A stretch of DNA of 26,697 nt from a virus: positions 1 to 26,697 of the IMG/VR virus record IMGVR_UViG_3300030060_004626; one strand, 5' to 3'. This document shows positions 1-26,697 of the stretch, piece after piece; position 1 is the stretch's first letter, and each line of letters starts with the position of its first letter. The notes beneath the pieces are model-generated. The model was not told the DNA's origin. It did not search any database and saw nothing but the letters and a program-made list of their open reading frames with translations. Made by a program: the position numbers and the translations under genes.

Positions 1-92
1 GAACAGGACAACCTATTATATTTACAGCAAAAGAAAGTGCATTATCAGGAAGTCCAAAATTTAAGTATATATGTGATATATATATAAATGGA
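1..92. repeat. Left copy of 92-bp terminal direct repeat
   Basis: Bases 1-92 are identical to bases 26606-26697. The repeat lies inside a coding sequence that continues in frame across the junction, so it most likely reflects a circular assembly graph or a circularly permuted genome rather than a dedicated non-coding end. The unit genome is 26,605 bp. Confidence 0.97.
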
Positions 93-1325
93 ACTAGAAA
101 AGCAAGATTAAAACAACTACCTAATGCATCTAGCGTAGCTGTATTTGATATATCTAGAGTTGTTAATAGTTTTCTATCATCTACAAAAGTAAATCAAGGA
201 ATTACAACTAATTCAATTCATACATTGCCACTAGGAGATACAGCAGATCCATTTTCATTAAATGATTCTACACTTGAATCTGTTGTGTGTAAATTTGGAT
301 ATGAAAAAGCATCATCTGCTACTACTGCACCTGTTGTTGAAGCAGATGTAATAACTGAAAGCACAAGATATGCAATACAAGGTGCAGTTCCTTATATAGC
401 AGGAATTAATTATGCTTTTGGAGATTTTATTCCAAATGGTACATCTAAAAGGTTTTTAACTAATATGCCAAACAATAGTGTAGATGGAGAATCTATTTCA
501 GTAAGTAATAATGAATGGAGAACAATAGCATTTTTAAACTATTCTTCAGCTACTCAAATAAATAGATTATATGTGCAGATTTATAATAGTTCGGATGTTT
601 TATTAAATACAAGCAATTTTTATTTTGAAAATACAAATGCTAATGGTGGTGCTAATCCTAGTAGCGAAGTTAGTGATGATACTGAAAGATTGATATATGC
701 AGGTATAGGAGTTAAGAATTTAAATACACAAACACTTCATACAGATATGCAAATTAGTCAACATCCTACTGCTGCTTATTATAAAGTATTTGGAACTGAT
801 GCATCTAATAATCAAAAAACAGCAAAGTATAGGTTTAATTTAGATGGCAATGATTGTATATTTCCTATGGTAGAATTAGCTTGGAAAAATAGATTAGGTG
901 TTTGGGATTATTATACATTTAAAAAGAAAGATGAAAAAAGATTATCTATTACAAGAACAGGAATGAGTAAAGTATTCGGAACTTATAATACAGCTACATA
1001 TAGTGTAAATAGTTTTGATAGAGGTGGTGAAACACTAACTACTGAAGCAATGTTTACAGCAAGTGCAAATACTGATTATATGAGTGAAAAACAAGCACAA
1101 TGGCTACAAGGTTGTTTTACTTCTAATGAAGTATATTTGATAGATACAACAAAAGATGTATTTCAAACATCTTCAGGTGCTACTATAAGTGCAGATGCAC
1201 CTAATGTTATTCCAATAGAAATTACATCAGCAGAATTTACTGAAAAAACAAGAATAAATAATCAATGTGAAATTCAGTACACAATTAATTACAAATATTC
1301 AAAACCACAAAGAACAGGAATATGA
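3..1325 (+). CDS. Tail structural protein, C-terminal 440 residues (gene wraps from the right end)
   Basis: This is the main part of a gene whose true start is the ATG at 26566. Joining the ends through the 92-bp repeat gives a 454-residue protein in one uninterrupted frame. The TTG at 225 is an internal codon, not a start. The protein is rich in Thr, Ser, Asn and aromatic residues, with alternating beta-like segments and no signal peptide or membrane segment, as expected for a virion tail component. Its N-terminal part (YICDIYINGTRKARLKQLP) looks like a small beta-sandwich. It overlaps the next gene by four bases (ATGA) and lies between the HK97-gp10-like gene and the 1028-residue tail protein, so a distal tail or baseplate role is inferred. 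I do not recognise a named family. Confidence 0.8.
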   Translation, partial: TGQPIIFTAKESALSGSPKFKYICDIYINGTRKARLKQLPNASSVAVFDISRVVNSFLSSTKVNQGITTNSIHTLPLGDTADPFSLNDSTLESVVCKFGYEKASSATTAPVVEADVITESTRYAIQGAVPYIAGINYAFGDFIPNGTSKRFLTNMPNNSVDGESISVSNNEWRTIAFLNYSSATQINRLYVQIYNSSDVLLNTSNFYFENTNANGGANPSSEVSDDTERLIYAGIGVKNLNTQTLHTDMQISQHPTAAYYKVFGTDASNNQKTAKYRFNLDGNDCIFPMVELAWKNRLGVWDYYTFKKKDEKRLSITRTGMSKVFGTYNTATYSVNSFDRGGETLTTEAMFTASANTDYMSEKQAQWLQGCFTSNEVYLIDTTKDVFQTSSGATISADAPNVIPIEITSAEFTEKTRINNQCEIQYTINYKYSKPQRTGI

Positions 1326-4300
1326 TTCAAGTAATTGCATATGACCAAACAAACGAAAGTCCTGTATATTTAGATATAAAAGAAGGAGTTAATATTTCAG
1401 TAAATTATTCTTTTGCAGATATTAAAGACCCAAGTAGTAGAAATGCTTCTTATTCACATACTTTTAAACTACCTTTTTCAAATACTAATAATCAGTTTTT
1501 TAAAGATATATATGAAGTTAATATAGATACAACTGATGGTGCAGTTTCTTTTAATCCTCAAAAAAGTACAACAGCATCTATTAGTATAGATACAGTTAAT
1601 CAACTACAAGGAACTTTACAATTAAAAAACATATATACAAAAGCAAAATTATATGAAGTTGTAGTTTTTGGTGAAGGAGCAGATTTATTTACTAGCATAA
1701 AAGATAAAAAATTAATTGATTCATTCAGAGATTTAAGTGATGGAATAACTTTAGATACTACTTATAATCACGCTTTAACTGCTACTAATATAGTTAATTC
1801 TTGGTCAAATAGTTTGATTAATACAAATGGTGATACAGTTACAGATATAATTTATCCTATAATAGATTTTGGAAAATGTCACAATGCTTTGTTTGAAGAT
1901 ATTACATTTCCATATTTAGCTTTAGATGGTGGTTTAGGTATTCAAACTACTGATGTAAATTTTAAAGATATGATGGTGAGTCCATCACACTTAAAACCTG
2001 CTATAAGATTAAAAACTATATTTCAGCAAATTATAGCAAAGGCAGGTTTTTCATATACTTCTACATTTATTGATGGTAGCTATTTTGATGACCTTTATTT
2101 TTTACTAGGTACTGATAATGAAGATATAATTACAAATCCAATAGGTGGTTGTAAAATAGGTCTAACAGCAGATATGACAATATCAGGAGAAAGAAATGCA
2201 ATATTTGATAAAGAAGATACTGATTATTTTTATGATATAGATAGTAGATATGATACTAATTTAAAAAGGTATTTAGCACAAGTACCTGGTAATTTTAAAT
2301 TTGGTTATAGAATAAGATTAACAACAACAGCTTCAGGTGTAAGTACAACTGATTTTGTTTCAGTTAGAGTAATGATAAAAATAAATGGACAATCTACTGC
2401 TAATTATCATTATCATAATGCTAATGTTAGTAGTGCATCAAATCAAACTATGGTATTTACAGGCGAATTTGATAATACAGTTTTAGATGTTACTGATTCA
2501 TTGACTATAGGAGTAAAAAATGTATCAGAAGATAATAATGGTTCTAGGGTTAATATAACTTTAGAAGCATATGAATCTGCTGCTGAATTAGGATGTTGGA
2601 TTGAATTACTAGGTAGTGATACAGGATTTGAAGGTAAAGATGTTTTTGTGCCTGATAATATGCCTGATATAACACAAGAGGAATTTATGAAGGATTTAAT
2701 TCAAAGATTCAATTTGGTTATAATACCTAATCCTGATACTGAAAAAAATCTACTTATAGAACCTTTTAATGATTATTTAGATGATGGGAGTTCTAAAGAT
2801 TGGGAACAAAAACTAGATACTTCCAAAGAAATACAAATTAGGTTTCCTACTGATATAATGCCTAAAAAGATATTGTTTGCTGATTTAGAAGATGAAGATG
2901 CTACTAATGTATATCATCATAGAACCTTCAATGAAATTTATGGACAATATGAAAGAATCCCTGAAAATTCTGAATTTGCAACTAAAGAACTAACAAATGA
3001 TTCTATATATAGTCCTTTTATAGCACAAACTTTACAACAATGGGATGGTGCTGCATTAGCAGAAGGTTTTGATAATTTTTTAATACATAGAAATTACAAT
3101 AAAGAGGATGGTGTCAAAACAGTTACTACAAAACCTAAATTATTTCATTTTAATGGATTAAAAGCTATAAGTGGAATGTCAAGTAGCACATTTTCTATTT
3201 ATGATGGAATAAATAAAACAGTATCTACACATAACACATATCCATATTGTTCTAATTTTAATGCTAGTCCTGTAACATCTTCAACATTAGATTTACGTTG
3301 GGGTGGTGGTTGGGCTTATGACTTTCAATCACCAATGATAAATGGAGTTTATACAAGTCAAAATTTATATGAAGTTTATTGGAGTAGGTACATAAATGAA
3401 ATTTATTCTGATGAATCAAGAATAATGGAGTGCTATGTAAAATTAGATGAGTATGATATTTTAAATTTTAATTATAATGATAAAGTATTTATACATAATT
3501 GTTTTTGGAGAATAAATAAGATTACAAATTATCAGATAGGACAAAATGTGTCTACTAAAATTGAATTTATAAAAATCATTCAAAAAAATGTTCACGATTG
3601 TGATGCTATACCTAGTACATTTAATGCAGATGGAAGTATATCATTTATATCAGCAACTGATGGTAGTTCAGTTAGTGCTACTCAAGAATGTTGTGACCAA
3701 GCAAGTGAAAATTATTTTTGGAATCCTATTTTAAGTCAATGTAGATGGAAATCATTGTGGAATATACCATCAAAAGTTCCTACAACTACATCTAAAGGTA
3801 ATAATGTTTTAAAAACAGGTAATGCAGGTTCTAATAATGTTCATAAAAATTATCCTGATTCTACTAAAACTTCAACTATAGATGTATCTACGAAAGCAAC
3901 AGGTAGTGTTGTAAATTTAACATATATAGGACAAACTGATGATGCATCATTAACTGAAATATTTATACAAGGTAATTCAGGTGCAGGTACAAATGAACAA
4001 AGATTTCAAGTTCCTGTTGATTGTTTTTGTACAGTTAAAGCAGTAATGAGTTCAGTACAATCAGGTTTAGACAATAATACAGGTGCAATAGGTCAATCAT
4101 CAATGACTCAATGGCAAGCAGCATTTAAAAATATAGATGGTACTGTAACACTATTAGCACAAAGGTCAGATGGAACTGATATAGAAGATACAGGAGTAGG
4201 TAAAAGAGATTTAACATTTAGTGCTTTAAATACAGGAGGTAATTCAGCTATGGTTTTAAAAGTTCAAGCTGAAGCAAATAAAAGAGTTCAATATGTAGTT

Positions 4301-4408
4301 AAATTAGAAATAACACAAACTGATTTTAATGTATATAATACTGATGCAATTTGGATGGATGATAACAACTTTGTATTTCAAGATGGTGACCAAATGTTAT
4401 GGAATTAA
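1322..4408 (+). CDS. Large tail-tip / baseplate-hub-like protein (1028 aa)
   Basis: This is the largest gene in the genome. Its start overlaps the preceding stop by four bases (ATGA). The N-terminus has a pattern I associate with tail proteins of Bacteroidota phages: a short beta region, then an SFADIKDPSSRNASYSHTFK-type segment (about residues 30-50) with a FKLPF turn. The middle is beta-rich. The C-terminal third (about residues 740-1028) contains a Cys-rich stretch (ECCDQ, then QCRWKS) and a Gly/Ser/Thr/Asn-rich beta region that could be receptor-facing. It lies immediately upstream of the tape measure gene. Its size and place suggest the tail hub or adhesin; this is inference, since no enzymatic motif is visible. 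A large host-recognition protein without hub function is the alternative. Confidence 0.75.
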   Translation: MIQVIAYDQTNESPVYLDIKEGVNISVNYSFADIKDPSSRNASYSHTFKLPFSNTNNQFFKDIYEVNIDTTDGAVSFNPQKSTTASISIDTVNQLQGTLQLKNIYTKAKLYEVVVFGEGADLFTSIKDKKLIDSFRDLSDGITLDTTYNHALTATNIVNSWSNSLINTNGDTVTDIIYPIIDFGKCHNALFEDITFPYLALDGGLGIQTTDVNFKDMMVSPSHLKPAIRLKTIFQQIIAKAGFSYTSTFIDGSYFDDLYFLLGTDNEDIITNPIGGCKIGLTADMTISGERNAIFDKEDTDYFYDIDSRYDTNLKRYLAQVPGNFKFGYRIRLTTTASGVSTTDFVSVRVMIKINGQSTANYHYHNANVSSASNQTMVFTGEFDNTVLDVTDSLTIGVKNVSEDNNGSRVNITLEAYESAAELGCWIELLGSDTGFEGKDVFVPDNMPDITQEEFMKDLIQRFNLVIIPNPDTEKNLLIEPFNDYLDDGSSKDWEQKLDTSKEIQIRFPTDIMPKKILFADLEDEDATNVYHHRTFNEIYGQYERIPENSEFATKELTNDSIYSPFIAQTLQQWDGAALAEGFDNFLIHRNYNKEDGVKTVTTKPKLFHFNGLKAISGMSSSTFSIYDGINKTVSTHNTYPYCSNFNASPVTSSTLDLRWGGGWAYDFQSPMINGVYTSQNLYEVYWSRYINEIYSDESRIMECYVKLDEYDILNFNYNDKVFIHNCFWRINKITNYQIGQNVSTKIEFIKIIQKNVHDCDAIPSTFNADGSISFISATDGSSVSATQECCDQASENYFWNPILSQCRWKSLWNIPSKVPTTTSKGNNVLKTGNAGSNNVHKNYPDSTKTSTIDVSTKATGSVVNLTYIGQTDDASLTEIFIQGNSGAGTNEQRFQVPVDCFCTVKAVMSSVQSGLDNNTGAIGQSSMTQWQAAFKNIDGTVTLLAQRSDGTDIEDTGVGKRDLTFSALNTGGNSAMVLKVQAEANKRVQYVVKLEITQTDFNVYNTDAIWMDDNNFVFQDGDQMLWN

Positions 4409-4421
4409 AAATAAATAGAAT

Positions 4422-6092
4422 ATGAAAGAAGCAAATATTAAAATTAATGCTCACACAGCAGATGCTGAAGCAAATTTAGCACGATTAGCAAACCAAGCTG
4501 AAGAAAGTAGTAAAAAAGTATTATCAGTAGGAGATGCAGCATTTGCTATAGCAGAAACAATGACAGGTGCTTTTGCAATAGCAACAGGTGCTATAGGTTT
4601 ATTTGCAGGAGAAAATGAAAAGTTTCAAAAAGTAGCATCTAAAGCACAATCAGTTATTGCTATAGCTATTGGAACTAGACAACTAGCAGAAGCTAAAGCA
4701 AATATTACAACATTAGCAGGAACAGCAATAGTAAAAGCTAATGCAGTTGCAACAAGATTAGCTAGTATTGCAATGGTAGCATTTAGTAGTGCTATAGGTA
4801 CATCTTCTAAAGCATTTAAGATAATGAAGATGGCAATAGTTTCTACAGGTTTAGGTGCTTTAGTTGTTGGACTTGGATTAGTTATTACAAAGTTAATGAG
4901 TATGTCTGATAAAACTGAAGAAGCAGCAGATAAACAAAAATTATTAACAGATGCTATTGATGCAACAAATAAAGTAGCAAATGATGCAGTAAGTTTAAAT
5001 GAAAAATTAAATCAAGCAACTAATCAAAGGGAAATAGATTTAATAAATGAAGAAAAAGCATATGAAAAAGCTAAAGAAAAACTAGCAATTTTTGTAGAGC
5101 AAAAAGAAATGGAATTAGCAAACAACATAGCTAATGGGAAATCATATACAGCAAACCAAGAAGCATATGATAAACATTTAGCTTCATTAGATGCACAGCA
5201 CGAACAATTAATTGCTAATAAAAAAGCATATGAAGAATACCAAAAAAGTCAAAATGAATCTTCTGAAGAAGAAAAAAAGAAAGAAGAAACAGTAAAAGCA
5301 TTAACTGATTTACAAAAAACATTAATAATTGCTGAAACTTCTATGTTACAAAGCAGATTAAATAATAGAATATCTGAATTTGAGTTAGAACAACAATTAA
5401 CAATGAATGAAATAGAATTAATGAAAGAAAAGCTATTAACAGAAGAACTAACTGAAGATGAATCATTTATTTTAAAAGAAGATATAGCTAGAAAAGAAAT
5501 AGAACTATTACAAGCAAAAGCAGATGAAGAAATACGTATAAATGATTTAATAGCAGAAAATACAAAAAAGAATGATGCAGAAAAAGAAGAAGCAGAACTG
5601 AAATTAGCAGAACAAGAACAAGCTAATTTTGATGCTAGGATGGCATTTGCAGGTGCAACAGGTGATATATTAGGTAATATGTCAGCATTAATGGAAGAAG
5701 GTTCAGCACAACAAAAAGCGATGGCACTAACTGAAATAGCTGTAAATACAGGAATAGGATTTATGAACGCTTTAAGAATTGCACAACAGGGTGGAATGGG
5801 AACAGGTGCAGCAGCACCATTTACTACTCCTATCTTTTATGCTTCACAAATAGCAGCAGTTTTAGGTGCAGCAGCACAAGCTAAACAAATTATTAGTTCA
5901 GGTAGTGAAGCAGGTGCAGGTGGTGGTGGTATTACATATACTGCTCCATTTATTCCTGAAAGTGCAGCACAAGGTGGTGGTACTCCTACTACAACTGATT
6001 CAAATGGTACTGTACAAGCATTTGTTGTTTCAAATGAGATTTCAAGTAGACAGGCTTTAGATAGTGAATTAGAATTACAATCAACATTATAA
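4422..6092 (+). CDS. Tail tape measure protein (short, 556 aa)
   Basis: The first 180 residues are Ala-rich helix, with hydrophobic stretches at about 40-65, 75-130 and 135-160 (including GLGALVVGLGLVITKLM). A long charged coiled-coil region follows at about 180-410, rich in Glu, Lys and Gln. The C-terminus is Ala/Gly-rich with a poly-Gly turn and a Thr/Ser tail. This architecture is characteristic of tape measure proteins, which span the tail lumen and set tail length. At about 0.15 nm per residue the protein would give a tail near 80 nm (inference from the family rule). It follows the large tail-tip gene by 13 bases. The coding sequence is rich in GCA and GAA, which creates open shadow frames. 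Confidence 0.88.
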   Translation: MKEANIKINAHTADAEANLARLANQAEESSKKVLSVGDAAFAIAETMTGAFAIATGAIGLFAGENEKFQKVASKAQSVIAIAIGTRQLAEAKANITTLAGTAIVKANAVATRLASIAMVAFSSAIGTSSKAFKIMKMAIVSTGLGALVVGLGLVITKLMSMSDKTEEAADKQKLLTDAIDATNKVANDAVSLNEKLNQATNQREIDLINEEKAYEKAKEKLAIFVEQKEMELANNIANGKSYTANQEAYDKHLASLDAQHEQLIANKKAYEEYQKSQNESSEEEKKKEETVKALTDLQKTLIIAETSMLQSRLNNRISEFELEQQLTMNEIELMKEKLLTEELTEDESFILKEDIARKEIELLQAKADEEIRINDLIAENTKKNDAEKEEAELKLAEQEQANFDARMAFAGATGDILGNMSALMEEGSAQQKAMALTEIAVNTGIGFMNALRIAQQGGMGTGAAAPFTTPIFYASQIAAVLGAAAQAKQIISSGSEAGAGGGGITYTAPFIPESAAQGGGTPTTTDSNGTVQAFVVSNEISSRQALDSELELQSTL

Positions 6093-6120
6093 ACGAAAAA
6101 TACAAATTTATATTTATAAT
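6089..6120 (+). promoter_or_regulatory. Composite late-promoter-like motif upstream of the protease gene
   Basis: ATAAAC at 6089-6094, then 12 bases, then TTTATATTTATAAT at 6107-6120. The right half starts 23 bases before the ATG at 6130. The same two halves with the same spacing occur at 7153 and 9675. TATATTTA is one base from the Bacteroidota -7 box TAnnTTTG. A promoter with a very short leader is the preferred reading; a translation-enhancing leader is the alternative. Confidence 0.6.
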
Positions 6121-6129
6121 AAAATAAGT

Positions 6130-7146
6130 ATGGAAGATAAAAAACTTGTTGAATTAATTATAGAAGAAGATGAACAAGATGAGTTTGGAATACAAGCTAT
6201 TTCACTTGTTCAGTTTCCTGCATTTGAAGAAGATGCTAATTTTGTGTTTTTTAATAAAAACCATAATTTAACATTAGCTAAAGTAGATGAAGATAAAAAA
6301 TTATTAATTGGATGTGCTTTAGTACCTGAAAAAAAGATTCCAAGATTAGACCAAAATACAGGTGAAGAATATGATGTATATTTTTCTAAAGAAACTATAA
6401 AACAAGCATCAGAATTGTTTTTAAAAAATAACAAACAAAATGAACATACTTTGGAACATCAAGAAGAAATTGGTGGTTTATCAGTTGTTGAAAGTTGGAT
6501 TGTTGCTGATGATAAACGTGATAAAAGTAGGATATACGGTTTTAGTGTTCCTGTTGGTTCTTGGATGGTGTCTATTAAAGTTGATAATGAATCAATATGG
6601 AAACAAATAAAAGAGAAAGCAGTTAAAGGATTTTCAATAGAAGGTTTTTTTGTTGATAAAGTAGTTAATATGCAAAGTATAAATTTAGAGTGTGATAATT
6701 GCCCTGATGCACTTTGTTTAGATTGTCCTAAAATAGATTCTAAAACATTTGGTAAAATAAAAAATCTAATATTAGACAATGAATTAATGCCTGTATCTAT
6801 TTTAGATGGTGAACCATTATTTGAAACTAAAGAAGAAGCTGAAATGTATGCTACATTATTTAAAGGTTGTAGAGGTCACCACCCACACGAAGTAGATGGG
6901 CAGAAACTATATATGGCTTGTGAAAATCATTCAGAAGCTATTGGTGATAATTATGATGAGGATGATTTTGGCAAAAAGAAAAAGAAATATAAAAAGAAAA
7001 ATAAATATGCTGAACAAATATTATATGCTAAAAAAAGAGCATTAGCAAAATATAGTTGGGATGATTGTATGAGAGAACAAAAAAAGCAATATGGTTCTGA
7101 AGAAACAGCTAAAAAAATATGTGGATATATTAAATCAAGATACTAA
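6130..7146 (+). CDS. Prohead protease, XkdF / peptidase S78_2-like, with C-terminal additions
   Basis: Residues about 55-180 match the XkdF-type phage protease fold: a LLIGCALVPEKKIPR strand, YDVYFSKETI, a histidine motif NEHTLEH (H106, H110) and a serine motif KGFSIEGFF (S169). These proteases cleave scaffold and capsid precursors inside the prohead, which fits the next two genes (scaffold-like, major capsid). After the protease comes a tight cysteine cluster CX2CX4CX2C (C188, C191, C196, C199), which may bind zinc. A GCRGHHPHEVDG segment with paired Cys and His follows (about 247-267), then a Lys-rich linker, and an end segment WDDCMREQ...AKKICGYIK (about 310-335). I have seen the last two elements in Bacteroidota phage head proteins but know no function for them. 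Confidence 0.82.
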   Translation: MEDKKLVELIIEEDEQDEFGIQAISLVQFPAFEEDANFVFFNKNHNLTLAKVDEDKKLLIGCALVPEKKIPRLDQNTGEEYDVYFSKETIKQASELFLKNNKQNEHTLEHQEEIGGLSVVESWIVADDKRDKSRIYGFSVPVGSWMVSIKVDNESIWKQIKEKAVKGFSIEGFFVDKVVNMQSINLECDNCPDALCLDCPKIDSKTFGKIKNLILDNELMPVSILDGEPLFETKEEAEMYATLFKGCRGHHPHEVDGQKLYMACENHSEAIGDNYDEDDFGKKKKKYKKKNKYAEQILYAKKRALAKYSWDDCMREQKKQYGSEETAKKICGYIKSRY

Positions 7147-7152
7147 CCAAAA

Positions 7153-7181
7153 ATAAACGAACTTTAAAAATTTATATTTAT
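7153..7181 (+). promoter_or_regulatory. Composite late-promoter-like motif upstream of the scaffold gene
   Basis: ATAAAC at 7153-7158, 12 bases, then TTTATATTTAT at 7171-7181. The motif overlaps the ATG at 7180 and places the ATG at 7195 exactly 24 bases from its right half. This matches the spacing at the other copies and argues for 7195 as the real start. Confidence 0.6.
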
Positions 7182-7194
7182 GAAAAAAGAAAGT

Positions 7195-7926
7195 ATGTCA
7201 ACACTAGACAAAATTAAGAATCTATTAACACTTTCAAAAGGTGCTAAATCTCACAAAGTAGTATTTTATAAAGAAGCTATTTTAGATGATGGTAGAACTA
7301 TTATTACTGAATCAGAAGATTGGACAGCAGGAGTTGAAGTTAGAGTTTTATCAGAAGATGGAACTGCAATTCTATTAGAAACAGGTTCATATAAATTAGA
7401 AGATGGAACTGAATTAGTAGTAGATGAAAAATCAATGCTAGTATCTTTAGGAGATGGTGAAATGGAAGTAGAAGAAATGCAAGAAGAAGGTGAAGAAGAT
7501 AAAGAAATAAAAGATGCTGTAGCAGATGAAACAGGTGAAGCAGTAGCAGAAGCAGTTGCTAGTCCTGAAATGGTTGATATAGTAGCTGAAGCTATTAATG
7601 AAGCAACAGGTGAAGAAGTTACTGCTGAAATTGCAAAAGAAGCAGCAGTAGCAGCAGTTGGAAGTATAGAAGCAGAAATACCTGCAGTTACTGAAGAGGT
7701 TAAAGAAGAATTAAGTGAAGTTGAAACATTTAGTGCTGTAGCTAATATGATAGAAGATAAATTTTCAGAATTAGAAACAAGATTATCTAAATTAGAAGAT
7801 AGTCCTGCAAGTGAAGGTTTAACACATACACCTGAAAAAACATCTTTTAATAAAGCTGATGTAAATAATAAAGTAAATATTTCAGCTAACGAAAGAGCAA
7901 GAAAAATAATCAATAGTTTTAATTAA
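7195..7926 (+). CDS. Scaffold-like acidic head protein (243 aa)
   Basis: The protein has a compact N-terminal beta-rich part (about 1-85, with regularly spaced DG turns) and a very acidic Ala/Glu/Val-rich helical middle (about 90-190). A short coiled coil follows (DKFSELETRLSKLED), and the C-terminus is polar with a basic RARKIINSF end. Its place between the prohead protease and the major capsid gene, its acidic helical composition and its basic C-terminal tail fit a capsid scaffold that is cut by the protease. An ATG five codons upstream at 7180 is also in frame. I prefer 7195 because 7180 lies inside the conserved upstream motif. No sequence family is certain; a decoration protein is the alternative. 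Confidence 0.7.
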   Translation: MSTLDKIKNLLTLSKGAKSHKVVFYKEAILDDGRTIITESEDWTAGVEVRVLSEDGTAILLETGSYKLEDGTELVVDEKSMLVSLGDGEMEVEEMQEEGEEDKEIKDAVADETGEAVAEAVASPEMVDIVAEAINEATGEEVTAEIAKEAAVAAVGSIEAEIPAVTEEVKEELSEVETFSAVANMIEDKFSELETRLSKLEDSPASEGLTHTPEKTSFNKADVNNKVNISANERARKIINSFN

Positions 7927-7943
7927 TAATAAACAAAGTAAAA

Positions 7944-8933
7944 ATGGAAAAGAATAATTACAAAAAGTATGATTTCGCAAATCCTACATTAAGTGGAGAC
8001 ACTTATGCAGGTCAATTAGCACTTCCATATGTGTCAGCAGCAGTTAAAGCTAACGATACTATAGGAAAAGGTTATGTAAGAATAATTGAAGGTCTTAACA
8101 GAAAAGCAGTTATTAATTCATTATCAGTTGCAGCACCTTTAGCAGAAGCTAGTTGTACATTCAATGCTACTGATACAACAATTACTGAATCAGTTATTAC
8201 GTTGAAAGATTTAAAAGCACAATTTCAATATTGTCGTGGAACTGTATTTCCTACTTGGATAGGACAGGGAATGGACAGAAATGGAAATTTGCCTCAATCA
8301 TTTGAAGAATTTCTTTTAGAAACAGCAGCAGCTAATGTAGGTGCAGCTATTGAAAATGATATGTGGGCAGGTTCTACAGCATTTGGAGTAGGTTATGTTT
8401 CTAATGATGGAACATTTGACCAAGCAGGTTTAAATGCTTCAAGATTAGCTGACTTTACACAAATCACAATGAATTCAGGTGCTTTAGCAAACACAACTGC
8501 TATTTCAGCTTTAAACAAAGTTTATGATGGTGTAACTGCTAATCATCCAGGTTTATTAAGTAAACCAGGTTTTGGATTCTATATGAATAACAAAACATAC
8601 GGTTTATATGTTCAGCAATTAGCAGGACTTGGTGCAGGAGTAGCAAATTCTAAAGAAGGTATAAATGGTCTAGCATCATCACAATCTTTTGAAGGAATGA
8701 GTTTTATGGGAACACCAATTTATAGATGTCCAGGTATGCCAGATGATTGTATTGTAGCAGCAGATAAAGAAAATTTAGTTGTAGCAACTAATGCACTTTC
8801 TGATATAACAGAAGTAAGGTTGATACCAACCTACCAATACGATGGTTCTGATAATATTAACCTTTCAATGAGGTTTGCAATAGCAGTAGGAGCAGGTTTA
8901 ACAACTGAAGGAGTAGTTGGAGCTACATTCTAG
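7944..8933 (+). CDS. Major capsid protein (329 aa)
   Basis: The protein lies directly after the scaffold-like gene and before a strong hairpin terminator, the usual arrangement for the most highly expressed head gene. It is an alpha/beta protein with no membrane segment. A LKAQFQYCRGTVFPTWIG segment (about 90-110) and a helix FEEFLLETAAANVGAAIEND (about 120-140) resemble the spine helix region of HK97-fold capsid proteins of Bacteroidota phages. The C-terminus (INLSMRFAIAVGAGLTTEG) looks like the A-domain edge. The identification rests on context and general resemblance; I see no single diagnostic motif. The upstream leader AATAATAAACAAAGTAAAA is A-rich and lacks a Shine-Dalgarno sequence. 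Confidence 0.85.
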   Translation: MEKNNYKKYDFANPTLSGDTYAGQLALPYVSAAVKANDTIGKGYVRIIEGLNRKAVINSLSVAAPLAEASCTFNATDTTITESVITLKDLKAQFQYCRGTVFPTWIGQGMDRNGNLPQSFEEFLLETAAANVGAAIENDMWAGSTAFGVGYVSNDGTFDQAGLNASRLADFTQITMNSGALANTTAISALNKVYDGVTANHPGLLSKPGFGFYMNNKTYGLYVQQLAGLGAGVANSKEGINGLASSQSFEGMSFMGTPIYRCPGMPDDCIVAADKENLVVATNALSDITEVRLIPTYQYDGSDNINLSMRFAIAVGAGLTTEGVVGATF

Positions 8934-8946
8934 AGAGTAATTTAAT

Positions 8947-8981
8947 AAAGTAAGGGAGTTAATTCTCCTTTACTTTTTTTT
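8947..8981 (+). terminator. Intrinsic terminator after the major capsid gene
   Basis: A 12-bp stem (AAAGTAAGGGAG paired with CTCCTTTACTTT, one G-T wobble) with a TTAATT loop at 8959-8964, followed by a run of T. It starts 13 bases after the capsid stop codon. Confidence 0.85.
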
Positions 8982-9004
8982 AATAACAATAAAATAATAT
9001 AGAT

Positions 9005-9613
9005 ATGGCTTGTAATTTAACAAGAGGACGGCTCGTAGATTGTAAAGATGTAATCGGTGGAATAAAAACAATTTATTTTACAGAATCATATTGTTCAGAT
9101 GTAAGAGCAAAAGCAACTTTTGGAAGTGGAGATACTGCTAATACAATAACAGCAGGAGGTTTTGAAAATTGGGATATAGTTTCAGCAGGAAAAGTGAATG
9201 TGATGAAATATGATTTAAGACCTGATTTATCATCAGTAACTATAAATTTACAATCAGACCCTGCAACAGGAACAACATTTTTTGAACAAACATTAGCTTT
9301 AACACTTCAAAAACAAACAGCAGCAGATTCTAATCAAATGCGATTAATTGCTTATAATAGACCACAAATATTTGTTTTAGATACTAATAACAATATTTAC
9401 TTATTAGGAATGGATAATGGAATGGATATGACAAGTGGAACAGTAGTATCAGGAGCAGCAAAAGGAGATATGCCAGGATATACATTTGGCTTTGTAGGAA
9501 AAGAAAAAGAAGCACAAATTTGGCTACCTGCAGCAGGAGCAGAAGGAGCAACATTATTCCCATTTGATGGATTAAGTGATGAAGATAAAATTAATATAGT
9601 ATTAGGAACATAG
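9005..9613 (+). CDS. Major tail (tube) protein (202 aa)
   Basis: The N-terminus (MACNLTRGRLVDCKDVIGG) followed by IKTIYFTE is a pattern I recognise from structural proteins of Bacteroidota siphophages. The rest is beta-rich, as in tail tube subunits: GFENWDIVSAGKVNVMKYDL, then a FFEQTLALTLQKQ strand, an NIYLLGMDNGMD turn, and an acidic C-terminus DGLSDEDKINIV. The gene stands alone between two strong intrinsic terminators (8947-8981 and 9638-9667), as expected for a stoichiometrically abundant virion protein. The role as tube protein is inferred from size, fold pattern and context. A head decoration protein is a less likely alternative. Confidence 0.75.
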   Translation: MACNLTRGRLVDCKDVIGGIKTIYFTESYCSDVRAKATFGSGDTANTITAGGFENWDIVSAGKVNVMKYDLRPDLSSVTINLQSDPATGTTFFEQTLALTLQKQTAADSNQMRLIAYNRPQIFVLDTNNNIYLLGMDNGMDMTSGTVVSGAAKGDMPGYTFGFVGKEKEAQIWLPAAGAEGATLFPFDGLSDEDKINIVLGT

Positions 9614-9637
9614 TAATATTTTAGTAGTTTTTTGTAG

Positions 9638-9667
9638 AAAAAGAGGGCTTTTGTCCTCTTTTTTTTT
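9638..9667 (+). terminator. Intrinsic terminator after the major tail protein gene
   Basis: An 11-bp stem (AAAAAGAGGGC paired with GTCCTCTTTTT, one G-T wobble) with a TTTT loop at 9649-9652 and a downstream T run. It ends eight bases before the next promoter-like motif, marking a transcription-unit boundary. Confidence 0.85.
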
Positions 9668-9674
9668 ACTTTTA

Positions 9675-9705
9675 ATAAACAAAAAGTAGTTTTTTATATT
9701 TATAA
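9675..9705 (+). promoter_or_regulatory. Composite late-promoter-like motif upstream of the portal operon
   Basis: ATAAAC at 9675-9680, 12 bases, then TTTATATTTATAA at 9693-9705, with the ATG at 9717 lying 24 bases from the right half. It lies directly behind a terminator, which supports the promoter reading. Confidence 0.65.
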
Positions 9706-9716
9706 GAAACATAGTT

Positions 9717-9908
9717 ATGACTTGGAAAGTAAAAGAAATATATAAAGAAGAACAACCAACAAATTTTAATCTACCTTTAAGTAAACTATCACAAAAACAA
9801 ATAAAAGGGCTATTAGAGCAGCACAGGGAACTTTATTTTGAAAAAGCAGGTTCAGGTATCAAAAAAGATAAAAAGTCCTTTAAACCAAAGAAAATAGAGG
9901 ATTTATAG
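9717..9908 (+). CDS. Small basic protein of unknown function (63 aa)
   Basis: I do not recognise a family. The protein is charged, with an LSQKQIKGLLEQHRELYFEK helix in the middle and a Lys-rich C-terminus (KKDKKSFKPKK). It has no membrane segment or signal peptide. It is the first gene of the portal transcription unit, behind the promoter-like motif at 9675, and ends one base before the next start. A minor head or connector component is possible from position alone. Confidence 0.65.
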   Translation: MTWKVKEIYKEEQPTNFNLPLSKLSQKQIKGLLEQHRELYFEKAGSGIKKDKKSFKPKKIEDL

Positions 9909-9909
9909 A

Positions 9910-10320
9910 ATGATACAGTTAACAAGAGGTCAAGCAAATGATATTTATTTGAATTTAGCAGATGTGCGAACAAATTCAACAGGATATTTTTATTTGTTTG
10001 GTTTAACTAATGAAATGACACAATCAACTACATATGTAATAGCTGTAAAAGTATCTACTAATGATAGATATGATAAATTAAGAATTACAGAAAACAATAC
10101 TGAAGATAAACCTAATGGAACTGTAAAATTATTTCCTGAAGGTTTTTTTAAATATATAGTATATGAACAAACATCTTCAAGTAATTTAGACCCAACAGAT
10201 TCATCAGTAGTTGGAGAATTAGATAGAGGTGTTGCATATGTTTCTTCTAATCCATTTATGAAAGAATCAACATTTACAGAATATACTACTACTGATACAA
10301 ATACAATTTACGTAAAATGA
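9910..10320 (+). CDS. Putative virion structural protein (136 aa)
   Basis: The protein is beta-rich and Thr/Ser/Asn-rich, with a YFYLFGLTNEMT strand pair near residue 30 and a KPNGTVKLFPEGFFKYIVYEQ segment near residue 80. The second segment resembles immunoglobulin-like or tail-associated beta domains. There are no membrane or catalytic motifs. The stop overlaps the portal start (ATGA at 10317-10320), which indicates translational coupling. Its place between a small basic protein and the portal suggests a head-neck or decoration role; the family is not recognised. Confidence 0.7.
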   Translation: MIQLTRGQANDIYLNLADVRTNSTGYFYLFGLTNEMTQSTTYVIAVKVSTNDRYDKLRITENNTEDKPNGTVKLFPEGFFKYIVYEQTSSSNLDPTDSSVVGELDRGVAYVSSNPFMKESTFTEYTTTDTNTIYVK

Positions 10321-12551
10321 AAATGAAAGATAAAAATAAAGTCAATTTTCATACTATAGATATAGCACCCTGTAATCAACCATCTATAACAGAACAAACA
10401 AATCAAGATTGGATAAGCTATGGAAACAATAACGACTATCCTGAATACTTAATTGACTTATATCAAAAAAGTTCAATTAATTCTGCGCTTATAAAAGGTA
10501 TATCAGCACAAATATATGGTGAAGGAATAGATGCTACTGATAGAAAAGAAAAACCTGAACAATGGCTAGCATATCAAATATTGATGGAAAAAAGTCAAAA
10601 AGATTTTTTAAAAAATGCTTGTTTTGATTTAAAACTTCACGGCTACTGCTTTTTAAATATTATATGGAATAGAAGTAGAACAAAAATAGCAGAAATAAAA
10701 CACATACCTGCACAAACAATTAGAACAGGGAAAGCAGATATGAGTGGTGAAATAAAAGAATATTATTATTCAGCAGATTGGAGTAATTATAGAAAACAAC
10801 AATATACACCACAAGGAATAAAAGCATATAATAAAAATGATAGAACTGAAGCATCTCAACTATTAATGGTTAAAGATTATTCACCTAGAATTTTCTATTA
10901 TTCATCACCTGACTATGTAGGTTCTACTACTTGGATTCAAATGGATGTACAAATTGCTGATTTTCATTTAAATAACATTTCAAATGGTTTATTTCCATCA
11001 ATGTCAATAGCATTTAATAATGGTATTCCAACTGATGAAGCTAGACAAGAAATAGAAAGAAAATTACAAGCTAAATTTAGTGGTAATCAAAATGCAGGTA
11101 GATTGATGATTACATTTAATGATGGAGCTGAAAATGCGCCTGTTATATCACCAATTAATTCAAATGGTGCAGATGGTTTATATCAATATTTATCTACTGA
11201 ATGTAAACACAAAATATTATCAGGGCATAGAATTACATCACCTTTATTATTAGGAATTAGAGATGCAGGTGGTGGATTTGGAAATAATGCTGATGAATTA
11301 AGAGATAGTTATGATTTATTACAAGGTATAGTTATTTCACCTTTTCAAGAAACTATACTAAATTCTTTTAAAGATTTATTAAGTTGTAATGATATTAATT
11401 TAGATATTTATTTTAAAACATTAAAACCTGCTTCATTTTTAGATGAAGAAATAATAGAAGTACAATCTAAAGAAGATGCAGAAAAAGAAGGTGTAAGTTT
11501 TGCTTCACAAATGGATGTAGATAGAAAACCTACAAAGGGAATGATTGATGAAGCTGAAAAAGGATTAGAATGGAGAAAAGAATATGGTAGAGGGGGAACA
11601 CAAGTAGCTACAGCAAGAGCAAGAGATATTGTTCAAAAAAAAAATTTAAGTCCTGAAACAATAAGAAGAATGAAATCATTTTTTGCTAGACACGAAGTAG
11701 ACAAAAAAGGCAAAGGATTTTATCCTGGTGGAGATGGTTTTCCATCAGCAGGTAGAATTGCTTGGGCATTATGGGGTGGTGATGCAGGACAAAGTTGGAG
11801 TGAAAAAAAAGTAAAAGAACTAGATAGAATTAGAGATGAAAATCTATCTATTCCTAAATTAGATGATGAAACAGGAGAAAAGTTATTAACACAATTATCT
11901 CAATTTCAAGAAGTTATAGATAATGATGAATGGTTTGAACTTGGTGAAATGGAAATGGATGGTCAAGAACACGAAGAACATTTTGAAAAATATGTAAATA
12001 GTAAAGATAATTCATATCATAAATTTTTTAATATACCACAAGAATCTCCAAATAGAAAGTCACAATCTGATGTAGGATTATTAAGAGTTTTATATAGATA
12101 TTCACAAAACATTTCATCTAATACTAGACCATTTTGCAGAGGTATGGTTTCAGCTAGTAAACAGGGTGCTTTATATACTGTTGATAATTTACAAAGAATG
12201 AGTCAACAATCATTAAATCCTGATTTTGCACATACAGGTAGTACTTATGATATTTGGCAATGGAAGGGTGGTGTATTTTGCCATCATCGTTGGATCCGTG
12301 TATTCTATTTAAGAAAAAGAGTTCCAAAGGGTCAAGAATTTTTAATAGAAGGAAAATTATATAAAGGTGGACAATATTTACCACCTACAACATTAGACAA
12401 TTTTAGAAAAACATATCAGGCAGAAATTAATAAACTAGGATTTAATTGGAAGGCAGTAAGAGGTAAAGAACCACAATATACTACAGCAGCACCGATTAAC
12501 ACTCCATTAAGGGGAGCATATCCTGGGGGAAGATTTGCACCTGGTAAATAA
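10317..12551 (+). CDS. Portal protein fused to an ARHEVD-type domain and a MuF-like C-terminal domain (744 aa)
   Basis: Residues 1 to about 385 look like a portal: WISYGNNNDYPEYLIDLYQ near 32-50, then SALIKGISAQIYGEG, and a helical TSPLLLGIRD...DELRDSYDLLQG region before the end. A portal forms the dodecameric DNA gate at one capsid vertex. Residues about 402-495 form a separate domain (KGLEWRKEYGRGG, SFFARHEVDKKGKGF, SAGRIAWALWGGD) that is widespread in phage head proteins. Residues about 590-660 resemble the C-terminal part of Mu gpF-like head morphogenesis proteins: RYSQNISSNTRPFCRGMVSA, a YTVDNLQRMS segment, then GGVFCHHRWIRV, which corresponds to the usual HPNCRC-like end. At 744 residues it is much longer than a plain portal (about 400-500). 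The domain assignments are by eye. Confidence 0.8.
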   Translation: MKMKDKNKVNFHTIDIAPCNQPSITEQTNQDWISYGNNNDYPEYLIDLYQKSSINSALIKGISAQIYGEGIDATDRKEKPEQWLAYQILMEKSQKDFLKNACFDLKLHGYCFLNIIWNRSRTKIAEIKHIPAQTIRTGKADMSGEIKEYYYSADWSNYRKQQYTPQGIKAYNKNDRTEASQLLMVKDYSPRIFYYSSPDYVGSTTWIQMDVQIADFHLNNISNGLFPSMSIAFNNGIPTDEARQEIERKLQAKFSGNQNAGRLMITFNDGAENAPVISPINSNGADGLYQYLSTECKHKILSGHRITSPLLLGIRDAGGGFGNNADELRDSYDLLQGIVISPFQETILNSFKDLLSCNDINLDIYFKTLKPASFLDEEIIEVQSKEDAEKEGVSFASQMDVDRKPTKGMIDEAEKGLEWRKEYGRGGTQVATARARDIVQKKNLSPETIRRMKSFFARHEVDKKGKGFYPGGDGFPSAGRIAWALWGGDAGQSWSEKKVKELDRIRDENLSIPKLDDETGEKLLTQLSQFQEVIDNDEWFELGEMEMDGQEHEEHFEKYVNSKDNSYHKFFNIPQESPNRKSQSDVGLLRVLYRYSQNISSNTRPFCRGMVSASKQGALYTVDNLQRMSQQSLNPDFAHTGSTYDIWQWKGGVFCHHRWIRVFYLRKRVPKGQEFLIEGKLYKGGQYLPPTTLDNFRKTYQAEINKLGFNWKAVRGKEPQYTTAAPINTPLRGAYPGGRFAPGK

Positions 12552-12562
12552 AAAAAGAAACT

Positions 12563-13129
12563 ATGGCTACATTATTTATATCAGCAACAAAATTAAAAAA
12601 AGATACAGCATTATCAGGTAGTGTGGATGATAATATGATTCATCCATATATACTAAATTCACAAACAAAAGAAATATTTCCATATTTAGGAACTGATTTA
12701 TATAATAAACTGATTTCTGATATAGCAGGTACACCTTCAGGAGTATATAAAACATTATTAGATGATTATATACAAAATGCTTTAGTACAATTTGCTTTTG
12801 CTGATTTATTACCATTTTTACGTTTACGATTTGTAAATAATTCAGTTGTAATAATGGATACTGAAAATGGTGCTTCAGCTACTTATGAAGATTTACAACC
12901 TATAATAGAAAGGGCAACTAATCTTGGACAATTTTATCGTGAAAGAATGATAGAGTATTTAGACCATAATTCATCATCATTTCCTGAATATACTTCTAAT
13001 AGTGGTGCTGATTTAAGTCCGACACATAGAAATTATTATGTAGGTATGAATTTAGATGTAAATGCAGGATTGTGTACTAATCAAGAAAAAGCATTTAGAA
13101 GTGCAATAGGTAATAAAGATTGTTGTTAA
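12563..13129 (+). CDS. Head-tail connector protein, DUF6712-like (188 aa)
   Basis: The protein is mainly helical, with the pattern of gp6-like connector (head completion) proteins: DDNMIHPYILNSQTKEIFPYLG, YKTLLDDYIQNALVQFAFADLLPFL, and a C-terminal aromatic segment HRNYYVGMNL. Such proteins dock below the portal ring, and the gene follows the portal by 11 bases. The call is based on resemblance to DUF6712-type proteins of Bacteroidota phages and on position. The protein ends with a double cysteine. Its stop overlaps the next small frame as TAATG. Confidence 0.72.
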   Translation: MATLFISATKLKKDTALSGSVDDNMIHPYILNSQTKEIFPYLGTDLYNKLISDIAGTPSGVYKTLLDDYIQNALVQFAFADLLPFLRLRFVNNSVVIMDTENGASATYEDLQPIIERATNLGQFYRERMIEYLDHNSSSFPEYTSNSGADLSPTHRNYYVGMNLDVNAGLCTNQEKAFRSAIGNKDCC

Positions 13130-13212
13130 TGAAAAAGAAAGAATATAAACCTACTAAAAGAAACAAAGAATTGTTAAAAAAATATATAACTAAAAAAACC
13201 AACAATGGCTAA
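13129..13212 (+). CDS. Possible tiny basic peptide (27 aa)
   Basis: The frame starts by TAATG overlap with the connector stop and ends eight bases inside the next gene. The peptide is very basic (about a dozen Lys or Arg in 27 residues) with no other features. The TAATG overlap is used repeatedly as a coupling signal in this genome (17878/18036, 25907, 23364), which favours translation. Without it, 75 bases would separate the connector and fibre genes. The function is unknown and the call is weak. Confidence 0.4.
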   Translation: MKKKEYKPTKRNKELLKKYITKKTNNG

Positions 13213-13780
13213 CGAAAAGCTCACGGACAAAGCGGCATTTCCAGGTGGTGGAACTCAAGCTAAAGAAGATTTATATCATTGTGTAGTAATAGATGATACA
13301 ACAGGTTCAGCAGCAGGAACAAGCACAAAACAAACCTATCAACAACTACAAAATGGTATTAATTTATTAACAGAAGCAACATCTATTGACCCTGATGCAG
13401 ATTTTTTACTTGGATACGACACATCAGCTTCAACAGCAGGTAAAATAAAACCACAATTTGCAAATCCTTGGACTATAGGTGGAAATCAAACTGCTGATTA
13501 TACTTTAGTAATAGGAGATTCACACGGAATGGTTAGAGTTAATTCCTCAAGTGCTAGGACTGTAACAATTCCTCCAAGTAGTTCTGTAGATTTTCCTGTG
13601 GGAACTGAAATACTTGTTTATAGAAATGGCTCAGGGAGTGTGACGTTAGTCGCAGGTAGTGGTGTTACAATTATTAAAAAAAGTGCTTTAACTATTTCTG
13701 CAAGATATGGTGTTGCAAGAATTATTAAAGTTCTTTCATCAGGTTCAGGTGCTTGGATAGCTTATGGAGATTTAGATTAA
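13205..13780 (+). CDS. Tail-fibre / appendage-like protein (191 aa)
   Basis: The C-terminal half (about residues 90-185) carries a beta-module common in phage fibres and appendages: a YTLVIGDSHGMVRVNSSSAR strand pair, a TVTIPPSSSVDFPVGTEILV hairpin and SGSVTLVAGSGVTI, followed by a closing WIAYGDLD. The N-terminal half is Thr/Ala/Gly-rich with a DADFLLGYDTSAS segment, typical of a shaft or anchoring region. It is the last virion gene before the lysis-like block. A host-binding or capsid-surface role is inferred; which structure it attaches to cannot be told from the sequence. Confidence 0.7.
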   Translation: MANEKLTDKAAFPGGGTQAKEDLYHCVVIDDTTGSAAGTSTKQTYQQLQNGINLLTEATSIDPDADFLLGYDTSASTAGKIKPQFANPWTIGGNQTADYTLVIGDSHGMVRVNSSSARTVTIPPSSSVDFPVGTEILVYRNGSGSVTLVAGSGVTIIKKSALTISARYGVARIIKVLSSGSGAWIAYGDLD

Positions 13781-13788
13781 TTAATAAA

Positions 13789-13959
13789 ATGAATGAAATG
13801 CAAGAAAGGATGTGTAGTTTTATGGGAGGAGGAATCCTTAATATATTAGTAATTCCAACAAGTCAAATTATAGAGGTATTTATTCTAGGTTTTGTTGGAG
13901 GTTTAGCAGGTATATTTGCAAGGGAATTATTCTTTTTCATAAAATCTAAAATATGGTAG
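13789..13959 (+). CDS. Small membrane protein, possible holin-like (56 aa)
   Basis: The start at 13789 follows a typical TAATTAATAAAATG leader. A longer in-frame start at 13753 would overlap the fibre gene by 28 bases and is less likely. The protein has one or two hydrophobic segments (ILNILVIPTSQIIEVFILGF then VGGLAGIFA) and a basic tail (FFFIKSKIW). It lies just before the M15 peptidase, so a role in lysis as holin or spanin-like partner is possible. The family is not recognised with certainty. Confidence 0.55.
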   Translation: MNEMQERMCSFMGGGILNILVIPTSQIIEVFILGFVGGLAGIFARELFFFIKSKIW

Positions 13960-14027
13960 ATTGGGAAATTAACATAACATCTAATGGAGATTTTGAAGTG
14001 GTTTACATATATTATGAATATGAGTAA
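13953..14027 (+). CDS. Possible 24-aa leader peptide before the endolysin
   Basis: A short frame beginning inside the stop region of the preceding gene and ending in TAA at 14025-14027, overlapping the endolysin start at 14020. The peptide (MVDWEINITSNG...) has no recognisable feature. It may only couple translation of the two neighbours. Weak call. Confidence 0.25.
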   Translation: MVDWEINITSNGDFEVVYIYYEYE

Positions 14028-14397
14028 ATTTAGATATTTTAGTTATTCGGAATTTGATAGTCCTGATTTAAAAGGGAGTGGAAAAAAAATGAGTGATAAA
14101 TTTATATTAATGTTAGATGAGGCACGTATTTTTGCAGGTATACCATTTTTTATTTCTTCAGGATTTCGCACAAAAGAGTACAATCAAGATTTAATAAATA
14201 GGGGTTTTAAGGCATCAAAAAATTCTTCACATCTAAAAGGATTAGCAGCTGATATAAAGTGTGTTAAAAGTGATAATAGGTGGCTTATAATAGATGCCTT
14301 GTTGTATGCAGGAATTAATAGAATAGGCATTAGTAAATCCTTCATACATTGTGACGTAGATTCAAGCAAACAAGATAACATTATTTTTTTATATTAA
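14020..14397 (+). CDS. M15-family peptidoglycan peptidase (endolysin), 125 aa
   Basis: The protein has the full zinc-peptidase signature of the M15 family: SSGFRTKEYN near residue 47, SSHLKGLAADIK with H71 and D78, and FIHCDVD with H110 and D112. These enzymes cleave peptide cross-links in peptidoglycan (carboxypeptidase or L,D/D,D-endopeptidase activity) and act as endolysins at the end of infection. There is no signal peptide, so release needs a holin or similar partner, and small membrane proteins are encoded on both sides. I chose the ATG at 14020 (MSKFRYFSYSEFDS) because the family domain starts there. ATGs at 14014 and 13984 are in frame. Confidence 0.88.
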   Translation: MSKFRYFSYSEFDSPDLKGSGKKMSDKFILMLDEARIFAGIPFFISSGFRTKEYNQDLINRGFKASKNSSHLKGLAADIKCVKSDNRWLIIDALLYAGINRIGISKSFIHCDVDSSKQDNIIFLY

Positions 14398-14411
14398 CTT
14401 AAATTAAACAA

Positions 14412-14570
14412 ATGGAATTTTTATCTCAAAATTGGTTAGAATTATTAATAGCATTACTTGCATTTTTAAAAGTAATTGTAAACTTAACACCTACAGAAAA
14501 AGATAATAAAGTATTTGGATGGTTAGATAGCTTAATAAATGCTATTGTTCCTGATTCAAAAAAGAAATGA
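14412..14570 (+). CDS. Small membrane protein (52 aa)
   Basis: The frame MEFLSQNWLELLIALLAFLK-VIVNLTPTEKDNK continues to a Lys-rich end. It has one transmembrane helix near residues 8-26 and a short cytoplasmic-like amphipathic tail. I have seen similar TPTEKDNKVF-containing small proteins in the lysis region of Bacteroidota phages, which would make it a holin-like or lysis accessory protein, but the function is unproven. Its stop overlaps the next start (ATGA at 14567-14570). Confidence 0.65.
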   Translation: MEFLSQNWLELLIALLAFLKVIVNLTPTEKDNKVFGWLDSLINAIVPDSKKK

Positions 14571-14785
14571 ATCAAACAATTTTAGAAATATTATCTAAAT
14601 TTGATTTAACTGAAATATTTAAAACTAAAGGTAAGGCAAAAAGGTGGAGTGCTAAACGTAGCATTGGGGGTGCCATAGTGACTATGGCAGTTACAAATAT
14701 TCAGCAAGAAGGATTAAATACGTTGAATCTAATTCTTTGTGGAATAGGCATTCTACCTTTATGTTTATCTTTTTTTGAAAAATGA
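14567..14785 (+). CDS. Small two-helix membrane protein, holin candidate (72 aa)
   Basis: The N-terminal amphipathic part is followed by a basic patch (KTKGKAKRWSAKRS) and two hydrophobic segments at about 33-45 and 52-69 (TLNLILCGIGILPLCLSFF). Size, topology and place, two genes after the peptidase, fit a class II-like holin, which forms membrane lesions to release the endolysin. It overlaps both neighbours by four bases (ATGA), so the block 14412-15534 is translationally coupled. No specific family is recognised. Confidence 0.6.
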   Translation: MNQTILEILSKFDLTEIFKTKGKAKRWSAKRSIGGAIVTMAVTNIQQEGLNTLNLILCGIGILPLCLSFFEK

Positions 14786-15534
14786 AAATACAATATAGAC
14801 CAAGAATAAACGAACACATTTATCAGTTCTTGAATTATCACAAACATTCTAATGTAATAGGAGTTATTAGTGATACACATTTTCCATTTCAACATAAAGA
14901 TTATTTAAATTTTTTATATGAAACTTTTAATCAGTTTCAGGTAAATGATATAGTTCACATTGGTGATATGGTAGATGGTCACGCTTGGAGTTATCACGAA
15001 AGCAGTAATGAAGGTCTGTCTGCAAGTCAAGAAGCAGAAAAAGCACAAATAGAATGTGATAAGCTATTTAAAACATTTCCTAAAGGGCATCATATAATGG
15101 GTAATCACGATGCTTTAATTAGTAGAAAAGCACAAACACACGGACTACCTAAACAATTTATTAAAACATTTGAAGAAGTATGGAATTTTCCAAAAGAATG
15201 GACAAGTCAATATAATCTTGAAATAGATAATGTAATGTATATACACGGAACAGGAAAAGGTGGATTGTATTCTTCAGTAGGTTTAATGACTGATTATAGA
15301 CAAAGTGTAGTATCAGGTCACACACACTCAAATGGTGGTATAAATTATAGGGCTAGTTATAAAGATTTAACATTTGGTTTAAATGTAGGATGTTTAATAG
15401 ATGTAAATGCTTATGCTATGGAATATGGTAAAAACTTTAGCAAAAAACCAACATTAGGATGTGGTATTGTTATAGATGGTAAAATAGGACAATTTATACC
15501 TATGAATTTAGGTAATAAAATATCATATAAATAA
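14782..15534 (+). CDS. Calcineurin-like metallophosphoesterase (250 aa)
   Basis: All metal-binding motifs of the metallophosphoesterase superfamily are present: ISDTH (D31, H33), HIGDMVD (D62), GNHD (N108, H109, D110), YIHG (H155) and GHTH (179-182). The enzyme would hydrolyse phosphomonoesters or phosphodiesters with two divalent metals. The substrate is not readable from the sequence; nucleic-acid ends, cyclic nucleotides or nucleotides are all possible. The gene is coupled to the holin-like gene by ATGA and ends exactly where the convergent minus-strand gene ends, with no spacer (TAA followed by TTA). Confidence 0.9.
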   Translation: MKIQYRPRINEHIYQFLNYHKHSNVIGVISDTHFPFQHKDYLNFLYETFNQFQVNDIVHIGDMVDGHAWSYHESSNEGLSASQEAEKAQIECDKLFKTFPKGHHIMGNHDALISRKAQTHGLPKQFIKTFEEVWNFPKEWTSQYNLEIDNVMYIHGTGKGGLYSSVGLMTDYRQSVVSGHTHSNGGINYRASYKDLTFGLNVGCLIDVNAYAMEYGKNFSKKPTLGCGIVIDGKIGQFIPMNLGNKISYK

Positions 15535-15831
15535 TTATCTTTCCATTTCTTTGTCAGCGTGTTCAGTTGCATCAATATATGATTGAGGATAATTTACTTC
15601 TATATATTCAGAAAAATATAAATACCAATCTAATTTATCAAATATAACTAATAAATCTTGAATATCTTTTTTTGTTCTTTTATTCTTTTCTTTTATAATT
15701 TTAATTCTTAAATATTCATCTATTGTATCCATTAAATCCATAGGGCATAATTTACATTGAGCTAAATCATTTAATTCATCTAATAATTTTGCTTCCATAT
15801 CTATTTCTTTCATAAGTTTTATTTTTTCCAT
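15535..15831 (-). CDS. Unknown helical protein (98 aa)
   Basis: The protein is helical and charged, beginning MEKIKLMKEIDMEAKLLDEL, with a CKLCP motif (two cysteines) near residue 27 and a Tyr-rich C-terminal part (WYLYFSEYIEVNYPQSYIDA). It is the last gene of the minus-strand operon. I chose the ATG at 15831; the longer frame to 15867 lies inside the upstream gene and would make a 49-base overlap. The chosen start overlaps the previous stop by 13 bases, which suggests coupling. No family is recognised. Its place next to the initiator-like gene hints at replication or regulation. Confidence 0.55.
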   Translation of the reverse strand: MEKIKLMKEIDMEAKLLDELNDLAQCKLCPMDLMDTIDEYLRIKIIKEKNKRTKKDIQDLLVIFDKLDWYLYFSEYIEVNYPQSYIDATEHADKEMER

Positions 15832-16574
15832 ATTGTACCTGCTGTAGGTGAATGAACACAAGTCCATCCAAGATTTCGTAAATGTTTATGGTATCTGCTT
15901 AATTTACTACTATCATTACCTATAGACCATTCTAATTTTTTATCATAATAATCAGGAAATTCAGACGAAGCAGTTTTTTGTTCACTTCTACGTAACCAAT
16001 TTCTAACTGCTGATTTCCAACATTTCATATTAGCTTTACCAACTAACCATCCTTTTGATTCATAATAATCATAAAATATTTCAGATTGACTTATATCACC
16101 TTTTTCTTTAAAATATTCTTTTAATTCATCAATATTAGGTTTCTTAAATCTATTAGATAATACTTTAGTATTATCTTTATTATTAACTTTATTATTATTA
16201 ATAGTTTTAGAATTTTTAAATTCTAGTTTTTGAATATTTGAAAACTTGCTTTTAAATAATGTAAATATATTTTCGTGATTTATTTTATAGTAAGTTTTAG
16301 CTGGGATACCTTTCAGCTTTTTTTCTATTATTCCTTCAGCTACTAAAATATTTATACCTTTTTGTATTTGATAATAAGAAAGAGAAGTGCTGTTATTTAT
16401 ATCATTATTAGTATTGAAGAAATATCCATCTTTTAAACTCTCTCTATTAAAAAAGTATTCCTCCTTACTAATTAAGTCAGCTAAAACAACAGCACTCTCT
16501 AAACCAAATAAATTAATTAAATGCTTATTAACAGTTAAAAAAGAAGTTGAAGCAAGTAATTTTGTTATTCTCAT
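15819..16574 (-). CDS. Replication-initiator / DnaD-like winged-helix protein (251 aa)
   Basis: The N-terminal 100 residues look like a winged helix of the type found in phage replisome organisers: FLTVNKHLINLFGLESAVVL, a GYFFNTNNDINNSTSLSYYQ recognition part, then INILVAEGIIEKKLKGIPA and a TYYKI wing. A low-complexity Asn/Lys linker follows (about 118-140). The C-terminal domain contains FYDYYESKGWLVGKANMKCW-KSAVRNWLRR (about 168-196), a motif seen in DnaD-like and replication proteins of phages. The extreme C-terminus has a Tyr/His-rich stretch. The likely job is origin binding and helicase recruitment. No helicase or primase is encoded here, so host enzymes would be loaded. Confidence 0.72.
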   Translation of the reverse strand: MRITKLLASTSFLTVNKHLINLFGLESAVVLADLISKEEYFFNRESLKDGYFFNTNNDINNSTSLSYYQIQKGINILVAEGIIEKKLKGIPAKTYYKINHENIFTLFKSKFSNIQKLEFKNSKTINNNKVNNKDNTKVLSNRFKKPNIDELKEYFKEKGDISQSEIFYDYYESKGWLVGKANMKCWKSAVRNWLRRSEQKTASSEFPDYYDKKLEWSIGNDSSKLSRYHKHLRNLGWTCVHSPTAGTIWKK

Positions 16575-16789
16575 ATTAAAATATATTTTACAAAAGTAAC
16601 AGAATTTCCAAATCTATTTTTAGTTTTCATTGAAACACTTTCTATATTATATCCATCTTTTCTTAAATTAAATATAATAGCACTTAATCTTGTAGCACCA
16701 TATTCTTTAACAGCTTCCCAAGAAGTTATAAAATTTTCAGTTTTTAAATGATTTAAAATTGCTTCAGTTTGATTTTTAGGTTTATCCAT
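16571..16789 (-). CDS. Winged helix-turn-helix DNA-binding protein (72 aa)
   Basis: QTEAILNHLKTENFITSWEA, then a VKEYGATRLSAIIFNLRKDG recognition helix and an N-terminal-to-wing continuation ending in VTFVKYILI, form a compact winged helix that is common in phages of Bacteroidota. The likely role is DNA binding in replication or regulation. It overlaps the initiator-like gene by four bases and the upstream repressor-like gene by eight. Confidence 0.7.
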   Translation of the reverse strand: MDKPKNQTEAILNHLKTENFITSWEAVKEYGATRLSAIIFNLRKDGYNIESVSMKTKNRFGNSVTFVKYILI

Positions 16790-17006
16790 TTTGTGTAAGT
16801 ATTAAATGAGCATTAAAGAAATCACAAATACCAACATTAAGTAATTTTAACAATGATACAAGTTCTCCAATTTTAAATCTCATAGGGTTATTAATTTTTG
16901 CTAGAAAAGTTGGTTGGCTCATTCTTAACTGAGTATATAATTCTTTCCTATTTTTACCACTTATATATATAAGGTGTTTTAATTTATTACTTAAATCTTT
17001 TTCCAT
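16782..17006 (-). CDS. Cro/CI-like helix-turn-helix protein (74 aa)
   Basis: The protein from MEKDLSNKLKHLIYISGKNR contains a helix-turn-helix with the pattern KNRKELYTQLRMSQPTFLAK, followed by a helix region (RFKIGELVSLLKLLNVGICD) typical of small XRE-type regulators. It could repress one or both promoters in the divergent region 17451-17579. The longer frame to 17030 starts in the intergenic AT-rich stretch and adds eight non-conserved residues, so the ATG at 17006 is preferred. No integrase is present in this genome, so a lysogeny role is uncertain; early/late timing or plasmid-like control are alternatives. Confidence 0.65.
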   Translation of the reverse strand: MEKDLSNKLKHLIYISGKNRKELYTQLRMSQPTFLAKINNPMRFKIGELVSLLKLLNVGICDFFNAHLILTQNG

Positions 17007-17033
17007 AATTAAATTTTTATAATTAAACAATAA

Positions 17034-17450
17034 TTAAAATGGCATTTCTTGTACTGATTCAGGTCTTTCTCCTGTTAATATAAATTTATTAAATATATCA
17101 GTATAGTTTAATACTTTATTTAAATCTCCACCCTGTGAACAAACAAATTCAACAGCACCTTTAAAAGCTACTTGACGAACTATAATATCTTGATTGATAT
17201 TATTAGCTTTAGGACTAGATATATTATTTAAAGGATTATCAAATAACCTTTTAATTCTTGGAAATTTACCATCAGTAAATTCATAATTAATAGTATCACC
17301 TATTACATAAGTTTCTTGTTGTTCCTTTTTAGTAAGTACTTGACCTGCATCTCCATTTTCCATTTCAACTTCAAAACGATACATCATACCATATTGACCA
17401 TCCCAAGTTCCTGCACCTACTACATTTGTAATTTTACTAGATTTTTTCAT
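17034..17450 (-). CDS. OB-fold, SSB-like protein (138 aa)
   Basis: Residues 5-70 form a five-strand beta pattern like an OB fold: KITNVVGAGTWDGQYGMMYR, FEVEMENGDAGQVLT, YVIGDTINYEF, and PRIKRL. A helical C-terminal part follows (IIVRQVAFKGAVEFVCSQGG) and the protein ends with ESVQEMPF. The short acidic-hydrophobic end with terminal Pro-Phe resembles the protein-interaction tip of SSB proteins (…IPF). The likely role is binding single-stranded DNA during replication. It is the first gene of the minus-strand operon and lies behind a TATATTTG box. Confidence 0.65.
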   Translation of the reverse strand: MKKSSKITNVVGAGTWDGQYGMMYRFEVEMENGDAGQVLTKKEQQETYVIGDTINYEFTDGKFPRIKRLFDNPLNNISSPKANNINQDIIVRQVAFKGAVEFVCSQGGDLNKVLNYTDIFNKFILTGERPESVQEMPF

Positions 17451-17479
17451 TTTTATATAAATTTTAATTAAACATTTTA

Positions 17480-17487
17480 CAAATATA
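17480..17487 (-). promoter_or_regulatory. -7 box (TATATTTG) of the leftward promoter
   Basis: On the minus strand this reads TATATTTG, an exact match to the Bacteroidota -7 consensus TAnnTTTG. It begins 37 bases before the ATG at 17450. No clear -33 TTG is seen at the right distance, so it may be weak or activated. Confidence 0.5.
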
Positions 17488-17512
17488 AAGAAAATAAATT
17501 TAATAAAAAAAA

Positions 17513-17539
17513 TAAATATTTGTTGTTATATTAAATATT
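17513..17539. promoter_or_regulatory. Direct repeat TAAATATT, candidate operator
   Basis: TAAATATT occurs at 17513-17520 and 17532-17539, 19 bases apart and covering the -33 box and spacer of the rightward promoter. This is a plausible binding site for the small helix-turn-helix regulators encoded next door. In such AT-rich DNA it could also be chance. Confidence 0.3.
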
Positions 17540-17552
17540 CTTTATATATTTG
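17519..17552 (+). promoter_or_regulatory. Rightward early promoter, Bacteroidota type
   Basis: TTTG at 17519-17522, a 22-bp spacer, and TATATTTG at 17545-17552. This matches the Bacteroidota consensus (TTG at -33, TAnnTTTG at -7, spacer about 17-23). Transcription would start near 17559, 20 bases before the ATG at 17580. This excludes the in-frame TTG at 17550 as a start. Confidence 0.72.
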
Positions 17553-17579
17553 TTATTATTAACTAATAAAATAACTAAA

Positions 17580-17876
17580 ATGGAAGAATTTAAAAACATT
17601 TATCAAAAACAAATGAAACATCTACTACCACAAGAAGTAAAAGAACAAAATTATATTAAAGGAGAATATGTAGAAATAGATGTAGAAGATGTAAATTTTC
17701 AAATCTATTATGATTATAGAGATGAATTATTAAATATAGAAAATGTAAAAATGGAAGTACAAGATGATAATCAAAATAATATATGGGTTGATGCAATGCA
17801 CTTTTATGATTACTTTTTTAGTAAAGAAATAATTTTAGAAATAGATAATTTAATACACAATAAAATACAAGCATAA
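17580..17876 (+). CDS. First early gene, unknown (98 aa)
   Basis: The protein is acidic and charged (EFKNIYQKQMKHLLPQEVK, then EYVEIDVEDVNFQIYYDYRD), with no membrane segment or known motif. It is the first gene behind the rightward promoter, so it is probably expressed immediately after infection; first early genes of phages often act on host processes. I do not recognise a family and no function is claimed. The ATG at 17580 is chosen over an in-frame TTG at 17550 that lies within the -7 box. Confidence 0.6.
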   Translation: MEEFKNIYQKQMKHLLPQEVKEQNYIKGEYVEIDVEDVNFQIYYDYRDELLNIENVKMEVQDDNQNNIWVDAMHFYDYFFSKEIILEIDNLIHNKIQA

Positions 17877-17877
17877 T

Positions 17878-18036
17878 ATGAAGAATTTAAAACCTGAAGA
17901 ACAAGTAGCATATCAAGATGGATTTGCTACAGCAAAGAAAAAACACAAAGATGATTTTATTTATGGCTTTTATACAGGATTAGTAGCATCCATAATAACA
18001 GCAATAATATGTTTAACCTGTAATTTATATATATAA
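17878..18036 (+). CDS. Small membrane-anchored protein (52 aa)
   Basis: A soluble N-terminal half (MKNLKPEEQVAYQDGFATAK, then a KKKHKDD charged patch) is followed by one C-terminal transmembrane helix (about residues 28-50, GLVASIITAIICLTC). The stop overlaps the next start as TAATG. A tail-anchored early protein could act at the cell membrane, for example in superinfection exclusion, but that is speculation from topology alone. Confidence 0.6.
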   Translation: MKNLKPEEQVAYQDGFATAKKKHKDDFIYGFYTGLVASIITAIICLTCNLYI

Positions 18037-18227
18037 TGGAATATAGAAGATTAAGTAAAATAAAAACTTTTGCAGCATCAGAAGATGATGAAACTTATTT
18101 TGTAGGTCAAGATGAAAATGGCAATGATTTTCATTTAACTATGTCAACATTTGAATTATTAGAATGGATTGATATAGAATATTTAAAAGAAAAAACTATT
18201 AGATATATAAAAAATATGAAAAAATGA
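18036..18227 (+). CDS. Unknown small acidic protein (63 aa)
   Basis: The protein has a small beta-rich N-terminus (YRRLSKIKTFAASEDDETYF, VGQDENGNDFHLTM) and an amphipathic C-terminal helix with a basic end (YLKEKTIRYIKNMKK). It could be a small OB- or SH3-like fold, but no family is recognised. It overlaps the next gene by four bases (ATGA), as part of a coupled series of small early genes. Confidence 0.6.
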   Translation: MEYRRLSKIKTFAASEDDETYFVGQDENGNDFHLTMSTFELLEWIDIEYLKEKTIRYIKNMKK

Positions 18228-18439
18228 AAGCAAATAAATATGATTATTATTATGGTGTCTATTGTATAATTGATATGGCAGTAGGAATAATAGACAAAAG
18301 AGAAGGAAATGATATTGTATGGGAAAAAGGCATAGAATTATATGATAGCTTTTTAAATTCAAAATACAATAATCCTAACAAATCAGAACTTGATTGCATA
18401 AATAATTTTTTAAATAATTTAAAACTAATAATAAAATGA
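18224..18439 (+). CDS. Unknown small protein (71 aa)
   Basis: A Tyr-rich N-terminus (YDYYYGVYCIIDMAVGIID) and a helical remainder containing IVWEKGIELYDSFLNSKYNN. It has no membrane helix by composition and no known motif. It is coupled to both neighbours by ATGA overlaps. I do not recognise it. Confidence 0.58.
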   Translation: MKANKYDYYYGVYCIIDMAVGIIDKREGNDIVWEKGIELYDSFLNSKYNNPNKSELDCINNFLNNLKLIIK

Positions 18440-18738
18440 AAGATACAATTAAAGAAGAACTAGAAAGCTATATACAAGATTGCAAAAAAGATTATGATGA
18501 AATATCTCATCAAAATATGTTTAATGAAGATTATTATATAATAGGTTATCATAAAGCAAAAAAATGGTTAGAAGAACATAATATAGATGTATTTGAAGGA
18601 ATACAATTATGTAGAAGTTATGAAATAGAACATTTTGGACAATCTAAAACTATATTTGATAATTATGAAACGCTAGTAAATAATATAGTGTTTTGGTATG
18701 GACAAGAATTATGTATAGATAAAAATATACCATTGTAA
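18436..18738 (+). CDS. Unknown early protein (100 aa)
   Basis: A helical, acidic protein: EELESYIQDCKKDYDEISHQ, YHKAKKWLEEHNIDVFEGIQ, and a C-terminal FWYGQELCIDKNIPL. The size and composition resemble uncharacterised phage early proteins, but no family is recognised. It starts by ATGA overlap and ends immediately before the VRR nuclease gene, so it is co-expressed with it. Confidence 0.6.
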   Translation: MKDTIKEELESYIQDCKKDYDEISHQNMFNEDYYIIGYHKAKKWLEEHNIDVFEGIQLCRSYEIEHFGQSKTIFDNYETLVNNIVFWYGQELCIDKNIPL

Positions 18739-19089
18739 ATGAAACAGCTAGAATATGAATTACAAAAAGCAGTTGTAAAATGGTTAGGTTATAAATATCC
18801 AGGTTTATTATATTGTGCTTCAGCAGGTGGTGTTAGAACATCAATGACACAAGCCAAAAAAATGAAAGCTACAGGTTATAAAAAAGGGTTTCCTGATTTA
18901 TTTATTTATGAACCAAATAAAAAATATAATGGATTAGCATTAGAATTAAAAGTAAAAGGAAACTACCCAAGTAAACACCAAAAAGAATGGCTAATTAATT
19001 TAGAAAAAAGAGGATATTATGCTAAATGTGTAAAAGGATTTGATGAAACTATTGAAATTATTAACAAATATACTAACAATGATTTATAA
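18739..19089 (+). CDS. VRR-NUC-type nuclease (116 aa)
   Basis: A stand-alone VRR-NUC domain of the restriction-endonuclease-like superfamily: an N-terminal Glu helix (EYELQKAVVKWL), ASAGGVRTSM, then GYKKGFPDLFIY with D53, LALELKVKGN with E69 and K71 (the ExK of the D-ExK core), and Q81 in the following helix. Stand-alone viral VRR-NUC proteins are thought to cut branched or flapped DNA, for example as Holliday-junction resolvases during replication or before packaging. All core catalytic residues are visible. It directly follows the small early genes with no gap. Confidence 0.85.
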   Translation: MKQLEYELQKAVVKWLGYKYPGLLYCASAGGVRTSMTQAKKMKATGYKKGFPDLFIYEPNKKYNGLALELKVKGNYPSKHQKEWLINLEKRGYYAKCVKGFDETIEIINKYTNNDL

Positions 19090-19417
19090 TGATACTGAAC
19101 AATATATGCTATTTACTATCCATTTTATCGGTAGTAATTACATAAATTTTCTAGCTAGATTACCTAAAATTTATAACAAACATAAAGGAAGTAAGTTTTA
19201 TTACATTTTTGTAAAAGATTTTATACATAAAAATATATATACTATATTTGGAAAAGAAATTATAGGTGAAATTAATTATGAAAGAATATCTGTTATTGAA
19301 TATTATTTATTAAGAAAAGATGTTCCCCTGCTTGAAGAAATATTTAAACCAAAATTACAAAATGCTTCAAGAAATGTCACAAAAAATCACATCTTCACAT
19401 CTAAACTCAACACGTAA
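19079..19417 (+). CDS. Unknown basic protein (112 aa)
   Basis: The start at 19079 (MIYNDTEQYMLF) overlaps the VRR nuclease stop by 11 bases; a longer frame from 19040 would lie inside that gene. The protein is rich in Tyr, Phe, Ile and Lys, with FTIHFIGSNYINFLARLPKI and a YERISVIEYYLLRKDVPLLE helix. The C-terminal 19 residues overlap the following sigma-like gene. No family is recognised. The frame is open and has normal composition, but a start at another codon is possible. Confidence 0.5.
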   Translation: MIYNDTEQYMLFTIHFIGSNYINFLARLPKIYNKHKGSKFYYIFVKDFIHKNIYTIFGKEIIGEINYERISVIEYYLLRKDVPLLEEIFKPKLQNASRNVTKNHIFTSKLNT

Positions 19418-19856
19418 AACTGATTCTGAAGATTTATTACACGATATAATAATATATTTAGAAAAATTTCCTGAAGAAAAAATACTAGGATTAATACAAA
19501 AAAAACAATTATCATTTTTTATTGCTAGAATGATGATGTTCCAATATCATAGTAATACATCTAAATTTTATAAAACATATGTAAAACCAAGAAAATACAA
19601 TGTAATAAGTAATAATTTAGCTTCTTCAGATAATGCTGAAATAATTAAACAAAAAAAACTAAATGAAAAAAAATTAGATAAAATAGATAATATTTTAAAA
19701 GATTTGAATTGGTTTGAAGTAGAAGCATTTAAAATTTATTATAAAGATAAACATTCCTATTCTACATTAGCAAAAGCAACTAAAATATCAAAAAATACTT
19801 TGTATAAGTCAATAAGAAAAGTACACGATTATATTAAATACAAAATTAATGAGTAA
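19362..19856 (+). CDS. Sigma-70-like / late transcription factor candidate (about 164 aa)
   Basis: DSEDLLHDIIIYL (about 21-33) resembles the region 2 start of sigma factors (DLVQEVFLKL type). SFFIARMMMFQYHSNTSKFY resembles the following core-binding helix. The C-terminal part (NWFEVEAFKIYYKDKHSYST then LAKATKISKNTLYKSIRKVH) is a region-4-like helix-turn-helix. I have seen similar short sigma-like proteins in Bacteroidota phages. The likely role is redirecting host RNA polymerase to late promoters, such as the ATAAAC-N12-TTTATATTTAT motif in the structural region (inference). The ATG at 19362 is preferred; 19374 is possible, and 19320 would overlap the previous gene by about 98 bases. Confidence 0.65.
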   Translation: MLQEMSQKITSSHLNSTRKTDSEDLLHDIIIYLEKFPEEKILGLIQKKQLSFFIARMMMFQYHSNTSKFYKTYVKPRKYNVISNNLASSDNAEIIKQKKLNEKKLDKIDNILKDLNWFEVEAFKIYYKDKHSYSTLAKATKISKNTLYKSIRKVHDYIKYKINE

Positions 19857-20214
19857 AGGAATAGGAGATACTATAGACAAATTCACAACAATGACAGGAA
19901 TTAAAAAACTTGTCAAAAGATTGTTTGGTGATGATTGTGGTTGTAATGAAAGAAAAGAATGGTTAAACAAAAGATTTCCATATGCTAAAAAAATGAATAA
20001 AGACCAAAAATCTATATTTGAAAAAATATATGGTAGAATAGCAGAAGGTAAATTTAGTCAAGTTAAAGCAGATGAGCAAGAGGTATTAAGGCAGTTATAT
20101 TTTGAAATATTTGGTATAAATAAAAAACCAACAAGCTGTGGAAGTTGTGTAAAAGATACATTAACAAAACTTCAAAGAGTTTATGAAAGTAGCTGTGATG
20201 AAAAAGCACACTAA
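19849..20214 (+). CDS. Conserved Cys-containing phage protein of unknown function (121 aa)
   Basis: The N-terminus (MSKGIGDTIDKFTTMTGIKK) followed by DDCGCNERKEWLNKRFPYAK is a signature I recognise from small proteins of Bacteroidota phages. A CGSC pair lies near the C-terminus. The four cysteines (CGC and CGSC) could bind a metal or form a redox site. Its function is not known to me. It overlaps the sigma-like gene by eight bases and the HNH gene by 17, so it belongs to the same operon. Confidence 0.65.
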   Translation: MSKGIGDTIDKFTTMTGIKKLVKRLFGDDCGCNERKEWLNKRFPYAKKMNKDQKSIFEKIYGRIAEGKFSQVKADEQEVLRQLYFEIFGINKKPTSCGSCVKDTLTKLQRVYESSCDEKAH

Positions 20215-20464
20215 AATATATATGGATTATTTTAGACTAGGTATAGATGACTATATACCTTGTGAAGTTTGTCAATGTCCTGCTGTAGATATTCACCACA
20301 TAGAACGTAGAGGAATGGGTGGAAGTAAAACAAAAGACACAATAGAAAATTTAGCTGCATTATGTCGTGAATGCCATATCTTTGCTGAAGATGACCCTAG
20401 ATTTAATGAAAAGGTAAAACATTTACATAAATTATATATAAATTTTGAAGATACACAACTATGA
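20198..20464 (+). CDS. HNH endonuclease (88 aa)
   Basis: A classic HNH fold with a zinc site: PCEVC (C22, C25), DIHHIERRGMGG with the catalytic His pair (33-34), ENLAALCRECH with Asn51 and C56, C59, H60. Small phage HNH proteins often nick DNA and can assist terminase or act as homing endonucleases. It lies in the early block rather than beside the terminase, so replication or host-DNA attack is possible. The start at 20198 (MKKHTKIYMD) is preferred; 20183 adds five residues. The stop overlaps the next start (ATGA). Confidence 0.82.
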   Translation: MKKHTKIYMDYFRLGIDDYIPCEVCQCPAVDIHHIERRGMGGSKTKDTIENLAALCRECHIFAEDDPRFNEKVKHLHKLYINFEDTQL

Positions 20465-21081
20465 AAAAATTTAAAGTAGATAAAATATATCATTCTATAC
20501 AAGGTGAAGGTGCTACACAAGGAACAAGTTCTATATTTGTAAAACTTGAAAATACTAATGAAAAAAGTATATCAGTAGATAAATTTTTAAGTAAGCTAGA
20601 TGAAGATAAATTTATACACAAATTAAAATTAGGTAGCCATTTAATTTTTACAGGTGATGAACCATTATTACAAGAAGAAGCTATTTTAGAATTTATAAAA
20701 CAAATTAAATTTCTTTATGGATTTAAACCATTTATTGAAATAGAAACTGATGCAACTAAATCACCTTCTAAAACATTAATTAATAATGTAGAAATTTTTA
20801 ATTGTACTCCTAAACTTTCAAATAGTAAAATACCTGTAAATAAAAGAATGAAAACAAATATTATAAAAAAATATATATCTACAGGAAACAAGGCAATATT
20901 TAAATTTCAAATTGCTAATGAAAAAGATTTAGAAGAAATAAAAACTGAATGGATAGAAGTAATGAATATACCGAAAAGATTAATCTATTTAATGTCAGCA
21001 TCGGAAAATTTTATACAATTTACTATAAAAAATGCTTTAAAAAATAATTTAAACTATTCAAACAAATTACAATATGAATAA
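20461..21081 (+). CDS. QueE-like protein lacking the radical-SAM cysteines (206 aa)
   Basis: The protein aligns by eye with QueE (7-carboxy-7-deazaguanine synthase) along its length: YHSIQGEGATQGTSSIFVKL at the N-terminus, TGDEPLLQ for the GGEP motif, IEIETDAT for VETNGT, CTPKLSNSK for CSPKL, and YLMSASEN near the end. The three Fe-S cysteines expected in CX3CX2C are replaced: T32, S36 and V39, while the following Asp40 is kept. GGEP is also altered to GDEP, and the stretch between the two motifs is short. It can therefore hardly perform the radical-SAM reaction. It may have been recruited as a binding protein, scaffold or decoy, or be decaying. No other queuosine-type gene is present. Confidence 0.75.
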   Translation: MKKFKVDKIYHSIQGEGATQGTSSIFVKLENTNEKSISVDKFLSKLDEDKFIHKLKLGSHLIFTGDEPLLQEEAILEFIKQIKFLYGFKPFIEIETDATKSPSKTLINNVEIFNCTPKLSNSKIPVNKRMKTNIIKKYISTGNKAIFKFQIANEKDLEEIKTEWIEVMNIPKRLIYLMSASENFIQFTIKNALKNNLNYSNKLQYE

Positions 21082-21319
21082 GAATCCAAAATATTATATA
21101 GGTAAATACAAGAATATAAAAGTTATTGATGTAGTTCAAGATTTTGATTTAACTCATAATCTAGCCACAGCAGTAGAATATTTATGTAGAGCAGGTAAAA
21201 AAGACAAAAATAAATATTTAGAAGATATACAAAAAGCAATAAATCATTTAGAATTTGAATTAGAATATGAAAGAACAAAATTAGGTAAAGACAAAAGTTA
21301 TTGGAAAAATATAAAATAA
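21074..21319 (+). CDS. DUF3310 protein (81 aa)
   Basis: The sequence IKVIDVVQDFDLTHNLATAV followed by EYLCRAGKKDKNKYLEDIQK and AINHLEFELE matches the DUF3310 pattern (IARAGKK...DLKKAIWYLE), a small helical family often annotated as a phage nucleotide kinase-like or MazG-like protein. The biochemical role is unproven. It overlaps the QueE-like gene by eight bases and is followed by the ParB-like gene after four bases. Confidence 0.75.
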   Translation: MNKNPKYYIGKYKNIKVIDVVQDFDLTHNLATAVEYLCRAGKKDKNKYLEDIQKAINHLEFELEYERTKLGKDKSYWKNIK

Positions 21320-21323
21320 AATT

Positions 21324-21854
21324 ATGGCTATAGTATTTAACACTGAAAAAAGAAAATTAAAAGATTTAAAAGAATATGAATTTAATCCTAGATTAATAAC
21401 TAAAGCACAATATATTCAATTAAAAAAATCTATTAAAAAATTTGGATTAGCAGAAATACCTTGTGTAAACAAAGATAATATTATAATAGCAGGGCATCAA
21501 CGAATAAAAATATTAAAAGAATTACATCCACCTGAATATGAAATAGATGTTAGAGTACCTTCTAGATTATTGACTGAAGAAGAATTTCAAGAATATAATA
21601 TTAGAAGTAATAAAAATACAGGAGAATTTGATACAGATATTTTAGCAAATGAATTTGATTTAGATAATTTAATAGATTATGGTTTTAAGCATATTGAATT
21701 AGGAATTAACATAGATAAAATACCTGATGATTTATCTGATAAATTAGAAATACAATTCAAAATAGAAGTAGAAGTAGAATCAGAAAGAGAACAAGAGCAA
21801 TTATATAATGAATTAACTAAAAAAGGATATAAATGCCGAATTTTAACATTATAA
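21324..21854 (+). CDS. ParB-like nuclease-domain protein (176 aa)
   Basis: The N-terminal 100 residues are a ParB/Srx-like domain: LKDLKEYEFNPRLI with NPR at 21-23, a SIKKFGLAEIPCV helix-strand, IIAGHQRIKILKEL with the GHQR motif (57-60), and YNIRSNKNTGEFD (91-103). This subtype is often found beside DNA-modifying enzymes in phages and can bind or hydrolyse nucleotides. The C-terminus is acidic and helical. It overlaps the ABC-GNAT gene by 22 bases, so both are probably made together. I infer a joint role in DNA modification or its control. Confidence 0.8.
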   Translation: MAIVFNTEKRKLKDLKEYEFNPRLITKAQYIQLKKSIKKFGLAEIPCVNKDNIIIAGHQRIKILKELHPPEYEIDVRVPSRLLTEEEFQEYNIRSNKNTGEFDTDILANEFDLDNLIDYGFKHIELGINIDKIPDDLSDKLEIQFKIEVEVESEREQEQLYNELTKKGYKCRILTL

Positions 21855-22924
21855 AAGAAGTAAAACCTAAAAAAAGTTTTAGAGTAAGTTCGGTAATAGG
21901 TAAATTTGATTTACAATCAGAACATATAAAAGAACAATTTACAGGAAGTATTGATTTGGATAATGATTGGCAAATTGGAATTATAGTAGGAAGTAGTGGT
22001 AGTGGTAAAACAACTATAGCAAAAGAATTATTTCCAAAAAGTTATATTACAGATTTTAAATATAAGGCAGAAACTATATTAGATGATATGCCTGAAGATA
22101 AATCAGTAGATGAAATTACCAAAACTTTTAATAGTGTAGGTTTTTCATCCCCACCAAGTTGGTTAAAACCATATTCAGTTTTATCTAATGGACAAAAAAT
22201 GAGGGTTGATTTAGCAAATGGTTTATTGCAAAACAAAGATTTAATGGTATTTGATGAATTTACAAGTGTAGTAGATAGAAATGTAGCAAAGATAGGTAGT
22301 TATGCAGTGCAAAAAGCTATCAGAAAATCAGATAAAAAATTTATAGCAGTTACTTGCCATAATGATGTGGTAGATTGGCTAATGCCTGACTGGATATTTA
22401 ATACTGATAGTATGACCTTTCAAAAACTTGAAGGGCAAAAAAAAAATAAACCAAAAATCAAATTGCAAATATTCAATACAAGAGATAAGTCAATATGGAA
22501 AATGTTTGCTAAACATCACTATTTAAATCATTCACATAATAATGCTGCCACAGTATATGTAGCTTATGTGAATAATAATTTAGCAGGTTTTTATTCTGTT
22601 TTGCCTTTTCCTCACCCAGTAATTAAAAATGTTAGAAAAGGCCATAGATTAGTTGTTTTACCTGATTATCAAGGCATAGGTGTTGGGTTAAGGATTAGAA
22701 CGGAAATAGCAAAGCATTATGTTTTAAATGAAAAGAAAAGATTTATAGCTACAACTTCTCATCCTGCAATTATTTATGGATTGAAAAATAATCCAAATTG
22801 GTTATTAACCAAAAAAGGAAGGCAGGGAAGAGGAGGAAAGACAGGAAAAATACAAAATATAAATGTTAAAAATAGTTCTTCATCTAATAGAATTACAACA
22901 TCTTGGGAATATATCATAAAATGA
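21833..22924 (+). CDS. ABC-type ATPase fused to a GNAT acyltransferase (363 aa)
   Basis: The N-terminal half is an ABC ATPase domain without membrane segments: Walker A GSSGSGKT (53-60), signature LSNGQ (117-121), Walker B LMVFDE (137-142), and an H-loop TCHND (174-178). The C-terminal half (about 210-315) is a GNAT domain with VYVAYVNNNLAGFYSVLPFP, then HRLVVLPDYQGIGVGLRIRT, where QGIGVG (280-285) is the acyl-CoA loop. A basic Gly-rich tail follows (RQGRGGKTGK). ATPase and transferase in one chain, next to ParB, suggests an ATP-dependent, DNA-associated acyl transfer. Phage Mu Mom is a GNAT-fold DNA modifier, so a base-modification role is conceivable (inference). N-acetylation of a protein is the alternative. 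Confidence 0.85.
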   Translation: MPNFNIIKEVKPKKSFRVSSVIGKFDLQSEHIKEQFTGSIDLDNDWQIGIIVGSSGSGKTTIAKELFPKSYITDFKYKAETILDDMPEDKSVDEITKTFNSVGFSSPPSWLKPYSVLSNGQKMRVDLANGLLQNKDLMVFDEFTSVVDRNVAKIGSYAVQKAIRKSDKKFIAVTCHNDVVDWLMPDWIFNTDSMTFQKLEGQKKNKPKIKLQIFNTRDKSIWKMFAKHHYLNHSHNNAATVYVAYVNNNLAGFYSVLPFPHPVIKNVRKGHRLVVLPDYQGIGVGLRIRTEIAKHYVLNEKKRFIATTSHPAIIYGLKNNPNWLLTKKGRQGRGGKTGKIQNINVKNSSSSNRITTSWEYIIK

Positions 22925-22952
22925 AACAAATGAGACACTATAAAAAAGAAAA

Positions 22953-23045
22953 ATGAAAATATTTATTATAACATATTTAGCAGTAATATTATATATAACA
23001 TTTGCACAATTATTAAAAAGAAAATATGAAAACAGAAAAAGATAA
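22953..23045 (+). CDS. Possible 30-aa single-span membrane peptide
   Basis: The frame MKIFIITYLAVILYITFAQL ends in a basic KRKYENRKR tail. One transmembrane helix with a positively charged end is a plausible membrane peptide. It overlaps the small terminase start by 20 bases and fills the gap after the ABC-GNAT gene. Its size makes the call uncertain. Confidence 0.4.
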   Translation: MKIFIITYLAVILYITFAQLLKRKYENRKR

Positions 23046-23364
23046 AGAAATATTATTAGAAGCATTAGAAAAAAGTTTAGGCATAGTTTATACAGCTTGT
23101 GAAAGAAGTAATGTATCTAGAGCTACATTTTACAGATGGTTAGAAACTGATAAAGATTTTGCACAAAAAGTAGATGATATCCAAAACTTTCAATTAGATT
23201 TTGTTGAATCTAAACTACTTAAAAACATAGGAGATGGTAAAGAAACATCAATTATATTTTATTTAAAAACTAGAGGTAGAAATAGAGGTTATGGTGAAAA
23301 TTTAGATGTAACTTCTAAAGGTGATAAGTTCAACGAAATAAAAGTTCATATAGTTGAAAAATAA
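23026..23364 (+). CDS. terS: Terminase small subunit (112 aa)
   Basis: The N-terminal helix-turn-helix (GIVYTACERSNVSRATFYRW then LETDKDFAQKVDD) and the following oligomerisation helices (FVESKLLKNIGDGKETSIIF) match small terminase subunits of the type common in Bacteroidota phages, which also carry the YLKTRGRNRGYGE segment. The protein recognises the packaging site and regulates the large subunit. The next gene starts by TAATG overlap and is the large terminase, which makes the call secure. Confidence 0.87.
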   Translation: MKTEKDKEILLEALEKSLGIVYTACERSNVSRATFYRWLETDKDFAQKVDDIQNFQLDFVESKLLKNIGDGKETSIIFYLKTRGRNRGYGENLDVTSKGDKFNEIKVHIVEK

Positions 23365-24518
23365 TGGATTTATATACTACAGGTATATTTAAAAAGAATT
23401 GGAATGCAAATACAAGAATAGTATGCAATCAGGGTGGAACAAGAAGTAGCAAAACATATTCATTATTACAACTAATAGTTTTAAGGTGTTTAAAAGAAAC
23501 TGATAAAATTTGGAGTATATGTCGTAAAACCTATCCTGCATTGAAAGCTACAGCAATGCGAGATTTAATAGAGATTCTTGAAAAGATGGAATTATATAAT
23601 ATTAAATTTCATAATAAATCAGATAGTACATACAAGCTAAATGGAAACCTAATAGAATTTATAGCTGTAGATGAACCACAAAAAATAAGAGGTAGAAAAA
23701 GAAACTTTGCTTTTTTAAATGAAGCAAATGAATTTACATTTGAAGATTTTCAGCAATTAGCATTAAGAACAACTGAACAAATATATTTAGATTTTAATCC
23801 TTCTGATGAATTTCATTGGATATATGATAAAGTAATATCTAGAGATGATTGTACATTTATCAAATCTACTTATTTAGATAATCCATTTTTAGAAGAAGAA
23901 ACTATAAAAGAAATTGAAAGATTAAAAATAGATGACAATTATTGGAGAATATATGGATTAGGAGAAAAAGGTGTATCTATGTCAACTATATTCAGAAATA
24001 CAATTTTATGTGATAAGATACCTGAAAGAGCAAAATTTATAGCTTATGGATTAGATTGGGGTTTTAGTTCAGACCCTACAGCATTAGTAGAATTATATGC
24101 TACTGATACTGATTTATATATGAATGAAATATTATTTGAAAGAGGTTTAACAAATCAAGATATAGGTGATAGAATGAAAGAATTACAAATACAAAGAAAT
24201 GATGAAATAATTGCCGACTCCTCAGAACCCAAGAGTATTGAAGAGGTCTACCGAATGAATTTTAATATTAAACCTTCTTTAAAAGGAAAAGATTCAATAA
24301 GATTAGGAATTGATATTATGAGACGTTACAAAATTAATATTACAAAAAATTCAATTAATATGATTAAAGAGTTTAGAAACTACAAGTGGAAACAAGATAA
24401 AAATGGTAATACTTTACCTGTTCCTGTTGATGCTTATAATCATACAATAGATGCAATTAGATATATATGTTTAAATAAATTAATGAAAAATAATCAGGGT
24501 AAATATTACGTTATGTAA
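23364..24518 (+). CDS. terL: Terminase large subunit (384 aa)
   Basis: The ATPase half shows a Walker A variant GGTRSSKT (24-31), CRKTYPALKATAMRD (53-67), Walker B-like FAFLNEAN (115-122, Asn at the usual Asp-Glu pair's first position as in many PBSX-type terminases) and a LDFNPSDEFHWIY coupling segment. The nuclease half has the RNase-H-like acidic residues D231 (YGLDWGFSSDP), D285 (IIADSSEPKS) and D363 (HTIDAIRY). This motor pumps DNA into the prohead and cuts the concatemer. At 384 residues it is compact but complete. A promoter-like motif follows 13 bases after the stop. Confidence 0.95.
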   Translation: MDLYTTGIFKKNWNANTRIVCNQGGTRSSKTYSLLQLIVLRCLKETDKIWSICRKTYPALKATAMRDLIEILEKMELYNIKFHNKSDSTYKLNGNLIEFIAVDEPQKIRGRKRNFAFLNEANEFTFEDFQQLALRTTEQIYLDFNPSDEFHWIYDKVISRDDCTFIKSTYLDNPFLEEETIKEIERLKIDDNYWRIYGLGEKGVSMSTIFRNTILCDKIPERAKFIAYGLDWGFSSDPTALVELYATDTDLYMNEILFERGLTNQDIGDRMKELQIQRNDEIIADSSEPKSIEEVYRMNFNIKPSLKGKDSIRLGIDIMRRYKINITKNSINMIKEFRNYKWKQDKNGNTLPVPVDAYNHTIDAIRYICLNKLMKNNQGKYYVM

Positions 24519-24531
24519 TGATTTTGCCTTT

Positions 24532-24544
24532 TTTATATTTATAA
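24532..24544 (+). promoter_or_regulatory. TTTATATTTATAA motif upstream of the tail chaperone gene
   Basis: The right half of the composite motif is exact and lies 22 bases before the ATG at 24554. The left half (ATAAAC) is not conserved here; the corresponding position reads TGTAAT. It is probably a weaker member of the same promoter class. Confidence 0.5.
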
Positions 24545-24553
24545 TAAAAGAAT

Positions 24554-25168
24554 ATGAAAGTTAATATTCCAGAAAAGTGGTCAGAAATAACATTAAGACA
24601 GTTTCAAAAATATAATGTTGAAGTCAGAAAAGATATTAATGAAACTACTAAACTGATTCAAACAATTTCAACTTTGTGCAATATTTCATTTGAAGATACT
24701 TGTAAAATGTCTATTAAAGATATTACTAAATTATCAGGATATATTTCAGAACTACTACAATTAAAACCTGAAACACATATAATGATATTTGAATATAAAG
24801 GTGTAAAATATGGATTTATTCCAAAATTAGATGATATAAGTATAGGAGAATATGCAGATTTAGAATATTATTTAAGTGACACTGAAAATATGTGGAATAA
24901 TATGCATTGGATTATGAGCATTTTATATAGAGAAATAGAAGAAGAAAAAGATGGGAAATATAGAATAGCTGAATATACACCCTGTGATAAAAGAGCAAAC
25001 CTATTTAAAGATATAGGAATGAATGTGGTTTATTCAGCATCTAATTTTTTTTTGACTTTAGGGGGGGAATTGTTAGAGATTATCGGAAACTCTACCCAAA
25101 ACAAGAAGGAAATACTGAACCAACTGAAGGAGATGAATGGGGGTGGTTCAAAATTATCTACCATTTAG
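24554..25168 (+). CDS. Tail assembly chaperone, zero-frame product (204 aa)
   Basis: The protein starts IPEKWSEITLRQFQKYNVEV and continues with TTKLIQTISTLCNISFEDTC, KMSIKDITKLSGYISELLQL. I recognise this as the N-terminal pattern of tail assembly chaperones (gpG-like) in Bacteroidota siphophages. These bind the tape measure during tail assembly and are absent from the mature virion. Typical members are made in two forms through a frameshift near the 3' end. Here a run of seven G lies at 25061-25067 (codons 170-172), and the -1 frame stays open after it for 75 codons. The zero-frame tail (ELLEIIGNSTQNKKEILNQL and on) is the short form. The gene directly follows the terminase, an unusual place. 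Confidence 0.78.
   Translation: MKVNIPEKWSEITLRQFQKYNVEVRKDINETTKLIQTISTLCNISFEDTCKMSIKDITKLSGYISELLQLKPETHIMIFEYKGVKYGFIPKLDDISIGEYADLEYYLSDTENMWNNMHWIMSILYREIEEEKDGKYRIAEYTPCDKRANLFKDIGMNVVYSASNFFLTLGGELLEIIGNSTQNKKEILNQLKEMNGGGSKLSTI
25061..25067 (+). promoter_or_regulatory. Programmed -1 frameshift site (GGGGGGGA)
   Basis: The zero frame reads TTA GGG GGG GAA. Slippage by one base on the G run moves translation to the -1 frame, which is open from 25045 to the TAA at 25291-25293. A weak hairpin (TAGAG at 25074-25078 with CTCTA at 25090-25094, loop 11) lies seven bases downstream and could stimulate slippage. An eighth G lost in assembly would look the same. Confidence 0.65.
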
Positions 25169-25293
25169 CAGATGGTAATATTGCAAGATTTGATGAAATA
25201 GAAAAACTTCCTTTACTATTAGCATTAAATACATTAAGCTATGAAAAGGATAAAAGTGCAATAGAAAAAAGAGAAATAAATAGAATAAAATAA
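25066..25293 (+). CDS. Tail assembly chaperone, -1 frame extension (gpT-like, 75 aa)
   Basis: This frame has no start codon of its own near its beginning and reads through GIVRDYRKLYPKQ, EWGWFKIIYHLADGN, IARFDEIEKLPLLLALNTLS and YEKDKSAIEKRE. The pattern (W..IY.LA.G....FDE...LPL...LN.LSYE.DK) is that of the C-terminal T-domain of tail assembly chaperones, which contacts the tape measure. Joined by -1 slippage at 25061-25067 the product would be 246 residues (171 plus 75). The stop lies four bases before the next ATG, so the gene spacing fits the extended form rather than the short one. Confidence 0.72.
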   Translation, partial: GIVRDYRKLYPKQEGNTEPTEGDEWGWFKIIYHLADGNIARFDEIEKLPLLLALNTLSYEKDKSAIEKREINRIK

Positions 25294-25297
25294 TATT

Positions 25298-25429
25298 ATG
25301 TTTAGTATAAAAAAATATGGTAATCAAATACCTGAACAAATAGAAAAGATGTTTAATTGGTTTATGTTAAACAATCCTTCTATATATAGAAAAATACAAA
25401 AAGTATGTCAAAAACATAAACAATATTAA
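25298..25429 (+). CDS. Small unknown protein (43 aa)
   Basis: MFSIKKYGNQIPEQIEKMFN continues WFMLNNPSIYRKIQKVC to a basic end. The ATG sits four bases after the -1 extension stop, and the TAA two bases before the next ATG, so the frame fills the gap exactly, as a real gene would. It is a single amphipathic helix with no recognised family. Possibly a small tail assembly factor. Confidence 0.55.
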   Translation: MFSIKKYGNQIPEQIEKMFNWFMLNNPSIYRKIQKVCQKHKQY

Positions 25430-25430
25430 A

Positions 25431-25907
25431 ATGATAACATTTAAAAATGTAATAGATTTATTTGAAAGTATAGTATCTAAACACTTTCAATTAAAAACAT
25501 TTCAAACAGGTGAATTAAGTGAAGTAGATGTAAATAAATTAAATCAGCAAGATTTTCCATTATTATTTTTAGAACCTAATAATACTACTATAGATGTTAG
25601 AACATTAAATTATAGTGTAGATATTTATATATTAACACAAGTACTAGATGATGGAACAAGTACTAATGATTCATATTCACAAACATTACTAATAATGCAA
25701 GATGTAGTTGCAGAATTTAGACAAATATTATCTTCAAGTTCTTTTGTTGCTGATGCTGATAAACACGAATATATAATTGAATTACCTATTATTTGTGAAC
25801 CATTTACAGAAAGATTTGCTAATTTATTAACAGGATGGAATACTACAATTACCATAGAAGTATCTAATGCTAATAATCTATGTATTGCACCTATATCTAA
25901 TTCATAA
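25431..25907 (+). CDS. Tail-terminator-like protein (158 aa)
   Basis: An alpha/beta protein: an N-terminal helix ITFKNVIDLFESIVSKHFQL, strands DFPLLFLEPNN and NYSVDIYILTQV, a helix SYSQTLLIMQDVVAEFRQIL, and C-terminal strands EPFTERFANLLTGWNTTITI and EVSNANNLCIAPI. This order resembles tail terminator or completion proteins (gpU/gp11-like), which cap the tube at the head-proximal end. The call is by pattern and context between the tail chaperone and the HK97-gp10-like gene. The TAA overlaps the next ATG (TAATG). Confidence 0.65.
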   Translation: MITFKNVIDLFESIVSKHFQLKTFQTGELSEVDVNKLNQQDFPLLFLEPNNTTIDVRTLNYSVDIYILTQVLDDGTSTNDSYSQTLLIMQDVVAEFRQILSSSSFVADADKHEYIIELPIICEPFTERFANLLTGWNTTITIEVSNANNLCIAPISNS

Positions 25908-26557
25908 TGGCAATACTAAAAACAAGAAATCCTAGAGGACAGTTTACAAAACTTTTATTTCGGAGATGTGATAAAGTATTTCAAGTATTTAGTAAAAAGG
26001 TTATAAAAAAAGCAAAAGAAATTTTAAAAAAGAAAAAGAAAAAAGCAACAGGTAAATTAAAAGATACATTAAGAGCAGATACATTACAAGACCAAAAAAG
26101 TTTTAAATTAAGGTTTTGGTATGCAGATTATGGTGCATTTGTAGAAGAAGGTGTAAGGGGTTCAGGTAAACAATTTAGCTATGTAGATAGTTCTGAAAAT
26201 AGAAAATTAGGTAGAGTAGGTAAAAAATATCCTAAACTAAAACAAAAAGGAGGTAAAAGTCCTTTTAAATATAGAAATAAAATGCCACCTATAGATGTAT
26301 TAAAAAAATGGTTTAGTCAAAAGGGTGTACAAGGTAGAGACAAACTTGGTAGATTTATTAGTCACGAAGCATTTGCATTTATAGTACAAAGAAATTTATT
26401 TGTTAATGGAATGAAACCTGTATATTTTTATAGAGAAGCATTTTTTAAATATTATGATGAACAAATGATTGATGATATAGAAACAGCATATGCTTTAGAT
26501 GTAGAAGATATTTTTGGAGCATTAGATGTTACAAATAGAGATATAAAATTTGAATAA
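25907..26557 (+). CDS. HK97 gp10-like head-tail joining protein (216 aa)
   Basis: A basic N-terminus (VIKKAKEILKKKKKKATGKL) leads into a family pattern: LRFWYADYGAFVEEGVRGSG, then a MPPIDVLKKWFSQKG helix, FAFIVQRNLFVNGMKPVYFY and an REAFFKYYDEQM helix. These four elements are typical of the HK97 gp10 family, which forms part of the head-tail interface or stabilises the tail end. At 216 residues it is longer than the usual 120-150 because of a Lys-rich insertion at about 83-125. It is eight bases upstream of the wrapped tail gene. Confidence 0.8.
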   Translation: MAILKTRNPRGQFTKLLFRRCDKVFQVFSKKVIKKAKEILKKKKKKATGKLKDTLRADTLQDQKSFKLRFWYADYGAFVEEGVRGSGKQFSYVDSSENRKLGRVGKKYPKLKQKGGKSPFKYRNKMPPIDVLKKWFSQKGVQGRDKLGRFISHEAFAFIVQRNLFVNGMKPVYFYREAFFKYYDEQMIDDIETAYALDVEDIFGALDVTNRDIKFE

Positions 26558-26565
26558 ATAAAATT

Positions 26566-26697
26566 ATGAGTTATACAATAGAACAAGAACCAGTTTTAGT
26601 TATAGGAACAGGACAACCTATTATATTTACAGCAAAAGAAAGTGCATTATCAGGAAGTCCAAAATTTAAGTATATATGTGATATATATATAAATGGA
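26566..26697 (+). CDS. Tail structural protein, N-terminal 44 residues (continues at the left end)
   Basis: This is the start of the 454-residue tail protein described at the left end. The ATG follows an A-rich leader (AATAAAATT) after the gp10-like gene and reads MSYTIEQEPVLVIGTGQPII. The frame is unbroken through the 92-bp repeat to 1325. Only the first 40 bases (26566-26605) are unique to this end. Confidence 0.9.
   Translation, partial: MSYTIEQEPVLVIGTGQPIIFTAKESALSGSPKFKYICDIYING
26606..26697. repeat. Right copy of 92-bp terminal direct repeat
   Basis: Identical to bases 1-92. It supports circular closure of the contig with a unit length of 26,605 bp. Confidence 0.97.

What the first reader, a model, noticed from the sequence alone, without database searches (positions are those of the whole stretch)
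24554..25293. Programmed -1 frameshift in a tail assembly chaperone gene placed directly after the terminase
The zero frame carries an N-terminal tail-chaperone pattern and meets GGGGGGGA at 25061-25067. The -1 frame is open from 25045 to 25293 and its 75 codons carry the usual C-terminal chaperone pattern (GWFKIIYHLADGN, LPLLLALNTLSYE). The extension has no start of its own, and its stop lies four bases from the next ATG. Frameshifted G/GT chaperones are well known, but a pure G-run site of this kind in a Bacteroidota phage, with the gene next to terL instead of between tube and tape measure, deserves attention. A sequencing error (7 instead of 8 G) is the main alternative.
Basis: partly seen in the sequence, partly recalled or inferred. 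Interest (0 to 1): 0.75.

Follow-up and report, generated by a model that had tools for sequence, protein, structure and literature searches.

The report
Polymerase-slip site in phage tail chaperone
A gene next to the terminase of a Bacteroidota phage makes a short and a frame-shifted long protein, and comparison of 307 relatives shows that the shift happens at a strictly conserved run of nine or ten T, most likely because RNA polymerase stutters there, and not at the G run that was first suspected.

Summary
The two-frame gene is real, and a sequencing error is ruled out.

All 307 relatives whose site lies inside the contig have a pure run of nine T (273) or ten T (34) there, never fewer or more. 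In the window it is T9 at 25045-25053, seven bases before the G run. In 304 of them the -1 frame carries the same C-terminal domain; the other three are cut off. The G7 run (25061-25067) is absent from the closest relative found.

The total run length is held while its position in the reading frame moves (phases 0, 1 and 2): extra T on the left trades against T on the right (54 clusters at 50% identity, Fisher p = 1e-8). Both Phe codons are always TTT, although 27% of Phe codons elsewhere in these genes are TTC. No downstream RNA structure or Shine-Dalgarno-like stimulator was found. This fits programmed RNA-polymerase slippage (T9 to U10) better than ribosomal slippage; no RNA data were available to prove it.

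The protein looks like a tail assembly chaperone (G/GT layout, weak profile and fold matches) but does not reach the known family's cut-off. Slippage at T9 and G/GT pairs are both known; I found no report of the combination.

The parts
24554..25168 (+). zero-frame ORF: short form, 204 aa; residues 1-166 are the conserved N-terminal domain
   Evidence: homologs; confident model, pLDDT 94.6
25045..25053 (+). T9 slip site (AAT TTT TTT TTG in zero frame)
   Evidence: T9 or T10 in 307 of 307 relatives; length kept across registers
25045..25293 (+). -1-frame extension (82 codons and stop), C-terminal domain of the long 246-aa form
25061..25067 (+).
   Evidence: absent in L024; no G run of six or more near the site in the other loci
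23364..24518 (+). terminase large subunit, gene directly upstream
   Evidence: Terminase_3, Terminase_3C and PHROG terminase matches

Best explanation
The gene makes two proteins. Most mRNAs copy the T9 run faithfully and are read in the zero frame to the short 204-residue form. In a fraction of transcripts RNA polymerase slips inside T9, where the 9-10 bp RNA:DNA hybrid can re-pair one base out, and adds one U. Normal translation of this U10 mRNA enters the -1 frame and makes a 246-residue fusion with a conserved C-terminal domain. The two forms probably act as a G/GT-like tail assembly chaperone pair. Shown: both frames are conserved, and T9/T10 is under selection as a run of fixed total length. 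Inferred: that the slip is transcriptional, the ratio of short to long form, and the chaperone role.
For: 307 of 307 relatives have T9 (273) or T10 (34), none 7, 8 or 11, in all three register phases, and 304 have the C-terminal domain in the -1 frame. Left and right T counts compensate so that the total stays 9-10: Fisher p = 1e-8 for 54 clusters, 2e-6 for 30 clusters; the register changes at least 10 times on the tree. Both Phe codons TTT in 54 of 54 clusters against 252 TTT: 91 TTC elsewhere in the genes. No stimulatory structure or SD-like element. Literature: bacterial polymerase slips efficiently at nine A or T and has a 9-10 bp hybrid (PMC5009743); single-base insertions occur in A/T runs and not in G/C runs (PMC5574713). 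A homolog, L115, has both parts in one frame without a T run.
Against: No RNA or protein data. T9 always contains an in-frame U UUU UUU, so ribosomal slippage is possible at the same place. The two T outside the heptamer can partly be explained by hydrophobic residues (T at the middle codon position) in one frame or the other. The phylogenetically controlled sign test had only three well-supported pairs and no power. The chaperone role rests on layout and weak matches.
Confidence: 0.7

Rival explanations
1. Programmed -1 ribosomal frameshifting on U UUU UUU inside the same T run: two tRNA-Phe slip back one base, as in classical G/GT genes.
For: Every T9/T10 run contains an in-frame U UUU UUU heptamer; G/GT genes of other phages use ribosomal -1 shifts, often without stimulators (PMC5009743).
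Against: Seven T or U UUU UUC would be enough, yet none of 307 loci has a run below nine or a C in the Phe codons. The total length and not the frame-anchored heptamer is held. No other heptamer is used in any relative. No stimulators.
Confidence: 0.24
2. One reading: ribosomal shift at the G7 run 25061-25067.
For: G7 lies in the overlap of the two open frames.
Against: Absent in the closest relative found and not a conserved feature; conserved -1-frame residues precede it.
Confidence: 0.02
3. Sequencing or assembly error, pseudogene, or a phase-variable DNA tract with the fusion in frame in part of the population.
For: Homopolymers are error-prone and can be phase-variable.
Against: The C-terminal domain is in the -1 frame in 304 of 304 relatives that reach it, never in frame after a T run; cultured phages and an isolate's genome agree; run length does not vary beyond 9-10.
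Confidence: 0.02
4. The -1 frame is translated as a separate small protein by internal or coupled initiation.
For: The P12024S annotators called a separate ORF from an internal ATG; 29 of 52 clusters have some ATG, GTG or TTG before the core motif.
Against: 23 of 52 clusters, the window among them, have none. Conserved -1-frame residues lie directly after the T run. L115 encodes the two parts as one open frame without a T run.
Confidence: 0.02

Closest known systems
Lambda G/GT tail assembly chaperones and their counterparts in many long-tailed phages (PMC5009743)
   Same: Short product plus a low-abundance long form with a C-terminal domain from the -1 frame; located among morphogenesis genes
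   Different: T9/T10 run instead of a heptamer; gene lies by terL and not between tube and tape measure; no significant match to the Pfam chaperone model
Programmed transcriptional slippage at nine-base A/T runs (Thermus thermophilus dnaX; Shigella spa13/mxiE type III secretion genes; PMC5009743, PMC3711429)
   Same: Run at the length of the RNA:DNA hybrid; a second product from mRNAs with inserted bases
   Different: Here in a phage tail-chaperone-like gene, conserved over hundreds of divergent phages; slippage itself not yet measured
phrog_32199 (unknown function)
   Same: 37 of 38 N-terminal family members match
   Different: The PHROG has no function and does not describe the frameshifted extension
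In-frame homologs: L115 and, more remotely, Flavobacterium phages 2A and FPSV-D15
   Same: L115 matches both the N- and C-terminal profiles; 2A only the N-terminal one, weakly
   Different: One open frame, no T9 run, so only the long form

Membership tests
G/GT-type tail assembly chaperone | Two products sharing an N-terminus, the longer through a frame change | tested here: met
   Gene layout conserved in 304 of 307 relatives, the rest cut; products themselves not observed
G/GT-type tail assembly chaperone | Sequence match to a known chaperone family at its curated cut-off | tested here: not met
   Pfam Phage_TAC_7 13.6 bits against a cut-off of 25; five of 38 members match phrog_166 tail protein, best E 5e-4
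G/GT-type tail assembly chaperone | Fold of a known chaperone | tested here: inconclusive
   No PDB match; one weak chaperone in BFVD, E 0.027, TM 0.42-0.47
G/GT-type tail assembly chaperone | Gene between major tail protein and tape measure | tested here: not met
   Lies directly after terL; a tape-measure-like gene is at 4422-6092, several genes on after the circular junction
G/GT-type tail assembly chaperone | Binds tape measure and tail tube protein | not testable with these tools
   Needs pull-down
Programmed transcriptional realignment site | Homopolymer of at least 8-9 A or T conserved as a run | tested here: met
   T9/T10 in 307 of 307
Programmed transcriptional realignment site | Run length held irrespective of reading-frame register | tested here: met
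   Phases 0, 1, 2; compensation p = 1e-8 for 54 clusters
Programmed transcriptional realignment site | mRNAs with inserted U | not testable with these tools
   Needs RNA sequencing
Ribosomal -1 frameshift site | In-frame X XXY YYZ heptamer | tested here: met
   U UUU UUU lies in every T9/T10 run, in any register
Ribosomal -1 frameshift site | Stimulators: downstream structure or upstream SD-like sequence | tested here: not met
   Mean z 0.00 downstream; SD-like in 2 of 54 clusters. Not essential for low-level sites

The most novel reading that the evidence does not exclude
A large family of Bacteroidota tailed phages sets the ratio of its two tail chaperone forms by programmed RNA-polymerase slippage at T9/T10, so that a ratio which other phages fix at the ribosome is fixed here during transcription.
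Probability: 0.6. Interest if true: 0.75.

Novelty: new variant of a known kind. Interest (0 to 1): 0.64.

Why it matters
Frameshifted tail chaperones are a textbook case of ribosomal recoding. A family that keeps the two-product layout but uses polymerase slippage would suggest that the product ratio, not the way of making it, is under selection. It also corrects the annotation of a gene that is listed as two hypothetical proteins even in cultured phages, and gives a 307-member natural record of what such a site needs (nine or ten T, never eight or eleven).

Tried and rejected
G7 as slip site: rejected by conservation. Sequencing error, pseudogene and phase variation: rejected because the frame relation is the same in every relative. 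Stimulatory RNA structure: none found. Prophage survey: among 395 genomes of the Flagellimonas genome's phylum only three further hits, one convincing T9 case (L114), one in-frame homolog (L115) and one broken weak hit (L116); the family is mainly seen in viral contigs. Fold search against PDB gave nothing. The C-terminal model is weak (pLDDT 71.7) and was not searched. tblastn in cultured phages finds only P12024S and P12024L. Eight literature searches found no report of transcriptional slippage in a tail chaperone; a passing mention for an Acinetobacter prophage tape measure exists (PMC6095929). Only open-access papers were searchable, and the Sharma et al. 2011 pilot study was not held.

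Full report
Observation. The zero-frame ORF 24554-25168 (204 aa), the G7 run at 25061-25067 and the open -1 frame 25045-25293 are all present as described. In zero frame it reads AAT TTT TTT TTG, so it also holds an in-frame T TTT TTT heptamer.

Relatives. The first leads were two cultured Nonlabens phages, P12024S and P12024L, in which the gene after terL has the same N-terminal domain and a homologous -1-frame extension. The closest relative found, L024 (TerL 77% identical), has T9 and the same extension but GGTCAGG in place of the G run.

The shift site. Of the loci whose site lies inside the contig, 307 of 307 (the window's own copy L001 among them) have a pure T run of nine (273) or ten (34), and none has fewer or more. 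In 304 the -1 frame after the run matches the C-terminal profile; the other three are cut off. The -1-frame residues FFxFR, directly after the T run and before the G run, are conserved, so the frame has already changed before the G run. The G run is therefore judged incidental.

Run length against heptamer. A ribosomal heptamer needs seven T at a fixed place in the frame. The run is nine or ten T long in all three registers (phase 0, 1, 2: 6, 211, 90 loci). Anchored on the two Phe codons, the T counts on the left and on the right always add to three or four. With clusters as units the compensation has p = 1e-8 (54 clusters at 50% identity) and 2e-6 (30 clusters at 40%). On a tree of 105 representatives the register changes at least ten times and the length is kept; a sign test limited to well-supported branches has only three pairs and no power. 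Both Phe codons are TTT in 54 of 54 clusters, against 252 TTT and 91 TTC elsewhere in the same genes, and other T runs of nine or more are rare (eight in 307 kb of the same loci). A caution: the T outside the heptamer often fall on middle codon positions of hydrophobic residues in one of the frames, so amino-acid constraint may explain part of the pattern.

No stimulators. Folding of the 75 bases after the run gives a mean z-score of 0.00 over 54 clusters, and SD-like sequence lies upstream in two. This fits transcriptional slippage but does not exclude low-level ribosomal slippage, which can do without stimulators (PMC5009743).

Why RNA polymerase. A review states that slippage by bacterial RNA polymerase is efficient in vivo at nine A or T and that the RNA:DNA hybrid is 9-10 bp (PMC5009743). 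A genome-wide study finds single-base insertions in A or T runs and none in G or C runs (PMC5574713). One added U gives exactly the -1 frame. A run of nine to ten, irrespective of frame, is what this mechanism asks for.

What the protein is. 37 of 38 N-terminal family members match phrog_32199, of unknown function, and five match a tail protein family. Pfam's Phage_TAC_7 is below its cut-off. The N-terminal model is confident (pLDDT 94.6) but has no PDB match; the viral library gives uncharacterised phage proteins and one weak chaperone. The window has a 92-base terminal repeat, so it is probably a complete circular genome; after closure the gene lies upstream of tail genes and of a tape-measure-like gene at 4422-6092, whose identity rests on its sequence character and not on a profile match. 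The G/GT layout is the main reason to call the gene chaperone-like. L115 has the two parts in a single frame without T9, which supports the fusion as a functional product.

Hosts. T9 copies of the gene also lie in the genome of the isolate Flagellimonas onchidii and in MAGs named Winogradskyella and Psychroflexus, and the cultured phages infect Nonlabens, so the family infects Bacteroidota. One copy lies in a MAG named as an epsilonproteobacterium, which may be misbinned. The window's own host was not determined.

Verdict. The gene and its -1 extension are real and conserved; the shift is at T9; transcriptional slippage is the best-supported mechanism (0.7) over ribosomal slippage (0.24). The parts are known separately, and the combination seems new within the open-access literature that could be searched.

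Noticed in passing
1-92 and 26606-26697: 92-base direct terminal repeat: the record is probably a complete circular genome of about 26.6 kb; a 458-aa tail-like ORF crosses the junction.
   Followed up: partly
21833-22924: Single ORF joining an ABC-type ATPase and a GNAT acetyltransferase (phrog_11143); its ATPase part resembles DNA in unrelated phages, and Leptospira phages LE3/LE4 and P12024S carry a similar fusion.
   Followed up: no
11635-11644 and 22437-22446: A10 runs inside the portal ORF and inside the ATPase-GNAT ORF: further places where polymerase slippage could occur, conservation not examined.
   Followed up: no
25298-25429: Small ORF (about 43 aa) directly after the extension's stop; it may be a gene, conservation not tested.
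   Followed up: no
L117 10000-10927 (KC959568, Flavobacterium phage 6H): The distant homolog in phage 6H is broken into several frames, while the same gene in phages 2A and FPSV-D15 is one 293-aa ORF; 6H has two extra bases here, perhaps sequencing errors.
   Followed up: partly
L115 1498-2235 (minus strand): Homolog with both domains in one frame and no T run, in a genome of the same phylum search: the slip site can be absent.
   Followed up: partly
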